Shown: one piece after another, positions 1 through 64,000 of the stretch
Layout of the letters: each line of letters starts with the position of its first letter
How positions within the stretch are numbered: position 1 is the first letter of the stretch
Notes under the pieces: generated by a model
What the model saw: the letters and a program-made list of their open reading frames with translations, nothing else
Databases searched by the model: none
What the model was told of the DNA's origin: nothing
Assembly (NCBI RefSeq): GCF_001465345.1
Contig: NZ_CP013655.1
Location: 1,563,349-1,627,348 of the forward strand
Source: Enterococcus rotai
Lineage (GTDB): Bacteria; Bacillota; Bacilli; Lactobacillales; Enterococcaceae
Length of the DNA stretch: 64,000 bases
Reading direction: 5' to 3'
Program-made: the position numbers and the translations under genes

Positions 1-190
1 GGATCTCGTTAGCAGTATCAGCTATTTTAGCTTATATGTTTATGGAAAGGGAAGAAATGTTATCTTAAAAACGTCAAAGAACTTCTTTCAAATTCGTTTA
101 TTTCGTTACTATTTATCCATATTTATGGTATTTTAAGAATGTATATCCTTCTTGAACTAGTTCGTAATGAAAAAATGAAAGGAGTTTCTT

Positions 191-928
191 ATGATTCCCT
201 ATGTACGACAAGAGAAAATTATAGAAATACTAGAAAATAGAGAGCTGATCAAAATCGAAGAACTACAAACCTTAATTCCGGAAGTATCTATGTCTACTCT
301 TCGACGTGATTTAAAAGAGCTTGAAGGGTTAAATAAGGTCCAAACTTTGTCAGGAGGCGCTGTCAAGATTTGTTCAAGTGTTTCGGAGCTACCTATGTCA
401 ACCAAATCTAGTTTACAAACAAAAGAAAAACTTTATATTGCTGAATTGGCTGCTCGTGAGGTTGTCACTGGAGAAACGATTTATCTAGATTCTGGTTCCA
501 CATGTACGACATTATTAAGAGAATTACTTAAAAAGAAAATCAAGATCATTACTACAAATACGGATGTTTTTCGATTGACGGGAGAATTTGAAGCAGAGAT
601 CACAGTTTTAGGTGGAACTTACGATCCTAAAATTTCATCATTAAGTGGTCCGTTAGCTGAAGCAAACATTCAAAAATATGTCTTTGATAAAGCGTTTCTA
701 GGCGCAAACGGGATTGATTTAAAATTTGGTGTAACGACGCCAAATTTAGTTGAAGCAATCAAAAAAAAGACCGTCATCGATCATGCGAAAAAGTCATTTT
801 TGTTATGTGATAGTTCTAAGTTTCATAAATCATCTGCAGTGAAATCCTTTGATTTGAATGAAGTTATTTTGATTTCGGATAAAGAGGATTCAGAGTTGAG
901 TAAAGCAATGAAGATTATTGCGAAATAA
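191..928 (+). CDS. DeoR-family transcriptional regulator
   Basis: A 245-residue cytoplasmic repressor-type protein. The N-terminal 55 residues carry the DeoR winged helix (recognition helix around STLRRDLKEL), followed by the sugar-phosphate sensor domain with the usual SGSTCTTLL segment near residue 97 and a GANGID / VTTPNLVEA stretch near the C-terminus. DeoR proteins normally repress sugar or nucleoside genes and are released by a phosphorylated sugar. The start is set by an AAAGGAG ribosome binding site 7 nt upstream. No catabolic gene lies directly downstream, because a strong terminator follows at once, so its target is not visible here; it may control genes left of the window edge or act in trans. 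Family call is firm, ligand unknown. Confidence 0.9.
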   Translation: MIPYVRQEKIIEILENRELIKIEELQTLIPEVSMSTLRRDLKELEGLNKVQTLSGGAVKICSSVSELPMSTKSSLQTKEKLYIAELAAREVVTGETIYLDSGSTCTTLLRELLKKKIKIITTNTDVFRLTGEFEAEITVLGGTYDPKISSLSGPLAEANIQKYVFDKAFLGANGIDLKFGVTTPNLVEAIKKKTVIDHAKKSFLLCDSSKFHKSSAVKSFDLNEVILISDKEDSELSKAMKIIAK

Positions 929-963
929 GGGGAGGCACAATAAAGTGTGCGTTTTCTAAAAGA

Positions 964-1017
964 AAATAAGTATCTAGGATATAACTCGCCGAGTTATATC
1001 CCAGATACTTATTTTTT
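964..1017 (+). terminator. Intrinsic terminator after the DeoR gene
   Basis: A long stem (AAGTATCTaGGATATAACTC against GAGTTATATCCCAGATACTT) with a tight loop is followed by a run of T. Its core, ACTC-loop-GAGTTAT followed by CCCAG, resembles the hairpins at 23.3, 26.7 and 58.5 kb. Confidence 0.85.
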
Positions 1018-1197
1018 CACATTTTTCCTACGCAAATTGAAATGCTAGAACGAAACAGGCTCTGATATTGAAACCAGTTTCCTCATTATAATCATTTAAG
1101 CACGATTAGCGGTAGGACTTTCGATGTATTTACTTTGAGGTTTTTGTGTTGTAAGGTAAGGATAATGTAATAGATATTTCTATAAGAAGGTGTAATA

Positions 1198-1284
1198 ATG
1201 TCAACTTTATTAATCGTTTTTTCCTGTGCTACTGTAGCAATAGTAGGCGGGTGGGTTGCTAATAAAAAGCGATCTAAAAAATAA
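1198..1284 (+). CDS. Small membrane peptide, 28 residues
   Basis: A 28-codon reading frame with an AGAAGG ribosome binding site 7 nt before its ATG. The peptide is one hydrophobic segment (residues 3-20, including LLIVFSCATVAIVGG) ending in a lysine/arginine-rich tail (NKKRSKK), so it should sit in the membrane with its C-terminus inside. Size and charge pattern match type I toxin peptides and small membrane regulators, but there is no sequence match I recognise. A 19-bp perfect inverted repeat follows within 10 nt of the stop. The unit stands alone between a terminator and a convergent ABC transporter gene. Whether it is translated is an inference. Confidence 0.5.
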   Translation: MSTLLIVFSCATVAIVGGWVANKKRSKK

Positions 1285-1290
1285 ACATTG

Positions 1291-1334
1291 TATGGGACGC
1301 TAGTTAGAAAATTTCTTCTAACTAGCGTCCCATA
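1291..1334. terminator. Perfect 19-bp hairpin between convergent genes
   Basis: TATGGGACGCTAGTTAGAA and its exact complement are separated by 6 nt. It lies between the small peptide gene and the convergent permease gene and is likely a terminator for both, although no long T run follows on the plus strand. Confidence 0.65.
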
Positions 1335-1373
1335 CTCAGGAATATAATTTAAAAATGTTCATATAAATCATCA

Positions 1374-2144
1374 TCAACTTCTCAACCCGCGGCCTCTATC
1401 AATCAAATACCAACAAACTGCATAAAGCACAGAGATAAAGAGAATCAAAATAACTAGAGACAAAATGATCGGGACATCGATCGTACCGAGGAAACCATAT
1501 CTAAAGCCCGAAATCATATAGACGATCGGATTGACTTTAGAGATGGCTTGCCAAATCGGTGGTAACATTGAGATTGCGTAAAAGACACCACCAAGATAGG
1601 TTAATGGTTGCAAAACAAATGTTGGAACGATAGAGACATCATCAAAAGATTGGGCAAATATCCCATTTAATAAACCAGCTAATGAAAATAAAATAGCGGT
1701 CATAAGAAGGGTAATAATCACAATCGACCAAGAATAAACATGAAGTGGCACGAAGAATAACGAAATGATGGTTACAAGTGTCCCAACTAGAACACTTCTG
1801 CCCAAGCCGCCAAAGACAAATCCCCAAATAATAATGTGGGTTGGCACTGGCGCAACGAGTAATTCTTCAATATTTTTCTGGAACTTCTGTGAGAAAAATG
1901 AAGAAGAAACATTCGCATAAGAACTGGTGATAACAGACATCATGATCAGACCTGGAACAATAAATTCCATATAAGAAAATCCTTCCATCTGTCCGATTCG
2001 TCCGCCGATCAGATTTCCAAAAATAACAAAATAGAGTGAAGTGGTAATGACTGGTGGTACTAAGGTTTGCACCCAAATCCGTAGATAACGATTCGTTTCT
2101 TTGACTGCAAGGCTTCTTAAAGCGGTGAAATATAACTTAAACAT
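1374..2144 (-). CDS. ABC-2 type exporter permease
   Basis: A membrane protein of 256 residues with about six hydrophobic segments and the ABC-2 family layout: an N-terminal amphipathic stretch, a first membrane helix near residues 28-50, and a hydrophobic C-terminus ending in a basic tail (DRGRGLRS). It should form the membrane channel for the ATPase encoded just upstream in the same operon, 86 nt away. The start at 2144 is preferred over the ATG two codons upstream because the AAGGAG site sits 7 nt from it and only about 1 nt from the other. ABC-2 pairs export drugs, lipids or polysaccharides; substrate is not determinable from sequence. Confidence 0.88.
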   Translation of the reverse strand: MFKLYFTALRSLAVKETNRYLRIWVQTLVPPVITTSLYFVIFGNLIGGRIGQMEGFSYMEFIVPGLIMMSVITSSYANVSSSFFSQKFQKNIEELLVAPVPTHIIIWGFVFGGLGRSVLVGTLVTIISLFFVPLHVYSWSIVIITLLMTAILFSLAGLLNGIFAQSFDDVSIVPTFVLQPLTYLGGVFYAISMLPPIWQAISKVNPIVYMISGFRYGFLGTIDVPIILSLVILILFISVLYAVCWYLIDRGRGLRS

Positions 2145-2230
2145 GTTCATTCTCCTTATTCGTATAAAAGTATTGATTTTTTAAAAGAAAAATCAATCTT
2201 GATGCTTATGCCGTATACCATTCCACTAGC

Positions 2231-3175
2231 TTATACTTGGAAAGTGGAACTGGCATCCATTGGATGTTTTTCTTCTGTGATTTTTAGAAACAGTTCTTCT
2301 AATCGGTTGGATTTATTGCGCATGGAAAGCACTTGAATGCCTTGTTTTGTGAGTTGTTCAAACAAACCATTCAAGCCTTGATTACGTTCAATCTCCACTT
2401 CAAGTGTTTGTTTATCTTCGAAGTTGGACGTATAACCAATAATTTCGGGTTCTTTGTCGAAAGGTGCTAAATCAAAGATAAATGTCTCAAACTGTAGTTT
2501 TGACAGTAATGTTTTCATGCTCGTATTTTCAATCAGCTGCCCTGATTGAATAATACCAATATTTCGGCAAAGCATCTCAGCTTCTTCTAAATAATGAGTT
2601 GTCAGAATAATTGTTGTGCCGTTTTCATTCAACTCTCTTAGAAAATCCCACATTTCCCGTCTTAGTTCAATATCAACTCCGGCTGTAGGTTCATCTAAAA
2701 TAAGTAGACGAGGCTCATGCATCAAAGCACGTGCAATCATCAATCTACGCTTCATTCCGCCTGAAAGCATTCTGGCACGGACGTTGCGTTTTTCCCAGAG
2801 ATCCGACTGTTTCAGATATTTCTCGCTGCGTTTCAAGGCTTCTTTTTTTGAAACACCATAGTAACCAGCTTGATTGACAACAATTTGCTCGACTGTTTCA
2901 AATGGGTTAAAGTTAAACTCTTGTGGAACCAGACCAATCTGTTGTTTAGCCATAACTAAATCAGTGTCCAAATCGTAACCAAAAACCTTTACTTTCCCGG
3001 AGGTTTTGTTGACAAGGGAAGTAATGATCCCGATTGTTGTTGATTTACCTGCTCCATTTGGTCCTAAAAGAGCGTAAAAGTCACCTTCTTCTACGACTAA
3101 GTCGATCCCTTTAAGAGCCTCAACCCCACTACCATAGACTTTTTTTAAATCCGTTATTTCAAGTGCATACGTCAT
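2231..3175 (-). CDS. ABC transporter ATP-binding protein (drug/lipid exporter type)
   Basis: The 314-residue ATPase partner of the ABC-2 permease. Visible motifs are Walker A GPNGAGKST (about residues 38-46), signature LSGGMKRRL, Walker B LLILDEPTAGVD and the switch histidine in LTTHYLEEAE. The extra C-terminal 80 residues match the accessory domain seen in DrrA/CcmA-type exporters. The ATG directly follows the stop codon of the ArsR gene, so the two are very likely co-translated. It is regulated, by inference, through the ArsR operator at 3515-3540. Confidence 0.92.
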   Translation of the reverse strand: MTYALEITDLKKVYGSGVEALKGIDLVVEEGDFYALLGPNGAGKSTTIGIITSLVNKTSGKVKVFGYDLDTDLVMAKQQIGLVPQEFNFNPFETVEQIVVNQAGYYGVSKKEALKRSEKYLKQSDLWEKRNVRARMLSGGMKRRLMIARALMHEPRLLILDEPTAGVDIELRREMWDFLRELNENGTTIILTTHYLEEAEMLCRNIGIIQSGQLIENTSMKTLLSKLQFETFIFDLAPFDKEPEIIGYTSNFEDKQTLEVEIERNQGLNGLFEQLTKQGIQVLSMRNKSNRLEELFLKITEEKHPMDASSTFQV

Positions 3176-3502
3176 TTAATCATGATCTCCTTTTGTTTCT
3201 TTATTGTTTTGGCAAAGACAATCTTCTCCACTATCAGAAAGCAATTGCACCATCGAGCACATAAATTCTTTGACAAAGTCTTCTTTTAAAGTGTAGTGAT
3301 GCCACTGACCTTGTTTGCTGACAGACACAATTCCGGCACTTTCTAAGACCTTCATGTGATGAGAAAGTGTGGGTTGCGTAAAATCAAAATGTTTTAATAC
3401 GTCACAAGCACACATGCTGCTGTAAGAAAGTAAATCAATTATTTTCATACGTTTTGGATCAGCCATCGCTTTGAGTATCAATGAAATTTTTTCATAATCC
3501 AT
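3176..3502 (-). CDS. ArsR/SmtB-family metalloregulator
   Basis: A 108-residue winged-helix repressor. The start at 3502 (MDYEKISL) is preferred to an ATG 22 codons upstream because an AGGAGG site lies 7 nt before it and the longer form would read through the operator. MCACDVL near residue 30 matches the cysteine-pair metal site on helix 3 of ArsR (ELCVCDL in the classical protein), and QPTLSHHMKVL is the recognition helix. A second Cys-x-Cys lies in the C-terminal tail (EDCLCQ). It heads an operon with the ABC exporter, so it probably derepresses export when a thiophilic metal or metalloid, or another thiol-reactive agent, binds. Inducer unproven. Confidence 0.88.
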   Translation of the reverse strand: MDYEKISLILKAMADPKRMKIIDLLSYSSMCACDVLKHFDFTQPTLSHHMKVLESAGIVSVSKQGQWHHYTLKEDFVKEFMCSMVQLLSDSGEDCLCQNNKETKGDHD

Positions 3503-3514
3503 ATCTATTCCTCC

Positions 3515-3540
3515 TGAACATAGATAACTGTCTATGTTCA
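3515..3540. promoter_or_regulatory. Palindromic operator upstream of the arsR-type gene
   Basis: TGAACATAGA and TCTATGTTCA are perfect inverted 10-bp arms around a 6-nt centre, starting about 13 nt upstream of the ArsR start codon. Position and symmetry are those of an autoregulatory ArsR operator. Confidence 0.75.
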
Positions 3541-3691
3541 ATATAGAGGAACATGAATAGAATGTCAAGCAGTGCTGGTGCTACGAAATAGGTAGGAAAA
3601 GAGCGATAAATCGGAATGATTCCCTTGCTACAATAAAGTCCTATTCGTTAGAATTTAAATTGACTCCACTTCATCATATATAGGAATACTG

Positions 3692-3700
3692 TTATAATAG
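3692..3700 (+). promoter_or_regulatory. Extended -10 promoter for truA
   Basis: TGTTATAAT is an extended -10 element (TGnTATAAT) about 60 nt upstream of the truA start. No good -35 lies at 17 nt, which is tolerated with an extended -10. Confidence 0.5.
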
Positions 3701-3760
3701 AAAAGCAAACGAGTATAATCAACGAAAAAAATGTATTTTAAGAGGAGTAAACAAAACAAT

Positions 3761-4498
3761 ATGAGAAATATCAGATTAACGATCGAGTATGATGGGACTA
3801 GGTATCTTGGTTGGCAAAGACTTGGTGATTCAGATAAAACGATTCAAGGGAAAATTGAAAATATCTTAACTCAAATGACACGCTCAAAAATTGAAATCAT
3901 CGGTTCTGGTCGAACGGATGCTGGAACTCATGCTAGAAACCAAATTGCGAATTTCAAAACAGAGAGTAAAATGGAACGAGTAGAGATGATTGAATTTCTA
4001 AATCGCTATCTTCCACAAGATATTGTTGTAAAAAAGGTTGAAGAGGTTCCTGATCGATTTCATGCTCGGTATAATGCAAAAGGGAAAAAATACAGCTATT
4101 ATGTCTGGAACGATTTGATTCCGTCAGCCTTTGAGCGTAACTATAGTTTTCACTATTCTGAAAAACTTGATGTTGAGTTAATGAACGAAGCTTGCCAGAA
4201 ACTGATTGGAACGCATGATTTTATTGGCTTTTCTTCTCTTAAAAAGACGAAAAAGTCAACGACTCGAACGATCAAAGAACTAGCAATTCAAAAAGAAGGG
4301 AGGCTGCTTCATTTTACCTTTATTGGAGATGGCTTCTTGCATAAAATGGTCAGAATCCTTATGGGGACAATTTTAGAAATAGGTGCTGGAACATTGAAGT
4401 TAGAAGTGATCGATGAGGTATTTGAAAGTAAAATCAGAAGTGAGGCTGGAATCACAGTGCCTGCCCAAGGGTTATTTTTAGACGAAGTTTATTATTGA
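3761..4498 (+). CDS. truA: tRNA pseudouridine synthase A (truA paralogue)
   Basis: A 245-residue TruA-family enzyme that isomerises uridines 38-40 in the tRNA anticodon stem. The catalytic aspartate is Asp53 in GSGRTDAGTHA, and GDGFLHKMVR and the start YDGTRYLGWQ are family hallmarks. The reading frame is open 10 codons further upstream, but the MRNIRLTIEYDG start matches the family and has a GAGGAG site, though at a rather long distance. It stands alone rather than beside the ribosomal-protein/ECF transporter genes where the main firmicute truA usually lies, so it may be a second copy; that is an inference. Confidence 0.9.
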   Translation: MRNIRLTIEYDGTRYLGWQRLGDSDKTIQGKIENILTQMTRSKIEIIGSGRTDAGTHARNQIANFKTESKMERVEMIEFLNRYLPQDIVVKKVEEVPDRFHARYNAKGKKYSYYVWNDLIPSAFERNYSFHYSEKLDVELMNEACQKLIGTHDFIGFSSLKKTKKSTTRTIKELAIQKEGRLLHFTFIGDGFLHKMVRILMGTILEIGAGTLKLEVIDEVFESKIRSEAGITVPAQGLFLDEVYY

Positions 4499-4508
4499 GT
4501 GTATTTAC

Positions 4509-4535
4509 TTAAACTATCACAAAGTGATAGTTTAA
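4509..4535. terminator. Short hairpin after truA
   Basis: TTAAACTATCAC and GTGATAGTTTAA form a perfect 12-bp stem with a 3-nt loop, 10 nt past the truA stop. There is no T run, so it may stabilise the 3' end rather than terminate. Confidence 0.45.
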
Positions 4536-4614
4536 ACAGAAATGCGTAGATAAAACTATTTTCTATGCACAAAGGTTTATCCTTTCTTTTAAATAAAATA
4601 TAGGACGCAATAGT

Positions 4615-4651
4615 AAAAGCCCAATCAACGAATACAGTGATTGGGCTTTTT
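4615..4651. terminator. Intrinsic terminator, usable in both directions
   Basis: AAAAGCCCAATCA pairs with TGATTGGGCTTTT and is followed by T residues. It ends truA transcription and could also stop the leftward transcript from the promoter at 5200-5228. Confidence 0.85.
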
Positions 4652-5133
4652 GTGCTGACCAGATACTCTCATTTTTATTTTTTTTAATTCGGATCAAAAG
4701 AGCTATTTTTTTCAGTTCTATTGTCAATTATACTTTTTTATTCTATTTATTGAATTAGTTGTTTCAGTTTGAACGTCTCTGTTTATTAGGGTTTCGAAGC
4801 ACTATTCTATTTTTCTGTCCTAAAAAAAGACTTATTAAAATAAGAACAATAAAAAATATATATTATTATAAGAATTGTTATTTCATCTTTTTTTTATATC
4901 TATAAGTAAATTGATAGGATAATAACTGGATGGAAAAACCGTATAATAGAGATATGAAAAAAAGTTCGTTTGAGATAGTTTAGATAAAAAACGGGAAAAG
5001 TAGAGTCAAATCTACATGGGAATTGAATCAAAATATGTGGGGAAAACATGTGAATTATTGGTCAAATTATTTTCTAACATCAGAATTGTGAAAAAATGAA
5101 CTATTTTTAGAACTGTAATAATGTATAAAAAAA
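4652..5133. other. AT-rich spacer without recognised genes
   Basis: About 480 bp of very AT-rich sequence between the truA terminator and the left recombination site. I see no reading frame with a ribosome binding site and no RNA structure. In the present orientation of the invertible segment, the outward promoter at 5200-5228 would transcribe this stretch on the minus strand. Confidence 0.5.
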
Positions 5134-5160
5134 CTACCTGTTTCAGCTAAGAACAGGTAG
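5134..5160 (+). repeat. Left recombination site (invertible segment boundary)
   Basis: Nine-base inverted arms (CTACCTGTT and AACAGGTAG) flank a 9-nt asymmetric spacer, TCAGCTAAG. This is the arm-spacer-arm design of a tyrosine-recombinase crossover site. Its central 25 bp recur exactly, in opposite orientation, at 6748-6772. Confidence 0.8.
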
Positions 5161-5199
5161 GATAGTAGATTTATTAAACTTAAATAACTTTCTGTAATC

Positions 5200-5228
5200 A
5201 TGATAACTGTTGTTTATCAAGATGTCAA
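5200..5228 (-). promoter_or_regulatory. Outward-facing consensus promoter inside the invertible segment
   Basis: On the minus strand, TTGACA (5228-5223), a 17-nt spacer and TATCAT (5205-5200) make a near-consensus sigma-A promoter. Transcription would start near 5193 and run left through the recombination site, away from the WxL operon. After inversion between the two sites it would lie at about 6679-6707 on the plus strand, about 180 nt upstream of the regulator gene at 6893. No gene is seen downstream of it in the present orientation. Confidence 0.7.
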
Positions 5229-5370
5229 CACGTTTTTTTATCCTATTCAACTTGTTTTAATGTACTAAATAACTTATTTCTATTTATTATATTTGAAATA
5301 AAAACTAACCAAAATCAAAAGAAAAGCTGAATTTTAAAAGAATATATGGTGGAAAAAACAAACAATTCTA

Positions 5371-5393
5371 TTCGCCGTCAAATTCGCCGTCAA
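5371..5393 (+). repeat. Tandem 11-bp repeats, possible recombinase arm sites (left)
   Basis: TTCGCCGTCAA occurs twice with a 12-bp period just upstream of the recombinase gene. A related pair with the same 12-bp period (CCGTC at 6688 and 6700) lies at the right end of the segment. Integrases with an AP2-like N-terminal domain bind such direct repeats; the assignment is inferred. Confidence 0.5.
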
Positions 5394-5412
5394 CTGAAAG
5401 TAGGGAAAATGG

Positions 5413-6507
5413 ATGTCACGAAGAGGAGAAAATATCTATAAACGAAAAGATGGCCGTTGGGAAGGTCGTTACATTAAAGGGAGAAAACTAAATGGATCAA
5501 TTCATTATGGGTATGTTTATGGTAAAAAATATTATGATGTCAAACAAAAATTGACTCTTATCAAATCTCAGCTTCCTTATTATCAAGAACAGATCATCTA
5601 TTCTTATAGTGGAACAGTACAAGAATGGGCTGCTTATTGGTTGGAAACATTTGTATTACCAACAGTTAAGTTGAGTACTTATGTAAGTTACAAAAGTAAA
5701 TTATCTGTGCACGTATTTCCACAGCTTGGAGAGATAAAATTAACTGAGCTAAAAAAAGAAGACGTTCAAACTTTAAGTGATCAATTAGAAGAAAAGCTTT
5801 CTGATGCATCTGTTCATGCTGTTTTTCGTGTTTTTCATACTTGCCTATGTGCAGCACAAGAAAATGAACTGATTCCTAAAAATCCAGTTGATACCGTTCG
5901 CTTACCCAAAATGGGAAAACGAGTTTCTAAAGCCTTGACTACTGGCGAACAAAAGCGTCTAAAACAAGTCGCAAATTCGTCTACTAATGGATTAGCTGTA
6001 TTAATTGCATTAGAAACAGGCATGAGAATAGGCGAAATTAGTGGGCTAAAATGGTCAGATATTGATTGGGAAAGACGAGAAGTTCATGTTAACCGTACGT
6101 TACAGCGGTTAACAGATAATAATGGAAAGAGTCAGATAGTAGAAGGCTTACCTAAAACAAGATCGTCTACTCGTGTGATCCCCTTATCTAAACGCTTGTA
6201 TCATCTGTTATGGAAACAAAAACATTCTTCAAAAGAGGCTTATATTTTAAGCAATACTGAAAAAAGTGTTGAACCTAGAGTAGTTCGTTACCAATTTAAG
6301 CAAATGAGCCAGGAGGCGGGATTGTCAGACGTGACCTTTCACACTTTACGCCATACGTTTGCGACGCGTTGTTTAGAAGCAGGAGTGAATATCGCGACGA
6401 TTAGTGCTTTATTAGGACATCGTTCTATAAAAATGACACTGGATGTCTATACACATTCTCTCCTTGCACAAGAAAGAGAAGCAATCGATCAAGTTTCTGC
6501 ATTTTAG
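5413..6507 (+). CDS. Tyrosine recombinase (integrase family) within an invertible segment
   Basis: A 364-residue phage-type integrase. The first 50 residues (KRKDGRWEGRY) resemble the AP2-like arm-binding domain, residues 65-150 the SAM-like core-binding domain, and the rest the catalytic domain with Arg205 (GMRIGEI), His310-x-x-Arg313 (HTLRH), His336 (LLGHRS) and nucleophile Tyr346 (DVYTHS). All catalytic residues are present, so it should be active. An AGGG site lies 7 nt before the start. Instead of sitting at the end of an excisable element, the gene is flanked by a 25-bp sequence in inverted orientation, which would make it an invertase of its own 1.6-kb segment. Integrase of a degraded island is the alternative. 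Confidence 0.9.
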   Translation: MSRRGENIYKRKDGRWEGRYIKGRKLNGSIHYGYVYGKKYYDVKQKLTLIKSQLPYYQEQIIYSYSGTVQEWAAYWLETFVLPTVKLSTYVSYKSKLSVHVFPQLGEIKLTELKKEDVQTLSDQLEEKLSDASVHAVFRVFHTCLCAAQENELIPKNPVDTVRLPKMGKRVSKALTTGEQKRLKQVANSSTNGLAVLIALETGMRIGEISGLKWSDIDWERREVHVNRTLQRLTDNNGKSQIVEGLPKTRSSTRVIPLSKRLYHLLWKQKHSSKEAYILSNTEKSVEPRVVRYQFKQMSQEAGLSDVTFHTLRHTFATRCLEAGVNIATISALLGHRSIKMTLDVYTHSLLAQEREAIDQVSAF

Positions 6508-6538
6508 TAGAATAGTAAAGAAATCGTTAATTTGATAG

Positions 6539-6581
6539 AACCCCTGAGTTAAAATTGACTGTTAATTTTGCTCTGGGGGTT
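6539..6581 (+). terminator. Long imperfect hairpin after the recombinase gene
   Basis: AACCCC-GAG-AAAATT pairs with AATTTT-CTC-GGGGGTT around a 7-nt loop. There is no T run, so it may act as an RNA 3' end or attenuating structure. Confidence 0.5.
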
Positions 6582-6628
6582 GGACTGTACACTTTGTATA
6601 ACTAAAGTTATTTAATCTGCTAGATTTT

Positions 6629-6671
6629 CCTTTTAGCTTTGCAAGGGAAACTAAAAGCGGCTTTTTTTTTT
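6629..6671 (+). terminator. Intrinsic terminator facing the WxL operon
   Basis: CCTTTTAG pairs with CTAAAAG(C)GG and is followed by C and a run of ten T. In the present orientation it would stop recombinase transcripts before they reach the regulator at 6893. After inversion it would sit at the far end of the segment. Confidence 0.65.
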
Positions 6672-6687
6672 GCCTTTTTTCTATTCA

Positions 6688-6704
6688 CCGTCAGCAGAGC
6701 CGTC
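6688..6704 (+). repeat. Paired CCGTC motifs, possible recombinase arm sites (right)
   Basis: TTCACCGTCAG and a degenerate AGAGCCGTCGT repeat the CCGTC core with a 12-bp period, as at 5371-5393. Inferred accessory binding sites for the recombinase. Confidence 0.4.
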
Positions 6705-6746
6705 GTTTGTTTTGAGAAAAGGATTCTATCAAGAAAACGGCGCTAC

Positions 6747-6773
6747 TTACCTGTTCTTAGCTGAAACAGGTAA
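6747..6773 (-). repeat. Right recombination site (inverted copy)
   Basis: TTACCTGTT and AACAGGTAA flank the spacer CTTAGCTGA, the reverse complement of the left site's spacer. The inner 25 bp are identical to the left site in inverted orientation, the geometry that yields inversion rather than excision. The downstream regulator gene begins 120 bp further on. Confidence 0.8.
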
Positions 6774-6892
6774 GGTTGAATCAGAAAGATTATTTTTCAT
6801 TTTAATAGATAAATGGAATTTTTACAAAAGAAACGCTAATAACACTTCGATAGAAACATAAAATAAATCAAATGAATTAGGAGGAAGTTGAC

Positions 6893-7642
6893 ATGTATCG
6901 TATAGGTATACTGGCATCCACGATGACGCCTTCACCTGACGTGTATAAAGCATTTGAAAAAATAAATTGTCAACTCGATCACCTTAAAGAAGTTCCAAAT
7001 TTTGAAAAGCTTCATACATATGACGGGTTATTGATCGAGGAAGTACACGAAGGAGCAATTAGTAGTGTTTGTTCTACTATCTTACAAATCAAACAACAAA
7101 CGAATGTTTACATATGGGTTTTATCTGGGAAATCAACATTAATCAATCGACAAGTATATCTACAACTGGGAGTAGATGGGAATTTTGATCAAGAAAGCTT
7201 TCCAGAAGAGTTACTCTTATATTTAAAGAACTTTCTATCACGTCAAGATGAACAGAGAAAAACACAACGAGCTGTGGTTGGAGGAAAAAAGAACGCCAAT
7301 CAAATCAGTACAATCGGAGAAAAACTTGAGATGGATCCTACAAATCACAGTTTGATTGTGTTTATAGGTGAGAAAGAAGTCGAAGTTGAATTGACTAGGC
7401 TAGAATATCGCTTACTCGAATTATTGTACAGTTATCCAGGAAAAGCATTTAATTACCAAGAAATACATGAAAACCTATGGAATAGCCCATATAAAGAAGA
7501 AAACTATCGCGTCGCCAATATTGTTTTTCACGTGCGGAAAAAACTGGAACGACATGACGTAGGATCAGAGTTTATAAAAACGGTGCGTTCAAAAGGCTAT
7601 ATGATCAAATTAGAGAATATTAAAAAAACGTCTAAAAAATAA
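6893..7642 (+). CDS. Winged-helix response-regulator-like activator of the WxL operon (ElrR-like)
   Basis: A 249-residue protein with a receiver-like N-terminal half (residues 1-115) and an OmpR/PhoB-type winged helix at residues 150-242 (ELTRLEYRLLELL, VANIVFHVRKKLE, TVRSKGYMI). There is no histidine kinase gene beside it, so it looks like an orphan regulator. It resembles ElrR, the activator of the elr WxL operon of Enterococcus faecalis. The start is fixed by AGGAGG 8-9 nt upstream. As first gene of the operon and first gene beyond the right recombination site, it would be the first to respond to an inverted promoter. Confidence 0.82.
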   Translation: MYRIGILASTMTPSPDVYKAFEKINCQLDHLKEVPNFEKLHTYDGLLIEEVHEGAISSVCSTILQIKQQTNVYIWVLSGKSTLINRQVYLQLGVDGNFDQESFPEELLLYLKNFLSRQDEQRKTQRAVVGGKKNANQISTIGEKLEMDPTNHSLIVFIGEKEVEVELTRLEYRLLELLYSYPGKAFNYQEIHENLWNSPYKEENYRVANIVFHVRKKLERHDVGSEFIKTVRSKGYMIKLENIKKTSKK

Positions 7643-7659
7643 AGGGGTTGGAGTCAATA

Positions 7660-8292
7660 ATGGGCGAAATAGCCAATAAAGAATCGAAGTTAGGCTATGT
7701 CTATCTTATAGAAGGCATCATTGCTGGAGCATGGATAATCTATTTATTAAAATTTTACTCTTTTTATCAAGAATCCTATTTTTATATAGACAAGCGGTTA
7801 TCGCTATTTATTCAGATGTTATCTTTTTTGAATAATAATTGGAATGAGGTATTTATCTATTTTATTCTAAGCTTTCTTTTGATAACTTGTACACTCTTTT
7901 TTAACTGCTTGCTATTCTTTATAAATAAAAAAGAGCAGCAAAAACATAAAGTTCTTTCAGTGTTTTTATACCTGAATTTGTTATGTAGTTTGTTTTTACT
8001 GATTAATATCTGTGGTTTCATCTTTGCGACTATTCTAATTTTAGCTTCGAGTTTAGTTTATATCATCTTTATTTTTTCAAAATTAAGTTCAGCTAGAGAA
8101 AAATTTGATTTTGAAGAAGGCGACGTTATTGAAGTGAAGGGTCCTTTTGAAACAAAGGAAGAAGCCCAAAGCGCAATAGAGTTATTTTTTAGTAAATGGC
8201 AAGAAGAAAAAATCATGTTAGACGAAGAAACTTACGTTGCTGCAGACGGTAAGTATTATGTAGATATCTATGTAGAAACGATAAATAAATAG
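7660..8292 (+). CDS. Membrane protein of the WxL operon, unknown function
   Basis: A 210-residue protein with about four membrane segments in its first 150 residues (roughly 10-30, 50-85, 100-115 and 118-140) and a hydrophilic C-terminal part with an FETKEEAQSA motif that resembles a small alpha/beta sensor fold. The ATG at 7660 is preferred over an upstream TTG because GGAG lies 6 nt before it. It sits 17 bp after the regulator gene and 39 bp before the DUF916 gene, so it is part of the operon. Possible roles are signal reception or anchoring of the surface complex; I do not recognise the family. Confidence 0.7.
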   Translation: MGEIANKESKLGYVYLIEGIIAGAWIIYLLKFYSFYQESYFYIDKRLSLFIQMLSFLNNNWNEVFIYFILSFLLITCTLFFNCLLFFINKKEQQKHKVLSVFLYLNLLCSLFLLINICGFIFATILILASSLVYIIFIFSKLSSAREKFDFEEGDVIEVKGPFETKEEAQSAIELFFSKWQEEKIMLDEETYVAADGKYYVDIYVETINK

Positions 8293-8331
8293 TAGTCAAA
8301 ACTTTTACAGTAAGGAGTAATCAAAATTTAG

Positions 8332-9396
8332 ATGAAAACAAATAAATTTATATATTTCGTTTTGTTTATGAGTTTGTTCCTTTGTTCATATCCTGACCAA
8401 GCACTAGCTAAAGGAGAATCATCCAATTTAGGCTATTCGGTTTCAGCAGTACACAACGGGAAACAAATTGATCCAGAAAAAAGTTATTTTTATATTCAAA
8501 CTGTTCCAGGACAAGAGCAGGTATTGAAAGTAAATGTCAGAAGTACACAAAAAGAGCCAATCAAAATCAAAGTATATACGACAAATGCTTATACAGGAGA
8601 TGGCGGGACGATTGAATATACTGAGGACGAGAAAGTGCTAGATCCGACATTAGTTCAACCAATTTCATCTATTGTGGAAGTTGAAACGCCTAGCATAACT
8701 GTTGAAAATTACGAGGAGAAAGAAGCAACCTTCAAACTAATGCCGCCAAATGAAAATTATACAGGTGTAAAAATGGGTGCCCTAGTTTTTGAACTCGATG
8801 ATGCTGAAAGTAAAGAGCAAGTATCAAGTAAATTTTCATACAGAATAGGATTGATCACCTCAGAAACTGGAGATGATTATAGAGACGCAAAAACACTAAA
8901 TTTACTAGAGGCGAAATCAACACTTAAACTTGGGAAAAAAATGATTTTAGCGACATTACAAAATCCAGAACCCAAGATTCTTGGTGATTTAGAGATAACA
9001 GCAGAAGTAAAAGAAAAAGATAATCAAACTATTTTAAAGAAAAAGAACGTAACAAATTATTCAGTAGCCCCTAATAGTCATTTTGAATTTGAGATAGATT
9101 GGGGAACAGGTGCTGTCAAAGCGGGAACATACACGATAGTAATGAATGCAAACAATGGATATTCTGATTGGCAATTTGAAAAAGATTTTACGATAACTGG
9201 TGACCAGGCTAAAAAGATGAACGAAGAAAGTAGTTTTAACATCATTACGCCAATTTGGATCAAAGTTGGAACAATTGTGCTGATGGTTGCTTTAGTCGTA
9301 ATTGTATTTTTTATTCTGATTAGAAGAAAGAAAATGGAAACAACCTGGAAAATCAGACGTAAAAAGCGTAAAAAGAAGAAAAAAGAGAGGAGATAA
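8332..9396 (+). CDS. DUF916/DUF3324 cell-surface protein, membrane anchored
   Basis: A 354-residue exported protein: signal peptide (residues 1-26, cleavage near ALAKG), a DUF916 domain at about 35-155, a DUF3324 domain at about 165-285, then one membrane helix (about 305-330) and a very basic cytoplasmic tail (KIRRKKRKKKKKERR). DUF916 proteins are the constant partners of WxL proteins in low-GC Gram-positives and are thought to bind peptidoglycan and hold WxL proteins at the surface. GGAG lies well placed upstream. A second such gene is at 10875. Confidence 0.88.
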   Translation: MKTNKFIYFVLFMSLFLCSYPDQALAKGESSNLGYSVSAVHNGKQIDPEKSYFYIQTVPGQEQVLKVNVRSTQKEPIKIKVYTTNAYTGDGGTIEYTEDEKVLDPTLVQPISSIVEVETPSITVENYEEKEATFKLMPPNENYTGVKMGALVFELDDAESKEQVSSKFSYRIGLITSETGDDYRDAKTLNLLEAKSTLKLGKKMILATLQNPEPKILGDLEITAEVKEKDNQTILKKKNVTNYSVAPNSHFEFEIDWGTGAVKAGTYTIVMNANNGYSDWQFEKDFTITGDQAKKMNEESSFNIITPIWIKVGTIVLMVALVVIVFFILIRRKKMETTWKIRRKKRKKKKKERR

Positions 9397-9401
9397 TGTA
9401 G

Positions 9402-9728
9402 ATGAAAAAATATGTAGTACTACTATTTTTTCTGATTGTTGGATTTGGAGCATTATACGGAGATAAGGTGGAAGCGGCCAGTAAAGCAGACGAAACAGAG
9501 CTGGGTATTACTTTTTTAAAAGGAGAAAATGTAGAACCAGAAATACCTATTATTAAAGCCCCCACATTGCCTATCGTAGATGTTCCAATACAGAGGGGTG
9601 GAAAGTTACCTTCTACAGGTGACTTAATTACTTCACTGATTTGGACAATCCTTGGCTGTTCTATAATTATTATTTTTGTTGGCGTTTATAGTTTGAAAAA
9701 TATTATGTTAAGACTATCATGGGAGTGA
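9402..9728 (+). CDS. Small LPXTG cell-wall-anchored protein of the WxL operon
   Basis: A 108-residue precursor with a signal peptide (residues 1-25), a short extracellular stretch of about 40 residues, the sortase signal LPSTG at about residue 67, a hydrophobic helix and a short tail. Tiny LPXTG proteins of this type are a standard member of WxL loci (as in csc and elr clusters). It begins 5 bp after the DUF916 stop with a GAGGAG site, so translation is probably coupled. The tail after the helix lacks the usual cluster of several basic residues, having only a lone Lys and Arg. Confidence 0.85.
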   Translation: MKKYVVLLFFLIVGFGALYGDKVEAASKADETELGITFLKGENVEPEIPIIKAPTLPIVDVPIQRGGKLPSTGDLITSLIWTILGCSIIIIFVGVYSLKNIMLRLSWE

Positions 9729-9735
9729 AAAATAG

Positions 9736-9960
9736 ATGATCGATTATTTATGGCTGTTTATATTAGGTGGCGTTGCAATTATATCATTAGTCTTTTTTCT
9801 AATGACGCTATCTAGAGATGTTTTTCTAGTTAAAAAATTAAGGAAAAAGAAACAGATTTTAGGATTAAACTTTGCTTTGCTATTTATTACATTAACTAGC
9901 TTAGGGTTGATTGCCTATCTGTTTGTCCTATTAAGAGATCAAATTGAGCTTTTACAATAA
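9736..9960 (+). CDS. Small two-helix membrane protein of the WxL operon
   Basis: A 74-residue protein with two membrane helices (about 4-24 and 42-68) joined by a basic loop (VKKLRKKKQIL), predicting both ends outside and the loop inside. It starts 7 bp after the LPXTG gene with a GGGAG site. No family is recognised. Its place between the LPXTG and WxL genes suggests a helper in assembly or anchoring. Confidence 0.7.
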   Translation: MIDYLWLFILGGVAIISLVFFLMTLSRDVFLVKKLRKKKQILGLNFALLFITLTSLGLIAYLFVLLRDQIELLQ

Positions 9961-10033
9961 TAAAATGAACAACTTATAACAGTAACTGTCACCAATCTAT
10001 ATTTATACGATCAAAACTAAGGATGGTATAAAA

Positions 10034-10759
10034 ATGAAAAAAACACTAATGATTACTTTATTGTCATCAGCAGCATTGATGTTATTTGCTACTTCAGCAG
10101 ATGCAAAAACTTTTGATGATCAAACTGATGTAGGGGTAAGTTTTAAATCTGATGGACCAAATGATCCAGGTAAAAACATACCTTATAAGGATAACTTATC
10201 TCTTGTATGGAAACCAGCAGCTTTCGAATTTGGGGAGCAAAAAGCTGTGGGGAACTCAGCGACATTCAGTAATATTGTAGAAGGTAACCAATACGTAGTT
10301 GTAAATGATGACAGAGCAGATGATGCATTAACTGGTTGGAAATTATCAGCTAAAATGTCTGAATTAACATCTGTTAGCGGTTCTAAAACGTTAGCATCTA
10401 AATTAACATTTAATTTAGGTGATGCTGAATCGTATAGAATCACTGATGATCCAACTGTACTTAATGATAAAAACGATTATATTGTAAATGATCCTAATAC
10501 TTCAGGTGTATTAGGTAAATTAGAAGATGCTGGTATCAAATTAGGCGATGGCGCAAGCAAATCTATCGAACTAGTAGCTGGTGACACTACAAGTAAAACA
10601 ATCTTGGGTAAAGAAAAAGCCAATGGTACTAAAGGCGGGGTTGCAACGCTAATTAAAGATACAAAATTAGTTGTAGCAGATGCTAAAAAAGATAACGCAG
10701 CAGGCGAGTCATTTACTGGTACAGTAACATGGACTTTAGATGATTTAGTAGGTAACTAA
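10034..10759 (+). CDS. WxL-domain surface protein
   Basis: A 241-residue secreted protein: signal peptide to about residue 24 (TSADAKT), then a WxL domain that fills the rest. The distal WxL motif is WTL at TVTWTLDDLVGN, the last residues of the protein, as is usual, and SLVWKPAAFEFGEQ is the proximal conserved region. WxL domains bind peptidoglycan non-covalently and hold proteins at the cell surface together with DUF916 partners. GGATG lies upstream of the start; a 73-nt gap separates it from the previous gene, so an internal promoter is possible. Confidence 0.9.
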   Translation: MKKTLMITLLSSAALMLFATSADAKTFDDQTDVGVSFKSDGPNDPGKNIPYKDNLSLVWKPAAFEFGEQKAVGNSATFSNIVEGNQYVVVNDDRADDALTGWKLSAKMSELTSVSGSKTLASKLTFNLGDAESYRITDDPTVLNDKNDYIVNDPNTSGVLGKLEDAGIKLGDGASKSIELVAGDTTSKTILGKEKANGTKGGVATLIKDTKLVVADAKKDNAAGESFTGTVTWTLDDLVGN

Positions 10760-10874
10760 AACACACACTAATTAATTAAAAAATAAAAAAAGTATAAATA
10801 TAGATTGTGTAGAGAGTTATTGTTATAAGTTGTTCATGAAAAAACGAGAAAAGAAACGAAGAGGTTTAGTACAA

Positions 10875-11903
10875 ATGAGAAAAAAAATAATATACGCGAT
10901 TGCTCTTTCTCTATTTTTCACTTTGTCTTATCCACTGCTAGGGAATGCTAATGAAAGTATAGCAGATGCAATTAAATATTTTTCTTATGAGTTAATACTA
11001 CCTGAGAATCAAAAAGATAAAACCCTTGGATATTATGATCTTTTAATAAATCCAAGAGAAAAACAAGAAGTTCAGCTAAAGTTAAACAATACATCGGATC
11101 AAGCTATGAAGGTGGATATTGAATTAAATAGCGCAAAAACAAATGGAAATGGTGTCATTGAATATGGACCAAGCGAATTAAAAGAAGATCCTTCGTTAAA
11201 GTATAATCTAGCAGAAATCATGAGCGGACCTTCTGAAATCACTGTACCGCCAAAAAGCAGTGAGAGTGTAACTTTTGTAATCAATAGCCCAATAGCACAT
11301 TTTGATGGGTATATTGCAGGTGGAATTCAGTTGAAACCAGTTGTGAAAACCCAACAGGCTCAAAATACCCAAGGGACGATCGTGAACAAATTTGCTTTTT
11401 TAATTGGCGTATTATTGAGCGAATCGGATACTCAAAAAATAAAACCTAAACTGAAATTAAATAATGTATCACTGAAATTAAAGGATGGCAGTTACACAGT
11501 CTTCGCGAATATCTCAAATACGGAAAGCATTTTTGTAGAAAAAATGATTGCCGATATTAACATTACTGAAAAAGATAAGAGTAAGAACTCTTTTGAATTG
11601 AAAAAAGAAGATATGCGGATGGCCCCCAATACTATGATGAATCTGCCAATTCCATTAAATAATCAAAAGGTAAATTCTGGTGAGTATACAGCGAATGTTA
11701 AAATCACCACAAAAAATGGTGGAAATTGGAACTGGGTGAAAAATTTTACCTTGTCAAAAGTTGAAGCAGAACAGATCAATAAACAACTAATGAACGAATC
11801 GGATTCTGGATTTAAATATTGGTTAATCATTATAATACTCGTTCTATTATTCAGTATACTGAGTGGTTTTATTATAAAAAGATGTAAGGATAGGGAGAAA
11901 TAA
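10875..11903 (+). CDS. Second DUF916/DUF3324 surface protein
   Basis: A 342-residue paralogue of the protein at 8332: signal peptide (residues 1-29), DUF916 region (about 35-145), DUF3324 region (about 165-295), C-terminal membrane helix (about 313-336) and a short basic end (KRCKDREK). The start at 10875 (MRKKIIYA) is chosen because it gives a normal signal peptide and has GAGG about 10 nt upstream; the frame is open 15 codons further upstream through a lysine/arginine-rich stretch. Two DUF916 genes in one operon suggest that each WxL protein has its own partner. Confidence 0.86.
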   Translation: MRKKIIYAIALSLFFTLSYPLLGNANESIADAIKYFSYELILPENQKDKTLGYYDLLINPREKQEVQLKLNNTSDQAMKVDIELNSAKTNGNGVIEYGPSELKEDPSLKYNLAEIMSGPSEITVPPKSSESVTFVINSPIAHFDGYIAGGIQLKPVVKTQQAQNTQGTIVNKFAFLIGVLLSESDTQKIKPKLKLNNVSLKLKDGSYTVFANISNTESIFVEKMIADINITEKDKSKNSFELKKEDMRMAPNTMMNLPIPLNNQKVNSGEYTANVKITTKNGGNWNWVKNFTLSKVEAEQINKQLMNESDSGFKYWLIIIILVLLFSILSGFIIKRCKDREK

Positions 11904-12007
11904 TTTTTAAAATGTATATTATGAGGAAGTGCTTCCCCAATAGAAAATTGTTTTCTCTTTTCAATTACTTTTTAAAGAAAAGTAGTTGAAAGTTGAAATA
12001 AAAAAAG

Positions 12008-12037
12008 TCTTCATTTTTTGTAAAAGTGAAGATTTTT
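12008..12037 (+). terminator. Weak hairpin between the DUF916 gene and the large surface gene
   Basis: TCTTCA and TGAAGA with extra A-T pairs inside are followed by TTTTT. It could reduce read-through into the 1057-residue gene. Confidence 0.5.
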
Positions 12038-12064
12038 ATATAAATAAAGAAAGGAGGAGAAAAA

Positions 12065-15000
12065 ATGAAAAAAATATTATGGAGTGGTTTAGCAAGTTCC
12101 CTTCTATTGATAAGCTGGGGCGTTTTTTCAAACAATAATAGTATCAAGGCGAAGGAAGAACCAGTGAAAGAAACGTCTGTAGTAAAAGATGAGTCTGAGA
12201 AGAAAATAGAAAAGGAATCTCCTCTAAAACCAGAGTCGAGAGCTGTTTGGGGGGCAAAACCAAGTGCACCACTTGCTACTTTTGGACCGACACGACCAGA
12301 TTTGTATAAATCTATGATTTCTGGTGTAGCTGAGAGTTTTCCTAATAAGTATTCGTTTCAGCCAAAAATTACTTCTTTAACAGAGTTATATAGAAAAAGA
12401 CCTGGAAGCGCCGAACAACTTATAAAGCCTGGATCATGGCCACCACTTGATAGTCTTAAACAAACAGATGTTGGGTACTATTTACTCGGTACCCATATGG
12501 GAATCAAAAATGGTCGTTGGCTTGATCTTAAATTAGAATATGTGGATACAGGTCCCGTGAAATCTACAACTGAAACAATTTCGGTAGGAGTATCAAGAAC
12601 TGTACCAACAGGTGGAGGGACAATTCATCTAGCATTTGCTGTAGCAACTTCAAAGAATACTGAGCCTATCTTTAGGATGAGTTTTATTGATCACGAGTCT
12701 GGGGAGCCAGTTAAAATGGATTCAGGGCATGTGACCTTTAATGATATTGATTATACCGAATGGATGAAAGTAACACCTACTGGTAGTGGAAAGTTTGATT
12801 ATATTTCAGCGAGAAATGATAATGGAATTTTAACGGACACAGCCATTTTCACGTCTGAACAGGTAACGATGATTTCACCAGAGGATTCAAATGTGGGTGA
12901 CGATGATTTTACACGTTTTTTCACCATAGGATATAGCGATGTGGATTCTCTAGATATTCAGTATTACACTGGCGGTACAGGAATCAATATATCGCAAGTA
13001 GAGGTGCCAGAAGCAATGTTTGAGTTAGAAGCGCCCAGTCTTGTTTCAGATGTGGATGGAAACTTAGAGGATGAAGTGATTACAACATCATTGATTCAAC
13101 CAATACCGTATCGATCATCACTAGGAAACTTATTATCTCTTGCATTTGAAGGGACTATTGATGATAGTCTGACTTTTAGCAGTTCAGATATTCAGATTTA
13201 TAATCGAGATGATCAGAATATTTCTACAAGTTTTATCACAGTAAAAGATTCTAAGAATCCGCAAAAATTTACAGTCGTAGCTAAGCCAGAGTATACAGCT
13301 ACCCTAGTTGATAAAACGGAACAGTTACGTGTGGATGTTAAAACGACACTTAATAAAACGAGTAATGCATACAAGAAATATCAGAATAACGCAACCGGAC
13401 AATTAACGATTCCTTTCCAGATGAAACTAAAATACAGCAATGCTGGCGGAGTTGATTCCGGTGTAATGAAAGAAGTAACCTCAAATATTGCTTTTGGACA
13501 TGTAAATTTGAAAAAAGCCACTATACACTACAAAAATGAAGCTGGAAAAAACTTACAAGCTTCCCAAACTAAATTAGGGTTTTTGGGAGAGAAAATCAAC
13601 TTTAGTGCACCAACTATCGAAGGATATAATTTGAAAATGCCTCAATCAGTTGATAGGGAAGCGATTTTTTCAAATACAGAACAGAACGTAGAGTATGTGT
13701 ATGAGAAAATAGTGCCTGAGGTAACACTCGAACAATCAGTAGACAAAGCCAAAGCTCAACCTGGTGAAAGCCTACATTATAAAATTGATGTTGGATCTGT
13801 TCAAGAAGCCACGAAAGATTTGGGCTCAAGTATAATATCCATTGAATATTTTAACGATCAGGGTCAAAAGATCAGTACAGATAGTATCCACGAATGGAAA
13901 AACGGAACAAGTTATGATTTCAGCGAGATACCAGCTCTGGAAGGCTTTGATAATGTTGGTGTAACAGCCTCTTCAAATGCAACCGGAACAGTTGCTGGTG
14001 ATGATATTGTGATTCGATTAAGTGGGTTTGAAGCAACTATGGACAATCTGGTTCAAAAGAAAGTTCGCTATGTTGATGAGAATGATCAATCGATCTCAGT
14101 TGATGAAATCTATTTGGGGAGAGATAAGTATCTTCCAAATTACTCAGTGAAAGCGAAAGTAATACCTGGCTATGCGCTAAGTGATGGAATAGAAAGCTAT
14201 CCGGTGATATTCAATGAAACCTCACCAGCTGAGTACGTATTTAGGTATCATTCAACTAGAAACTATCGTTCACTAAATATTACGGAGTTACTAGATATGA
14301 ATCTAGAAAATCCGACAAACTTTACATGGAAAACGAAAGATAATGTAGAGATTCCCAATGCTTCTGTTACTTATGATCAAATAAGTCGCAATATAACTGC
14401 AATACCACCAGCAGAGGGGATCGCTTATAATCATGAGTCAACCATTGAATTTGATGCAACAATTGTTTCTACACCAGTAGGCGATCTTATAAGCCAAACA
14501 GTGAACCTTAAAGCAGACTATCTAGTAGATGGTACAGTGGACATTTCAACAGATCCACCTACCAAAACACAAATAGTAACGGAATCACAAGTAATCGTTA
14601 CCTTTATAGATGATGGGACACCCCCTAGCAAAATAGCTAAAGATATAGTTTTTACGCAAGAAATAGGAACTGAAATTAATTTAGCACAAGAAAAAGCAAT
14701 TCAAGATACGATCGAAACGTTAAAGAAAAAGTATGTATTGCTAGAACCCCTACCATCTGAGATTGTTGAAGTGACAGATGAAGTGCAAACAATAGCCTAT
14801 AAATTTAGTGGTCGCTTGTTTATTGAGTCATTCCCATCAAACTTAACGTTCGGCGATAAATATCTATCAAAATCATTCATCAAAGAAGAACAACCTAAGT
14901 ATGATGCTCCGCTGATTATTGGCGACAATCGTCATAAGAAAACACCATGGACACTGACGGCAACACTAGAAAAACCTTTAACCAGTGAAGAAAGCCCAAG

Positions 15001-15238
15001 TGAAGTTCTTCCAAGAGCGCTGTGGTATAAAACCAGTAAAGGATCAAAAGTAATGTTATATGAAGGAGAGGCACAGCCCATTGAAACTGGCGCGGCTTCA
15101 CCATTAGGAGAATATAATATTAGTAAGAACTGGGATACTAATACTACAGGATTACAATTGAATGTCTATGCTAACGAGATCATTCAAAAAGGGGACTATA
15201 AAGCCTCGATTTTATGGCAAGTAAGTGCAACACCGTAA
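12065..15238 (+). CDS. Large secreted surface protein with MucBP-type domains and a degenerate WxL end
   Basis: A 1057-residue secreted protein with a signal peptide (residues 1-30), a charged linker to about 60, a large beta-rich region to about 480, MucBP-like repeats at about 482-550 (ATIHYKNEAGKNL) and 665-735 (VRYVDENDQSIS), and further beta domains to the end. The C-terminus, YKASILWQVSATP, has the position and shape of the distal WxL motif but reads W-x-V. GGAGG lies 7 nt before the ATG. As last gene of the operon it is likely the adhesin or ligand-binding part of the surface complex. No LPXTG or membrane anchor is present, so attachment would rest on the WxL-like domain. Confidence 0.82.
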   Translation: MKKILWSGLASSLLLISWGVFSNNNSIKAKEEPVKETSVVKDESEKKIEKESPLKPESRAVWGAKPSAPLATFGPTRPDLYKSMISGVAESFPNKYSFQPKITSLTELYRKRPGSAEQLIKPGSWPPLDSLKQTDVGYYLLGTHMGIKNGRWLDLKLEYVDTGPVKSTTETISVGVSRTVPTGGGTIHLAFAVATSKNTEPIFRMSFIDHESGEPVKMDSGHVTFNDIDYTEWMKVTPTGSGKFDYISARNDNGILTDTAIFTSEQVTMISPEDSNVGDDDFTRFFTIGYSDVDSLDIQYYTGGTGINISQVEVPEAMFELEAPSLVSDVDGNLEDEVITTSLIQPIPYRSSLGNLLSLAFEGTIDDSLTFSSSDIQIYNRDDQNISTSFITVKDSKNPQKFTVVAKPEYTATLVDKTEQLRVDVKTTLNKTSNAYKKYQNNATGQLTIPFQMKLKYSNAGGVDSGVMKEVTSNIAFGHVNLKKATIHYKNEAGKNLQASQTKLGFLGEKINFSAPTIEGYNLKMPQSVDREAIFSNTEQNVEYVYEKIVPEVTLEQSVDKAKAQPGESLHYKIDVGSVQEATKDLGSSIISIEYFNDQGQKISTDSIHEWKNGTSYDFSEIPALEGFDNVGVTASSNATGTVAGDDIVIRLSGFEATMDNLVQKKVRYVDENDQSISVDEIYLGRDKYLPNYSVKAKVIPGYALSDGIESYPVIFNETSPAEYVFRYHSTRNYRSLNITELLDMNLENPTNFTWKTKDNVEIPNASVTYDQISRNITAIPPAEGIAYNHESTIEFDATIVSTPVGDLISQTVNLKADYLVDGTVDISTDPPTKTQIVTESQVIVTFIDDGTPPSKIAKDIVFTQEIGTEINLAQEKAIQDTIETLKKKYVLLEPLPSEIVEVTDEVQTIAYKFSGRLFIESFPSNLTFGDKYLSKSFIKEEQPKYDAPLIIGDNRHKKTPWTLTATLEKPLTSEESPSEVLPRALWYKTSKGSKVMLYEGEAQPIETGAASPLGEYNISKNWDTNTTGLQLNVYANEIIQKGDYKASILWQVSATP

Positions 15239-15243
15239 AAATA

Positions 15244-15291
15244 AAGTAAGGATTATCCGTATGATCATGATCATACGGATAATCCTTACTT
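15244..15291. terminator. Perfect palindromic terminator between convergent genes
   Basis: A fully self-complementary stretch centred on ATGATCAT, with arms of 20 bases or more and T runs on both outer sides. It ends the WxL operon and the convergent esterase gene. Confidence 0.9.
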
Positions 15292-15318
15292 TTTTAATAA
15301 AATACGTATCAATTATTC

Positions 15319-16191
15319 TTAAAGGAAATCGTTGAAAAAAGCAAGTGCATCATTATTACACTGTCTTGCAATATCACTTTTTTGATTCAAATGAAAGACA
15401 TGTCCGAGCTCGGAATGATCTTGATTTGCGTAAAGACGGTAAGTTGTTTCAACGCCTCTAGACTGCAATAACGCTACCAATGGCTGGGCAAGATCTTTTA
15501 ACATATCGTGTGTAGCGGTTGTAACAAAAGTTGGTGGGAAACTGTCTGTGATATAACGCTCTACTGGAAACTGACTCTCCAGTGTGGGCGTGATTGTTTC
15601 ACCAAAGTAAAAGGGAAAGTCTTGATTAATAGCACCATTTTCTCCAATGAAATAAGCGCCACAGTTCAAAGCGACTGCCTTAAACTGGATGGCAGCAACT
15701 TTAAACGGAAAGTTTTGTGCATAAGCTGAGTTACTTGTTAGCGTAGCATATTGTTCTGCCAGTTGAGCGCCAGCACTATCACCAACTAAAAAGAGATGCT
15801 CTAAATCAATGTAGTAGCTTTGTCCGTGTTCAATCAACCAATTCATCAAAGCATTCGTATCTTCCAATGGAGCAGGATATTGATGATCAGGTGCCAAACG
15901 ATAATTGAAATTCACTACGGTAAAGCCTTGTGTTGCCAAATACATAGTATAAAAACGATAAAGTTCTTTGTCGCCATAGAAGAATCCACCACCATGAATA
16001 TTGATGATCGTGGGTAAACAGGTAGTGGTCCCTTTAGGATAATAAATATCAAACGTATTTTCAATACCGTATGGACCGTAAGATAAGTCTTTGATTATTT
16101 CTAGAGTATCTGGTTCAGTCAAACCAGCATCTCGTTTTTCATCATGTTCTCTTATTTGATTGCGCATTGTTGGAATGTCAAAATTTGCCAT
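15319..16191 (-). CDS. Alpha/beta hydrolase, hormone-sensitive-lipase type esterase
   Basis: A 290-residue cytoplasmic esterase. The oxyanion-hole motif HGGG is at residues 66-69, the nucleophile is Ser140 in GDSAG, the acid is probably Asp230 (TATHDMLKD) and the base His260 or His265 (DHSELGH). The spacing and HGGG place it in the HSL (bacterial family IV) group that hydrolyses short acyl or acetyl esters. No signal peptide. AGGGGG lies well before the start. It is monocistronic and convergent with the WxL operon. Natural substrate unknown. Confidence 0.9.
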   Translation of the reverse strand: MANFDIPTMRNQIREHDEKRDAGLTEPDTLEIIKDLSYGPYGIENTFDIYYPKGTTTCLPTIINIHGGGFFYGDKELYRFYTMYLATQGFTVVNFNYRLAPDHQYPAPLEDTNALMNWLIEHGQSYYIDLEHLFLVGDSAGAQLAEQYATLTSNSAYAQNFPFKVAAIQFKAVALNCGAYFIGENGAINQDFPFYFGETITPTLESQFPVERYITDSFPPTFVTTATHDMLKDLAQPLVALLQSRGVETTYRLYANQDHSELGHVFHLNQKSDIARQCNNDALAFFNDFL

Positions 16192-16401
16192 AGTTGTTGC
16201 CCCCTAATGAAATATGTTTCATATTTTGATGCTATTTGTATTATAATTGAAAGCGATTACCTATGGAAGTAAAAGTAGTTTTTTCATTCTTTTTAATAGG
16301 TAAAGAGATTAGTATGGAAATTAAAAAGAGTATAGCTGAAAAAAGCAACAACCTATTAACCTATATTTTATGTAGTTGGAATATTTTTTTTAAGGTTTTG
16401 T

Positions 16402-16410
16402 TGCTATAAT
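16402..16410 (+). promoter_or_regulatory. Extended -10 promoter for the XRE-IIB gene
   Basis: TGCTATAAT, an extended -10, lies about 110 nt upstream of the GTG start, giving a leader of about 100 nt that contains small repeats (TTCAACTAATAGTTGA, TTCAACGG). No known riboswitch was recognised in the leader. Confidence 0.5.
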
Positions 16411-16517
16411 AAGTCTATGGAGCATCACATTTGTGAATTCAACTAATAGTTGAGGCGGGGGTATCACGTATTCAACGGATAGCTGTTTGCCCAACGTTAA
16501 TCTAGGAGGTTATGCTG

Positions 16518-17129
16518 GTGGTAGAGATTGGAAACAAAATAAAAGAATTAAGAGAATCAAAAAAAATGACTCAAAAAGAGTTAGCCGAGTTTCTGAATGT
16601 TACGCCTCAAGCCGTTTCGAAATGGGAACGGAATAAAAGCTACCCAGATTTGGATACGTTGGTAAAGCTCAGCAAGTATTTTAACATTTCAACCGATACT
16701 ATTTTAGGAAATACTAAACAATCATTTTTTAGCTCTCTTTTTTCAAAAAAAGAAGGTAGAAAAAGTATGGAGAATGATAACAAAGTTAAGAATGAGAAGA
16801 CGTCAAAAAAAATGGAAAATCCTCAAAAAATCGTACTATTTGGGATTACAGGGATGATGACAGATTATGAAATGTATACAGGTTTATTGGTGACGAAAAT
16901 GAATAATCTAGCAAGAGATCGCAATATAAATGTAACGGCTCAAGCGTATAGCGTGTCTAAAATAGATGAAAAAGGCAGAGAAGCTGACTACATTTTATTA
17001 TGTCCAGAACTTCACTACGCCAAAGAGGAAATCAAGCATAAATTCCCTAACATACCTGTAAAAGTAATTGAAAAAAAGGAGTATGCTCAGCTAGATGTTA
17101 AACATATTTTGAAAGACATAGTAGCGTAA
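16518..17129 (+). CDS. XRE-family regulator fused to a degenerate PTS IIB (lactose/cellobiose-type) domain
   Basis: A 203-residue protein. Residues 1-62 form a Cro/C1 helix-turn-helix (KKMTQKELAEFLNVTPQAVS), followed by a linker (SFFSSLFSKKEGRKSM) and, from about residue 97, a fold that follows the lactose/cellobiose PTS IIB domain (KIVLFGITGMM, GLLVTKM, ADYILLCPELHY, IPVKVIE). The phosphocysteine expected after LF is replaced by glycine and seven residues are inserted before GLLVTKM, so it cannot be phosphorylated in the usual way. The GTG at 16518 is preferred to the ATG at 16512, which is only 2 nt from AGGAGG. A DUF998 gene follows in the same operon. Confidence 0.8.
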   Translation: MVEIGNKIKELRESKKMTQKELAEFLNVTPQAVSKWERNKSYPDLDTLVKLSKYFNISTDTILGNTKQSFFSSLFSKKEGRKSMENDNKVKNEKTSKKMENPQKIVLFGITGMMTDYEMYTGLLVTKMNNLARDRNINVTAQAYSVSKIDEKGREADYILLCPELHYAKEEIKHKFPNIPVKVIEKKEYAQLDVKHILKDIVA

Positions 17130-17187
17130 AGAAACCTGATTAGACTAACAGAATTGCTAGAGATCATTGGTTCAGGAGGGAAGAAAT

Positions 17188-17835
17188 ATGAATGTTCTTA
17201 AAAAATATGGTTTTTACTTTCTGTTCTTAGGTGTAATAAGTGATTTTTTAACCCCTTATATTCTAGGGCTCTTTTACCCTAAAGTGAATCAAATGACAAT
17301 GGTGATCAGCGTATTTGGGGATGTAGATAGTCCAGTTCGAAAAGCATTTTTGATTTGGTCTGTAGTCTCTGGTCTATTTTTTGTTTTGGCGATGCCTGCT
17401 ATTTATAAACTTTTTGAGAGTACGTCAAAGACTTTAGCGGGTTTATTGACTTTAACAATTGGATTATATGGTGTGGGGGATTGCATTTTTACTGGGTTAT
17501 TTAGCATTGATACTGAGCAAGCAAATTGGAATGTTTCTACCTGGATCCATAATATTGGTTCTGGCTTAGGTTATGCTGGCTTTTTACTTTTCCCCCTTTT
17601 TTTATATTTGATATATGAAAAACAAAAAGAAGAAACTTACAGCAGACTTTATTTAATATTGTTGTTCATTAGTTTCATTATTGCTGGAGTTTACGGGTTG
17701 GCTCGAATTCCTGGTATCAATCAATTACCTATACTAAATCAAATTGGACTATGTCAGAGAGTGAGTTTTGTTTTTAATTACTTACCGATAATGATTTTTG
17801 CGTTAAACCAAATCAAAAATGGGGAAGGTAAATAG
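17188..17835 (+). CDS. DUF998-type membrane protein
   Basis: A 215-residue integral membrane protein with six predicted helices, starting GFYFLFLGVISDFLTPYILG, in the style of DUF998 proteins. The start at 17188 has GGAGGG 7 nt upstream; an upstream in-frame start lacks a site. It follows the XRE-IIB regulator by 58 bp and is probably under its control. Function of DUF998 proteins is not established; a sensor or transporter is possible. Confidence 0.75.
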   Translation: MNVLKKYGFYFLFLGVISDFLTPYILGLFYPKVNQMTMVISVFGDVDSPVRKAFLIWSVVSGLFFVLAMPAIYKLFESTSKTLAGLLTLTIGLYGVGDCIFTGLFSIDTEQANWNVSTWIHNIGSGLGYAGFLLFPLFLYLIYEKQKEETYSRLYLILLFISFIIAGVYGLARIPGINQLPILNQIGLCQRVSFVFNYLPIMIFALNQIKNGEGK

Positions 17836-17890
17836 GAGAGAATAATCTTAAAATCAGTTCACTAATAGTTTCATTTTAAAAGGTAAATAT

Positions 17891-17928
17891 AGGAACCACA
17901 GAGAAGAGTTAGATCTGTGGTTCTTTTT
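17891..17928 (+). terminator. Intrinsic terminator after the DUF998 gene
   Basis: AGGAACCACAGA pairs with TCTGTGGTTCT and is followed by TTTT. Confidence 0.88.
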
Positions 17929-18089
17929 GACGAATTAAATATTGTTTTGTTTATATATTGTAAATAATTAATAACAAAATATATGGTAATTAGTGGTGTT
18001 GAATGGTAAACTACTATTTGTGAATGATTTAATATTAGTTAGCATCATGAGCAAACAGTGAGCGTTGAGTTATGTTTAGCAATTTTTAA

Positions 18090-18175
18090 AAGCTAAAGAT
18101 AGAAGGCTTGGGAAACAGTCGGAAAGGTCAGCCTTGTTATTCCAGTCAGAGCTAAACGAGCCTACTACGCTTTTA
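18090..18175 (+). ncRNA. Degenerate upstream copy of the repeated leader RNA
   Basis: The 3' part (TCCAGTCAGAGCTAAACGAG and CCTACTACGCTTTT) matches the full copies, and AAAGATA with an inner AAGGCT/AGCCTT stem matches their middle, but the 5' strand of the basal helix is missing. It looks like a decayed third copy in tandem with the two intact ones that follow. Confidence 0.5.
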
Positions 18176-18181
18176 ATATTA

Positions 18182-18296
18182 TCTAGCTTTGTAGGCTAAT
18201 CCCTCGGAAAAAAGATAAATTAGGAATGTGACAAAAAGCACCACAGTCCTAATTTCCTATTTTTCAGTCGGGATTGAACGAGCCTACTACGCTTTT
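18182..18296 (+). ncRNA. Structured leader RNA, copy 1 (upstream of PAP2 gene)
   Basis: Basal helix AGC...TAGGCT / AGCCTA...GCT, second helix ATCCC/GGGAT, third helix GAAAAA/TTTTTC with fixed flanking GATAAA and TTTCCTA, then a variable apical stem (TTAGGA/TCCTAA) and TGTG/CACA around AAAAAGC. Compared with the other copies, the helices change by paired substitutions. There is no classic terminator, so translational control of the downstream gene is the simplest idea. I do not recognise it as a known riboswitch class. Confidence 0.7.
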
Positions 18297-18306
18297 GATG
18301 TTATCT

Positions 18307-18417
18307 AGCTTTGTAGGCTAGCTCTTCGGGAAAAAGATAAATTAAGAATGTGGGAAAAGCACCACAGTCTTAATTTCCTATTTTCCAGTCAAAGCTGAAC
18401 GAGCCTACTACGCTTTT
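18307..18417 (+). ncRNA. Structured leader RNA, copy 2 (tandem, upstream of PAP2 gene)
   Basis: Second of a tandem pair, 10 nt after copy 1, ending 5 nt before the AGGAGG of the PAP2 gene. Basal helix TAGGCT/AGCCTA; apical stem TTAAGA/TCTTAA and TGTGG/CCACA around GAAAAGCA; inner helix GGAAAA/TTTTCC. Confidence 0.7.
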
Positions 18418-18437
18418 AAATTTAGGAGGAATGAGAA

Positions 18438-19343
18438 ATGGTGGAAAAAGTGTCAGATAGTAGAAGAATTACAATTGTTATCTCTATATTTGTAGTTTTA
18501 CTTGGGATTGGTACGTTTGGGGACTTAGCAATCTCAAATGCAGTGATGAGTCAAAATTCATACATTGCAACATTTTTACAAAACTATGCCTGCTTTCCAG
18601 TAGGTGTTGTGATCATGATGAGTGGGGAAATCATCATGCATCATGCGGTTCGCTCGAGTCAACCTGTGATTGCTAAGTTCTTGATTGTTGTGGCGGGAAC
18701 AGGTCTTTCTTTATATGGAATATGGTATTATTTGAAATTTGCTATTCAGTATACCTTGTCATCGATTCAAAATCTAGAACACAATCGTCCAATCGGTCAA
18801 GCTAATAATGATGGGGGAGTGAATCCAACCCTACCAACATTTATCAATATTATTATTTGTTTAGCTGTTTTTGCAGTAGCGACGTTGATTATTCAAAAAT
18901 GGTTAAGTCATAAAACGGCAGAAGAGCTTAGTCGCTTAATGCGTGTGGCGATTTTGGGAATTGCCTTGGCATTTGTTTATCTCATGTGTGTAGAGGAAAT
19001 CAAAATTATGTGGGGGCGTGTTCGTCCATACGAGCTAAATGCTGTTCAAGATAATTTTACGCCATGGTACAAAATGAATGGACCAACTGGACATAAGTCG
19101 TTTCCATCAGGCCATTCTTGTGAAAGTATGTTTGCACTTTTCTTTCCATTGTATGCTAGCCCTAAAAATACCAAATTACGGAAAAGATTGCTGATTTTTG
19201 GTGTAACTTGGGGTGCGATTACAGCTATTAGCAGAGTTCTTTTAGGTTGTCATTTTTTTAGTGATGCAACGATGGGGGCGTTCATTATTATTTTCCTTGT
19301 TTTCGTCGGAACGAGATGTGCAAAATTAAAGCTAGTAAAGTAA
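18438..19343 (+). CDS. PAP2-family membrane phosphatase, RNA-leader controlled
   Basis: A 301-residue membrane protein with about six helices and the three PAP2 phosphatase motifs: KIMWGRVRP, PSGHS and SRVLLGCHFFSD. Such enzymes hydrolyse lipid phosphates or pyrophosphates (undecaprenyl pyrophosphate, phosphatidate) at the outer membrane face. A conserved loop, QANNDGG, is shared with the paralogue at 20708. The start has AGGAGG 9 nt upstream. The tandem structured RNAs immediately upstream imply ligand-type control that the paralogue lacks. Confidence 0.88.
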   Translation: MVEKVSDSRRITIVISIFVVLLGIGTFGDLAISNAVMSQNSYIATFLQNYACFPVGVVIMMSGEIIMHHAVRSSQPVIAKFLIVVAGTGLSLYGIWYYLKFAIQYTLSSIQNLEHNRPIGQANNDGGVNPTLPTFINIIICLAVFAVATLIIQKWLSHKTAEELSRLMRVAILGIALAFVYLMCVEEIKIMWGRVRPYELNAVQDNFTPWYKMNGPTGHKSFPSGHSCESMFALFFPLYASPKNTKLRKRLLIFGVTWGAITAISRVLLGCHFFSDATMGAFIIIFLVFVGTRCAKLKLVK

Positions 19344-19368
19344 AAGAGGATTGAATTAAAATAAGTTG

Positions 19369-19414
19369 AAACCTGAAATAACTAACGGTCGACGTTAGTT
19401 ATTTCAGGTTTTTT
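19369..19414 (+). terminator. Intrinsic terminator after the first PAP2 gene
   Basis: AAACCTGAAATAACTAAC pairs with GTTAGTTATTTCAGGTTT around a 7-nt loop, followed by T residues. Confidence 0.9.
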
Positions 19415-19581
19415 AGTCTGGTACAATTTGTGTGAACAATAGTGTGGCCAAAATCAATATATTTATGAATGAAAGTAAGAAGCTGATTCTTTGAAAAGTA
19501 GCGACAAGTCTTGTCACAAAGAGAATCATAATGGATAATAGAGAGTGGAAAATGAGTCAAATATAAAAGGAGTGTTTGAAG

Positions 19582-20514
19582 ATGAAGAAGATATTGGTTG
19601 GGGGAAGTTTAGTTTTAAGTGTTTTGTTGGTTATAGGATGCTCAAATGAAAAAGGGACCACTTCAACGATTAGTGAAACTATTAATACGACGACTAACAA
19701 AAAACAAGCAGAATATGATTCAGCAATGGCCAAAGGAAAAGAAGCGATTGTCGATAAAGATATATCCAAAGCAATTGCGGCATTTCAATTAGCGTTAGAA
19801 TACGATAAAGATAGCGCGGAAGCTAAACAGCTAGTAGAAGAAGTGAAACTTTACCAAAAAGCAATATCGTTAAAAGATGAGAAAGAATATACTAAGGCAT
19901 TGAAAGAATTATCAGTATTGACTGGAGCTAAAAAAGGCTCCAAGATTCTTAAACAATATGGTCAAGAATTGACTGAAAAGATAAATAAGGAACGAGTCAA
20001 AGAACAGGTAGAAAGTAAAAAAGAATCAGAACAAACGAAAGAAACAACGGAACCCTCTGAAACAAAAAAAACTTCAACTCCACCAGTGGTTGAACCCAAA
20101 ACGCTGTGGAATCTCCAAAAAAGATTAGAGCTACTTACATTTATGCAAAGTTGGGGCGATGTGATGGGGCAATCGTATATAGAATATTCCCCGGAATTTG
20201 AGGCAAATTGGTACGGGTATTATTTCCCAAGTGTATTATCGAGGAATAATATAGCTGTTGGGGGGAATCAAGCAATTTTACAATGGTCTGACAATGGAGC
20301 GATTAGTAATGTGTATAATGTTGTGGCTATCTACTCAGATATTGCGACAACTGATAAATTAGAGAGACACCTATACCTGTTTACAATTTTAAATGGTCAA
20401 CCTGTAGTTTTAGTGACAATGCAAAATCAAGGGAATGCGGAAAACATGATTTACTTTAAAGAGACTCAAAATGCTGATTTGATTAATGGTTTTGCTGAAA
20501 TTGTAGGAAAATAA
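19582..20514 (+). CDS. DUF4767 lipoprotein
   Basis: A 310-residue lipoprotein: lipobox VIGC with cysteine at about residue 20, a helical segment at about 35-135 resembling TPR-like stretches (AMAKGKEAIVDKD, AIAAFQLALEY), a charged threonine/serine-rich linker at 145-170, and a C-terminal DUF4767-type domain (LWNLQKRLELLTFMQSWG, YSPEFEANWYGYYFPS). It should be anchored to the outer face of the membrane. AAAGGAG lies 9 nt before the ATG at 19582, which is preferred to an upstream TTG. It has its own terminator. Function unknown. Confidence 0.82.
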   Translation: MKKILVGGSLVLSVLLVIGCSNEKGTTSTISETINTTTNKKQAEYDSAMAKGKEAIVDKDISKAIAAFQLALEYDKDSAEAKQLVEEVKLYQKAISLKDEKEYTKALKELSVLTGAKKGSKILKQYGQELTEKINKERVKEQVESKKESEQTKETTEPSETKKTSTPPVVEPKTLWNLQKRLELLTFMQSWGDVMGQSYIEYSPEFEANWYGYYFPSVLSRNNIAVGGNQAILQWSDNGAISNVYNVVAIYSDIATTDKLERHLYLFTILNGQPVVLVTMQNQGNAENMIYFKETQNADLINGFAEIVGK

Positions 20515-20556
20515 TGATACTAGCTGACTGTTAAGTGAACATAGCTAAAGTTGTTT

Positions 20557-20606
20557 AGGTTCTAGTTATAAAGCTCATTGAAGTTTATAACTAGAACCTT
20601 TTTTTA
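20557..20606 (+). terminator. Intrinsic terminator after the lipoprotein gene
   Basis: A perfect 16-bp stem (AGGTTCTAGTTATAAA and complement) with a 11-nt loop and seven T residues. Confidence 0.92.
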
Positions 20607-20707
20607 TTCATTTAAAGGTTTACTCAAAATTAACGAAATCTATACGAGGATCATACACCAACTCAACAATTCTTTTCTACAATTTAATGTAGAGAGGAGG
20701 TTCATTA

Positions 20708-21631
20708 ATGAACTTTATAAAAGAAAAAAGAGAATTGTCTATAGTTGCATGTTTAGGAATATTATTGTTGATCGGTGGTATCTGGGACAAACAAATCAGT
20801 CAGGGAATAATGAATCAAGGATCTTTATTTGGCACATTCTTTCAAAATTATGGGTTGATTTTTCCAGGAATTATTCTATTTATGTCTACTCAAATTTTTA
20901 TTTATTATGCTAAAAAAAGTAATTTACCAGGATTTGGTAAGGGGAGTATCTATTTTATTGCTATTATTGCTGGGCTATATCAAATTTGGCAAATGATCAA
21001 AATCATGCTTTTTTATACCGTTACATCCTTAAATAATCGTCAACAGAATCAGCCGTTAGGAGCCGCTAATAATGATGGTGGTGGAGCAATGAGTTTTCCA
21101 AATTGGTTCTTTCCAGCTCTCGTTATTCTTTCAGTGCTTACGTTTGCGGTGGGCTGTATGTTGTGTAATCGTTGGCTAAAAGGAAAAAATCGGCAGGAAC
21201 TGAATGGCTTGGTTTTGATTGGTTTGGGCGCAATTGTGGCAGTTTATGCTGCTAATACCATAGTAGATGTGATGAAAACTTTTTGGGGTAGATTCCGTCC
21301 TTACGAATTGCAAAGTAATTGGGCAGAGTACACAAATTGGTGGAGTATCAATGGAGCGAATGGTCATAAATCATTTCCTTCAGGACATTCAGAACAAGCT
21401 TGGTTAGCTTTATACTTACCACTTTTTGTTGATCCTTTGAAGAAAAAGAAACGCCAGATAATTATGATTTTAGCAAGTGTATTCGGTTGCTTCGTTGCTT
21501 TTTCTAGAGTGCGGATCGGCGCACATTTTTTGAGTGATGTAGCAGTTGGTTCTGTGATTGCTATTTTTGTGATTTATGTAGTTTCTCGTCTTTTAAATCA
21601 ACGGTTAGACGGGGAATCTTTATCAGAATAA
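20708..21631 (+). CDS. Second PAP2-family membrane phosphatase
   Basis: A 307-residue paralogue of the protein at 18438 with the same six-helix layout, the QPLGAANNDGG loop and complete PAP2 motifs (KTFWGRFRP, PSGHS, SRVRIGAHFLSD). GAGGAGG lies 7 nt before the ATG. It lacks the structured RNA leader of its paralogue, so the two genes are regulated differently. A hairpin follows the gene. Confidence 0.88.
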   Translation: MNFIKEKRELSIVACLGILLLIGGIWDKQISQGIMNQGSLFGTFFQNYGLIFPGIILFMSTQIFIYYAKKSNLPGFGKGSIYFIAIIAGLYQIWQMIKIMLFYTVTSLNNRQQNQPLGAANNDGGGAMSFPNWFFPALVILSVLTFAVGCMLCNRWLKGKNRQELNGLVLIGLGAIVAVYAANTIVDVMKTFWGRFRPYELQSNWAEYTNWWSINGANGHKSFPSGHSEQAWLALYLPLFVDPLKKKKRQIIMILASVFGCFVAFSRVRIGAHFLSDVAVGSVIAIFVIYVVSRLLNQRLDGESLSE

Positions 21632-21650
21632 TATCGTTGTTAATAGTGAA

Positions 21651-21692
21651 ATGGCAGGTTTTTTTAATGAAAAAAGCTTGTCATTTTTTTAT
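21651..21692 (+). terminator. Imperfect terminator after the second PAP2 gene
   Basis: AAATG-CA-G-TTTTTT pairs with AAAAAA-C-TG-CATTT with small bulges, followed by a T run. Confidence 0.7.
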
Positions 21693-21828
21693 TTAGGTTA
21701 AATATTGTAGAGGGGTTACAGTTAGTACCCTTTGTATTTACTTATTCCATTTTTTATTATATGATTGAACACGTTGTTTAAGTAATACATCGCAATTTTA
21801 CGAACAGTTTATTGTTCATATTTTAGCT

Positions 21829-21940
21829 AGCTACACAGGCTAGTCTCTCGGAAAAAAGATAAAATCTGCTTGTGACAAAAAGCGTCACAAACCTATTTTC
21901 CTATTTTTCTGTCGAGGCTAAACGAGCCTGCTACGCTTTT
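21829..21940 (+). ncRNA. Structured leader RNA, copy 3 (single, upstream of purine permease)
   Basis: Same fold as the copies at 18.2 kb with changed helix sequence: basal CAGGCT/AGCCTG, second helix AGTCTC/GAGGCT, inner GAAAAA/TTTTTC with GATAAA and TTTCCTA, apical TGTGAC/GTCACA around AAAAAGC. It ends 7 nt before TTAGGAGG of the permease gene. A single copy here, unlike the tandem pairs elsewhere. Confidence 0.7.
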
Positions 21941-21960
21941 AAATTTTAGGAGGATAACAA

Positions 21961-23274
21961 GTGAAAGAAAAAATTATTTCTTATTTTGAGATCGACAAAT
22001 TAAATACGACTGTTAAGCGTGAATTTCTAGCTGGTTTTACAACGTTTATTTCAATGGCGTATATTCTATTTGTTAATCCAACAGTTTTAGGGGCTTCAGG
22101 AATGGATGAGGGCGCAGTTTTTACTGCAACAGCTTTAGCTAGTGCTTTAGGTTGTATATTGATGGGAATTTTTGCTAAATATCCGATCGCAACAGCACCA
22201 GCACTAGGAATCAATGCCTTTTTTGCTTATTCTGTTTGTGTCGGGATGGGTGTTCCTTGGGAAACAGCGTTAGCAGGAGTTTTTGTTGCATCTCTGATTT
22301 TTATTTTGATTACCATATTTAAATTACGTGAATTGATCATTGATGCCATACCAGCAGATTTAAAATACGCTATCTCTGGCGGAATCGGTCTGTTCATCGC
22401 GTTTCTAGGTCTAAGTGAAGGTGGGATCATTGTTTCTAATGAGTCAACACTAGTTGCTTTAGGACCATTGAACATTGGATCGACTTGGCTGACTATTTTT
22501 GGTTTAGCTGTTACAGCGATTTTAGTAGTGCGCCGTGTTCCAGGAGGTATTTTTATTGGAATGACTGCAACGACTATTTTAGGATTGATCACAGGCTTGA
22601 TTCAAACGCCTGATAAAATCGTCTCAGCAGCACCAAGTCTTAAACCAACCTTTTTAGTTGCGTTAAAACATGTGGGGGATATCAACTCTTTACAATTATG
22701 GGTAGTTGTTTTGACCTTCCTATTAGTCACGTTTTTTGATACAGCTGGAACTCTTGTTGGATTAGCTAACCAAGCTGGTTTTATGAAAGACAACAAAATG
22801 CCGCGAGTTGGTAAAGCGTTAGCCGCTGACTCAACCGCTATGCTGGCAGGATCACTTTTAGGAACATCTCCTGTGGGTGCATATGTAGAGTCATCAGCAG
22901 GAATCGCTGTAGGTGGACGTTCTGGATTAACAGCGGTAACGACAGGTCTATTTTTCATTGTCGGCTTGTTCTTCTCTCCATTACTTTCAGTAGTAACGTC
23001 TCAAGTAACCGCGCCAGCATTGATTATCGTCGGTGTTTTGATGGCTCAATCACTTAGTCAAATTAAATGGAAAGAAATGGAAATTGCGATTCCTTCTTTC
23101 TTAATTTTATTGGGTATGCCTTTAACTTACAGTATTTCTGATGGAATCGCTCTTGGTTTTATCTTCTATCCGATCACAATGATCGCTGCTAAAAGAGGCA
23201 AAGAAGTATCACCGATTATGTATGGCTTATTCTTTGTTTTTGTAGGGTTTATGTGGATTTTGAACGTTAATTAA
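21961..23274 (+). CDS. NCS2-family purine permease (PbuG/AzgA type)
   Basis: A 437-residue transporter with 12-14 hydrophobic segments and AzgA-subfamily marks: REFLAGFTTFISMAYILFVN near the start, ATAPALGINAFFAY, ADLKYAISGGIGLFIAFLGL and TSPVGAYVESSAGIAVGGRSG. This group imports hypoxanthine, guanine or adenine by proton symport. GTG start with AGGAGG 8 nt upstream. In many Firmicutes such genes follow a guanine riboswitch; here a different repeated RNA is in that place, which links that RNA to purine supply. Confidence 0.9.
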   Translation: MKEKIISYFEIDKLNTTVKREFLAGFTTFISMAYILFVNPTVLGASGMDEGAVFTATALASALGCILMGIFAKYPIATAPALGINAFFAYSVCVGMGVPWETALAGVFVASLIFILITIFKLRELIIDAIPADLKYAISGGIGLFIAFLGLSEGGIIVSNESTLVALGPLNIGSTWLTIFGLAVTAILVVRRVPGGIFIGMTATTILGLITGLIQTPDKIVSAAPSLKPTFLVALKHVGDINSLQLWVVVLTFLLVTFFDTAGTLVGLANQAGFMKDNKMPRVGKALAADSTAMLAGSLLGTSPVGAYVESSAGIAVGGRSGLTAVTTGLFFIVGLFFSPLLSVVTSQVTAPALIIVGVLMAQSLSQIKWKEMEIAIPSFLILLGMPLTYSISDGIALGFIFYPITMIAAKRGKEVSPIMYGLFFVFVGFMWILNVN

Positions 23275-23280
23275 CAAAAG

Positions 23281-23372
23281 CTAGGAAAAAACTCTACGAG
23301 TCATGTTCCAGCCTCAAGGAATCCGAATAAACGGTCGGCGCAGAGGTAACTCCCTCTTAGTTAGTGGAGTTA
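23281..23372 (+). repeat. Dispersed intergenic repeat, copy A
   Basis: A nested hairpin (GGAA-ACTC-GAGT-TTCC) followed by GAATAAACGG and a TAACTCC/GGAGTTA stem. It shares the ACTC-GAG core, the following CCAG and the GAATARACGG motif with copies at 26.7 and 58.5 kb. It probably also ends transcription of the permease gene. Confidence 0.5.
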
Positions 23373-23444
23373 TTTCTGGCCCAACTTATTACTTTTATCT
23401 GTAAGTTTCTTAAAACTTTGACTTTTATCCTAAAAACAAGCAAA

Positions 23445-23459
23445 ATATAAATAGTTGCA
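23445..23459 (+). promoter_or_regulatory. Shared 15-bp motif upstream of the marR-type gene
   Basis: ATATAAATAGTTGCA occurs here and again at 23894-23908, upstream of the flavin oxidoreductase gene. A common operator for the MarR protein, or shared promoter, is likely. Confidence 0.5.
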
Positions 23460-23485
23460 GAGAATAAGAGATAAGGGATGATGGA

Positions 23486-23854
23486 ATGGAAACACCTCTT
23501 ATACCACAATGGCTAGAGTACAAAAAAAAGCAGTCCATGGTGGAAAAAAATTTAGAAGAAATGCTAAAGAAAAATAGTCATCTTACAACAAGTGAATATT
23601 ATGCATTATATCAATTAAAGCAAAATGGCTGTCATATGCGCCTGAATGATTTAGGGAGCTATTTGTGTTTAAGTCAAAGTGCCTTGTCTCGGTTGATCAA
23701 TCGCCTAGAAGATAGAACCCCGAATGTGATTCAAAGAAAAATTTGCTCGGATGATAAACGTGGTGTATACATAGATTTGACAGATGATGGCGCTAAATTA
23801 TTGGCCTCGATCGAGTATAAAGTAGAGGCTATTTTAAAAGAGCACTTTATTTAA
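23486..23854 (+). CDS. MarR-family transcriptional regulator
   Basis: A 122-residue winged-helix regulator, a little shorter than typical MarR proteins (about 140). The recognition region is LGSYLCLSQSALSRLINRLED and the wing RKICSDDKRGVYIDLT. MarR proteins repress neighbouring genes and are released by phenolic or oxidised ligands. It lies directly upstream of an Old Yellow Enzyme gene and shares a 15-bp upstream motif with it, so it probably controls itself and that enzyme. Two cysteines (Cys62 and Cys87, approximately) could give redox sensing; that is speculative. Confidence 0.87.
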   Translation: METPLIPQWLEYKKKQSMVEKNLEEMLKKNSHLTTSEYYALYQLKQNGCHMRLNDLGSYLCLSQSALSRLINRLEDRTPNVIQRKICSDDKRGVYIDLTDDGAKLLASIEYKVEAILKEHFI

Positions 23855-23893
23855 AAGACTAAAGAGTTGCTTTTTAGTCTTTTATTCTTTATT

Positions 23894-23908
23894 ATATAAA
23901 TAGTTGCA
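23894..23908 (+). promoter_or_regulatory. Shared 15-bp motif upstream of the flavin oxidoreductase gene
   Basis: Second copy of ATATAAATAGTTGCA (see 23445-23459), followed by GCATG-TG-CATGC, a short inverted repeat. Probable operator for the MarR protein. Confidence 0.5.
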
Positions 23909-23939
23909 TGTGCATGCATGTTGAAGGGGAGGAAAACTG

Positions 23940-25043
23940 ATGAATAACATAGATACAGGTTTAACGTTTAAAAGAGGACTGCACTTAAAAAATAGATTAG
24001 TTGTTGCACCCATGACGACAAAAATGTCATTTTTTGATGGTGTTGTAACAAATGATGAAATTGACTACTATGCCTTACGAACTGGTGAAGTAGGGGCTTT
24101 TATCACCGCTGCCGCAAATGTTCATGAAGGTGGTAAAGGCTGGGATGGTGAGTTAGGTGTTTATGACGATCGGTTTATTCCCGGCCTTGCTAAATTAGCT
24201 GCTGCCATTAAAAAAAATCACACAAGAGCGATTCTACAGATTTTTCACGCTGGTCGTATGACGGATTCTGAAGTGTTACATGGAGTTCAACCTGTCGCAC
24301 CAAGTGCTATTGCGGCTGAACGTCCAGGTGCACAAACGCCAAGAGAGTTAACGGAAGCAGAGATAATCGAAATCTTAGAAAGCTTCAAACAAGCAACGGA
24401 ACGTGCCATCAAAGCAGGTTTTGATGGTGTAGAAATTCATGGTGCTAATACCTATTTGATCCAACAATTCTTTTCTCCTCATTCTAATAGACGGACAGAT
24501 GAATGGGGCGGATCGTTAGAGAAAAGAGTTAAATTTATCAATGACTTGGTTGATGGTGTTACAGCAGTTGTTGATCAATCAGGCGTCAAGAACTTTGTTG
24601 TAGGTTATCGTTTTTCACCAGAGGAATATGAAAATCCAGGGATTCGTTTAAGCGATACGTTATTTTTAGTAGATCAATTGTCTAATAAACCGTTAGATTA
24701 TTTACATTTGTCAATGAGTAATTATAGAAATCATTCTGTTAGTGACGAGTTTAAAGGAAAACCGATTATCGAGTATATCAAAGAAACGATCAATGATCGA
24801 CTTCCCCTGATTGGTGTAGGGGATATCAGAACAGGTGCTGATGCAAAAGAAGTATTGGCAACAGCTGATTTAGCGGCTGTTGGTCGTGCAATATTGATCG
24901 ATCCACATTGGGCACAAAAAGTGCTAGATGAACAAGATCATTTAATAAGAACAGAACTTTCTCATTATGATCGAGATGAATTACGAATCAGTAATGGCGT
25001 TTGGGGATTTTTAGAAGGAATGATGCCTGAGCGTCTGAAATAA
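23940..25043 (+). CDS. NADH:flavin oxidoreductase, Old Yellow Enzyme family
   Basis: A 367-residue FMN-dependent TIM-barrel enzyme. Family marks are NRLVVAPMTTKM near residue 20, QIFHAGRM near 101, GFDGVEIHGANTYLIQQFFS near 162 and RRTDEWGGS. This group reduces activated alkenes of quinones, enones or nitro compounds with NAD(P)H. It follows the MarR gene by 85 bp, the usual pairing for an inducible detoxification enzyme. GGGGAGG lies upstream of the ATG. A terminator follows. Confidence 0.9.
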   Translation: MNNIDTGLTFKRGLHLKNRLVVAPMTTKMSFFDGVVTNDEIDYYALRTGEVGAFITAAANVHEGGKGWDGELGVYDDRFIPGLAKLAAAIKKNHTRAILQIFHAGRMTDSEVLHGVQPVAPSAIAAERPGAQTPRELTEAEIIEILESFKQATERAIKAGFDGVEIHGANTYLIQQFFSPHSNRRTDEWGGSLEKRVKFINDLVDGVTAVVDQSGVKNFVVGYRFSPEEYENPGIRLSDTLFLVDQLSNKPLDYLHLSMSNYRNHSVSDEFKGKPIIEYIKETINDRLPLIGVGDIRTGADAKEVLATADLAAVGRAILIDPHWAQKVLDEQDHLIRTELSHYDRDELRISNGVWGFLEGMMPERLK

Positions 25044-25070
25044 AAAGAGAATCAGCTAGTTGATTAAAGG

Positions 25071-25110
25071 AGTTGTATAGGAGGAAATCCCTTCTATACG
25101 GCTTTTTTTG
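25071..25110 (+). terminator. Intrinsic terminator after the flavin oxidoreductase gene
   Basis: GTATAG-AGG pairs with CCT-CTATAC and is followed by GGC and seven T residues. Confidence 0.8.
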
Positions 25111-25172
25111 TAAAAGAGCTAGAGAATCAAGCCTAGTTTGTGTTATTATTTTGAACTAAAGGAGGAGAGAAA

Positions 25173-25622
25173 TTGAGTGTAGTAAAGTATAAAAGTCAAG
25201 AGACAGATTTTTATGAACAAACCCTTCAACTTAGAAATAAAGTTTTACGGCTACCTTTAGGTAAAAATATTTTTGTGGAAGATCTGACAATTGAAAAAGA
25301 GAATGATTTTTACGGCTGGGAGAAAGAACATCAGATTATTGCGACACTGAGTACTTATCTAAAAGAGGACAGAACGATTCAGCTAACAGCTTTTGCAGTT
25401 GAACCGATCTATCAAAATCAAGGCTACGGGAAAAAGTTGGTTGAATTTCTTCTAGAAGACCTGAGCAAAAAAGGATATGAAAGAGTAGATGTTTCAGCTC
25501 GTTCAAGTGCAAAGGGATTTTATGAAAAGTGTGGCTTTAAGGCGATTGGGGAGCCTGTAGTGAATGAAACTTTAGGCATAAAAGACTATTTAATGACAAG
25601 GACAATTAATGCCTCCTTTTAA
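25173..25622 (+). CDS. GNAT-family N-acetyltransferase
   Basis: A 149-residue GNAT enzyme. Acetyl-CoA binding motif A is VEPIYQNQGYGKKLVEFLL at about residues 72-91, and the C-terminal KGFYEKCGFKAIGEP is motif B. The TTG start is supported by AAAGGAGGAG 7 nt upstream. It resembles the ElaA/YjcF-like group with small-molecule substrates, but the substrate is unknown. Monocistronic. Confidence 0.86.
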   Translation: MSVVKYKSQETDFYEQTLQLRNKVLRLPLGKNIFVEDLTIEKENDFYGWEKEHQIIATLSTYLKEDRTIQLTAFAVEPIYQNQGYGKKLVEFLLEDLSKKGYERVDVSARSSAKGFYEKCGFKAIGEPVVNETLGIKDYLMTRTINASF

Positions 25623-25731
25623 TAAATAGAAACAGTGAAAATATGTTGTTTATTATTGGAAACTTTAGTACAATTTCATTATAAAGAAAAATATTTTTTT
25701 GCGCTAAAAAATTATTAGGAGGTTGTGTGAA

Positions 25732-26007
25732 ATGAGTGGAAAATATCTAAATTATGTAGGCGAAATTATTACAGATGTGGAATACCACGGTTTAGGAGAA
25801 CCAGAAGGTTTTCTAGAAGTACACATGGATGTTGAGTTGCCGTTTCGTTTGTATTGTAGAACGGGAGAACAAGATTGGGAAGAAGTTGCAGAATCAGAAC
25901 GGTTAGCACTGATCGATCAATTACGAGATAAGAAATCCAAATACTCTAAAAGCGATTATCGGTTTTATACATTGGACTTTTACCTAGCAAGCTTAGGTGG
26001 ACTATAA
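25732..26007 (+). CDS. Conserved-looking hypothetical protein, 91 residues
   Basis: A small acidic protein without membrane segments or signal peptide; no motif recognised. The start at 25732 (MSGKYLNY) has AGGAGG 10 nt upstream and is preferred to a start three codons earlier. Features are an aromatic-rich C-terminus (YRFYTLDFYLASLGGL) and several Glu/Asp clusters. It lies alone between two acetyltransferase genes with a hairpin after it. Probably a real gene, because of the ribosome binding site and clean borders. Confidence 0.65.
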   Translation: MSGKYLNYVGEIITDVEYHGLGEPEGFLEVHMDVELPFRLYCRTGEQDWEEVAESERLALIDQLRDKKSKYSKSDYRFYTLDFYLASLGGL

Positions 26008-26064
26008 TTTGTAAAAAGGAATGAAAGCGTTTAATTTTCCTTCTCTGTAAAACAATACGATGAT

Positions 26065-26106
26065 AGAAAGCTACTTGCAAAAACGACAAGTGGTTTTCTA
26101 TTTTTA
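26065..26106 (+). terminator. Probable terminator after the 91-residue gene
   Basis: AGAAA-C-ACTTG pairs imperfectly with CAAGT-GG-TTTCT and is followed by ATTTTT. Confidence 0.65.
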
Positions 26107-26176
26107 TTTACTTTGAAACACAAGAATAGGTACAATAGAGTCAGAAGATTACATCAAAAAGTGGAGGTGCAGCATA

Positions 26177-26644
26177 ATGGCAGTCAAAATAGAACGGGTA
26201 GCAACAACTCATCCAGATTTATTGTATTTAATCCAAGAATTAAATCATTTTTTTAATGAAGAATGGGGGACAGAGGTAGCGCAAGGATATCAAAATCATC
26301 ACAATTTAGCTGAAATGGTATGTGCAGTTGTGGCTTATGATGATCAAGTTGCAGTTGGCTGCGGTTGTTGGAAACTGTTGGATGAACAGACACCAGAAAT
26401 TAAACGAATGTATGTACAACAAACGAGCCGCGGTAACGGGGCAGCTAGTGAAATCATCCAAGCATTAGAGGCAGATATACTAGAAAAAGGCTATCAGCAA
26501 GCTGTTTTAGAAACGGGAAAAGATATGACAGGTGCTATTCGATTCTACGAACGACACGGCTATCACATCATTCCAAATTATGGTGAGTTTATTGGTGATG
26601 CGTTATGTATTTGTATGAAGAAAACAATAAAAACAGCTAAGTAA
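26177..26644 (+). CDS. GNAT-family N-acetyltransferase
   Basis: A 155-residue acetyltransferase with KRMYVQQTSRGNGAASEII as the acetyl-CoA loop (about 75-93) and ETGKDMTGAIRFYERHGYH as motif B. It is not close in sequence to the GNAT at 25173. GGAGG lies 9 nt before the ATG. Substrate unknown. It is convergent with the DUF218 gene. Confidence 0.87.
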   Translation: MAVKIERVATTHPDLLYLIQELNHFFNEEWGTEVAQGYQNHHNLAEMVCAVVAYDDQVAVGCGCWKLLDEQTPEIKRMYVQQTSRGNGAASEIIQALEADILEKGYQQAVLETGKDMTGAIRFYERHGYHIIPNYGEFIGDALCICMKKTIKTAK

Positions 26645-26658
26645 GAAGATGAGCAGAA

Positions 26659-26792
26659 AAAAAGTGACTAGGCTATCACTCTAGGAGCTATAACCCAGTC
26701 ACTTAAAATTCGAATAGACGGTGGAAACAGAGGCAGCACTTTCTTATTTCTCAGGGCTTAACGCCTTTTTCACCCTCTTTTTAAAAAGGCTA
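26659..26792. repeat. Dispersed intergenic repeat, copy B, with terminators
   Basis: AAGTGACT...AGTCACTT encloses the ACTC-GAG core and CCCAG, followed by GAATAGACGG and CAGAGG as in copy A. A second hairpin (GCCTTTTT/AAAAAGGC) at 26771-26792 serves as terminator between the convergent genes. Confidence 0.55.
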
Positions 26793-26822
26793 ATTATATT
26801 GAATAGTTAATCGTTAGTAAGG

Positions 26823-27848
26823 TTATATAGGCAATACACTCCTAATAATGAATACTAAACAAACTAAGATCATAGAGACTGTAAACCACTTATATTGAGT
26901 TAATAAAGCAATATATTCGCGAATAAGAGCAGTTGGAAGAAAATATAGAGCAGTTGGGGCACCCACGCCTTCTGCTTTTAAATGAGCTTTTCTAGCGTAT
27001 AAGGCTCCTCGCAAAACATGATAATTATTTGTTGAGAAGAGAATCGTCGGAGCTTGGTCTTTATTTTTCCAGTCTTCAAAAATAATTTTTTTTGAAAAAG
27101 CCATATTTTCAAAGGTTGTTGTCGATTGATCCTCCATTAAAATATGAACATCTGGTATTTGCTGTGATAGCAAATATTTTTTCATGGCAAAGGCTTCCGA
27201 AACCGGTTCATCTGCTCCTTGGCCACCACTAACAACAATTTTGGCAGTTGGATTTTTATGATAATACTCGATTGCTTTATCCAATCTACTTTTAAGCAGT
27301 GGGGGAACTTCCTCACTTCTGATACCAGAACCTAAGGTGATGATGTAATCAACTTTCTTTTTGATTGGAATCATTTGATACATCCATGAATAAAATAAAT
27401 AACAAGTGAACAGAAAAGAAAAGAGCAAATCACTTAATAATAGAAAAAGTAATATTGAAAAAAGCCAGAGCGGAATCTTACTAGAGCCCATAGACAATAA
27501 ATAGAAAAAAGCTGGTACGGTAATAAGTAGATTGATCCCTAATAGCGCGGAAAGTTTTGCGGTAACGCTGCGACCTTCTTTGGTTTGCATCGTATGTGTG
27601 TTAAAAATAAAAAAGGTGCATACGATTAAAAATATCAAGGGAAATAACGTGTAGAAAATAACAGTGAGAAGTTCTGAACTGTTTGTAGAAATTTCACTTA
27701 TTTTTATCAATCCTACTACAAATAAAGTCAAAATAAGAAACAAGCCGCCAAAGGCAAAGAACATGCCTCCAAAAAAGCTGCGACGTTCCTTTAGTAAAAT
27801 AAGGCCCCCGATAATAATAAAAATACAAGATATAATAACTAATGGCAT
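26823..27848 (-). CDS. YdcF/ElyC-like DUF218 membrane protein
   Basis: A 341-residue protein with five or six membrane helices in the first 165 residues and a DUF218 domain at about 167-300, including DYIITLGSGIR, KIVVSGGQGADEP and STTTFENMAFS, then a last membrane helix (about 322-340). DUF218 proteins such as ElyC and SanA act in envelope integrity. AAGGAGAG precedes the ATG. It lies downstream of another minus-strand gene but is separated from it by a strong hairpin. Confidence 0.85.
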   Translation of the reverse strand: MPLVIISCIFIIIGGLILLKERRSFFGGMFFAFGGLFLILTLFVVGLIKISEISTNSSELLTVIFYTLFPLIFLIVCTFFIFNTHTMQTKEGRSVTAKLSALLGINLLITVPAFFYLLSMGSSKIPLWLFSILLFLLLSDLLFSFLFTCYLFYSWMYQMIPIKKKVDYIITLGSGIRSEEVPPLLKSRLDKAIEYYHKNPTAKIVVSGGQGADEPVSEAFAMKKYLLSQQIPDVHILMEDQSTTTFENMAFSKKIIFEDWKNKDQAPTILFSTNNYHVLRGALYARKAHLKAEGVGAPTALYFLPTALIREYIALLTQYKWFTVSMILVCLVFIIRSVLPI

Positions 27849-27871
27849 TAAACGTTACTCTCCTTCTTCAA

Positions 27872-27916
27872 CTAAATAAGATGGAAAAAAGTCATTCATT
27901 TTTCCATCTTATTTAG
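27872..27916. terminator. 18-bp hairpin terminator between two minus-strand genes
   Basis: CTAAATAAGATGGAAAAA pairs exactly with TTTTTCCATCTTATTTAG across a 9-nt loop. Confidence 0.85.
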
Positions 27917-27956
27917 AAATTTTGCGAGAGTAGTATCAATTTAAAAAGCTTCTGTT

Positions 27957-28547
27957 CTACCTCTCGTCGTATAGTTGATTCATTTCAACATTATTATAAT
28001 GGATTAGAACCTTAGATGCATCTGATTTGACTTTTAAGACACCGAGACTAATTGGTGAACCAGTAAACTCATTGTATTGATTATCTGGGAGGATGAACAC
28101 GCTATTGACATAGGCGGATGATTCACCTAATGTCACATACTCATGTACTTTAGAAGAAAATGCTTTGTCTGCTTCATCTTTAATTAAAGGAGCATTCTCT
28201 TTTGAAAATAAAGTTGCTTCATCTTTAGAAATTTGTTTTATTGCGTCAAATGTATACTCATTCTTTTTACTAGTTACTTTTTGAAAGCCATTAAGTGTTG
28301 TTATTTTTTTAGCATCAGTTGTATTTAAAACAAGGGTGTTCGAATTTTTTACCCATTTACCATTTACAACGATGGACTTCTCGATATCTCCTTTTTGTGA
28401 ATTGATTGCATCAGTTACTCTTTTTTCATCTTTATCTAACACAATGATTCCGTAAACAGGTTTATGTTTAACATGATTATAGAGTAAAATTCCCCCTACA
28501 GATAGAATAATTAGACCTAAAAAAGAAATTAAGATTTTTTTTAACAT
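27957..28547 (-). CDS. Membrane-anchored extracellular protein, unknown
   Basis: A 196-residue protein with one N-terminal helix (residues 4-26) and a hydrophilic extracellular part that is lysine-rich. No cysteine for lipidation is seen, so it is probably an uncleaved signal anchor. Segments such as KPVYGIIVLDKDE and GSPISLGVLKVKSD suggest beta structure. The AAAGGAG site is correctly spaced. I do not recognise the family; it is divergent from the AbrB-membrane gene. Confidence 0.7.
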   Translation of the reverse strand: MLKKILISFLGLIILSVGGILLYNHVKHKPVYGIIVLDKDEKRVTDAINSQKGDIEKSIVVNGKWVKNSNTLVLNTTDAKKITTLNGFQKVTSKKNEYTFDAIKQISKDEATLFSKENAPLIKDEADKAFSSKVHEYVTLGESSAYVNSVFILPDNQYNEFTGSPISLGVLKVKSDASKVLIHYNNVEMNQLYDER

Positions 28548-28755
28548 AAAAAGCTCCTTTGAATATTATTTAACGTTAGTATATAAAAAAAACGAAATTT
28601 CTATCATCGATTAATGTGAATAAAAACGAACAATACTGAAAGACAAGCAGAATTTTTTGCAATTAAATAGTTTAAAGAATGTCTATAGCTTGCTTTTAAA
28701 CACAATAAATCTATAATATTTATGAGGTGTTAACTTAAGAATAGGGGGAACGGGT

Positions 28756-29952
28756 GTGGGAAAAAATACATTTAGTATAACGATACCTGAAAAAATAGTA
28801 GAAGAATTTCATTTAGAAAACGAAGATGAAGTGACGGTAAGTATCAAGGATCAAAAAATAGTGATTGAACCAAAAAAGAAAGCACCAGGGAATCAAACCC
28901 TTTCATTAAGATGGTTTTTGATTCCGACAACGGTGATCAGCCTTTTATTTTTAGGGTACTTATTTTATACTGACAAAACCCAAATTGCGTTAGTAGGGGC
29001 ATATTCAATTGCGAACTTTGTGCTGTCATTTGGGGTGTTAAGTGGCGTCTTTAGCTTCTTACTCTTTTTTATTAAAGGAAAAAGAGCTCAAGTCACAACG
29101 AAATCAAAGGATATTTACTGGCGAAATTTTCCTACGATTTTACTGTCATTTATTGTTATTTTAGTTTTTGCATTACTTGTTTTTTTCAAAGTGATTGGAC
29201 TTGTTTTTATTGGTGCAACATTTGACCGTTATACAGCAACACTGCTATTTTTTGTTTTTGTTGGTTTAGTCAATTATTTTATGATTTATTCAGCGTTGTC
29301 GATTACACCAGCTAAACTGACAAATCTATTGATTTTCGTGATTATTGGTGGTGTTCTACTGGCGATGATCACAAATAAAGATTATCAATGGTGGCAATTT
29401 AACTTTAGCTTTTTAGGAACGATTGAAGCGAAAAGTAGTTGGCAATTTAATTTAACGCTGATGTTTTCTTCCTTACTGATGGTAGCGTTGATTGATGGAT
29501 TATTTGTAGAGTTGCAAAAAGCGATCCCCCATAGTAAACGATTGACGATCTTAAGAGTTTTACTGACATTAACAGCGCTAGATCTTGGGGCTGTCGGATT
29601 ATTTCCTTACACTGAAACGGGGCCTTTTCAAGGCGTTCACAATCAAGTAGCTGGTTATTTAGTGTATTTGATCGTTATTTTGATTGTAGGGATCAAATGG
29701 CTATTGCCGAATGTAACGAAAGAGTTTTTGTCGATTTCTTATATGATCGCAGCGACCTTAGTTGTGGTTGTTGTGCTATTTCAATGGACGAGTTATCTCT
29801 CATTGACAGCATTTGAGTTATTATCATTTATGTTGGCATTTAGCTGGATCGTTTTATTACTCCAAAATCTACAGAAAATGGCACAAAATATCAATAATAC
29901 CTTTGAAGTGAAGGTGAAACTAGCTTCAGAAAAACAAGAAGAGCAAGAGTGA
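28756..29952 (+). CDS. AbrB/MazE-type DNA-binding domain fused to a polytopic membrane protein
   Basis: A 398-residue protein. The first 40 residues are a clear AbrB/SpoVT swapped-hairpin domain (NTFSITIPEKIVEEFHLE, then EVTVSIKDQKIVIEPKK), and from residue 51 on there are about ten membrane helices. The second part resembles DUF998-like integral membrane domains. AbrB domains dimerise and bind DNA, so this could be a membrane-tethered regulator, or the domain may have been recruited for oligomerisation. GTG start with AGGGGGAA nearby; the C-terminus is charged and cytoplasmic (KLASEKQEEQE). Monocistronic. Confidence 0.78.
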   Translation: MGKNTFSITIPEKIVEEFHLENEDEVTVSIKDQKIVIEPKKKAPGNQTLSLRWFLIPTTVISLLFLGYLFYTDKTQIALVGAYSIANFVLSFGVLSGVFSFLLFFIKGKRAQVTTKSKDIYWRNFPTILLSFIVILVFALLVFFKVIGLVFIGATFDRYTATLLFFVFVGLVNYFMIYSALSITPAKLTNLLIFVIIGGVLLAMITNKDYQWWQFNFSFLGTIEAKSSWQFNLTLMFSSLLMVALIDGLFVELQKAIPHSKRLTILRVLLTLTALDLGAVGLFPYTETGPFQGVHNQVAGYLVYLIVILIVGIKWLLPNVTKEFLSISYMIAATLVVVVVLFQWTSYLSLTAFELLSFMLAFSWIVLLLQNLQKMAQNINNTFEVKVKLASEKQEEQE

Positions 29953-29954
29953 AT

Positions 29955-29998
29955 AAATAGGTTAAAGTTAAGCTGGAAAGTTCAACTTTAACCTATTT
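29955..29998. terminator. Bidirectional terminator between convergent genes
   Basis: AAATAGGTTAAAGTT pairs exactly with AACTTTAACCTATTT (15 bp, 14-nt loop). Its right end overlaps the last codons of the sce7725 gene. Confidence 0.85.
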
Positions 29999-30856
29999 AT
30001 GTTGATCAAGGTAACGAGACATCAGTTCCATGTGGTGCATTACAGCCGCTTTTCTCATCACGCCCATACCAGGAAATTTTTCTTTCGAAACTGATTCAAG
30101 TAATAATTCAATCCCAAATGTTACATGCTCACCATACAATCTGTTCCCCCAATCACTCACCTCAGCCATGAGTTCAAAGAACTGATCTTTTTGACTCGGA
30201 GCATCTTCGCTTGAAAGAAAATGATGGATTCGCAATTGATCATGTTCAAAATAGACAAGATGGAGGCTTAAGATTTTTGAAGGATAACTATGTTCATAAT
30301 AAATGCGACTATCAATAGAAAAATCACTAAAGCCAATAAAACCGCTTTTTTGAAAGGTTAAATGAGTATCAGAAAAAAATTCATCCGGACATTCTTGATA
30401 AAAACTTGTTTTAGGCAGTCTAGTAAAAACATCTTGTGAAAGAATTTTAGCGCCTTTGACTTTTTGCAGCAAACGAAATTCTTGTGGTAGTAGGACCTTT
30501 ATTTGATTAGATTGCCAATCGCTTTGAAGGGCTGGCGTTGCATTATTGATCACAAATAATTGGGATTCTGTACTTAAGGTTTCGATAGGCTGTTCTACGA
30601 TCATCGCTTTATCTAAGGACAAAGAATGTAGATAGAGCAGTCCGTCTTCAGTCAGGAAATCACCTGCTTGAGGATTTTGAATAAGATAAAAAGGGTGATT
30701 TTCTTTTTGAAACAAGCGAATAAATTTTTTTAACGCATTAGAATTTTTCACTGGTTCAATGATCGGCAAGATCTTATTAGATAAACGATGTTGTTCTACC
30801 AAGGTTGTCAAAGCCAATAAATCAAATTGTTTCCCTCGAAAATAAGGATAATACAT
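29993..30856 (-). CDS. sce7725-family protein
   Basis: A 287-residue soluble protein beginning MYYPYFRGKQFDLLALTTL, the typical opening of the sce7725 family, with LPIIEPVK near residue 33 and GIELLLESVSKEKFPGMGVM near the C-terminus. Members of this family are found next to nuclease-like genes in diverse bacteria, and their function is not established. It overlaps the upstream gene in a TAATG arrangement, so the two are translationally coupled and probably work together. Confidence 0.8.
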   Translation of the reverse strand: MYYPYFRGKQFDLLALTTLVEQHRLSNKILPIIEPVKNSNALKKFIRLFQKENHPFYLIQNPQAGDFLTEDGLLYLHSLSLDKAMIVEQPIETLSTESQLFVINNATPALQSDWQSNQIKVLLPQEFRLLQKVKGAKILSQDVFTRLPKTSFYQECPDEFFSDTHLTFQKSGFIGFSDFSIDSRIYYEHSYPSKILSLHLVYFEHDQLRIHHFLSSEDAPSQKDQFFELMAEVSDWGNRLYGEHVTFGIELLLESVSKEKFPGMGVMRKAAVMHHMELMSRYLDQHK

Positions 30857-31527
30857 TATTTTCCCTCCAAAAGACGCTGTTCTAGCTCAAAATAAGCCTC
30901 ACGAGTTGCATCCAATTCATTTTTTAACGCTTCGACTGCTTGATCACAAATATCATCAACGAAGCGATCATAGAAATTGATACCTCCGCCAAATAAGTCA
31001 TAATCTGGTTGTCTTTTTTTTAGCTCTTTATAGAGTTGATCTGTTGAAAATACTCGTAAACCGCGAGCGGTTTGTTTGGCTTTGCCGACTTCACGAGCCT
31101 GGGCTGTAATCAAGCGGAAAAGTAGTTCTTGTTCATTGACCAAAAGTTCTTGCCGTTGTGGCTTTTTTTCGATCGTAAAATAGCCAGGTAGCATTTGATC
31201 TTTGGTTGAAAGGTATTGATGATAAACCATCACACCGACGTGCTTAGGGATATCTTCTTTAATTTTGGCAAAAAGAGCTTCTGGTAAGACAAAATAGTTA
31301 TAGTTACCAATAAATGAAAGTTTGGCCTTTGAGCGGAAATCGGCTGTGCTAACTTTTAACTCATAACAACGCCATTCAAATTGTTTTTCTGCAGTCAAGC
31401 GGCAACTTAGCGTATCAACAATTCCTTGGTCGTCTGGCATAGTCACTTCTTCTACTACGATATCGCCATTTTCCCGACAATAATAATAAAGAACCTCTTC
31501 CATTTGGGTGGTTAATGATGTTTTCAT
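30856..31527 (-). CDS. PD-(D/E)XK nuclease-like protein, partner of sce7725
   Basis: A 223-residue protein. VDTLSCRLTAEKQFEWRCYELKVSTADF fits a PD-(D/E)XK core in which Asp36 or so and Glu-Leu-Lys (YELKVS) would be the catalytic Asp and E-x-K, and SFIGNYNYFVLPEALF would be the following strand-helix, as in MmcB-like proteins. (The quoted stretch is at about residues 35-62.) The rest is charged and helical. Start AAGGAG site present. It heads a two-gene operon with the sce7725 gene. A DNA repair or defence role is possible; activity is unproven. Confidence 0.6.
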   Translation of the reverse strand: MKTSLTTQMEEVLYYYCRENGDIVVEEVTMPDDQGIVDTLSCRLTAEKQFEWRCYELKVSTADFRSKAKLSFIGNYNYFVLPEALFAKIKEDIPKHVGVMVYHQYLSTKDQMLPGYFTIEKKPQRQELLVNEQELLFRLITAQAREVGKAKQTARGLRVFSTDQLYKELKKRQPDYDLFGGGINFYDRFVDDICDQAVEALKNELDATREAYFELEQRLLEGK

Positions 31528-31888
31528 TGTTAACTCCTTTATTCTTTTCTTATACTATAAAACGTATGTTCGTAAAAATAAAGTGTTTTTTCTTTTCTAC
31601 TCGTTAAAAAGCAGAAATTTAAATCAGTAATAGGGAAAGTTTATCCCGATTTTAATTCTGAATTTTATAGAAAATATTTTTTAATTATTTATTATTATAG
31701 TTTCTTGAAAATAAAATCTAGTATTTTTAGTAAAAGAATCGGCTGTTTATAGATAATTCAGTTATTTTTTAAGGATAACGGTATATATGTTTTTATTTTT
31801 TGTTAAAATGTAAAAAAATAATCATAATAAAGTTTAGAAAAGTATATTATATAAATATACAAAAATAGTAAGAAAAAGGAGTTTGTTC
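31528..31888. other. Divergent AT-rich promoter region of the large adhesin gene
   Basis: About 360 bp, extremely AT-rich, between the minus-strand nuclease-like gene and the adhesin gene. A small dyad (GTATAT-ATATAC) lies about 30 bp upstream of the adhesin ribosome binding site. I see no gene or structured RNA. Presumably it contains the binding region of the Mga-like regulator. Confidence 0.4.
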
Positions 31889-34800
31889 ATGAAGAAAAGA
31901 AAGTTACATATATTTATGCTTGCAGTATTACTTACACAAAGCTTTGGTTCGACCGTAAGTGCTTTTGCAACAACGACTACTAACATAGATCAAAATTCCC
32001 CGACTGAACAATCAGCTGACACATCTGTAGAAGAAACCTCCGAAACTAACTTATCAAGTGAATTTGTAGAACCGCTAATTGAAAATCTTGATAAAGCCAC
32101 TGAAGAAGCCACTAAAACAAATGAAAGTGACAGAGAGCAGGAGGCTAGCTCGCCTGCTTCAACTGAACAGTCAACAACAGAGAGCACAGCGATTCCAAAA
32201 ACAAAAGAAACGACGCTTGGTGCAGCGATTGAGGATGAAATCTTAGCCAATATGACCATTACCAATATGGAAGGTGTGGAGTATAGTCAAAGTACCTTAA
32301 ACCGAGTGTTGAATACAACTCCTGTAACGGCAAAATTGAATTTTGTGATCAAAGATAAGGACTATGCGCCTGGTTCAGTTTATACGATGACCTTACCTGA
32401 TAACTTAGGTTATTCCAATGTTGGTGGAGAAGTAGCGAACGTTGGCGCAACTTGGGCAGTCGATGCCAAAAGCCAAACACTGACGATTACCTTTAATCAA
32501 CGTGTTACGGATACTCAATTTAATTTAGAGTTGAAAAGCTATGTATTCACTGAGACAAAACCCTTAGTGACGATCCAAACAGCTGGTCAAACGACAAATA
32601 AATATAATTTTGACTTGTATGAAGAAGTCGCGCCAATCAAATATGAAGAAACAACGAATAATTTCGGAATCAAAGGGAACATCTATTACAATCTAGATAG
32701 AGCTTTATCTGGCAGTCAAAATTTAGAGTTAGCGACATCAGATATACCTGGAGCAAAATTTTATAACACTTCTAAAGAACAAATTGGTGTTTTCTCATAC
32801 GATGTTGATATCAACGGAAATGTACTGCCAGAGTCAAAGCAGACCTTATCGAAAGATGTAGACTACACAATCAATGAGGACGTCGCTAATCGAAGCTCAA
32901 TCACCATTACAAATATGGACCAACAAAAAGCCTATGCTTTATCTGTGGATCGCACGATGGCTTTAGAAAATGTCTCAAATTATTCGTATAGTTTTTACAA
33001 TCAATATCCTACGACTAAATTAGGATCTGTCAGTATAAACCGCTCAACTGCGCCATATGGTGGTCTAGAGTTTACGGCCAAAACGAGTAAAGATCAAAAA
33101 TCATTAAAAGAACTAAGCCTAGGATCGTTACAAGGAGCTAATTTTCAAGAAAAAGGAAATTATTATCTTTATATTTACAATATTCCTACACAAACTAAAG
33201 TAGGGGAACAAATTGTTTTAGAAAGTAAAAATGGCCAAACAATCAATGATTATACATTTTCAGCGTATACGGCTGATTACCAAACAGCTCAAATCACGGA
33301 TTATTTTGACATCAAGAAAGAAAATAATAAATTAACATTAACTGCAACGAAAGATAGCGTTTTGAAAATCAGTGTAAATAAGCTAATGATTCCATTTGAT
33401 CAAAAAGATATTGATATTGCGCTGAGTACGCCTGTCGTCAATAGCGGTAAGGAGATAATGTTTGTATCTGACCAATACTTGCAGCCAATTTCGATCATTA
33501 ATCCGAATAATGCGGAAACGGCCTGGGGAAATTATGACAGTAATGGTGCTTATTCTGGCGATACAACGATCGCAATTGCTGGTAGCAGCAAAACACCTGT
33601 AAAGAATGCGACAATCAAAATCGAACATCCAAATTACTTACAATTAAGAGCGCCTAAAGGGGTATACGATTATTACAAGCTGGATAAAGACTACACGATA
33701 ACAGCAGTTGAAGGCGGTAGCTTGATAAAATTTTCAACACCAGTCACTCATTCATTCAATCTGGATCTAGGGTTTAATTATGTGCCTGATAGTCTAGAAA
33801 AAAGTAAAAGTATTCCAATCGATACGCTTCCAGTCGTGTTAAGTGCCGATGACTATGAAACAGTTAATACAACCGTTAGAACTGGTAGAAAAATGTATTC
33901 AGAGCGAACGTTACAGGCAAGCAAAAATCAATTTTTAGTCAATGCAAGAAATGATTCGTTTGACTCCTTAAGTATCTCAACGAAGATTCCTGCTGGAGCA
34001 GATGTAGTGTTTGATATTTATGATGTTTCAAATGATCAAGTGGATTCTATTTATCCACAATATTGGGATCGTGGGTACTACTTTGATAAACCATTAGATC
34101 CTACCAGCGCAGCGTATCCAAAAATCACCTTTGACGAAGCTGCAAACAGTTATCAATTTGATTTCGGTAAAACATCGAAACGCTATATTATTGAATATAA
34201 ATATGCCAATGGCTGGATCGATACCAAAACGATCAATGTGACTGGAAGCGCGGCAGAACCATTATATGGAAATCAAGAAATGACAGCCTCAGTTTCAGTA
34301 AACAATGAAGGCGCAGAAATTCTATCTGCTACTCAGACAAGCCATGAATCATTAAAAAATGTAACAAAAAATGAAGTGAAAACAAAAAATATTAATAATG
34401 GAACACGTAAAGTTAAAAATCCAACCTTTGATATCACAACCAAAGGGACGACCAATGCTGGCATCGATTTAAATTCAATCACGATAGCAGATGTTCCACA
34501 AGATTCCTATACTATCAAGCAAACAGCAACCGGTGCTCAAATTATTTTTGCAGATTATACGTTAACACAAGATATTACCATTACTTACAATACAGTATCT
34601 AAAAATGCTGGACAAATTTATACGGAAACCATTATCAAAGCGGATAATCTAGATCAAATGACTGAAACTCGTAGAACAGCCACAACAACGCCACTTGTTT
34701 TGAGATTTTCTGATGGAGATGCAGAAGGAGTCGTATATTTGGCTCAAGCACAATTTCACACGTATAATGAGAGTAATCAAGCGATAAACATTCCTCATGT

Positions 34801-36355
34801 TTCATTTGAATTAATTGATAATGTGACGCAAAATCGCAGTGAGTTTACTACAGATGAAAACGGCAAATATAATTTTGATGCGATCATGTCTGGAGAATAT
34901 ACCTTAAAAGTAGTGGGTATTCCAGAAGGCTATACGATGGCACAGGAATATATCGATGGGAAAAAGATCAAAATAGGCAAAGATACGAATCAGATCGAAG
35001 TTCCACTTAAAGAAAAGAAAGCAGATCAAACAAGTGTCAGCGTAAAAAATTCAACTATTTATGTTGGGACAAATTGGAACGCAGAAGATAACTTTATCGG
35101 AGCTAAAGATCAAGACGGAAATGCCGTTGCATTTGACCAAATTACGGTAAGTGGAACAGTCGATACCACAAAAATTGGTGATTATGAAGTAACCTATCAT
35201 AATCAGGACAAAGAAGCCCAAGCCATCATTTCTGTTAGTGCAAAAGACGAAACGCTAGCTGTCAAAGATTCTACCATCTATGTGGGAGATACATGGCAAG
35301 CGATAGATAATTTTGTATCTGCGACAGATGAAAAGGGTCAAGACGTTCCGTTTGAAAAGCTAACTGTTTCTGGAACAGTCGATACGAAGACGGCAGGTAC
35401 TTATGAAGTAACATACAGTTTCAATGAATTAAAGGAAACCGCTAAAATCACTGTACTAGCCAATCAAACAGCTGTTCAAGGAAAAGATTCAACAATCTCT
35501 GTTGGAACAAACTGGACCCCAGCCGATAACTTCGTTGAAGCAACAGATAAAACAGGAAAACCTGTTGCATTTGACCAAATTACGGTCACTGGAAGTGTTG
35601 ATACAGCTAAAATTGGTGATTATAACGTCACATATAAAAACCAAGGAAAGGAAGATACTATCGTCGTCCATGTTGTTGCGGAACAAGCAACACTTGCTGT
35701 GAAAGATTCAACCATATATGTGGGAGATACCTGGCAGCCAGCTGACAATTTTATAGCCGCAACAGATGAAACAGGCAAAACAATTTCAATTCAAAATATC
35801 ATTGTCACAGGAAATGTAGATACAACAAAAGCAGGTATTTATGAAGTTGTTTATGGATCAGGAACCTTAAAAGAAAGGGCAAAAATCACAGTAAAAGCTG
35901 ACCAATCATCACTAGTTGTAAAAGATTCAACGATATATGTAGGTGACGATTGGAAGAGCGCCGATAACTTTGTATCAGCCACAGATCGAGACGGAAAAGC
36001 TATTTCTTTTGAAGATGTAGAAGTCAATGGAACAGTTGAAACCAAAGAAAAAGGAGAACAGCAAGTCGTTTACGCAGTTCAAACCAATCAAGAAGTAAAA
36101 CAAAGTAAGACTAAACAAGCGAACCAAACTGAAAAGAAATTAACAGCTACAGCAACGATCACAGTACTTGAAAAAAATGCACCAAAAACCAATCAAACAA
36201 CGAAGAATCAAACACATATTTCTAAGCCAGATAAACAAGGGAATTACCCTAAAACAGGTGAGAAAATCAACCATTATCTAAGTTTGATCGGCCTCTTATC
36301 TGTATCGCTCACACTCATTGGTGTGATGCGAGTAAGGAAACGAAGAACAGATTAA
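31889..36355 (+). CDS. Large LPXTG-type adhesin with Ig-like repeats
   Basis: A 1488-residue surface protein: signal peptide (1-29), acidic Ser/Thr/Glu linker to about 110, a long beta-rich region to about 940, a SpaA/CnaB-type domain near 950-1040, and five Ig-like (group 3) repeats of about 70 residues from 1048 to 1430, each with TIYVG...W..DNF...D and GTVDT...Y.V.Y. Repeats 1 and 3 resemble each other, as do 2 and 4, suggesting duplication in pairs. The sorting signal is YPKTG, a variant of LPXTG, followed by a helix and an RKRRTD tail. The ATG at 31889 has AAGGAG 7 nt upstream. It is probably controlled by the Mga-like gene downstream. Confidence 0.88.
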   Translation: MKKRKLHIFMLAVLLTQSFGSTVSAFATTTTNIDQNSPTEQSADTSVEETSETNLSSEFVEPLIENLDKATEEATKTNESDREQEASSPASTEQSTTESTAIPKTKETTLGAAIEDEILANMTITNMEGVEYSQSTLNRVLNTTPVTAKLNFVIKDKDYAPGSVYTMTLPDNLGYSNVGGEVANVGATWAVDAKSQTLTITFNQRVTDTQFNLELKSYVFTETKPLVTIQTAGQTTNKYNFDLYEEVAPIKYEETTNNFGIKGNIYYNLDRALSGSQNLELATSDIPGAKFYNTSKEQIGVFSYDVDINGNVLPESKQTLSKDVDYTINEDVANRSSITITNMDQQKAYALSVDRTMALENVSNYSYSFYNQYPTTKLGSVSINRSTAPYGGLEFTAKTSKDQKSLKELSLGSLQGANFQEKGNYYLYIYNIPTQTKVGEQIVLESKNGQTINDYTFSAYTADYQTAQITDYFDIKKENNKLTLTATKDSVLKISVNKLMIPFDQKDIDIALSTPVVNSGKEIMFVSDQYLQPISIINPNNAETAWGNYDSNGAYSGDTTIAIAGSSKTPVKNATIKIEHPNYLQLRAPKGVYDYYKLDKDYTITAVEGGSLIKFSTPVTHSFNLDLGFNYVPDSLEKSKSIPIDTLPVVLSADDYETVNTTVRTGRKMYSERTLQASKNQFLVNARNDSFDSLSISTKIPAGADVVFDIYDVSNDQVDSIYPQYWDRGYYFDKPLDPTSAAYPKITFDEAANSYQFDFGKTSKRYIIEYKYANGWIDTKTINVTGSAAEPLYGNQEMTASVSVNNEGAEILSATQTSHESLKNVTKNEVKTKNINNGTRKVKNPTFDITTKGTTNAGIDLNSITIADVPQDSYTIKQTATGAQIIFADYTLTQDITITYNTVSKNAGQIYTETIIKADNLDQMTETRRTATTTPLVLRFSDGDAEGVVYLAQAQFHTYNESNQAINIPHVSFELIDNVTQNRSEFTTDENGKYNFDAIMSGEYTLKVVGIPEGYTMAQEYIDGKKIKIGKDTNQIEVPLKEKKADQTSVSVKNSTIYVGTNWNAEDNFIGAKDQDGNAVAFDQITVSGTVDTTKIGDYEVTYHNQDKEAQAIISVSAKDETLAVKDSTIYVGDTWQAIDNFVSATDEKGQDVPFEKLTVSGTVDTKTAGTYEVTYSFNELKETAKITVLANQTAVQGKDSTISVGTNWTPADNFVEATDKTGKPVAFDQITVTGSVDTAKIGDYNVTYKNQGKEDTIVVHVVAEQATLAVKDSTIYVGDTWQPADNFIAATDETGKTISIQNIIVTGNVDTTKAGIYEVVYGSGTLKERAKITVKADQSSLVVKDSTIYVGDDWKSADNFVSATDRDGKAISFEDVEVNGTVETKEKGEQQVVYAVQTNQEVKQSKTKQANQTEKKLTATATITVLEKNAPKTNQTTKNQTHISKPDKQGNYPKTGEKINHYLSLIGLLSVSLTLIGVMRVRKRRTD

Positions 36356-36374
36356 TTGAACGCTAAGGTAAATT

Positions 36375-36420
36375 AAGGCTTGAACAGAAGCAGTACATTA
36401 TATGCTTCTGTTTAGCCTTT
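36375..36420 (+). terminator. Terminator after the adhesin gene
   Basis: AAGGCT-AACAGAAGCA pairs with TGCTTCTGTT-GCCTT (2-nt internal bulges), followed by TTTATT. Confidence 0.8.
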
Positions 36421-36457
36421 ATTCACTGGGATGAAACGGTTGGAGGCGTAAGCATAA

Positions 36458-37063
36458 GTGAAAAATAAACCATTGATATTAGGAACAGCACTACTATTTT
36501 CATCAGCACTTTTTTTACAAGCAGAAACGCTTTATGGAAAAGAAGCAACGACTCCTGGGAAATATAAAATGACCTATGAGGTAGATGGCAAAGTAGAGAC
36601 GGTCATAGTTGAAGTCAAAGAAAATCAAACAGAGCTTCTCTTGAAAGATATCATCATCAAACAAAATGCAACATGGTCTCCAATAGATAACGTGGTTTCA
36701 CTAAAAGGAAAAGACGGACAACCACTGAACTTGAACCAACTAATGATCAAAAATAATGTCAATACACAAGAAATAGGCACTTATTTTGTCAGATTTTCAT
36801 ATGAAGATGAGGTTGCAATAGCAAAAGTAACGGTCAATCCTTTTACTAGTTCAGATTTAAAAGAAAGAAGAGTGAATCAGACTTCCCCAAATGACTCTAA
36901 AACAAAAATCATGTTGAATGACGAACTACTAAAAGAACAACCAAACAAAATAACAATGAACACAAACACTTCTGGAGGAGCGGATCAGCAAGGTTCCACA
37001 GACTTTGGAAATATGTTGAGTTTCCTATCAGGTACGCTTCTGTATGGAACAAGGAGAGTATAA
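36458..37063 (+). CDS. Secreted Ig-like fragment with a decayed sorting tail
   Basis: A 201-residue protein with a signal peptide (1-27), then TTPGKYKMTYEVDGKVETV, which matches only the second half of an Ig-like repeat, followed by one complete repeat (about 58-130) similar to those of the adhesin at 31889. The end, FGNMLSFLSGTLLYGTRRV, looks like the hydrophobic part of a cell-wall sorting signal, but no LPXTG is present. It is likely a shrunken relative of the adhesin. GTG start with GGAGG 11 nt upstream. It directly adjoins the Mga-like gene, whose ATG follows its stop codon. Confidence 0.72.
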   Translation: MKNKPLILGTALLFSSALFLQAETLYGKEATTPGKYKMTYEVDGKVETVIVEVKENQTELLLKDIIIKQNATWSPIDNVVSLKGKDGQPLNLNQLMIKNNVNTQEIGTYFVRFSYEDEVAIAKVTVNPFTSSDLKERRVNQTSPNDSKTKIMLNDELLKEQPNKITMNTNTSGGADQQGSTDFGNMLSFLSGTLLYGTRRV

Positions 37064-38491
37064 ATGGATTTTCTGCTATTAGACGATCGAACGAATTTAA
37101 AACTATCCATCATCCGAAAGTTAGAGCAACAATATTCATTTTCGGAGCGCAAAGATGTTTTATGTGAAGAACTAAATATCTCCCAATACTTATTAGAACG
37201 TAGCGTCACAGAAATAAATGAAGACTTGAAACAGTTTGAACTGATCGATGATATGGAGTTGGTCGAACAAAGCAGTGAAATCATTCTTTTCCAAGATGCA
37301 CAAGTATCATCAAGTGTTGTGGAGGAAAAATATTTAAAAGACTCACTGGAGTTTACATTGTTGCAAACCATATTTTTTAATCAGTTTACGTCAATTAAAA
37401 AATATGGAGAAAAACATGGGATGAGCCGAACTGTAGTCTATAAAATTGTTGATAGAATTCGAAAAGAACTAGCGCAATATGAGATAAAGTTATCGAAAAA
37501 TTTTCAGCTAGTTGGGAATGAATGGAAGATTCGTCAGTATTTTAATATGCTCTATTATCGAATTTATAAAGACTCGGATGAACTATACAATCAATCAGAT
37601 ATCCTAGCGGTCCAAGAATTATTTTCTGAGATTAAATTATATTGTGAAGAAGTAAACACGTTATATCTGTTTAAACATTATTTATTGATCACGTTAGAAA
37701 GAGTCAAAAGAAAACAGCACTATTTTTTACCTAATAGTTTTAAATCGGTTGAATTTGATCAAAAGAATAAAATCTATCAAACCGTTGCTCAGTGGAGTGA
37801 ACGCACTTTGAAGGGAACCAATCGCGAAATAGAAGTGGAAATAAGAGGTATCATCAACCAGCTATCCGTTTACAGACTCGAATTTTGTGATCTTGAAAAT
37901 GATGTGGTCACAGAATATACTGAGCGATTAAAGCAACAATTTCAGATGAATATGCAGTTAAGTGAAATAGGTCCCGAATTTTGTACAAGTGTGAAGATGA
38001 CCATTTATCAGCACCAATTTATTACACCGTTGATAGATCTTACGCTGCGAGCAATCGATTTGGAGTTTTTTCATGAGCGTTATCCAATCATATTCGAGAT
38101 GTGCCATACATTTATTTATCAATTGAAAGAAGATGAATTCAAATTTAGCAAAAAATCATTGTTTTTCAATCTGTTACTGGTATTATCGCAGCAATATGAC
38201 GAAGAAACCGATAAAAATACAATCAATATTTATGTGAACTTTACCCAAGGTGAAAAATACAATCGCTTCATTAAAAATCAGATTCAAATTTTTGACTCTT
38301 TTAGCATACATTTTCAGCCAGTCATACGTCCAGATACAGATTTGATTGTCTCTGATTATCTTCCCCAAGTAACTTTTTCGGCACGAAATCTGATTTGGCT
38401 GGCGCCGCCAAGAGCCAGTGATTGGCGTAACTTTGGTAATGAGATTGTCCGAATTAATAGAGAGCTACAATTGAATAAAAAAAGAAAGTAG
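37064..38491 (+). CDS. Mga-family transcriptional regulator
   Basis: A 475-residue regulator with the Mga layout: an N-terminal HTH (about 15-60), the Mga/HTH-Mga domain with a second HTH (GMSRTVVYKIVDRIRKEL, about 120-140), PRD-like helical regions to about 380 and an EIIB-like C-terminus (NIYVNFTQGEKY, LIVSDYL). Mga and AtxA proteins activate virulence and surface-protein genes and are tuned by PTS phosphorylation of PRD histidines. It starts on the base after the preceding stop codon, so it is co-translated with the 201-residue protein. Probable activator of the adhesin locus. Confidence 0.85.
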   Translation: MDFLLLDDRTNLKLSIIRKLEQQYSFSERKDVLCEELNISQYLLERSVTEINEDLKQFELIDDMELVEQSSEIILFQDAQVSSSVVEEKYLKDSLEFTLLQTIFFNQFTSIKKYGEKHGMSRTVVYKIVDRIRKELAQYEIKLSKNFQLVGNEWKIRQYFNMLYYRIYKDSDELYNQSDILAVQELFSEIKLYCEEVNTLYLFKHYLLITLERVKRKQHYFLPNSFKSVEFDQKNKIYQTVAQWSERTLKGTNREIEVEIRGIINQLSVYRLEFCDLENDVVTEYTERLKQQFQMNMQLSEIGPEFCTSVKMTIYQHQFITPLIDLTLRAIDLEFFHERYPIIFEMCHTFIYQLKEDEFKFSKKSLFFNLLLVLSQQYDEETDKNTINIYVNFTQGEKYNRFIKNQIQIFDSFSIHFQPVIRPDTDLIVSDYLPQVTFSARNLIWLAPPRASDWRNFGNEIVRINRELQLNKKRK

Positions 38492-38504
38492 TATCAATAA
38501 TTAT

Positions 38505-38548
38505 AAGAGGATGGAATAGTAGCGTCTGCTGCTGTTCCATCCTCTTGT
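38505..38548. terminator. Terminator between the Mga-like gene and the convergent small peptide
   Basis: AAGAGGATGGAA pairs with TTCCATCCTCTT with a further GC-rich inner stem. Confidence 0.85.
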
Positions 38549-38615
38549 TTGGTGTCAGTGGATTGAGTAGATAAGAAAGCTTTGTTCTACTCTTGGTTTC
38601 TATATGAATAAGGAT

Positions 38616-38717
38616 CTAGAAAATAATACGATCCACGATTTCAGAGATTATCGTTGTTACCCAGGCATATACATTTCCGTGTTTTTTAAACTTTTTAGCA
38701 GTTTTTTCTTGATTCAT
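38616..38717 (-). CDS. Small amphipathic peptide gene, 33 residues
   Basis: A 33-codon frame with an ideal AAGGAGG 6 nt before its ATG. The peptide has a basic N-terminal half (KTAKKFKKHG) and a hydrophobic C-terminal half (VYAWVTTIISEIVDRIIF), the pattern of an amphipathic, membrane-active or signalling peptide. No leader with a double glycine is seen. A perfect inverted repeat lies 44 nt upstream of the start codon. I know no family; leaderless bacteriocin, toxin or regulatory peptide are all possible. Too short for usual annotation, but the translation signals are strong. Confidence 0.6.
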   Translation of the reverse strand: MNQEKTAKKFKKHGNVYAWVTTIISEIVDRIIF

Positions 38718-38760
38718 TGTAAGCCTCCTTTATTTATATCTTAATAATAGAGGAATCCAT

Positions 38761-38795
38761 AATAAAAGAACATCGATAAAGTGTGTTCTTTTATT
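38761..38795. promoter_or_regulatory. Perfect 12-bp inverted repeat upstream of the small peptide gene
   Basis: AATAAAAGAACA and TGTTCTTTTATT are separated by 11 nt. This has the size and symmetry of a dimeric regulator operator in the promoter region of the 33-residue peptide; a transcribed hairpin is the alternative. Confidence 0.6.
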
Positions 38796-38956
38796 ACATT
38801 TTTGAAAGGGGGACTTTATCCAAGCAGCGAATTACTCCAAGTGTATTTACCGCAGATCTGTCTATGTTTGGTAATTTAGTCATCGTTTTTCTTATTGATT
38901 TATAACTTACTTAAATGGGTAGCAATAATGAAAATTTTTATTCGTTTTATCTGAAT

Positions 38957-38985
38957 TTGACTATTTTTTCCCAAAATGGTAGAGT
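38957..38985 (+). promoter_or_regulatory. Promoter of the ABC-F leader
   Basis: TTGACT, a 17-nt spacer and TAGAGT, about 25 nt upstream of the leader peptide start. Confidence 0.6.
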
Positions 38986-39008
38986 AACACCTGAGGAAGG
39001 TGTTTCAA

Positions 39009-39080
39009 ATGTACGTATTATATATTTCAACTCTTAGCTCCCTACAACTTATGTTTGATGAAGTGTTGTATGGAGCTTAA
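39009..39080 (+). CDS. Leader peptide (23 residues) of the ABC-F gene
   Basis: A 23-codon frame beginning MYVLYISTLSSL with AGGAAGG 8 nt before its ATG. Its second half lies in a strong hairpin (AGCTCC-TACAAC at 39036-39048 against GTTGTA-GGAGCT at 39065-39077). Antibiotic-resistance ABC-F genes are often controlled by ribosome stalling on such leaders, which shifts a downstream terminator/antiterminator balance. That mechanism is inferred here. Confidence 0.6.
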   Translation: MYVLYISTLSSLQLMFDEVLYGA

Positions 39081-39109
39081 TCGAGAAGCTTAAGAGCTTT
39101 TCTTATTCA

Positions 39110-39226
39110 TCAGTAAATTTAGTATACTAAAAAAATAGCATCTATTTGCTATGTATTTAGTCTGCTTATTTACTGAAGGATATATAGATTAAAAGGCCCT
39201 AGACATTTTGTCTGTGGGTCTTTTTT
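39110..39226 (+). promoter_or_regulatory. Attenuator of the ABC-F gene: antiterminator-like stem and terminator
   Basis: TCAGTAAAT (39110-39118) can pair with ATTTACTGA (39168-39176), enclosing a smaller AATAGCA/TGCTATgt hairpin. It is followed by a terminator at 39195-39226 (GGCCC-GACA / TGTC-GGGTC, then six T). The terminator ends 50 nt before the ABC-F start codon, so expression requires read-through. Confidence 0.65.
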
Positions 39227-39276
39227 GTATGTTCTTTAGTAAAAATCTAGGAAACCACATGAAAGAGGAAATTAAA

Positions 39277-40818
39277 ATGGAATTATTACAAGTCAAAGAT
39301 TTAACTTATGCAGTACCTGATAAACAGCTTTATGAAAACAGTTCATTTACGTTAAGAAGTCACGAACATATGGGCATCGTCGGTAAAAATGGTGCAGGAA
39401 AAAGTACCTTGTTGAAGATGCTTTTAGGGAACGTTTTACCCGATGCAGGAGCAATCATATGGAATCCAGCTGCTACATTAGGATATTTAGACCAATATGT
39501 GGATATGGATCAATCGCTGACGATCAACGAATTTTTAAGATCTGCTTATCAAGAATTATTTGCCACAGAACAAGAAATGTTGAAACTTTATGAGACATAT
39601 GGTGAAACGGGCGATGACCAATTGTTAACAAGAGCGGCAACCTATCAAGAAAATTTGGAAATGAAGGGATTTTATGAAGTTGAAAATGATATCAGCAAAG
39701 CAATCACAGGGCTTGGCATCAGTGATGCTGATCAAACATTAGCTGCATTAAATCGTGGGGATCAAATCAAGGTCATTTTAGCCAAATTACTATTAGAAAA
39801 ACCATCTGTCTTGATTTTAGACGAGCCTACAAACTATTTAGACCAAGAACATATCGAATGGCTGACAGATTATCTAAATGCATTTGAGAATGCGTTTATC
39901 ATCGTTTCCCATGATACAGAATTCTTAAGTAACATCGCAACCTGTATCTGTGATATTGATTTTGGTTCGATCAAAAAATACCATAGCAACTACACTGATT
40001 TCTTAAAACAAAAAGCCCATTTAGCTGAAGCGTATCAAAGTCAATTTGTAGCACAGCAACGAAAAATCAAAGAAACAGAAGCGTTCATTCAGAAAAATAT
40101 TGCAGGGATCAAAACAAAAATGGCACAAGGCAGACGAAAACATCTAGAAAAAATGGATCGTTTGAAAGAACCAGAGAAAAAGGTGAAATCTAATTTTTCC
40201 TTTAAACTAATGCCTCAAAGTTCGCCTAATGTGATGACAATTGATGAATTAACAGTAGGCTACAAAGAACCGCTTCTTACGGTACGTGATTTACAAGTAA
40301 AAAAAGGGGAAAAAATCGTGATCACTGGTGCAGATGGTTTAGGCAAATCGACATTAGTAAAAACACTGCTGTCACTGGTACCAGCAATTTCTGGTAAAGC
40401 ACAATTTTCACCACAAGTTGTTACTGGTTATCACTCTCAAGAAATTGAGTGGGAAAATACTGAATGGACACCAATTGAAGCATTAGCCAATAAATATACA
40501 AGACTTACCTATGAAGATGTCCGTCGCGAATTGGCAAAATGTGGGTTGAAACGAGAAATTGCTTCAAAAAATATTTTTATGCTGAGTGGTGGGGAACAAT
40601 CAAAAGTGAAATTATGTGATCTGACGATGCAACCAAGCAATTTCCTGATTTTAGATGAACCAACCAATCATTTAGATGTAGATTCAAGAAAAGCCTTGCA
40701 AGATGCTATAAAAGCGTTTAGAGGAAGTGTATTGCTGATTTCAAATGATGAACAGTTTTATTCAGGTGTAGCGGATCATGTTTATGCTGTTGCAGATAAA
40801 CATCTTCTAAAGCAATGA
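39277..40818 (+). CDS. ABC-F family ATPase, probable ribosome protection protein
   Basis: A 513-residue protein with two ATP-binding domains and no membrane part, the ABC-F plan. Domain 1: Walker A GKNGAGKST, Walker B LLILDEPTNYLD-type. Domain 2: Walker A GADGLGKST, signature LSGGEQSKV, Walker B LILDEPTNHLD. The signature of domain 1 reads LNRGDQIKV instead of LSGGQ. The linker (about 225-290) is charged and helical, and could reach the ribosomal exit site. Such proteins rescue ribosomes from antibiotics (Lsa, Msr, Vga, OptrA types). The ATG at 39277 is preferred because upstream in-frame starts lie in or next to the terminator. Substrate drug is not predictable. Confidence 0.82.
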   Translation: MELLQVKDLTYAVPDKQLYENSSFTLRSHEHMGIVGKNGAGKSTLLKMLLGNVLPDAGAIIWNPAATLGYLDQYVDMDQSLTINEFLRSAYQELFATEQEMLKLYETYGETGDDQLLTRAATYQENLEMKGFYEVENDISKAITGLGISDADQTLAALNRGDQIKVILAKLLLEKPSVLILDEPTNYLDQEHIEWLTDYLNAFENAFIIVSHDTEFLSNIATCICDIDFGSIKKYHSNYTDFLKQKAHLAEAYQSQFVAQQRKIKETEAFIQKNIAGIKTKMAQGRRKHLEKMDRLKEPEKKVKSNFSFKLMPQSSPNVMTIDELTVGYKEPLLTVRDLQVKKGEKIVITGADGLGKSTLVKTLLSLVPAISGKAQFSPQVVTGYHSQEIEWENTEWTPIEALANKYTRLTYEDVRRELAKCGLKREIASKNIFMLSGGEQSKVKLCDLTMQPSNFLILDEPTNHLDVDSRKALQDAIKAFRGSVLLISNDEQFYSGVADHVYAVADKHLLKQ

Positions 40819-40829
40819 GGTGACCGATA

Positions 40830-41219
40830 ATGGATTTTACTGGAGATGAAAACCATCAAGTCTACCAATTTTCGTGGATGGAGCGAGAACTAAAAAGAGT
40901 ATCAGAAGATAAGTTGGCTGATCGAATCTTGATTATTGGCAGCGGCGTTTTAGAATGCCAAACAGCTATTAAGCTAGCTAACAAAGGCAAAGAAGTTGTG
41001 ATCATTGAACACTCGGATGAGCTACTGCCAGATTGTCTAAATTCTCCAATTAGGGCTCAACTTATGAGAAGCTTAGAAAAATTGCTGGTTACATTTTATT
41101 TAGAAACAGTTATTATAGATAGTGAAAAAGAGCAGGTTTGCCTTTGTAATAAAGAAGGATTTCAGCTGTACCTAGATATTGATAACATTATTGCTCCTAA
41201 AGGCTATGAATATTTTTAA
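40830..41219 (+). CDS. Truncated Rossmann-fold (pyridine-nucleotide oxidoreductase) protein
   Basis: A 129-residue protein that matches only the NAD(P)-binding module of flavoprotein disulfide reductases or FadH-type enzymes: RILIIGSGVLECQTAIKLANK with the GxGxxE/G pattern, then EVVIIEHSDELLPD. FAD-binding and catalytic parts are absent. The start is 11 nt after the ABC-F stop with GAGGTGA upstream, so it is expressed with it. It may be a remnant of a larger oxidoreductase or a small accessory protein; a stop codon ends it cleanly and no further homologous sequence follows. Confidence 0.6.
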   Translation: MDFTGDENHQVYQFSWMERELKRVSEDKLADRILIIGSGVLECQTAIKLANKGKEVVIIEHSDELLPDCLNSPIRAQLMRSLEKLLVTFYLETVIIDSEKEQVCLCNKEGFQLYLDIDNIIAPKGYEYF

Positions 41220-41267
41220 TTTCGTTTATAGTTAAAGGAATAAAGCTAAAATGAATGGAGCAAAAAA

Positions 41268-42095
41268 ATGTTTACAACAATTGAGAACGTAAAGTTTCAA
41301 CAGGCTGTAGAAACCTGGAATCAAGGCTTTAGCGATTACCTATTGCCAATAACTGTCGATCAAAAAGCGTTAGAACAGAGAATTCAATCGTTAAAACTGT
41401 CAAAGAAACTCTCGGCTATTTATTCGATCAAGGGAGAATCTGCTGGAATTATCCTGTTAGGCGTGCAAACCTTTCAAGGAACGAAAGTGATGTGGGTCGG
41501 TGGTATGGCGGTTGTTCCGAAATATCGTAGGAACAAAGTCGCTTCTAAATTGATGGATTACGCAGAAAAATTAGCAAAAGAACATCAATGTGAGTACCTA
41601 ATCTTGGAAGTGATCAAAGAGAATGAGCGGGCGAGGCGATTGTACCAAGAAAAAGGGTTTCAACTTATCAATGAGTTGGCAGTTGGTTCAGTTGTTTTAC
41701 CAGCTAGAACAAGAAAAAAAGAGTGCATTGAGTTCAAAGCTATCCCGTTAGAAGAACGAGCGTTAAGCGAAACAAAATGGATACCTTGGCAAAATCGTAG
41801 TATTTTTTCTGAACAAAACTATGCTATTTATCACGAAGAACTAAAAGTTGGCTCAATCAGTTTTAATCTAGTTGAGGATGTTTCTGGAGAAAGTTTAGTC
41901 CTTAAACAATTACAGCTAGTTGAACAAAAAAATTGCTCGTTAATAACAGCTATCTTACTTACTTTAAAAGAACAAGAAATTCTTGATACAATCAAATTCA
42001 CCAACTTTGATAAGGCAACACCAGAATATGCTGAATTAGAAAAAATAGGTATTACGATACAACTGACACAATTACAATTAGCTAAAAAAATTTAA
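41268..42095 (+). CDS. GNAT-family acetyltransferase with C-terminal extension
   Basis: A 275-residue protein. The GNAT domain is in the first 150 residues, with acetyl-CoA loop VVPKYRRNKVASKLM and motif B ENERARRLYQEKGFQ. The remaining 125 residues look like a second, poorly conserved GNAT-like domain. It lies 48 bp after the truncated Rossmann gene. Substrate unknown. A terminator follows. Confidence 0.8.
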   Translation: MFTTIENVKFQQAVETWNQGFSDYLLPITVDQKALEQRIQSLKLSKKLSAIYSIKGESAGIILLGVQTFQGTKVMWVGGMAVVPKYRRNKVASKLMDYAEKLAKEHQCEYLILEVIKENERARRLYQEKGFQLINELAVGSVVLPARTRKKECIEFKAIPLEERALSETKWIPWQNRSIFSEQNYAIYHEELKVGSISFNLVEDVSGESLVLKQLQLVEQKNCSLITAILLTLKEQEILDTIKFTNFDKATPEYAELEKIGITIQLTQLQLAKKI

Positions 42096-42109
42096 ATAGT
42101 AAATCTATT

Positions 42110-42150
42110 CAGCGGTACTCGTTTTAGCGAACGAATGCCGCTGGATTTTT
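42110..42150 (+). terminator. Intrinsic terminator after the GNAT gene
   Basis: CAGCGGTA-TCGTT pairs with AACGA-TGCCGCTG and is followed by GATTTTT. Confidence 0.88.
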
Positions 42151-42272
42151 CTATTAAAACACTGTTAAATCAGCAAGCAACGCACCGTTGCAACTACCTT
42201 TATTGTATAATAGATGAAAGCAACGTATTTATGCGGCGAAAATACTAGACGTTAGGAAATGGGTGAATTATA

Positions 42273-43082
42273 GTGACTGTAGAAATTGGTAAACAAATTA
42301 AAAAACTCCGTGAAGAACAAGAAATTTCACAACAGGAACTAGCTGACTATTTAACGATCTCTCGTCAAACAATTTCAAAATGGGAGTTAGGAAAAAGTCT
42401 TCCTGATATCGAAAATGTTGTAAGAATTGCTGACTATTTCAATATCAGTGTCGATGTTTTAATTGGACGTAAGAAAGCTAGTTTCTTTGAGAGCTTGTTT
42501 GGCGGAAAAGAAAGAAGGCAAAGTCTTATGGATCAAAGTAGCAAGGCAACTAATAATGCAGCATTTTATAGTGCTTATGCACCAGAAATTCAACCATTAT
42601 TTGCAGCGAACAAACGGGTAAATACATTTATCAAAATCGAAGCAGCAATTTTTCCACAAGCAACTTTTTCAAAATTGATGGGCTATGCTAATTGTTTATG
42701 TAGTTTTAACAGTGATGAAGTGTCTATTGATCAAATCGGAAAATTCAAGCTTGCTGTAAATATACCTGTGGAGCAACCGATAGCCTCCTTTTCACTGCAT
42801 GAGATTTTGGAGATAAACTTACAATTTGGAAAATATTTTCGAAATGTGGGTGGTAATTTTGTAACATTGATCGATATCGTGACCCCAGATAAAACCTATT
42901 ATTTTTGGGTAGAATCGCTAAAAATTGCCCATGCTATCTGGCATCACGAAAAATTTTCATCAATCAAACTCAATCTAGACAAGCCATTTCAAAAAGCATT
43001 AAATCTCTCAAACGAAGATGAAGCCGTTACGGCAATTCGTAGCGAAGCTGATAAAATTCAGTTGTTTTATGGGAAGGTGTAG
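42273..43082 (+). CDS. XRE-family regulator with unknown C-terminal domain
   Basis: A 269-residue protein. Residues 1-65 are a Cro/C1 helix-turn-helix (QEISQQELADYLTISRQTIS). The linker SFFESLFGGKERRQSL closely resembles that of the XRE-IIB protein at 16518 (SFFSSLFSKKEGRKSM), so the two share an origin in their N-terminal halves. Residues 100-269 form a domain I do not recognise, with PH-like beta strands (FKLAVNIPVEQPIASF, YYFWVESLKIAHAI). GTG start. It is monocistronic with its own terminator. Confidence 0.75.
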   Translation: MTVEIGKQIKKLREEQEISQQELADYLTISRQTISKWELGKSLPDIENVVRIADYFNISVDVLIGRKKASFFESLFGGKERRQSLMDQSSKATNNAAFYSAYAPEIQPLFAANKRVNTFIKIEAAIFPQATFSKLMGYANCLCSFNSDEVSIDQIGKFKLAVNIPVEQPIASFSLHEILEINLQFGKYFRNVGGNFVTLIDIVTPDKTYYFWVESLKIAHAIWHHEKFSSIKLNLDKPFQKALNLSNEDEAVTAIRSEADKIQLFYGKV

Positions 43083-43100
43083 TTATATTGTGAATCCTAG

Positions 43101-43132
43101 AAAAGAGAACCAATTTTTGGTCTCTTTTTTTT
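43101..43132 (+). terminator. Intrinsic terminator after the XRE gene
   Basis: AAAAGAGAACC pairs with GGTCTCTTTT with one mismatch, followed by T residues. Confidence 0.8.
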
Positions 43133-43148
43133 ACTGTAAAAATACTCC

Positions 43149-43187
43149 TTGACACATTATACTACGCAATGTATAGTAATATGTGTC
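43149..43187 (+). promoter_or_regulatory. Promoter and dyad operator of the PadR operon
   Basis: TTGACA, a 17-nt spacer and TATAGT form a near-consensus promoter. It lies within a long dyad (GACACAT-ATACTA / TAGTA-ATGTGTC), typical for an autoregulated PadR gene. Confidence 0.75.
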
Positions 43188-43199
43188 AGGAGGTATATT

Positions 43200-43517
43200 A
43201 TGGATTCACAATTAAAAAAAGGGTTGTTGGAATATTGTATTTTAGCCATTTTAAAGAAATCAGATTCCTATGGCTATCAAATCATCAAAGATTTATCTAA
43301 CGTGATAACAATTTCCGAATCAACATTATATCCAATCTTGAAACGTTTAGAGACGAAAGAAGAGTTGGAGACATATTCAATGGAACATAATAGCCGCTTA
43401 AGAAAATACTATCGAATTACTGATGTTGGTAGGGACAAAATAAAGTCCTTTATTCAAGAATGGGATGAAGTGATGCAAGTGTATCATTTTATTGAAAAGG
43501 GGGAGCAAAATGAATAA
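43200..43517 (+). CDS. PadR-family transcriptional regulator
   Basis: A 105-residue PadR regulator: KKGLLEYCILAILKKSDSYGYQII is the N-terminal helix region (residues 4-27), and ESTLYPILKRLETKEELE the recognition helix and wing. AGGAGG lies 7 nt before the ATG at 43200; the longer frame would start upstream of the promoter's -10. It represses its own operon by inference, through the dyad at 43149-43187. It overlaps the next gene by 8 nt. Confidence 0.9.
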   Translation: MDSQLKKGLLEYCILAILKKSDSYGYQIIKDLSNVITISESTLYPILKRLETKEELETYSMEHNSRLRKYYRITDVGRDKIKSFIQEWDEVMQVYHFIEKGEQNE

Positions 43518-44094
43518 ACAAGAATTTTTGTATCAATTAGAAGAAGGTTTGATTCGCTTGGAGGAATCAGAAAAAAATCAATTTATTCTTTATTATGATG
43601 AATTGATTGAAGACTACCTAGAAGATGGAGCCAGTGAAGCAGAGGCGGTAAGCAAGTTGGGCAAACCTTCAAGAATCGCAAGTAAGATTTTAGAAGAAGC
43701 GTTTGAAGAGCGGAGTTTTCAAAAGAAAAAACGAAGTCCGTTGATGGTGGTTTTACTGATTATTGGTTTTCCTTTATGGGGCAGTATTTTGTTAACAGCT
43801 ATTTTACTTATTTTATCCGCCTATATTATTATTTGGTGTCTACCTTTTACAACGGGAATGTTTGCGGTACTCGGCTTAGGAGCATCAATATTTAGTGTCT
43901 GTGCTAGTTTTTTCGCTATACAAGATGGTGTCTACATTGCAGTTACACAAATGGGTATCAGTATTTTTGTTTTAGGCTTAGCGTTGCTTAGTGGTTTAGC
44001 AACCTTGAATCTAGCGAATCATTTTATCAAAGCATCGAAGCGATTCTCAGGAAAAATAGTCGGTCTGTTTGAGGGAAGGGGATTATCGTTATGA
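43510..44094 (+). CDS. DUF1700 (HAAS) membrane protein
   Basis: A 194-residue protein with an N-terminal HAAS/DUF1700 domain (KQEFLYQLEEGLIRLEESEK, GASEAEAVSKLGKPSRIASK) and four membrane helices (about 80-105, 112-130, 140-165 and 168-185). The PadR/DUF1700/DUF4097 gene order is common in Firmicutes and responds to envelope stress. It overlaps the PadR gene upstream and the short gene downstream, so all three are co-translated. Confidence 0.87.
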   Translation: MNKQEFLYQLEEGLIRLEESEKNQFILYYDELIEDYLEDGASEAEAVSKLGKPSRIASKILEEAFEERSFQKKKRSPLMVVLLIIGFPLWGSILLTAILLILSAYIIIWCLPFTTGMFAVLGLGASIFSVCASFFAIQDGVYIAVTQMGISIFVLGLALLSGLATLNLANHFIKASKRFSGKIVGLFEGRGLSL

Positions 44095-44246
44095 CGAATA
44101 AAAAATCACTGTTTAAAATTGGGCTTAGTTTAACTGTTTTAGGTTTTGTGATCGCTATGATCGGTTTTGCTCTATCTGGTGGGCAAGTTGATAAATATAA
44201 ATTTGAAGAACATTCATGGTATCGTACATTTTATTTTAAACGATGA
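44091..44246 (+). CDS. Short membrane protein, possibly the truncated N-terminus of a DUF4097 protein
   Basis: A 51-residue frame whose ATG overlaps the DUF1700 stop (ATGA). It has a basic start (TNKKSLFKIG), one helix (SLTVLGFVIAMIGFALSG) and a short polar tail. Proteins at this place in PadR/DUF1700 operons usually begin the same way and continue into a DUF4097 adhesin-like domain of 200 or more residues. Here the frame stops after 51 codons and a terminator follows, so it is either a truncation or a genuine small protein. Confidence 0.6.
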   Translation: MTNKKSLFKIGLSLTVLGFVIAMIGFALSGGQVDKYKFEEHSWYRTFYFKR

Positions 44247-44263
44247 CATTTTAATGAGAAGCG

Positions 44264-44314
44264 GAAACATTGGATGGAGAAATCTCTGACGAATGTTTCT
44301 TTTTTTTTTTTTTA
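44264..44314 (+). terminator. Terminator of the PadR operon
   Basis: GAAACATT pairs with AATGTTTC with an inner GAGA/TCTC stem, followed by a run of 14 T. Confidence 0.88.
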
Positions 44315-44461
44315 GAATCAATCAAAAAGTAGTCCTAAAGCTGTGAGAAAAACTCAGACTTTAAGCCGATAAAATGAAGCGGTTGCTTTGTTATAATTAA
44401 AATGAATAAGAGCAAGTTGGTGTAATAAATCTTTTTTATGGGGAGTATAGGGGTGAGTGGT

Positions 44462-45541
44462 ATGAATAAGCAAGTCAAAGAACAAGCCATAAGTAATAAT
44501 GGAATCGATTTAATAAAGTACGCTGCGGCAATTTTAATTATTTGTTTTCACTGTGAACGAGTGATTCAAGATCCAATGGTGCATCATTTGTTTAAAAATG
44601 TGTTATGTCGGATCGCTGTACCGTTTTTCTTTATTTCATCTAGTTACTTTGTTAGACGAGGACAAAATGGTTCGCCAAGTTATCTGAAACGTTATTTGCA
44701 ATCATCTATTAAATCCTATTTATTTTGGAGCTTAATCTATATGCCGATTGGTTTTATGTGGATTCAAGAAAATTATACGCTTGGACCTGAATTATATCCT
44801 GTAGCATTGCTAACAGGATTGCTGTATACAGGAACTTATTATCACCTTTGGTACATACCGGCTATGATCTTTGGTATGATTATCGCTCACTGGTTGATCA
44901 AGAAAACAGGCTATTTTCCGTTATTCATGTTAACGTTTATATTATATCTTTTTGGTTCATTAGAAACGTATTATGGCTATATCAATAATGAACAGTTGCA
45001 ATTATTTTTTGATCAGTATCTAACTATTTTTATTACAACTCGTAATGGTTTGTTTTTTGCCTTAATATTTGTGGCAGTGGGCTATTTTCTATGGGATTAT
45101 CGTGAAAAAATAGCTAGATTCCACAAGCATTTTCGTTTTTTAGTGCTTTTTACTGGATTGATTTTAGTTGGGGAAGGGTTGATTGTTTATGCTAATATGG
45201 GGATCGACAAAAACTTTATGTGGTCATTAATACCCTTTACAGCAGTCTTCTTTTGTTGGAGTTTAGCGTGGCAAGTAAAGTGTAAGACTGACTTTAAGCA
45301 TTTGAGGGAATTAGGCAAATATTATTTTTTCATCCATCCGTTATGTATTTTGTGGGCAGCCAATTTAGTTAACAGCTATGATTTTTTTGCAAATGCTTGG
45401 CTGCAGTTAATCGTTACCATTGTAGCTACTCATTTATTGAGCTCGCTCGTGATACTATTTAATCAGCAACTTCCGTACTACTATTTCGATTTGCAATTGA
45501 TGCTTAGAGTCAATCGTAGTTATATCCAAAAATTGGTGTAG
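44462..45541 (+). CDS. Acyltransferase-3 family membrane protein
   Basis: A 359-residue integral membrane protein with about ten helices. NGIDLIKYAAAILIICFHCE near the start is the acyltransferase-3 signature with the conserved histidine, and PFFFISSSYFVRRG follows. These enzymes O-acetylate polysaccharides, peptidoglycan or teichoic acid. The start at 44462 is chosen because AGGGGTGA lies upstream; the frame is open for eight more codons. Monocistronic and convergent with fabI. Confidence 0.85.
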   Translation: MNKQVKEQAISNNGIDLIKYAAAILIICFHCERVIQDPMVHHLFKNVLCRIAVPFFFISSSYFVRRGQNGSPSYLKRYLQSSIKSYLFWSLIYMPIGFMWIQENYTLGPELYPVALLTGLLYTGTYYHLWYIPAMIFGMIIAHWLIKKTGYFPLFMLTFILYLFGSLETYYGYINNEQLQLFFDQYLTIFITTRNGLFFALIFVAVGYFLWDYREKIARFHKHFRFLVLFTGLILVGEGLIVYANMGIDKNFMWSLIPFTAVFFCWSLAWQVKCKTDFKHLRELGKYYFFIHPLCILWAANLVNSYDFFANAWLQLIVTIVATHLLSSLVILFNQQLPYYYFDLQLMLRVNRSYIQKLV

Positions 45542-45570
45542 AAGCTGATGTTTAGCATAAAAAGACAAGA

Positions 45571-45601
45571 CTGAGACAAAATGAAATGAATTTTGTCTCA
45601 G
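45571..45601. terminator. Bidirectional terminator between the acyltransferase gene and fabI
   Basis: CTGAGACAAAAT pairs exactly with ATTTTGTCTCAG across a 7-nt loop, with T-rich sequence on the far side. Confidence 0.85.
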
Positions 45602-45610
45602 CTTTTCTAT

Positions 45611-46363
45611 TTAAGTTAAGTGAACACCCTTATCCACATAAATAATATCGCCTACGATACCAGCCGCTAATTCGCTGACTAAAAAGGCACAAGTATTCCC
45701 TACTTCTTCGATTGTCACACCCGCTTTATCTGGAGTACGATCTTCTGAGAGTTTGATCAATTGATCGTAATCTTTTACGCCAGTCACTGCAAGGGTTTTA
45801 ATAGCACCTGCTGAAATGCCGTTTACACGAATCTTATCAACAGCAAATTCATACGCTAAATATTTTACCGCAGTTTCTAAAGAAGCTTTGGCAATGCCCA
45901 TCATATTGTAATTTGGAATGGCTCTTTCAGATCCTAGGTAAGTCATTGTCACGATTCCAGAACCTGGGTTTAATAATGGTTTAGCATAGTGAGCCACAGC
46001 TAATAGAGAGTAGCTGCTGATGTCTTGCGCTAATAAGTAGCCTGAACGTGTGATGTCACTAACATTGCCATCTAGTTCTTCTTTATTGGCAAAGGCAATC
46101 GCATGAACTAAACCGTCGATTTTATCGAATTTTTCTTGAATAATCGTAAAGGCTTGTGCGATTGATTCATCTGATGAAACATCACATTCAACAAGTAAGT
46201 CTGTTGGTTCAGCTAATTTTAATAATTGTTTTTTCATGCGCTCGTTTTGGTACGTGTAAATAATGTCAGCACCCTGCTCTTTCAATGCCTTGGCACATCC
46301 CCAAGCAATACTTCTCTTGTTTGCTACGCCCATTACGACGACTTTTTTATTTTTTAGAAACAT
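45611..46363 (-). CDS. fabI: Enoyl-[acyl-carrier-protein] reductase (NADH), FabI
   Basis: A 250-residue short-chain dehydrogenase-type enzyme that reduces trans-2-enoyl-ACP in the last step of each fatty acid elongation cycle. GVANKRSIAWGCAKAL near residue 13 is the FabI nucleotide-binding motif (GxxxxxSxxxG rather than GxGxxG), and the catalytic Tyr and Lys are in NYNMMGIAKASLE. The enzyme is the target of triclosan. It is transcribed divergently from fabO-fabN, with the FabT-like box between. AGGGG lies upstream of the start. Confidence 0.93.
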   Translation of the reverse strand: MFLKNKKVVVMGVANKRSIAWGCAKALKEQGADIIYTYQNERMKKQLLKLAEPTDLLVECDVSSDESIAQAFTIIQEKFDKIDGLVHAIAFANKEELDGNVSDITRSGYLLAQDISSYSLLAVAHYAKPLLNPGSGIVTMTYLGSERAIPNYNMMGIAKASLETAVKYLAYEFAVDKIRVNGISAGAIKTLAVTGVKDYDQLIKLSEDRTPDKAGVTIEEVGNTCAFLVSELAAGIVGDIIYVDKGVHLT

Positions 46364-46661
46364 ATTGATTTTCCCCTTTTAAAATTATTTTAGTCTGTGA
46401 AAAGGTCTCACTTCTTAATAAAATCTAAATATCTAATTTTATTTAAGTTGACGGATAAAATTGCAACTGGTATTATCTGTTTGAGAAAGCTAATAAAATT
46501 CTCTAACGAATACGACACCCATACAGACATTTTATCGGATGTCTGAATTATTAACCAAAATACTTTGAAAGTCAAACTATTTTACTTAAATTTAAACAAA
46601 AAAGTGTTGGTTAAGCAAGTTTTTTTTAATTTGAGCGTCAAAATAATAGCGGAGGTGCACG
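46364..46661. promoter_or_regulatory. Divergent control region of fabI and fabO-fabN
   Basis: Just under 300 bp. On the plus strand TTGACG (46448-46453), 17 nt and TATTAT form a good promoter. A CAGACAT/ATGTCTG hairpin follows near 46525-46547 and then the FabT-like operator at 46562-46578. I see no gene here. Confidence 0.6.
46562..46578 (+). promoter_or_regulatory. FabT-like operator upstream of fabO
   Basis: ACTTTGAAAGTCAAACT contains the inverted repeat TTTGA-AAG-TCAAA, matching the palindrome bound by FabT, the MarR-type repressor of fatty acid synthesis in streptococci and enterococci. It lies 84 nt upstream of the fabO start. Confidence 0.7.
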
Positions 46662-47900
46662 ATGAAACGAGTTGTAATAACCGGAATGGGAGCTGTGACT
46701 CCTTTAGGAAATACGGTAAAAGAGTATTGGCAAAATCTAGTCAATGGAAAATTAGGAATCGCTAAAATTACGAAATTTGATTCAGAAGATACAGGTGTGG
46801 CACTTGCAGGAGAGGTAAAAGACTTTGACCCAAGTGAGGTTCTTGATCGTAAAGAACAAAAACGGATGGATCTATTTTCACAATACGGTATAGTGGCAGC
46901 GATGGAAGCTTGGAATATGAGCGGCTTAACGAAGGAAGAGATTGATCCAAAGCGTTTTGGTGTGATCGTAGGTAGTGGAATCGGTGGTATGACTACCCTG
47001 CAAGATCAAGTAAGAGTGATGGATAAAAAAGGGCCTAAACGGGTAACACCGTTTTTTGTACCGATGGTGATCGCAAATATGGCATCAGGAAATATTTCCA
47101 TCAAATTAGGTGCAAAAGGTCCCTCTCAAACGATCGTTACAGCTTGTACTTCAGCAACAAATGCCATTGGTGAAGCCTTTAGAACGATTAAATATGGCTT
47201 AGCTGATATGATGATCACTGGTGGAACAGAAGCAACGATTTGTGAAATTGGGATTGCTGGTTTTGCTGCATTGAGCGCGTTGAATACAACGGATGATCCA
47301 ACGAGAGCCTCGATTCCTTTTGATAAAGAAAGACACGGATTTGTGATGGGCGAAGGAGCGGGCATGTTGATGCTAGAAGAACTTGAACACGCTCAAAAAC
47401 GTGGGGCAACCATTTTAGGTGAAATCGTTGGTTACGGTAGTAATTGCGATGCCAGTCATATGACAGCACCATTAAAAGATGGTAGCGGCGCTGCTGACGC
47501 AATTGAATTAGCTTTGGCAGAAGCGTCAATCGCAGCTTCTGAAATAGGGTATGTTAATGCACACGGAACAGCAACGCCAGCCAATGACGCGGCTGAAACA
47601 GCTGCTTTAAAACGAGTGTTTGGCAAACGTGCGTATGATATTCCAATTTCCAGCACTAAAAGTATGACAGGACACCTTTTAGGCGCTGGTGGAGGAATTG
47701 AAGCAATCGCGTGTGTGAAGACACTGCAAGAAGGTGTTGCGCATCCTACTGTCGGTTACCAAGTGGCCGATCCAGATTGTGATTTAGATTATATAACAGA
47801 TGGCTCACGCAAAGTGGCTGCAGAATATGCAATCAGCAATTCATTTGGCTTTGGTGGTCATAATGGCGTTATTTGTATGAAGAAATGGGAGGAAAATTAA
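46662..47900 (+). CDS. fabO: 3-oxoacyl-ACP synthase II (FabF/FabO)
   Basis: A 412-residue condensing enzyme with the triad Cys162 (VTACTSATNA), His301 (NAHGTATPAND) and His338 (KSMTGHLLGAGG). In Enterococcus faecalis the FabF homologue paired with fabN was shown to work as FabB in unsaturated fatty acid synthesis and was named FabO; the gene neighbours here are the same, so the symbol is used by synteny. GGAGG lies 7 nt before the ATG. FabZ/FabN follows after 2 bp. Confidence 0.9.
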   Translation: MKRVVITGMGAVTPLGNTVKEYWQNLVNGKLGIAKITKFDSEDTGVALAGEVKDFDPSEVLDRKEQKRMDLFSQYGIVAAMEAWNMSGLTKEEIDPKRFGVIVGSGIGGMTTLQDQVRVMDKKGPKRVTPFFVPMVIANMASGNISIKLGAKGPSQTIVTACTSATNAIGEAFRTIKYGLADMMITGGTEATICEIGIAGFAALSALNTTDDPTRASIPFDKERHGFVMGEGAGMLMLEELEHAQKRGATILGEIVGYGSNCDASHMTAPLKDGSGAADAIELALAEASIAASEIGYVNAHGTATPANDAAETAALKRVFGKRAYDIPISSTKSMTGHLLGAGGGIEAIACVKTLQEGVAHPTVGYQVADPDCDLDYITDGSRKVAAEYAISNSFGFGGHNGVICMKKWEEN

Positions 47901-47902
47901 CA

Positions 47903-48337
47903 ATGACAAGATTAATGAATGCAACAGAAATTATGGAAATGATTCCAAACCGTTACCCAATTTGTTTTATCGACTATGTGGATGAAATTATTCCAGAGAA
48001 AAAAATCATCGCAACAAAAAACGTTACGATCAATGAAGAATTTTTCCAAGGACATTTCCCTGGAAATCCAACAATGCCAGGTGTTCTAATTATTGAAGCA
48101 TTGGCGCAAGTGGGTTCGATCTTGATTTTAAAAATGGAACAATTTAACGGCGAAACAGCCTATATTGGCGGTATTAACAAAGCAAAATTCCGTCAAAAAG
48201 TAGTTCCAGGTGATGTTTTGAAATTACACTTTGAAATCGTGAAAATCAGAGATTATGTAGGAATTGGGAAAGCAACTGCTTACGTTGAAGATAAAAAAGT
48301 TTGTGAATGTGAATTGACGTTTATCGTAGGTAGATAA
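47903..48337 (+). CDS. fabN: 3-hydroxyacyl-ACP dehydratase / isomerase (FabZ/FabN)
   Basis: A 144-residue hot-dog-fold dehydratase with catalytic His51 (QGHFPGNPTMPG) and Glu65 (LIIEALAQVG). In Enterococcus the FabZ-like protein beside FabO also isomerises trans-2- to cis-3-decenoyl-ACP, so it starts unsaturated fatty acid synthesis (FabN). The bifunctional role is assigned from gene order; sequence alone cannot tell FabN from FabZ with certainty. The start at 47903 has GGAGG upstream; the frame is open 10 codons further into fabO. Confidence 0.87.
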   Translation: MTRLMNATEIMEMIPNRYPICFIDYVDEIIPEKKIIATKNVTINEEFFQGHFPGNPTMPGVLIIEALAQVGSILILKMEQFNGETAYIGGINKAKFRQKVVPGDVLKLHFEIVKIRDYVGIGKATAYVEDKKVCECELTFIVGR

Positions 48338-48343
48338 ATAAAT

Positions 48344-48381
48344 AAAAAAGCCGAAACCAACAAAATGTTTCGGCTTTTTTT
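48344..48381. terminator. Bidirectional terminator between fabN and the PucR gene
   Basis: AAAAAGCCGAAAC pairs with GTTTCGGCTTTTT across a 9-nt loop. Confidence 0.9.
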
Positions 48382-48388
48382 GTTTATT

Positions 48389-50065
48389 TTAGTGATGCAA
48401 TTCATATAATTTCAACGCTAATTGTAACGCAAAAGTATTTTTCTCCTGCTCCAAATCCACTGGCAGTAATCCTTTGATTTTTTCAATCCGATAAAGCAAC
48501 GTATTTCGATGAATAAATAACGCTCTTGACGTCGTAGCAATATTTAAATGATGAGCCAAATAAGCCTTTAAGGTCGGTGTAAAGCTAGTGTTGTTTTCCT
48601 GATCATAGGTCAATAACGTGTTCAAATAGTGCGTGTAAAATTTTTTTCCTTGCTCTTTTGAAATGGAATCAACTAAAAATGAATCAAAGTAAAAATCATT
48701 GAAAAAATAAATTTTTTCTTCTTTTGAGTCATCTTCAAGTAGTTGGATGACTTTTTTTGCTTCTTCAAAACTTTGAGATAATTCAAGAATCGGTAAGGTT
48801 GAACCGATCGTGCAGAAAATTTCTCGTTCAGATTGCCCTTGTTGTTCTATATACATCCGAATCCGTTCAGCAGTATCAGAAATTTCATTGTAGGTTTTTA
48901 ATGAACTCAATTTTTGCTCCGTTCCTAACAGCATGACCAACTGATTTTTCCGACTGAACAAATGAAGTTGGGGAAATCGATTGGTTGTGTAGGTTGTGAG
49001 TGATGATAACAAACTTTTCATTAAACGATCTTCGGATTGTTTTTTTTTCATCAATGAGTCCGATTCATGACCAATCGTCTGGATCGATAGGATCAACACA
49101 GTATAGTTAAGACTTGGATCGATCGTTGTGTCATAAGCAGCTAATGCATCTAAGTCTTTGATTTGACCAGATAATAATTGATCGAAGAAATCACGACGAA
49201 TGCGATTTTCCGTCCGTTCGATCTCAAATAGACGCATTTGTTCTAACGCAAATGCCATCGAACCATTTTCTAAAGCGACATAATCAAGATCAGTCAAAGG
49301 ACGCTCTATTTGGCAAACCAGAATAAAGCCATAATGGATCGTATCAAAGTAAACAGGCATGATCACGCAAGGATATTCTTGTTCCTCAAAAGAAATCCCT
49401 CGAGTAATCGGTTTTTGAATTCGCTCAAAATCTGTTGGCAAGTCAGTAAAAAGTTGAACTGGGAAGTTAAAAGTATCCCCTGTATTTTTGATTGTTTCTT
49501 TGATCATAGGTTGATCTGGATCACTAATAGAGGCTACTGACCAATCCGTATCAACTAAGATAACAGGATTATTGACCATCTCTGCTAAGCCTAAAGCAAT
49601 TTTTTGCATACCACCGCCATGCAATGAAATTTCAAAAAATTGTGAATGGATATCTAAAGAAGCTTGATTCAGTTCGTTCATTCGACCAGAAATTTCCGCC
49701 ATGACGATATTCATGATTTTAGAAAACGCGATTCCATAGGGGATTTCGATGATTGGCAAAGCCAGTTCATCCGCTAGAATACGCATGGATTCAGGGATTC
49801 CTTTTAAGTAGATATGCGGTTTGATACAAATTGCTGAACAATTGATTTCTTTAAAGCGTTGAATAAAGCGTTTTTGGATTTCAGCATTTTCGCTAAAAAA
49901 GTACCCAGAAGTAATCAGTAGCTCACCTGCTGATAACCAGTCTGAAGCGTCTGGATTATCTAAAATATTCACTCCAGTAATTTTATTTTCAAGCCCGTTT
50001 ATTCCTGCGACTAGTTTGAACGTTTTAAAAGGAGCTAGTTGCAGAAAATTTTTGACAGTTAACAT
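48389..50065 (-). CDS. PucR-family transcriptional regulator
   Basis: A 558-residue regulator. Residues 1-125 are a PucR N-terminal domain (TVKNFLQLAPF, DWLSAGELLITSGYF, LPIIEIPYG), the middle is a GAF-like/GGDEF-like region (about 150-460), and the C-terminus has the PucR-type HTH (HLNIATTSRALFIHRNTLLYR, about residues 507-527). PucR activates purine-degradation genes in Bacillus. It is divergent from, and probably controls, the purine-related operon starting at 50235. The 169-bp gap between them is AT-rich with no clear operator that I can name. Confidence 0.88.
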   Translation of the reverse strand: MLTVKNFLQLAPFKTFKLVAGINGLENKITGVNILDNPDASDWLSAGELLITSGYFFSENAEIQKRFIQRFKEINCSAICIKPHIYLKGIPESMRILADELALPIIEIPYGIAFSKIMNIVMAEISGRMNELNQASLDIHSQFFEISLHGGGMQKIALGLAEMVNNPVILVDTDWSVASISDPDQPMIKETIKNTGDTFNFPVQLFTDLPTDFERIQKPITRGISFEEQEYPCVIMPVYFDTIHYGFILVCQIERPLTDLDYVALENGSMAFALEQMRLFEIERTENRIRRDFFDQLLSGQIKDLDALAAYDTTIDPSLNYTVLILSIQTIGHESDSLMKKKQSEDRLMKSLLSSLTTYTTNRFPQLHLFSRKNQLVMLLGTEQKLSSLKTYNEISDTAERIRMYIEQQGQSEREIFCTIGSTLPILELSQSFEEAKKVIQLLEDDSKEEKIYFFNDFYFDSFLVDSISKEQGKKFYTHYLNTLLTYDQENNTSFTPTLKAYLAHHLNIATTSRALFIHRNTLLYRIEKIKGLLPVDLEQEKNTFALQLALKLYELHH

Positions 50066-50234
50066 GATACAGCCTCTTTCCTATTCATGAGTTTATTACA
50101 TTAACTATACGGCAATTGGTTAAAGTGTACAACAGGAAAAGAAAATATTCGGCTACTCTATCTGTATATGAAAAGGCTTTCTTGTTGTAAATTGAATAGT
50201 GTAAAGAAGAAAAACATTCAAGGAAGTGAATGAG

Positions 50235-51125
50235 ATGCGTACCTATCAATCCCTATCAGGGTCTCAAAATTTCTTATCTGAGATTCAAAATAAGTCGTGG
50301 AAAGGAGAAGTTCATAGTACTTTTAACCGAACGATAAATATAATTTGCGATTCTGGAGAATTGTACACGATAGCGGCAGAGGAATTGGATAATGCGCCCA
50401 ATACCTTGAGAGTGACTGACTTTTTTGACAAACGACCTCAGATTCTCGTAAAAACGCCTGTTTTTTCTCAAAAAGGCCAATTAATGATTGGTGAAACAGC
50501 TGCAATTGAAATTCAAAGTGCGAGTGAATGGCACTATCCACAAATTGAATTTCCTAAGCAATACGACTATGCAAAAATCAGTAAGCGTATTGAACAACTG
50601 AATGAGTGGTTGATCCAATTAAAGAATACAGGTGGCTATTTATTAAACAAGAGGCAAGCGACAACGTACGAAAAAATGATCCATGTCATGCTTTGGCAAG
50701 AATCGGAACAATTACTGACTTACTTAAAGGAAAAGCAATTATTCCAAGCGATGAAGCAGTTGAATCGGGTGATTGGCTTAGGACCTGGTTTAACCCCTTC
50801 AGGTGATGATTTTTTAGTAGGATTAGCACTTATTTTTACAACAGTGAATTATCCATATCATTCATTAAGACAATGGTTAATCAATAGTCGAACGGAGCTG
50901 AAAAAAAGAACGAATATTATTAGTTATTCTGCATTAGATTGGGCTATTAAAGGATCAGCACGTGAGCGGATCGGACTTTTTTTAAATGAACTATTTTATG
51001 GAGAAAATGAAGGTGCTTTGAAAATAAAGATGTTGGCTGTGTTGGCAATCGGCTCTACATCTGGAGGCGATATATTGACTGGGATGTTGGCAGGGATCAA
51101 GTTGACGTTGGAAAGCAGCAGGTGA
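50235..51125 (+). CDS. DUF2877 protein (AllH-like subunit of a carbamoyltransferase)
   Basis: A 296-residue cytoplasmic protein with the DUF2877 signature GLGPGLTPSGDDFLVGLAL near residue 178 and a conserved ALAIGSTSGGDILTGMLAG near the C-terminus. In Escherichia coli its relative YlbF (AllH), with FdrA (AllF) and YlbE (AllG), is reported to make up the oxamate carbamoyltransferase of allantoin breakdown. The start at 50235 is preferred over the GTG at 50226, which would be 1 nt from AGGA. It is first gene of the operon, and the tandem RNAs lie between it and fdrA. Confidence 0.82.
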   Translation: MRTYQSLSGSQNFLSEIQNKSWKGEVHSTFNRTINIICDSGELYTIAAEELDNAPNTLRVTDFFDKRPQILVKTPVFSQKGQLMIGETAAIEIQSASEWHYPQIEFPKQYDYAKISKRIEQLNEWLIQLKNTGGYLLNKRQATTYEKMIHVMLWQESEQLLTYLKEKQLFQAMKQLNRVIGLGPGLTPSGDDFLVGLALIFTTVNYPYHSLRQWLINSRTELKKRTNIISYSALDWAIKGSARERIGLFLNELFYGENEGALKIKMLAVLAIGSTSGGDILTGMLAGIKLTLESSR

Positions 51126-51148
51126 AAGGTTGTTACCATGTGTTATCT

Positions 51149-51261
51149 AGCTACGCGGGCTAGCCTTTCGGGAAAAAGATAAAAATGGAGTGAGACAAAA
51201 AAGCGTCTCAATCAATTTTTCCTATTTTCCTGTCAGAGCGGAACGAGCCCGCTACGCTTTT
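51149..51261 (+). ncRNA. Structured leader RNA, copy 4 (tandem, upstream of fdrA)
   Basis: Basal helix AGC...GCGGGCT / AGCCCGC...GCT, inner GGAAAA/TTTTCC with GATAAA and TTTCCTA-type flanks, apical TGAGAC/GTCTCA around AAAAAAGC. Helix sequence differs from copies 1-3 by paired changes. The second helix is weaker here. Confidence 0.7.
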
Positions 51262-51271
51262 ATTGTTATCT

Positions 51272-51383
51272 AGCTTCACGGGCTAGTCTCTCGGAAAAAA
51301 GATAAATTATAAATGAGGCAAAAAGCACCTCAGTTATAATTTCCTATTTTTCAGTCGAGACTGAACGAGCCCGCTATGCTTTT
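51272..51383 (+). ncRNA. Structured leader RNA, copy 5 (tandem, upstream of fdrA)
   Basis: Second of the pair, 10 nt after copy 4 and 6 nt before AGGAGG of fdrA. Basal CGGGCT/AGCCCG, second helix AGTCTC/GAGACT, inner GAAAAA/TTTTTC, apical TTATAA/TTATAA and TGAGG/CCTCA around CAAAAAGCA. The linkers in both tandem pairs contain GTTATCT. Confidence 0.7.
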
Positions 51384-51402
51384 ATATTAAGGAGGAACCA
51401 AA

Positions 51403-52953
51403 ATGACAATCAGTATTAAAATTCAACCAAATACCTACATTGATTCAGTCTCATTAATGGCGTTATCAACAAAGGCGAATCAGTTAACTGGGGTAGAACA
51501 GGCAATCATTGCAATGGCAACGGAAATGAATAAAGAAGTGATGAAAAATGTCGGGTTATTTACAGATGAAATTGCTCAAGCTCAGACAAGTGATTTAGTT
51601 ATTGCTTTAGATGCAAAAGCAGAGCAGGACTCAGCAGTGTTGATCCAGCAGATCGAATCGTTAATGACAGAAAAAAAAGAGAAGAGTGCTAGTCAAACGG
51701 TTGAACGTTATACAACGATCGAAACGGCTAAAAAAGCGATACCAGAAGCGAACTTAGCAGTGATCTCTGTTAATGGTCAATATGCAGCGCGTGAAGCGAG
51801 AAAAGCGTTGAATAATGATTTACACGTGATGATGTTTAGCGACAACGTTAGCGTGGAAGATGAGATTCAATTAAAAGAGCTAGCGCATGACAGAGGGTTA
51901 TTGATGATGGGACCGGATTGCGGAACGGCCATTATTAACAATGTTGGCTTATGTTTTGCTAATAATGTCCGCAAAGGTAGTATTGGGATCGTTGGGGCCT
52001 CTGGAACTGGTAGTCAGGAAATCAGTGTTCGGATCCATGAATTTGGTGAAGGTGTTTCTCAATTGATTGGTACAGGCGGACGTGATTTAAGTGAAGCCGT
52101 CGGAGGAAAAATGATGCTAGATGCAATCGGTGCGTTAGAAGCTGACGAAGACACAAAAGTGATTGTTCTAATTTCAAAACCACCAGCAAAAACGGTTGAA
52201 GAAAAAATCCTTGCTAGAGTTAGAAAAGCTGGAAAACCGGTTGTCATTTGGTTTATTGGTAGTGAAACACGAGAAAATGAAGCGGGGATCTACTTTGAAA
52301 AAATGTCTAAAGCTGCTGCGTTAAAAGCGGTCACTTTAGCTGGCATTGATCCAGATACATTAGATGTTCACCCGTTGAACTTACCATTGATCGATGAAGT
52401 TCGGGAAAAATTAAATCCTGAACAACGATATATTCGGGGGTTATTTACAGGTGGAACTCTTTGTGATGAAGCGATGTTTACAGCCAAAGAACGGTTTTCT
52501 GATGTATACAGCAATATCGCAACTGATCAGGAACATCTGTTACATTTTGGCGATGTTAGTCAAGCACATACTTTTATCGATTTTGGTGCAGATGAATTTA
52601 CGAATGGCAAACCGCATCCAATGATTGATCCATCTAATCGAATCGCTCGTTTTATAGAAGAAGCAGCTGATCCTACGGTTGGTGTGATTCTAATGGACTT
52701 CGTATTAGGTTATGGTGCTCATCCAGATCCAGTCGGTGCAATGTTGCCTGCGATGAAAGCAGCTAAAGAACAAGCGGCTGCTCGTGGTCGTCATTTAGAA
52801 ATCATTGGCTATGTTTTAGGGACAGATCTAGATAAACAAAACATTAATGAACAAGTTGAAAAATTGACATCGATCGGTGCAACTTATGCCAGCAGTAGTC
52901 AAAACGCCGGTTTATTAGCAAGAGAGTTTGTTGTGAAAGGAGCAGAACAATGA
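51403..52953 (+). CDS. fdrA: FdrA-type acyl-CoA synthetase-like protein (AllF-like carbamoyltransferase subunit)
   Basis: A 516-residue protein with a succinyl-CoA-synthetase-alpha-like fold: N-terminal region to 190, then KGSIGIVGASGTGSQEISV (about 192-210) as nucleotide-binding motif and TKVIVLISKPPAKT. The C-terminal third resembles the ligase domain (GVILMDFVLGYGAHPDP). FdrA is reported to be a subunit of oxamate carbamoyltransferase in E. coli. It overlaps the next gene by 4 nt. AGGAGG lies 7 nt before the ATG, and the tandem structured RNAs lie directly upstream, so it is probably regulated apart from the first gene. Confidence 0.86.
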   Translation: MTISIKIQPNTYIDSVSLMALSTKANQLTGVEQAIIAMATEMNKEVMKNVGLFTDEIAQAQTSDLVIALDAKAEQDSAVLIQQIESLMTEKKEKSASQTVERYTTIETAKKAIPEANLAVISVNGQYAAREARKALNNDLHVMMFSDNVSVEDEIQLKELAHDRGLLMMGPDCGTAIINNVGLCFANNVRKGSIGIVGASGTGSQEISVRIHEFGEGVSQLIGTGGRDLSEAVGGKMMLDAIGALEADEDTKVIVLISKPPAKTVEEKILARVRKAGKPVVIWFIGSETRENEAGIYFEKMSKAAALKAVTLAGIDPDTLDVHPLNLPLIDEVREKLNPEQRYIRGLFTGGTLCDEAMFTAKERFSDVYSNIATDQEHLLHFGDVSQAHTFIDFGADEFTNGKPHPMIDPSNRIARFIEEAADPTVGVILMDFVLGYGAHPDPVGAMLPAMKAAKEQAAARGRHLEIIGYVLGTDLDKQNINEQVEKLTSIGATYASSSQNAGLLAREFVVKGAEQ

Positions 52954-54374
52954 GCAAAATTACTGAGTTATTCAAAGAACAACCCGTTATCATCGATCTA
53001 GGGATTGAATCTTTTCAAGAAGAGTTAGTCGAACAACAGGTGCAGGCGACGTATCTAAATTGGGCACCTCCCGGTCGAGGCAAAGCAAGTATTTTAGCTG
53101 CCTTAGAGAAAATCGAAACACCAGAAAATTTGGAAAAAATCAAAAAGGCTAATGAAGAAGCTGTCCATCGAATTATTTCTTCTCAAATTTCATTGATTGG
53201 TTATGATCAGGCAATCAATGTGGTTCCAGGCATGACTAAAAATACGATTTTGCATGCAGGACCGCCAATCACTTGGGATAAAATGAATGGTCCGATGAGA
53301 GGAGCCGTCAAAGGAGCCTTAGTTTTTGAAGGGCTAGCAAAAGACTTAGATGACGCTGAAAAAGTCGCAGCATCTGGCGAAATCATCTTTTCACCATGTC
53401 ATGAACATCAATGTGTTGGCTCGATGGCAGGGGTCACGTCAGCATCAATGTATATGCATATCGTGGAAAACAAAACGTATGGCAACCTAGCGTTCACAAA
53501 TTTAAGTGAGCAAATGTCTAAAATTCTGCGTATGGGTGCCAATGATGACAGTGTAATTGAACGATTGATTTGGATGCGAGATGTCTTTGGTCCGATTTTA
53601 AGAGATGCGATGAAGTTATGTACAGAAGGAATTGATTTAAAACATATGTTAGCACAAGCGCTGCATATGGGAGATGAGTGTCATAATCGTAATAATGCAG
53701 GAACGACCTTGTTGATTCAAGCATTGACGCCGTATATCATTCAAACGGATCATTCAATCGAAGCAATGAAAGAAGTCTTTGATTTTGTAGCTAGCAGTGA
53801 TTATTTTTCTGGACCTACTTGGATGGCCATGTGTAAAGCAGCATTAGATTCAGCAGCTGGGATTCCATACAGTACAGTTGTCACAACTATGGCTAGAAAT
53901 GGGACTGAATTTGGGATTCATATCAGCGGAATCGAAGGGAATCCATGGTTCGTTGGACCGTCACAAAAAGTTGTTGGGCCAATGTTTGCAGGCTATAAGC
54001 CAGAAGATGCAGGACTTGATATTGGGGACAGTGCCATTACTGAAACATATGGAATTGGCGGTTTTGCAATGGCAGCGGCTCCTGCAATCGTAGCTTTAGT
54101 AGGTGGAACAATTGAAGATGCTCTACGTTTTTCTATGGAAATGCAAGGCATTACGACGGCAGAGAATCCAAATATCACAATTCCTACATTAGATTTTATG
54201 GGAATTCCATCAGGGATCGATAGTTTAAAAGTAATTCAAACGAATACCTTACCGATCATCAATACCGCAATCGCTCACAAAGAAGCTGGAATCGGTATGA
54301 TCGGAGCAGGGATTACACATCCGCCGATGGAAGCTTTTGAAAAAGCGATCATTGCTTTTAGCGAACAATTATAA
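52950..54374 (+). CDS. DUF1116 protein (AllG-like carbamoyltransferase subunit)
   Basis: A 474-residue cytoplasmic protein of the DUF1116 family, recognisable by LNWAPPGRGKASILAAL near residue 34, SPCHEHQCVGSMAGVTSASM near 149 and HMGDECHNRNNAGTTLLIQ near 231, with conserved His and Cys residues that may bind a metal. It is the YlbE (AllG) relative, working with FdrA and DUF2877 to transfer a carbamoyl group between phosphate and an amide such as oxamate. The ATG overlaps the fdrA stop by 4 nt (ATGA), indicating translational coupling. Confidence 0.84.
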   Translation: MSKITELFKEQPVIIDLGIESFQEELVEQQVQATYLNWAPPGRGKASILAALEKIETPENLEKIKKANEEAVHRIISSQISLIGYDQAINVVPGMTKNTILHAGPPITWDKMNGPMRGAVKGALVFEGLAKDLDDAEKVAASGEIIFSPCHEHQCVGSMAGVTSASMYMHIVENKTYGNLAFTNLSEQMSKILRMGANDDSVIERLIWMRDVFGPILRDAMKLCTEGIDLKHMLAQALHMGDECHNRNNAGTTLLIQALTPYIIQTDHSIEAMKEVFDFVASSDYFSGPTWMAMCKAALDSAAGIPYSTVVTTMARNGTEFGIHISGIEGNPWFVGPSQKVVGPMFAGYKPEDAGLDIGDSAITETYGIGGFAMAAAPAIVALVGGTIEDALRFSMEMQGITTAENPNITIPTLDFMGIPSGIDSLKVIQTNTLPIINTAIAHKEAGIGMIGAGITHPPMEAFEKAIIAFSEQL

Positions 54375-54396
54375 AAATAGAGAAAGGAGTGAAATC

Positions 54397-55539
54397 ATGG
54401 ATACAGTAAAAGTGAATCAACCCTTGCTAAAAGCTGTAGCGTTAGGGCAAATCGAACAAGTACGCCAATTACTAAATGATGGTTGCGATGTCTTTGTGGA
54501 AGATGAAGCAGGTCGTTCCCCACTGATGATTGCAATTCAAAATAACGACTTACCATTAGTGAAAGAATTGTTGGCTTTTGGTGCAGATGTGAATCAACGG
54601 GATAATACGCAACTTACGCCGTTTATCTGCGCTGCAGCTAATGGATTTGATGAGATCGTTAGTGAGATTCTTCGATCAGGACGAGCAGATTTAGCTTCAG
54701 TCAATCGTTTTGGCGGCACAGCGTTACTTCCATCCAGTGAGAAAGGGTACTTGAGAACTGTTCAGTTATGTCTAACTGCAGGCGTTCCAGTCAATCATGT
54801 GAATCGTTTAGGTTGGTCGGCATTATTAGAAGCAACAATTTTAGGGAATGGCGGCTTCTTATATCAAGATGTGATCCGTGAATTGATTCAACATCAAGCA
54901 GACGTGAATCAAGTAGATGATACTGGAAGAGACACGGTAGATTATGTAAAAGAGGCAGACAATGAGCAACTTCTTGCTATTGTAGAACGAGAAGAAGTCG
55001 AAGACTTACTTTTCCATGAAGTCCGTACCCGTATAAGGAAAGATGAACTGATCCAGGCGTTAAATAGATTAGAAGATCAAGACCAAACGGATTTAGCTGT
55101 TCTTTATTATTTAGGCTATACTTATCAACGTCTAAAAGACTATCCGACAGCAATCAGCTATTATGAAAAAGGCTGGCAGCAAGACAATCAATTTGCTTTT
55201 TATGTCGGAAATAGTTATCGTATGATGGGAGAGATAGACCAAGCGCTACAAGTCTATGACCAAGCAATCAAAACCGATACAAGCTTCTTTTACCGCTATC
55301 ATAAATCTAATTTCTTAAGAGAATTAGGCCGTCATGAAGAAGCTGTCAAAATGATGGATAACTTGTTGGAAGACTACCCTGATCGAGTTGATTTCTATTT
55401 TCATAAAGCCAACAGCTTACGTAGTTTGAATCGGCATCAAGAAGCTGCAGAAGCGATGGAACAAGCCATTCAACTCAATCCGGAAAATCCATTATTTTCA
55501 GAACACCTTGCACAATCACTTCAGTTAGTAAAAAACTAA
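54397..55539 (+). CDS. Ankyrin-TPR repeat protein in the carbamoyltransferase operon
   Basis: A 380-residue cytoplasmic protein: five or so ankyrin repeats at residues 8-190 (GRSPLMIAIQNNDLPLVKEL, FGADVNQRD), then TPR repeats at 215-378 (AISYYEKGWQQDNQF, EEAVKMMDNLLEDYPDR, EAAEAMEQAIQLNPE). No enzyme motif. It is probably a scaffold for the multi-subunit enzyme or a regulator. GGAG lies 9 nt before the ATG at 54397; upstream in-frame starts overlap the previous gene and lack a site. It is an unusual member for a catabolic operon. Confidence 0.85.
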   Translation: MDTVKVNQPLLKAVALGQIEQVRQLLNDGCDVFVEDEAGRSPLMIAIQNNDLPLVKELLAFGADVNQRDNTQLTPFICAAANGFDEIVSEILRSGRADLASVNRFGGTALLPSSEKGYLRTVQLCLTAGVPVNHVNRLGWSALLEATILGNGGFLYQDVIRELIQHQADVNQVDDTGRDTVDYVKEADNEQLLAIVEREEVEDLLFHEVRTRIRKDELIQALNRLEDQDQTDLAVLYYLGYTYQRLKDYPTAISYYEKGWQQDNQFAFYVGNSYRMMGEIDQALQVYDQAIKTDTSFFYRYHKSNFLRELGRHEEAVKMMDNLLEDYPDRVDFYFHKANSLRSLNRHQEAAEAMEQAIQLNPENPLFSEHLAQSLQLVKN

Positions 55540-55563
55540 AGAAATGTATTGGAGGAAAATACA

Positions 55564-57006
55564 ATGGAATCAGTAGAAAAACAAGCCATCGCACAAGCTC
55601 CAGCCTATTCAGCAGAATTACTACCAAAAACAGGAGCAGATAAAAATTGGGGCGTCTTTAATTATGTGACTTTATGGATGGGAGCCGTCCATAATATTCT
55701 TTCTTATATGACTGTAGCTGGCTTCTTCTTGCTCGGACTGAATACCAAACAAGTTTTAGCGGCTGTTATGCTGTCAGCTGTGATCGTGTCGATTTTCTAT
55801 GTACTGAATGGTGTAGCATCAGCCAAATATGGACTGCCGTTTCCGATGTTGTTGCGTTCTGTTTTTGGAGTGAAAGGAGCAATCATTCCATCTTTATGCC
55901 GTGGCTTGATTGCAGGAGTCGTTTTCTTTGGAACACAAAGTGTTGTGAGTGCTCAATCTTTAGATGTCTTGTTTAGCCGGATTTTTCCTAATTATATGAA
56001 TATTGGCGGTGGAATGGCGATTTTAGGGATGCCTGCTCCAACGATGCTTAGCTATTTGATCGTTTGGTGTGTTACAGTTGCTTTGTTTTTGGGTGGAACC
56101 AAAGTTTTGGACAAATTCGGTAATTGGTCATCACCAATTGTGTATGTGTTCATCATTGGAGCGGCTGTTTGGACAATTCAAATTGCTGGCGGTTTTGGCC
56201 CAATTTTAGCTTATTCACCAGCGAATGCGACAACCAGTCCACTTGTTTTTATTGCTTGTGTGAGTGCCTTGGTTTCAAACTGGGCAGGTCCAATCGTAAA
56301 CATTGGTGACTTTACTCAAAAGGCGAAAACACCGAAAGCGATGATCATCGGGTTACCATTAGGTTTTATCCTTTCTTATATTTTGTTTGCGGTTACATGT
56401 GTAGGGTTGATTGCAGGAACCCAAATTGCTTTTGGAGAACCAATCTTTAATATCGTTAATGCCTTTGATAAAATCGATAATACCTTTGCGGTTTTTGTTT
56501 TGATTCTAGCCTTGAATATGGGGGCGCTGGCTTTCGTTGTATTTGGGAATTTATTCCCAGCAGGGTTGCAAATGTCTTCATTATTCCCTAAATATTTAGA
56601 TGTAAAAAAAGCAGGAGTATTAACGGCCATTATTGGAACCATGATTCTACCTTGGAAATTAGTGGAAAATGCTTCGACATTATTTTACTTCTACAGTTTT
56701 ATTGGTTCAATGTTTGGCCCGATTGCTGGAATCATGCTAGCTAGTTTTTATATTGAACATAAACAAGTGATCCATTTAGAGGATATTTATGTTGAAAATG
56801 GTGATCTGGGAGAATTTAAATCTGGCTATAATAAAAAAGCCATGATCACCTTAGCAACAAGTTTTGTGATCACGATGTCAGGCGCGTTTTTACAGTCCGT
56901 TTCATTGTTGAAAACGATCAATGATTTTGCTTTCTTTTCAGGATTGATCTTTTCATTTGTTGTATATAGCGTACTTAGTAAAGTAATGAAGGGAGAAAAA
57001 TCATGA
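55564..57006 (+). CDS. NCS1-family nucleobase permease
   Basis: A 480-residue transporter with 12 membrane helices. WGVFNYVTLWMGAVHNILSY near residue 30 is the NCS1 start, and SNWAGPIVNIGDFTQKAKTP near 235 is the family's substrate region, as in CodB and allantoin permeases. NCS1 proteins import cytosine, purines, allantoin or hydantoins by sodium or proton symport. It is part of the operon, 24 bp after the ankyrin gene. Substrate should match the pathway: a purine base or ureide. GGAGG lies 8 nt before the ATG. Confidence 0.88.
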   Translation: MESVEKQAIAQAPAYSAELLPKTGADKNWGVFNYVTLWMGAVHNILSYMTVAGFFLLGLNTKQVLAAVMLSAVIVSIFYVLNGVASAKYGLPFPMLLRSVFGVKGAIIPSLCRGLIAGVVFFGTQSVVSAQSLDVLFSRIFPNYMNIGGGMAILGMPAPTMLSYLIVWCVTVALFLGGTKVLDKFGNWSSPIVYVFIIGAAVWTIQIAGGFGPILAYSPANATTSPLVFIACVSALVSNWAGPIVNIGDFTQKAKTPKAMIIGLPLGFILSYILFAVTCVGLIAGTQIAFGEPIFNIVNAFDKIDNTFAVFVLILALNMGALAFVVFGNLFPAGLQMSSLFPKYLDVKKAGVLTAIIGTMILPWKLVENASTLFYFYSFIGSMFGPIAGIMLASFYIEHKQVIHLEDIYVENGDLGEFKSGYNKKAMITLATSFVITMSGAFLQSVSLLKTINDFAFFSGLIFSFVVYSVLSKVMKGEKS

Positions 57007-57479
57007 ACTATATGAAAATGGCAGCAGATGCAACAGTTGCTGGAATGGAAAAGAAATTTGGGGGTCCGTTTGGTGCAACTTTAGTTAGAAATGGTGAAGT
57101 GATTGTTTCAGTTAGTAATACTATGATGAAAGATACTGATCCGTCAGCACATGCAGAAATGGTTGCTGTGCGAGAAGCATGTAAAAAATTAAATACGATG
57201 GATTTATCTGATTGTGAAATTTATGCAACATGTGAACCTTGTCCAATGTGTGTAGGCGCTATTTTATGGGTTGGGATCAAAACGGTTTATTATTCTAATA
57301 CTAGAGAAGACGCAGCAAAGCATGGTTTTTCTGATATGCATTTACGAAACTATTTAAACGGAACAGATCAATCACCATTAGCAATGATTCATACAGGCCC
57401 TTGTCCTGAATGCGACTCGTTGTGGGGAACCTTTGATAAAATAATGGCAGAAGATGTGGAGAAAGTTGGCGGAAAATGA
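57003..57479 (+). CDS. Guanine deaminase-like / cytidine deaminase superfamily enzyme
   Basis: A 158-residue zinc enzyme. Zinc ligands are His50 (HAE, with Glu52 as proton shuttle) and Cys80 and Cys83 (CEPCPMC), the same positions relative to each other as in Bacillus subtilis GuaD. The length and the C-terminal HTGPCPECDSLW region also fit GuaD more than tRNA adenosine deaminase. It should convert guanine, or a related aminopurine, to xanthine and ammonia. The ATG overlaps the permease stop, and its own stop overlaps the carbamate kinase start. Confidence 0.82.
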   Translation: MNYMKMAADATVAGMEKKFGGPFGATLVRNGEVIVSVSNTMMKDTDPSAHAEMVAVREACKKLNTMDLSDCEIYATCEPCPMCVGAILWVGIKTVYYSNTREDAAKHGFSDMHLRNYLNGTDQSPLAMIHTGPCPECDSLWGTFDKIMAEDVEKVGGK

Positions 57480-58423
57480 AACGAGTGGTTGTAGCATTAG
57501 GTGGTAATGCCATTTTAGAAAGTGATCCAACAGCTGCGGCACAACAAAAAATCGTGCAGGAGACTGCTGAAGCATTAGCGGATTTATTGACTGATGAAAT
57601 GGAATTAGTAATTGTTCATGGCAATGGACCTCAAGTAGGGAACGTAGTCTTGCAGCAAGCTGAAGCTGATTCAGAAAAAAATCCAGCAATGCCATTAGAT
57701 ACATGTGTAGCGATGACAGAAGGTAGCATTGGGTATTGGTTAGCCAATTCATTAACAAATGTATTGGAAAAAAGAAAAATAACCCGAAATGTTGCAGCGA
57801 TCATGACGCAAGTCGAAGTATCGCCAAATGATGAAGGATTTACGCATCCAAGTAAACCGATCGGGCCGTTTTTAACAGAATCAGAAGCGCAAGAATTAAT
57901 GAAAACAACAGATGCTGTTTATCTGGAAGATGCAGGACGAGGTTTTCGCAAAGTGGTTCCATCTCCTGAACCAGTCAAAATCAAAGAAAGTGAGACAATC
58001 AAACTCTTATTAGAGAATGGTGTTATAACAGTTGCCTGTGGCGGGGGAGGAATTCCAGTTATTCGTTCAGGGAGTGAGTTGAAAGGAACTGAGGCAGTTA
58101 TTGATAAGGATTTGGCAGCAGCAAAATTAGCTGAATTGATCGAAGCGGATACACTGATCATTTTAACTGGTGTAGCTAATGTTTTTGTTCATTATAATCA
58201 ACCAAATCAAAAAGCCTTAGAAACAGTTAGTATTTCCGACATAGAAACGTATATTGAGGAAGGACAATTTGCTCCGGGAAGTATGTTGCCGAAAGTTGAG
58301 GCAGCTGTCAAATTTGTCAAACGAAGTCCAGCAAATAAAGCTGTAATCACATCACTAGAAAACTTAGTGAAAGAACGGATAGGAACAGTCGTTGAACAAA
58401 AAGAACCCGTCAGTATTGATTGA
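57476..58423 (+). CDS. arcC: Carbamate kinase
   Basis: A 315-residue amino-acid-kinase-fold enzyme: VVVALGGNAILE at the start, ELVIVHGNGPQVGN, MTEGSIGYWLANSL, GVITVACGGGGIPVI and LTGVANVFVHYNQPN. It converts carbamoyl phosphate and ADP to ATP plus carbamate. Here it ends an operon with carbamoyltransferase subunits, not the arginine deiminase genes, so it is a pathway-specific isozyme that would gain ATP from ureide breakdown (like the allantoin-linked YbcF of E. coli). The start overlaps the previous gene by 4 nt. Confidence 0.92.
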   Translation: MKRVVVALGGNAILESDPTAAAQQKIVQETAEALADLLTDEMELVIVHGNGPQVGNVVLQQAEADSEKNPAMPLDTCVAMTEGSIGYWLANSLTNVLEKRKITRNVAAIMTQVEVSPNDEGFTHPSKPIGPFLTESEAQELMKTTDAVYLEDAGRGFRKVVPSPEPVKIKESETIKLLLENGVITVACGGGGIPVIRSGSELKGTEAVIDKDLAAAKLAELIEADTLIILTGVANVFVHYNQPNQKALETVSISDIETYIEEGQFAPGSMLPKVEAAVKFVKRSPANKAVITSLENLVKERIGTVVEQKEPVSID

Positions 58424-58437
58424 TTTTAAAGGGAGGG

Positions 58438-58537
58438 CTGAATAGACGTTTAAAAAGTCAGGACCACAGCTCATCTCACCGTTTATCTGGATTATAAGTA
58501 ACTGGGTTGTAACTCGCGGAGTTATGGCCCAGTTATT
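58438..58537 (-). repeat. Dispersed intergenic repeat, copy C (inverted), with terminator
   Basis: Read on the minus strand it follows copy B: AACTCCGCGAGTTA core, AACCCAGTTACTTATAATCC, then GATAAACGGTGAGATG. The TAACTGGG/CCCAGTTA hairpin (58499-58535) with TTTTT acts as terminator for the carbamate kinase operon. Confidence 0.55.
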
Positions 58538-58758
58538 TTTGCTTCAAAAATTAGATTTTATATTATTTTTTCTCAAAATATAAATCTAAACTGTGTATTC
58601 TCTAGAATATCCGCTAGTAATCTGCTACAATGATTGAGAAGATTTTTTTTAAGAAACGCCTCTATCCTAAGAAGCGAAGCAACCTAGATATAGCGGCATT
58701 ATACTAACGTTTCGATCAGAGTTTCTGGTCGGATCTTAAAGAATAGGAGAATAACAAC

Positions 58759-59322
58759 ATGATAGCAGTAAGTGATCTTAAAGCAGGCATGACGTTTGAA
58801 CAAGACGGCAAATTAATCCGTGTAATGGAAGCAAGCCACCATAAACCAGGTAAAGGGAATACGGTTATGCGTATGAAATTAAAAGATGTTCGTACTGGTG
58901 CTACAACGGACACAACTATGCGTCCTGATGATAAAGTCAAAAAAGCGTTTATCGAAAGTAAACCTGTTCAATATCTTTATAGCCAAGATGATACAGCGAA
59001 CTTTATGGACCTTGAAACGTACGAACAATATGAGATTCCAACTTCTGTGATCGAATATGAATTGAAATATCTTTTAGAAAACATGGAAGTAAAAATCCAA
59101 TTTTACGGATCAGAAGTAATCGGAATCACATTACCTACGACGGTTGTGTTAACAGTTAAAGAAACTCAACCATCGATCAAAGGCGCAACGGTTTCAGGTT
59201 CAGGTAAACCAGCTGTGATGGAAACAGGCTTAGTTGTCAACGTTCCTGACTTTATCGAAGTAGATGAAGCGTTAGAAATCAACACACAAGAAGGTACGTA
59301 TTTAAAACGTGCGTCAAAATAA
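58759..59322 (+). CDS. efp: Elongation factor P
   Basis: A 187-residue translation factor that rescues ribosomes stalled at proline runs. The three-domain layout is normal: KOW-like domain 1 to 65, OB domain 2 (67-125) and C-terminal OB domain 3. Lys32 in KPGKGN is the tip lysine that is modified in many bacteria. GGAG lies 10 nt before the ATG. It has a leader of about 130 nt from the repeat and its own terminator. Confidence 0.96.
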
Positions 59323-59331
59323 GTAAAATAA

Positions 59332-59371
59332 GACAACTGACCGATGAGTAAGTGATCGGTCAGTTTTTTTT
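59332..59371 (+). terminator. Intrinsic terminator after efp
   Basis: AACTGACCGATGA pairs with TGATCGGTCAGTT (small mismatch) and is followed by eight T residues. Confidence 0.9.
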
Positions 59372-59468
59372 CATGTTTTCGCAAGCTTTAAGAAACATTT
59401 CAGCATTACTAAAGTCAGTTGGCATGTTACAATGGAATATATGTTTTAGAGTAGAAAGGGAGAGAAAT

Positions 59469-60632
59469 ATGGGTTTTTTATTAACGTTATGTCTGGTCTT
59501 ATTGTTTACTAAACTTGCTGGACATTTTTGTAATCGGGTAGGGATCCCTTCTGTGATCGGCGAATTACTAGTAGGGATTTTAATTGGACCAGCGTTGTTA
59601 GGTTGGATTAAACCAGATGATTTTATGCATTATTTTTCTGAAATTGGTGTTATTATTTTGATGTTTATTGCAGGCTTAGAAAGTGATCTGGAATTGTTGA
59701 AAAAATATTGGCGGCCAGCACTAGCAGTAGCGCTTTTAGGAATTGTCTTTCCAGCTGCGATGGGATTTGGTGTGGGGGAGATGTTTCAGTTTTCTGTACA
59801 GAATTCAATTTTCCTAGGCGTTTTGTTTAGTGCAACTTCTGTTAGTATTTCTGTTCAAGTATTAAAAGACCTGAAAAAAATAGATACCGAAGAAGGTGCA
59901 ACCATCCTAGGTGCAGCAGTTGTCGATGATATTGTGGTCGTTTTGATTTTAGGTGTTATGTTGAGCCTGATGAATCGCTCTGCACCAGGTGAAGGCTTGC
60001 CAATGTGGGAAGTGTTACTCTTAAAAGTCTTCTTCTTTGTTGTGATTTTTGCTGCTAGTAAGTGGTTGGTCCCTTGGTTATTGAATTTAAGTAAAAAGCT
60101 GATTGCAATTGAGGCTGTATCGGCGGTTTCTTTAGTTATATGTTTAGGCTTTGCTTATTTTGCAGAAATGTTGGATATGGGCGCGATCATTGGCGCGTTC
60201 TTTGCAGGTGTGGCCATTGCACAGACGGATTACCGTAAAGCAGTTGATGAGAAATTAGAGACGATAGGCTACACTGTATTTATTCCGATGTTTTTTGTTT
60301 CTATTGGGTTGAATATGACTTTTACAGGCATGTCAAAGCATTTTCTTTTTATCCTCGTCTTAACCGTTGTAGCGGTCTTGTCTAAATTGTTAGGTGGTGC
60401 TTTAGGCGCACGTGCGACGGGCTTCAAAGGGGTTTCGACCTTGATCATTGGTTCGGGAATGGTATCTAGAGGGGAAATGGCATTAATCATTGCACAAGTT
60501 GGTCTAACGTCAAGTTTCCTTTCAGAAGAGTATTATTCTTCTGTGATCATTGTTATTATTGCCACAACGATTATCGCGCCTTTATTATTGAAAGCCACGA
60601 TCATGAAACAAGAAAAACAACTTAATTACTAA
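59469..60632 (+). CDS. napA: Sodium/proton antiporter, CPA2 family (NapA-like)
   Basis: A 387-residue membrane protein with 12-13 helices, close in length to NapA of Enterococcus hirae (383). RVGIPSVIGELLVGILIGP near residue 23 is the CPA2 start, and the paired aspartates in AAVVDDIVVVLILG at about 155 are the ion-binding pair of electrogenic CPA2 exchangers. It exports sodium in exchange for protons. The ATG at 59469 has GGGAGAG upstream; the open frame extends through the efp terminator and is not coding there. The symbol is a family assignment. Confidence 0.85.
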   Translation: MGFLLTLCLVLLFTKLAGHFCNRVGIPSVIGELLVGILIGPALLGWIKPDDFMHYFSEIGVIILMFIAGLESDLELLKKYWRPALAVALLGIVFPAAMGFGVGEMFQFSVQNSIFLGVLFSATSVSISVQVLKDLKKIDTEEGATILGAAVVDDIVVVLILGVMLSLMNRSAPGEGLPMWEVLLLKVFFFVVIFAASKWLVPWLLNLSKKLIAIEAVSAVSLVICLGFAYFAEMLDMGAIIGAFFAGVAIAQTDYRKAVDEKLETIGYTVFIPMFFVSIGLNMTFTGMSKHFLFILVLTVVAVLSKLLGGALGARATGFKGVSTLIIGSGMVSRGEMALIIAQVGLTSSFLSEEYYSSVIIVIIATTIIAPLLLKATIMKQEKQLNY

Positions 60633-60690
60633 AAAAACAGTTTCTGCCAAAACGCATTAAAAGCGACTTTGACAGAAACTGTTTTATTTT
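60631..60690. terminator. Bidirectional terminator between the antiporter and peptide transporter genes
   Basis: AAACAGTTTCTG pairs with CAGAAACTGTTT across a longer imperfect loop, with A and T runs on the two sides. Confidence 0.85.
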
Positions 60691-62158
60691 AATGAATAGA
60701 ACCCATTAATTTTTTTATTGGATTTTTACAAAAGAGTAGCAAGATACCCGCCACTACAGCAATGATTCCTATGATACCGAAATACGCTGATTCCGTTTGA
60801 GGAGTATAAAAACGTGCGATCTGAGCATTGATTGCTTGTGAAGCGGCATCGGCTAATAACCAAATTGCCACTGTTTGTGATTCAAAGGCCTTAGGAGCAA
60901 GCTTTGTTGTAATAGATAGGCCTACAGGAGAAATACACATTTCAGCTATGATCATAATAAAGAAACTAAAGAATAACCATAACGGACTAACTCTGGTATT
61001 TGTACCATATAGCAATCCCGGAAACATCAAAAGCACGAAAGAAAGCCCTGCAAAAACTAAGCCAAATGAAAACTTAACCACAGTCGATGGTTGTCTGTTC
61101 CCTAATCGCGTCCATAGCGTTACAAAAACAGGTGTTAGGATCACAACGAAAATTGGATTTAAAGATTGAAACCAACTTGGGGCGATGGAAAAGCCGAATA
61201 GGGTGTCATTCGTCCGTTCACTCGCAAATAATGCTAAAATTGAAGAGCCTTGTTCTTCTAATGACCAAAAAACGATACCAGCTAAAAATAAAGGGATGTA
61301 GCCAAGTACTCTTGGTTTTTCTTCTGCAGTAACATCCTTAGAAGTTAACATCTTGGTGAAATAATAAACTGGCAGCAAGATCCCTAAAATACTAACGCTG
61401 TTGATAAAGAACCCGATCGTTAAATGACCTAATAAAAAGGCTCCACCAAAAAGAATGATAATAAAGAGAAGCGCAATCACTAATGAGCGAATAAATTTTT
61501 TCCGTTCCTCTGTTCCGATTGGGTTGGTTGGTTTTAAGCCAATACCTGCTAATGATTTTTTCCCTTGCAAGTAATACTGTAGTAAACCGAAAAACATCCC
61601 AAATGCAGCAACAGAAAAGCCGACATGATAATTATATGTTTGGCCTAATGTTCCGACAACTAAGGGTGCTAACAACGCACCAATATTGATGCCCATATAA
61701 AAAATAGAAAAACCAGCATCACGACGTGTATCTGTTTTGGAATAAAGATGTCCCACCATACCAGAAACATTCGGTTTCAACATTCCAGTTCCGATCACAA
61801 TCAAAAGAATCGAAAGAAATAATGCGCCAATTCCAAACGGTGTTGCTAAAACAATATGTCCGACCATGATGAATACTCCGCCGAAGAAAACCGTTTTTCT
61901 GGCGCCCAATACCCGGTCAGAGATCCAACCACCAACAATACTGGACATAAAAACTAATGAGCCGTAAATCGACATGATGGCTAAAGCTGTTTCTTTCGGT
62001 AAGCCCAATCCGCCGTTTGCGACCGTATCATAGATATAATACAGTAAAATTGCTCGCATACCATAGTAACTAAATCTTTCCCACATCTCAGTAAAGAAGA
62101 GTGTAGACAATCCTTTGGGTTGCCCCAAGAACGACTTGTCTAACTGCTGCTCATCCAT
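60689..62158 (-). CDS. Proton-coupled di/tripeptide transporter, POT family (DtpT-like)
   Basis: A 489-residue major facilitator with about 14 helices. TEMWERFSYYGMRAILLYY near residue 26 contains the ExxERFxYY proton-coupling motif, and GGWISDRVLGARK is MFS motif A. It imports di- and tripeptides. The ATG at 62158 has GAGG about 8 nt upstream; the frame is open five codons further to a TTG. DtpT of Lactococcus is the nearest known type. Monocistronic and divergent from the DUF1722 gene. Confidence 0.91.
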   Translation of the reverse strand: MDEQQLDKSFLGQPKGLSTLFFTEMWERFSYYGMRAILLYYIYDTVANGGLGLPKETALAIMSIYGSLVFMSSIVGGWISDRVLGARKTVFFGGVFIMVGHIVLATPFGIGALFLSILLIVIGTGMLKPNVSGMVGHLYSKTDTRRDAGFSIFYMGINIGALLAPLVVGTLGQTYNYHVGFSVAAFGMFFGLLQYYLQGKKSLAGIGLKPTNPIGTEERKKFIRSLVIALLFIIILFGGAFLLGHLTIGFFINSVSILGILLPVYYFTKMLTSKDVTAEEKPRVLGYIPLFLAGIVFWSLEEQGSSILALFASERTNDTLFGFSIAPSWFQSLNPIFVVILTPVFVTLWTRLGNRQPSTVVKFSFGLVFAGLSFVLLMFPGLLYGTNTRVSPLWLFFSFFIMIIAEMCISPVGLSITTKLAPKAFESQTVAIWLLADAASQAINAQIARFYTPQTESAYFGIIGIIAVVAGILLLFCKNPIKKLMGSIH

Positions 62159-62369
62159 AAAAAATAACCTCAATTCTTTTTAATATTCAGAAAATTCATT
62201 TAACCTAGAATTTCTGAAAAAATATATACGATATATTGTAAACTGTTACTCTTTTAAACTTCATAAAGTTTCATGAATAGACTATAAGAAAAATAGCTAG
62301 TTTATTCATTTAAATTTAATAGTAAGACGTCACTAAAGAAATGGACTAAAATAGAAAGGAAGAGTTTTT

Positions 62370-62750
62370 TTGAAAAAAATAGCCGAACGCCAAAAAGAAT
62401 GGGCTTCATTGAAATATCTGGTTTTAGCAAAATCCCAACCTGACTACAAGGCTATCAGAAAACTATTTGCAGATAATCATTGGGATGATGAAAAAGAATG
62501 GGTATTTCGTAAGTATCTTCAACATGCGTTAGCCCAACCAACTAAAAAAGGAGATCTGCTAAACGCCTATCAACATGTCTGGGGATACTTTAAAACAAAA
62601 GCAACAGATGAGGAACGTCAACATTATCAATCATTGATAGAAAACTTTTCTATCAATGAGGATGAAGTATTACCTTTTCTAAAAAAATTAACAGTTAAGT
62701 ATCAGGAGCCATATTTACTTCAATCCGTATTGCTTTTTCCGAAAGCGTGA
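62370..62750 (+). CDS. DUF1722 (YbgA-like) protein
   Basis: A 126-residue soluble protein. EWASLKYLVLAKSQPDYKAI, TKKGDLLNAYQHVWGYFKTK and VKYQEPYLLQSVLLFPK follow the DUF1722 family, which in other bacteria is a free-standing YbgA or fused to a DUF523 domain. Here it is alone. TTG start with AAAGGAAGAG about 8 nt upstream. Function is unknown; YbgA is associated with photolyase genes in some genomes, but there is no such neighbour here. Confidence 0.8.
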   Translation: MKKIAERQKEWASLKYLVLAKSQPDYKAIRKLFADNHWDDEKEWVFRKYLQHALAQPTKKGDLLNAYQHVWGYFKTKATDEERQHYQSLIENFSINEDEVLPFLKKLTVKYQEPYLLQSVLLFPKA

Positions 62751-62751
62751 T

Positions 62752-62794
62752 AAAAAAACAGTTAGTTTGTCTTCGACGACTTAACTGTTTTTTT
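62752..62794. terminator. Bidirectional terminator between convergent genes
   Basis: AAAAAAACAGTTA pairs exactly with TAACTGTTTTTTT across a 17-nt loop. Confidence 0.9.
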
Positions 62795-62799
62795 AGATG

Positions 62800-63888
62800 T
62801 TATTTCAAATAATGATCGATTGTTTTTTGGTAGTTCAACCAATCTTGTTGTCCAGAATTAAAGTAATCAGCTAATAAATAGCCAATATAAGGACCAGTTG
62901 TCAAACCAGAAGAGCCTAAACCACTTGCAACGACAGCTGTTGGATTATTTGGTAAGCAGTTGAAAAAAGGAGCAAAATCGGAGGTATAGGCACGGGTTCC
63001 CACACGATAGTTTGCTGAATGTTTTTCAAAAAAAGCTGATTCTGTCAGAAAAGGTACTGATTTTTCTTTCAGTTGAGAAAAAGCTTCGGTTGTTGGTGTT
63101 AGATCATAGCCGCCGTCATTTTCATGTGTTGCACCGATTAAAATTTGTCCGTTTTCAAAAGGAATCAGATCGCTCTCGCCATCGAGCATGGCAACTGGCC
63201 AGCTGCCACTCTTTTTATAAGGTGTATCAAAGGCTAATAGTTGTCCTTTTTGAGGTCTAATATCTGTAGTAAGTCCCAAGGGTTGTAATAAATGAGGCAA
63301 TCCAGGTCCTGCACACAATGCAATAGCATCAAAAGCTTCAGTGTTAACGAGCCAGTGATCGTTTTGTTGATTTAGTTGAGCAAAAGCTGTTTTTAAAGCT
63401 ATACCTTTAGCGATTGCCCGTTGTCGTAATGTTTCTAAGTAACTGGCACCATCTAACTTTCCGCCACCTGTAATAAATAAGGCGGGTGCTGTTTTTAATA
63501 ACGGCAGCTTTTCTGTGACTGCTGCACCAGTCAATAATTGAATATCCCCAATTTCAGGTGCTGCCTGCTTCCGTTCTTTGGCCAAAGCCATTAATGGTTC
63601 GAGTTCGCCATCTTTTCTAAGGATCAATGTTCCAGTTTGTTGATAAACATTGGCGGCCAAATCAAAATCTTGTACTAGTTTAGGATAGAACGCTGCCCCA
63701 TCTTTTGCTAGTTGATACCATTGTTTATTGCGTCGCTTAGACAACCAAGGAGAAATAATTCCTGCGCTTGCCTTGGTTGCTTGGCCAACAGGGTTGTCGT
63801 AAATTGTTACACTATATTTTTTTAGATCGATATAGTTGGCTAAAGTCATTCCAATGATTCCACCGCCGATAATCGCTAATTTTTTCAT
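62800..63888 (-). CDS. FAD-dependent oxidoreductase, D-amino-acid dehydrogenase (DAO) type
   Basis: A 362-residue flavoenzyme. The N-terminal AIIGGGIIGMTLANYIDLKK is the FAD dinucleotide-binding loop, ATKASAGIISPWLSKRRN follows as in DadA-like enzymes, and the C-terminal VVASGLGSSGLTTGPYIG closes the FAD site. These enzymes oxidise D-amino acids, glycine or similar amines. No partner gene is beside it. AAAAGGAG lies 8 nt before the ATG. Soluble, probably bound to the membrane surface. Confidence 0.88.
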   Translation of the reverse strand: MKKLAIIGGGIIGMTLANYIDLKKYSVTIYDNPVGQATKASAGIISPWLSKRRNKQWYQLAKDGAAFYPKLVQDFDLAANVYQQTGTLILRKDGELEPLMALAKERKQAAPEIGDIQLLTGAAVTEKLPLLKTAPALFITGGGKLDGASYLETLRQRAIAKGIALKTAFAQLNQQNDHWLVNTEAFDAIALCAGPGLPHLLQPLGLTTDIRPQKGQLLAFDTPYKKSGSWPVAMLDGESDLIPFENGQILIGATHENDGGYDLTPTTEAFSQLKEKSVPFLTESAFFEKHSANYRVGTRAYTSDFAPFFNCLPNNPTAVVASGLGSSGLTTGPYIGYLLADYFNSGQQDWLNYQKTIDHYLK

Positions 63889-64000
63889 AAGTTGCTCCTT
63901 TTGTATTCATCTAGAATTAAGTAATTTATTGTCACATAAGATCGACTTGGATGCAAGTCAATCTGAATAGTGAGCGGCTGTTCTAACTGTGATAGTAAGT

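Follow-up and report, generated by a model that had tools for sequence, protein, structure and literature searches.

In the Salmonella Hin/H-segment flagellar switch, the invertible segment carries an outward promoter that transcribes the neighbouring operon when it faces it, and in the FimB/FimE systems the enzyme gene lies outside the segment and the enzyme is not known to have an arm-binding domain. The hin gene sits inside its invertible segment (PMC5903667), and Hin itself belongs to the serine recombinases and works with a Fis enhancer (PMC3798978). In Clostridioides difficile, the flg and cmr switches depend on RecV, and a third switch, pdcB, consists of a 174-bp element to which no recombinase was assigned (PMC9286219). 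In Bacteroides, Mpi is described as a master recombinase (PMC5903667). Among the open-access matches listed, no such switch was found in Enterococcus or at a WxL locus, and an earlier description may exist in the subscription literature; the one article that combines "invertible promoter" with "WxL" only cites Jiang et al. 2019 (PMC9244547). The locus described here belongs to Enterococcus rotai and lies in the window, that is, the whole stretch of 64,000 nucleotides that was analysed. As judged from its sequence, it is very probably a self-contained promoter-inversion cassette upstream of a WxL operon, present here in the OFF orientation.

Organization of the cassette and the adjacent operon

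The elements of the cassette and its surroundings are the following:

4615..4650, no strand assigned: hairpin terminator between truA and the cassette (sequence and folding)
5135..5159, + strand: left recombination site (core), TACCTGTT-TCAGCTAAG-AACAGGTA
5200..5228, - strand: outward sigmaA-type promoter, TTGACA-17-TATCAT (consensus scan and comparison between loci)
5374..5380, + strand: left arm-type motif GCCGTCA, copy 1 (motif comparison)
5386..5392, + strand: left arm-type motif GCCGTCA, copy 2, 12 bp further (motif comparison)
5413..6507, + strand: tyrosine recombinase, 364 aa (Pfam Phage_integrase and SAM_3)
6539..6581, + strand: strong hairpin 3' of the recombinase stop (folding, -20.4 kcal/mol for the folded stretch)
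6629..6671, + strand: weak hairpin followed by a long T-run, the terminator of the original prediction (folding against shuffles)
6687..6693, + strand: right arm-type motif ACCGTCA; the right core site lies about 60 bp away
6699..6705: second, imperfect right arm-type motif, GCCGTCG
6748..6772, - strand: right recombination site, an exact inverted copy of the left site

The original prediction had placed an exact inverted 25-bp repeat at both ends of the segment, with arms around a 9-nt spacer in each copy, and both statements hold (TACCTGTT-9 nt-AACAGGTA). No further copy of the repeat, with up to three mismatches allowed, occurs in the whole 3,746,111-bp genome, and in a scan of the window for exact inverted 18-mers within 5 kb these two sites form the sole pair that is not a hairpin, the rest being close-set hairpins. 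Identical inverted sites flank the segment, as is expected of conservative site-specific inversion; an Rfam scan of positions 4000-16000 at gathering thresholds gave no match.

The recombinase between the repeats is intact, as had been proposed, with the complete catalytic set (R205, K248, H310, R313, H336 and Y346). A Hin-type serine invertase is ruled out by the Pfam assignment to Phage_integrase, the tyrosine type, and an invertase of the FimB/FimE type was likewise rejected, since the NCBIfam models of tyrosine-type DNA invertases scored 28.9 and 27 bits against cutoffs of 222 and 221. The predicted domains are arm-binding (approximately residues 1-60), core-binding (65-170) and catalytic (175-364). 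The N-terminus is Tn916-like and the enzyme resembles the Tn916/Tn1549 integrases; in the predicted model the N-terminus comprises strands 8-10, 16-24 and 30-37 and a helix at 40-57, the three-strand/one-helix arm-binding fold, and lambda Int, its arm domain included, aligns with the model over residues 1-340, at a large rmsd. Pfam gave no match for residues 1-71, and the N-terminal domain folded by itself yielded a poor model (pLDDT 55). It has the appearance of an integrase-type recombinase that binds arm sites, and putative sites of this type accompany it; this feature had gone unnoticed in the original prediction.

The outward promoter at 5228-5200, whose -10 element lies 40 bp from the left site, is present as predicted and is the top-scoring of nine matches in a sigma-70 consensus scan of the region; the total number of matches is at chance (9 versus 10.3 +/- 3.9), so that its support comes from the comparison between loci, where a left-end outward promoter is conserved. 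Once inverted, it would occupy 6679-6707 on the + strand, facing the regulator at 6893 across a gap of 186 nt, and the coordinates agree here with what had been anticipated. The terminator supposed to face the operon at 6629-6671 fared poorly: it folds at the level of shuffled sequences (z -0.11), and a terminator scan of the locus region found none. The hairpin at 6539-6581 has a z of -3.9 but is without a T-tract. In the present orientation, the terminator at 4615-4650 would also halt the outward transcript. To the right of the cassette lie, in order, the genes of the operon:

6893..7642, + strand: first operon gene, a regulator with a Trans_reg_C winged-helix domain (Pfam)
7648..8292, + strand: membrane-type protein, no Pfam or NCBIfam match, with relatives in other switch-linked WxL operons
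8332..9396, + strand: WxL-interacting protein, WxLIP_PGBD and WxLIP_HBD (Pfam)
9402..9728, + strand: small LPXTG-type protein resembling the EF2685/EF0750 family (41.5 bits, under the 47-bit cutoff)
9736..9960, + strand: small membrane-type ORF
10034..10759, + strand: WxL-domain surface protein (domain match)
10830..11903, + strand: second WxL-interacting protein (domain match)
12065..15238, + strand: large surface protein with a MucBP domain (domain match)

A WxL protein and a WxL-interacting protein are encoded in the same operon, which marks it as a WxL surface locus. In the proposed mechanism, the recombinase encoded inside the segment would bind the inverted core sites at 5135-5159 and 6748-6772, probably assisted by contacts of its arm-binding N-terminal domain with the GCCGTCA-type sites that lie just within each end, and recombination would flip the segment of 1.6 kb. 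As the segment now lies, its only strong predicted promoter (5228-5200) is directed away from the operon, so that the regulator gene at 6893 and the WxL genes behind it would be OFF; after inversion the promoter, at 6679-6707, would read across the right site, and the operon would be ON. By sequence, the segment carries a promoter that could serve the controlled gene in just one of its two orientations. The benefit would be surface heterogeneity within a clone.

The cassette family

Nine recombinase paralogues are present in this genome, and eight of them lie inside their own 19-34-bp repeats, directly upstream of a regulator and a surface operon. The design recurs at these eight loci, and related species have it at many loci too, the core sites differing from locus to locus; the idea of a switch at a WxL locus is supported, not as a lone case but as one of a family. 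A search of the genus gave 193 matches in 22 genomes, and the copies examined were taken from the matches listed, minus ten listed places; the resulting 147 copies comprise 141 non-duplicate genus copies and 6 plasmid copies, after exclusion of five duplicate rows and of a frameshifted plasmid copy (L096, by the length filter). Because the copies share descent, the family counts are not independent trials. An exact flanking repeat of at least 17 bp is present in 107 of the 147 non-duplicate copies (0.58% in a mispaired-flank control), and the R-K-H-R-H-Y set is retained in all 147. Repeat-bearing cassettes, selected by repeat length (at least 14) and position, number 112. Another 140 matches came from 15 genomes of three other genera, of which 43 on long contigs were examined, 26 of them from a single genome (G035).

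Within the 112 cassettes, a left-end outward promoter, not more than 130 bp from the left site, is found in 82 (7.2% of single shuffles give an above-threshold promoter), and in the three other genera in 33 of 33; the remaining 30, among them the inverted cassette L108 (best score 8.6), have none above threshold at the left end. These figures bear on the reverse assignment, in which the present orientation is ON through recombinase read-through across the right site and inversion turns the operon OFF. The recombinase and the operon are co-directional, a weak promoter could sit upstream of the recombinase and the terminator at the window locus is weak, all of which would suit such read-through. 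Against it, promoters directed inward from the left end are no better than shuffles (mean score 5.85 versus 6.33; above threshold in 8/112), and promoters are rare inside the right end (6/112; 0/33 in the other genera) and between the right site and the operon (3/111; 0/33), in contrast with the conserved outward promoter. Moreover, terminator-like hairpins follow the recombinase on the reading strand in 72 of 112 cassettes, compared with 5 of 112 shuffled sequences and 37 of 112 on the opposite strand. We regard an ON state in the present orientation as very unlikely.

A CCGTCA motif lies inside the left end in 109 and inside the right end in 106 of the 112 cassettes and is nearly missing outside the cassette ends, which makes these motifs candidate arm sites by sequence; unlike this common motif, the core sites vary from locus to locus. 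Core-site similarity correlates with identity of the core-binding part of the recombinase (Spearman 0.36) about as with that of the catalytic part (0.39), and with that of the N-terminus at 0.25. Since the correlation with the core-binding part is modest and not above the catalytic one, a two-part addressing rests chiefly on the contrast between the shared arm motif and the variable core. Certain pairs of core sites within this genome are alike (up to 0.68 on the similarity scale of the analysis), and cross-talk is therefore possible. Among the 147 copies, 35 have no repeat passing the length and position filter; the arm motif still lies on both sides in 11 of these, so that some may have imperfect repeats.

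Orientation of the cassettes

The original prediction called for a comparison of sister genomes, and cassettes of the same architecture are indeed found in both orientations among relatives, in G021, G008 and G035. In G021 one cassette locus is present twice, owing to a terminal overlap of the contig of about 40 kb, with flanks 99.96% identical and the cassette inverted; the arm mismatches are swapped, as predicted for a crossover within the 14-bp common core. In G008 the cassette is inverted with respect to all six orthologues compared (G004, G003, G012, G005, G001 and G014), and in G035 cassette L293 is inverted relative to its paralogue L288, the alignable flank being that of the cargo side only. 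Inversion was thus seen in three family members, with the crossover mapped in G021.

Re-insertion could also produce orientation differences, if the cassette were a small mobile element that is bounded by terminal inverted repeats, encodes an integrase and moves to positions ahead of operons. The resemblance of the enzyme to Tn916/Tn1549 integrases is compatible with this, as is a locus of E. raffinosus where the cassette has been exchanged (79% identity) between flanks 90-99% identical. Nevertheless, the core sites differ between most loci, the cargo of the repeat-bearing rows is in most cases a surface operon whose position is fixed (a labelled operon in 102 of 113), and the exchange in G021, a precise inversion within the core that left the flanks as they were, largely refutes re-insertion, which we consider scarcely credible.

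The two close orthologues of the window locus (G014 and G003) have the same orientation as the window copy, and a single orientation was seen at this locus. All eight cassettes of this genome are in one orientation, and so are the copies at the accessory-Sec locus of E. raffinosus (L094, L095, L096 and L098). Among the 113 repeat-bearing rows, 102 are oriented toward a labelled operon and 2 away, the other 9 having other or unlabelled cargo; one of the 43 rows examined in the other genera clearly points away. Nearly all examined copies are presumably in the OFF orientation. Searches of phages and plasmids by tblastn gave relatives; no inverted copy was seen among the seven Enterococcus plasmid matches, and no strain-level flips were found in E. 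raffinosus plasmids. In a plasmid search with the loci of G032, 35% of L304 and 29% of L305 were matched, and L306 and L307 had no match; the L100 region matched 147 plasmid records, one of which, L100's own, reached at least 80% coverage, and the other 19 records listed matched only the first quarter of the region, outside the cassette.

This skew, which includes the orthologues of this locus, indicates that flipping here could be rare or lost. The cassette might be frozen or hardly flipping, with the recombinase persisting as a DNA-binding regulator or a relic, as the 102 rows toward versus 2 away and the same orientation of the window locus in every strain and orthologue compared would suggest. 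A syntenic clade of 17 members keeps the enzyme and its catalytic residues but lacks both a repeat at the customary positions and paired arm motifs (one of the 17 has a motif close to an end), in line with such persistence, although the window copy falls outside this clade, which forms a branch of its own. Frozen cassettes are harder to reconcile with repeats that are exact here and at least 17 bp long in most copies, with universal catalytic residues and with three independent cases of inversion, and this explanation is judged improbable. An ON/OFF switch in its OFF state, as first proposed, is supported as the best reading, given sister cassettes in both orientations, the conserved left-end outward promoter and eight of nine paralogues alike. 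Because sister cassettes occur in both orientations, the window cassette is most likely one of many independent cell-surface on/off switches in these bacteria.

Significance and relation to described systems

A broader reading, toward which the evidence leans only slightly, is that enterococci domesticated an integrase of the Tn916 type, deriving from it a family of modular promoter switches that combine two-part addressing with a combinatorial surface code and an OFF bias. The shared arm-site code would consist of GCCGTCA pairs spaced by one helical turn and recognised by a near-invariant N-terminus, and each locus would have a private core site read by a divergent core-binding domain. Up to about eight independent binary switches might operate here, with up to 26 recombinase copies in other genomes, and the code would span WxL complexes, giant LPXTG adhesins, accessory-Sec systems and cell-wall hydrolases; asymmetric, directly repeated arm sites would tilt each switch toward OFF. 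Enterococcal clonal surface diversity would gain a simple, countable genetic basis in locus-specific switches, the set of which could be read from any long-read assembly, and WxL genes that seem silent in a reference culture may just be in the OFF orientation. The cassettes would also supply related recombinases as a natural series, with core sites matched to them and a single arm motif in common, from which one could learn how site choice works in tyrosine recombinases and how an integrase can turn into an invertase.

As in the Salmonella Hin system, both the recombinase gene and the outward promoter are within the segment, although here the enzyme is a tyrosine recombinase, with putative arm-type sites and many copies per genome. 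The cassette shares with C. difficile an invertible promoter near an operon of a Gram-positive bacterium, where both orientations are reported in cultures (PMC9286219), but every switch here comes with an enzyme of its own and, in most cases, a separate site. Many inversions for surface products in one genome recall Bacteroides, but the single serine enzyme Mpi acts there on many loci, whereas the arrangement here is decentralised, with one tyrosine recombinase per locus. In fim-type switches (FimB/FimE, and the UpaE switch of UPEC) a tyrosine recombinase likewise inverts a promoter segment for a surface adhesin; unlike FimB/FimE, the cassette enzyme is encoded inside the segment and has a predicted arm-binding domain. 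Pneumococcal PsrA, at the cod/hsdS locus, is also a tyrosine recombinase of a Gram-positive bacterium that acts at inverted repeats, but it shuffles hsdS genes and not a promoter (PMC7096588). Finally, the best-characterised members of the IntTn916 subgroup move phages or transposons (PMC8138268), whereas here a related enzyme appears in a fixed invertible promoter cassette.

The probable switch locus and inversions in relatives

The exact 25-bp inverted repeat noted at the cassette ends is present at the stated positions in the window, and is unique in the 3.75-Mb genome at a tolerance of up to 3 mismatches; all other exact inverted 18-mers less than 5 kb apart in the window are close-set hairpins. 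The elements considered are as follows.

5135-6772: cassette, ending in the two 25-bp inverted-repeat core sites
5228-5200: predicted promoter directed outward through the left end
5413-6507: tyrosine recombinase gene
6536-6600: hairpin without a T-tract
6629-6671: hairpin originally named as a terminator
6893 onwards: WxL operon

The ORF between the repeats is an intact tyrosine recombinase, and the operon beyond the right site begins with a Trans_reg_C regulator and encodes a WxL protein along with two WxL-interacting proteins, an LPXTG-like small protein and a MucBP protein. The left-end promoter fared less clearly, being the top of nine consensus hits in a region where the hit number is at shuffle level, and the terminator of the original prediction folds no better than chance. 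A different, very stable hairpin (z -3.9), lacking a T-tract, lies directly after the recombinase gene and closer to it.

Cassette inversion has happened in relatives, as three cases indicate. In genome G021, the ends of a 3.84-Mb contig overlap by about 40 kb (G021:C1:1-40121 and 3802241-3842361; loci L182, L183 and L221-L224), and the three pieces compared, about 37 kb together, are 99.9% identical; one cassette locus is present at both ends, and its copies differ by inversion of the cassette alone between flanks 99.96% identical. The arms of its two sites are not the same, and the inverted copy has them in the new pairing that a crossover in the common 14-bp core predicts. The overlap appears to be an untrimmed circular assembly built from separate reads; even if it were a real duplication, an inversion would still be required. 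In G008, comparison of orthologous flanks with six relatives (G004, G003, G012, G005, G001 and G014) shows the cassette inverted against every one of them. Two paralogous loci of G035 have in common a 4.3-kb flank on the cargo side (87%) and, turned the opposite way relative to it, the cassette (84%); their remaining flank does not align past the site.

Conserved architecture across the family

The E. rotai genome holds nine full-length recombinase paralogues (E <= 1.5e-88; the next match reaches only 1.5e-18), eight of which are each bounded by a private 19-34-bp repeat and sit immediately before a regulator and surface operon transcribed in the same direction; no repeat flanks the ninth. The window belongs to Enterococcus, with named relatives at 47-74% identity in E. 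crotali, E. rivorum, E. quebecensis and E. larvae. Homologues occur in 22/22 genomes searched within the genus, and at the family level (E <= 1e-60) in 37/105 genomes and 4/17 genera, with 26 matches apiece in G035 and G027. A tandem pair of recombinase genes was noted at L316 (G092:C28:84400-96000). Within G035, the pairs L283/L284 and L282/L285 each share the same core-site string, so inter-locus recombination could rearrange the genome.

The flanking repeats are real and systematic: taking the longest match in 600-bp flanks, an exact inverted match of at least 17 bp was found in 107 of 147 non-duplicate copies, against 0.58% when flanks from different loci were mispaired, and the core sites are palindrome-like (score 5.09 versus 2.12 shuffled).

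Promoters were scored over a fixed 130-bp stretch in 112 repeat-bearing cassettes (threshold 9.5, manually entered weights). At the left end, 82/112 carry an outward promoter; 73 of these have a 17-bp spacer, and in 74 the distance from the end of the -10 to the site is 25-75 bp (median 46). The threshold was reached outward at the right end in 6/112, inward at the left end in 8/112 and from right site to operon in 3/111, all at or below chance, since single shuffles reach it in 7.2%. Other genera have the left-end outward promoter in 33/33, and none at the right end or beyond the right site (0/33 each). Behind the recombinase gene, its own strand has terminator-like hairpins in 72/112 (5/112 shuffled), the opposite strand in 37/112. 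As usually oriented, then, the cassette has no conserved element that directs transcription into the operon, and an inversion would put the promoter in position to do so.

A k-mer search of cassette ends recovered a putative arm-type motif, GCCGTCA, at 87/112 left ends (0.1 expected) and 89/112 right ends (0.5 expected). Counted inside the segments, with 120 nt of annotated ORF allowed given the uncertain ORF start, CCGTCA occurs on the recombinase strand at 109/112 left and 106/112 right ends, and on the other strand at 4/112 and 1/112; 91 of the left ends and 52 of the right have a pair spaced 10-13 bp, and 155/158 right-end motifs begin 45-70 bp from the right site. CCGTCAA is found in 0/112 left and 2/112 right outer flanks. 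The pattern GCCGTCA-N4-5-GCCGTCA occurs five times in the E. rotai genome, always at switch cassettes (4/8), and its reversed control never; in other genera CCGTCA is present at 28/33 left ends, 28/33 right ends and 0/66 flanks.

Seventeen recombinases form a monophyletic group (support 0.993), comprising L046 (G000:C1:1193430-1194524) and 16 syntenic loci elsewhere, most behind a WxL-interacting protein gene. Their catalytic residues are intact, with no repeat at the usual places, no paired arm motifs, and CCGTCA near an end in 1/17; they are a candidate frozen or repurposed branch.

Orientation, cargo and possible exchange

Among 113 repeat-bearing rows, the recombinase reads toward a labelled operon in 102 and away in 2, with other or unlabelled cargo in 9; in 43 rows from other genera the first gene downstream is on the same strand in 40, L293 is inverted, and L313 and L315 are ambiguous. 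The accessory-Sec locus of E. raffinosus has one orientation in the 4/4 strains compared. If reading toward the operon is the OFF state, the majority of sequenced cultures would be in that state at most of their loci; the skew may come from biased recombination, from selection or from infrequent flipping.

The common theme of the cargo is the cell surface, although several cargo proteins have no Pfam match. Besides WxL operons, it includes an accessory-Sec operon, a ChW/GA-module protein, a pectate-lyase-like adhesive protein, a leucine-rich-repeat protein, a glucosaminidase/M23 protein and a giant Big_6 LPXTG protein. The latter (1554 aa) follows the cassette L100 on an E. faecalis plasmid typed as mobilizable (LR962555, 6648-25736); other E. 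faecalis plasmids among the matches listed share the flank and lack the cassette. In E. raffinosus megaplasmids (L098 versus L094, L095 and L096, about 8725-10122), the cassette is only 79% identical between strains and the flanks 90-99%, a pattern that would fit a swapping of entire switch cassettes. At L096 (strain HG-5, 8992-10100), the recombinase is broken into two ORFs, and this switch may be locked.

The recombinase and known systems

The residues R-K-H-R-H-Y are present in 147/147 copies. The eight repeat-bearing E. rotai paralogues have a mean identity of 81% in residues 1-25 and 57% in residues 1-60, compared with 34% in the core-binding and 51% in the catalytic region. The Tn1549 integrase leads the sequence-profile matches and is the best structural match by Z (23.2; rmsd 2.6, 268 residues), the lambda integrase leading by Foldseek E-value. 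The predicted N-terminus, strand-strand-strand-helix, matches the arm-binding fold that PMC8138268 describes for integrases of the IntTn916 subgroup, an assignment resting on predicted secondary structure because the solved Tn1549 construct is without the arm domain.

Promoter inversion, tyrosine invertases and a recombinase inside the invertible segment are already known. Their combination with an integrase that has a predicted arm-binding domain, putative arm sites within the segment, cores particular to each locus, numerous copies in one genome, and enterococcal WxL and other surface operons was not found in the open-access literature searched. PMC8138268 links the arm-binding domain to mobility; in the present cassettes an enzyme of this type seems to operate a switch that stays in place.
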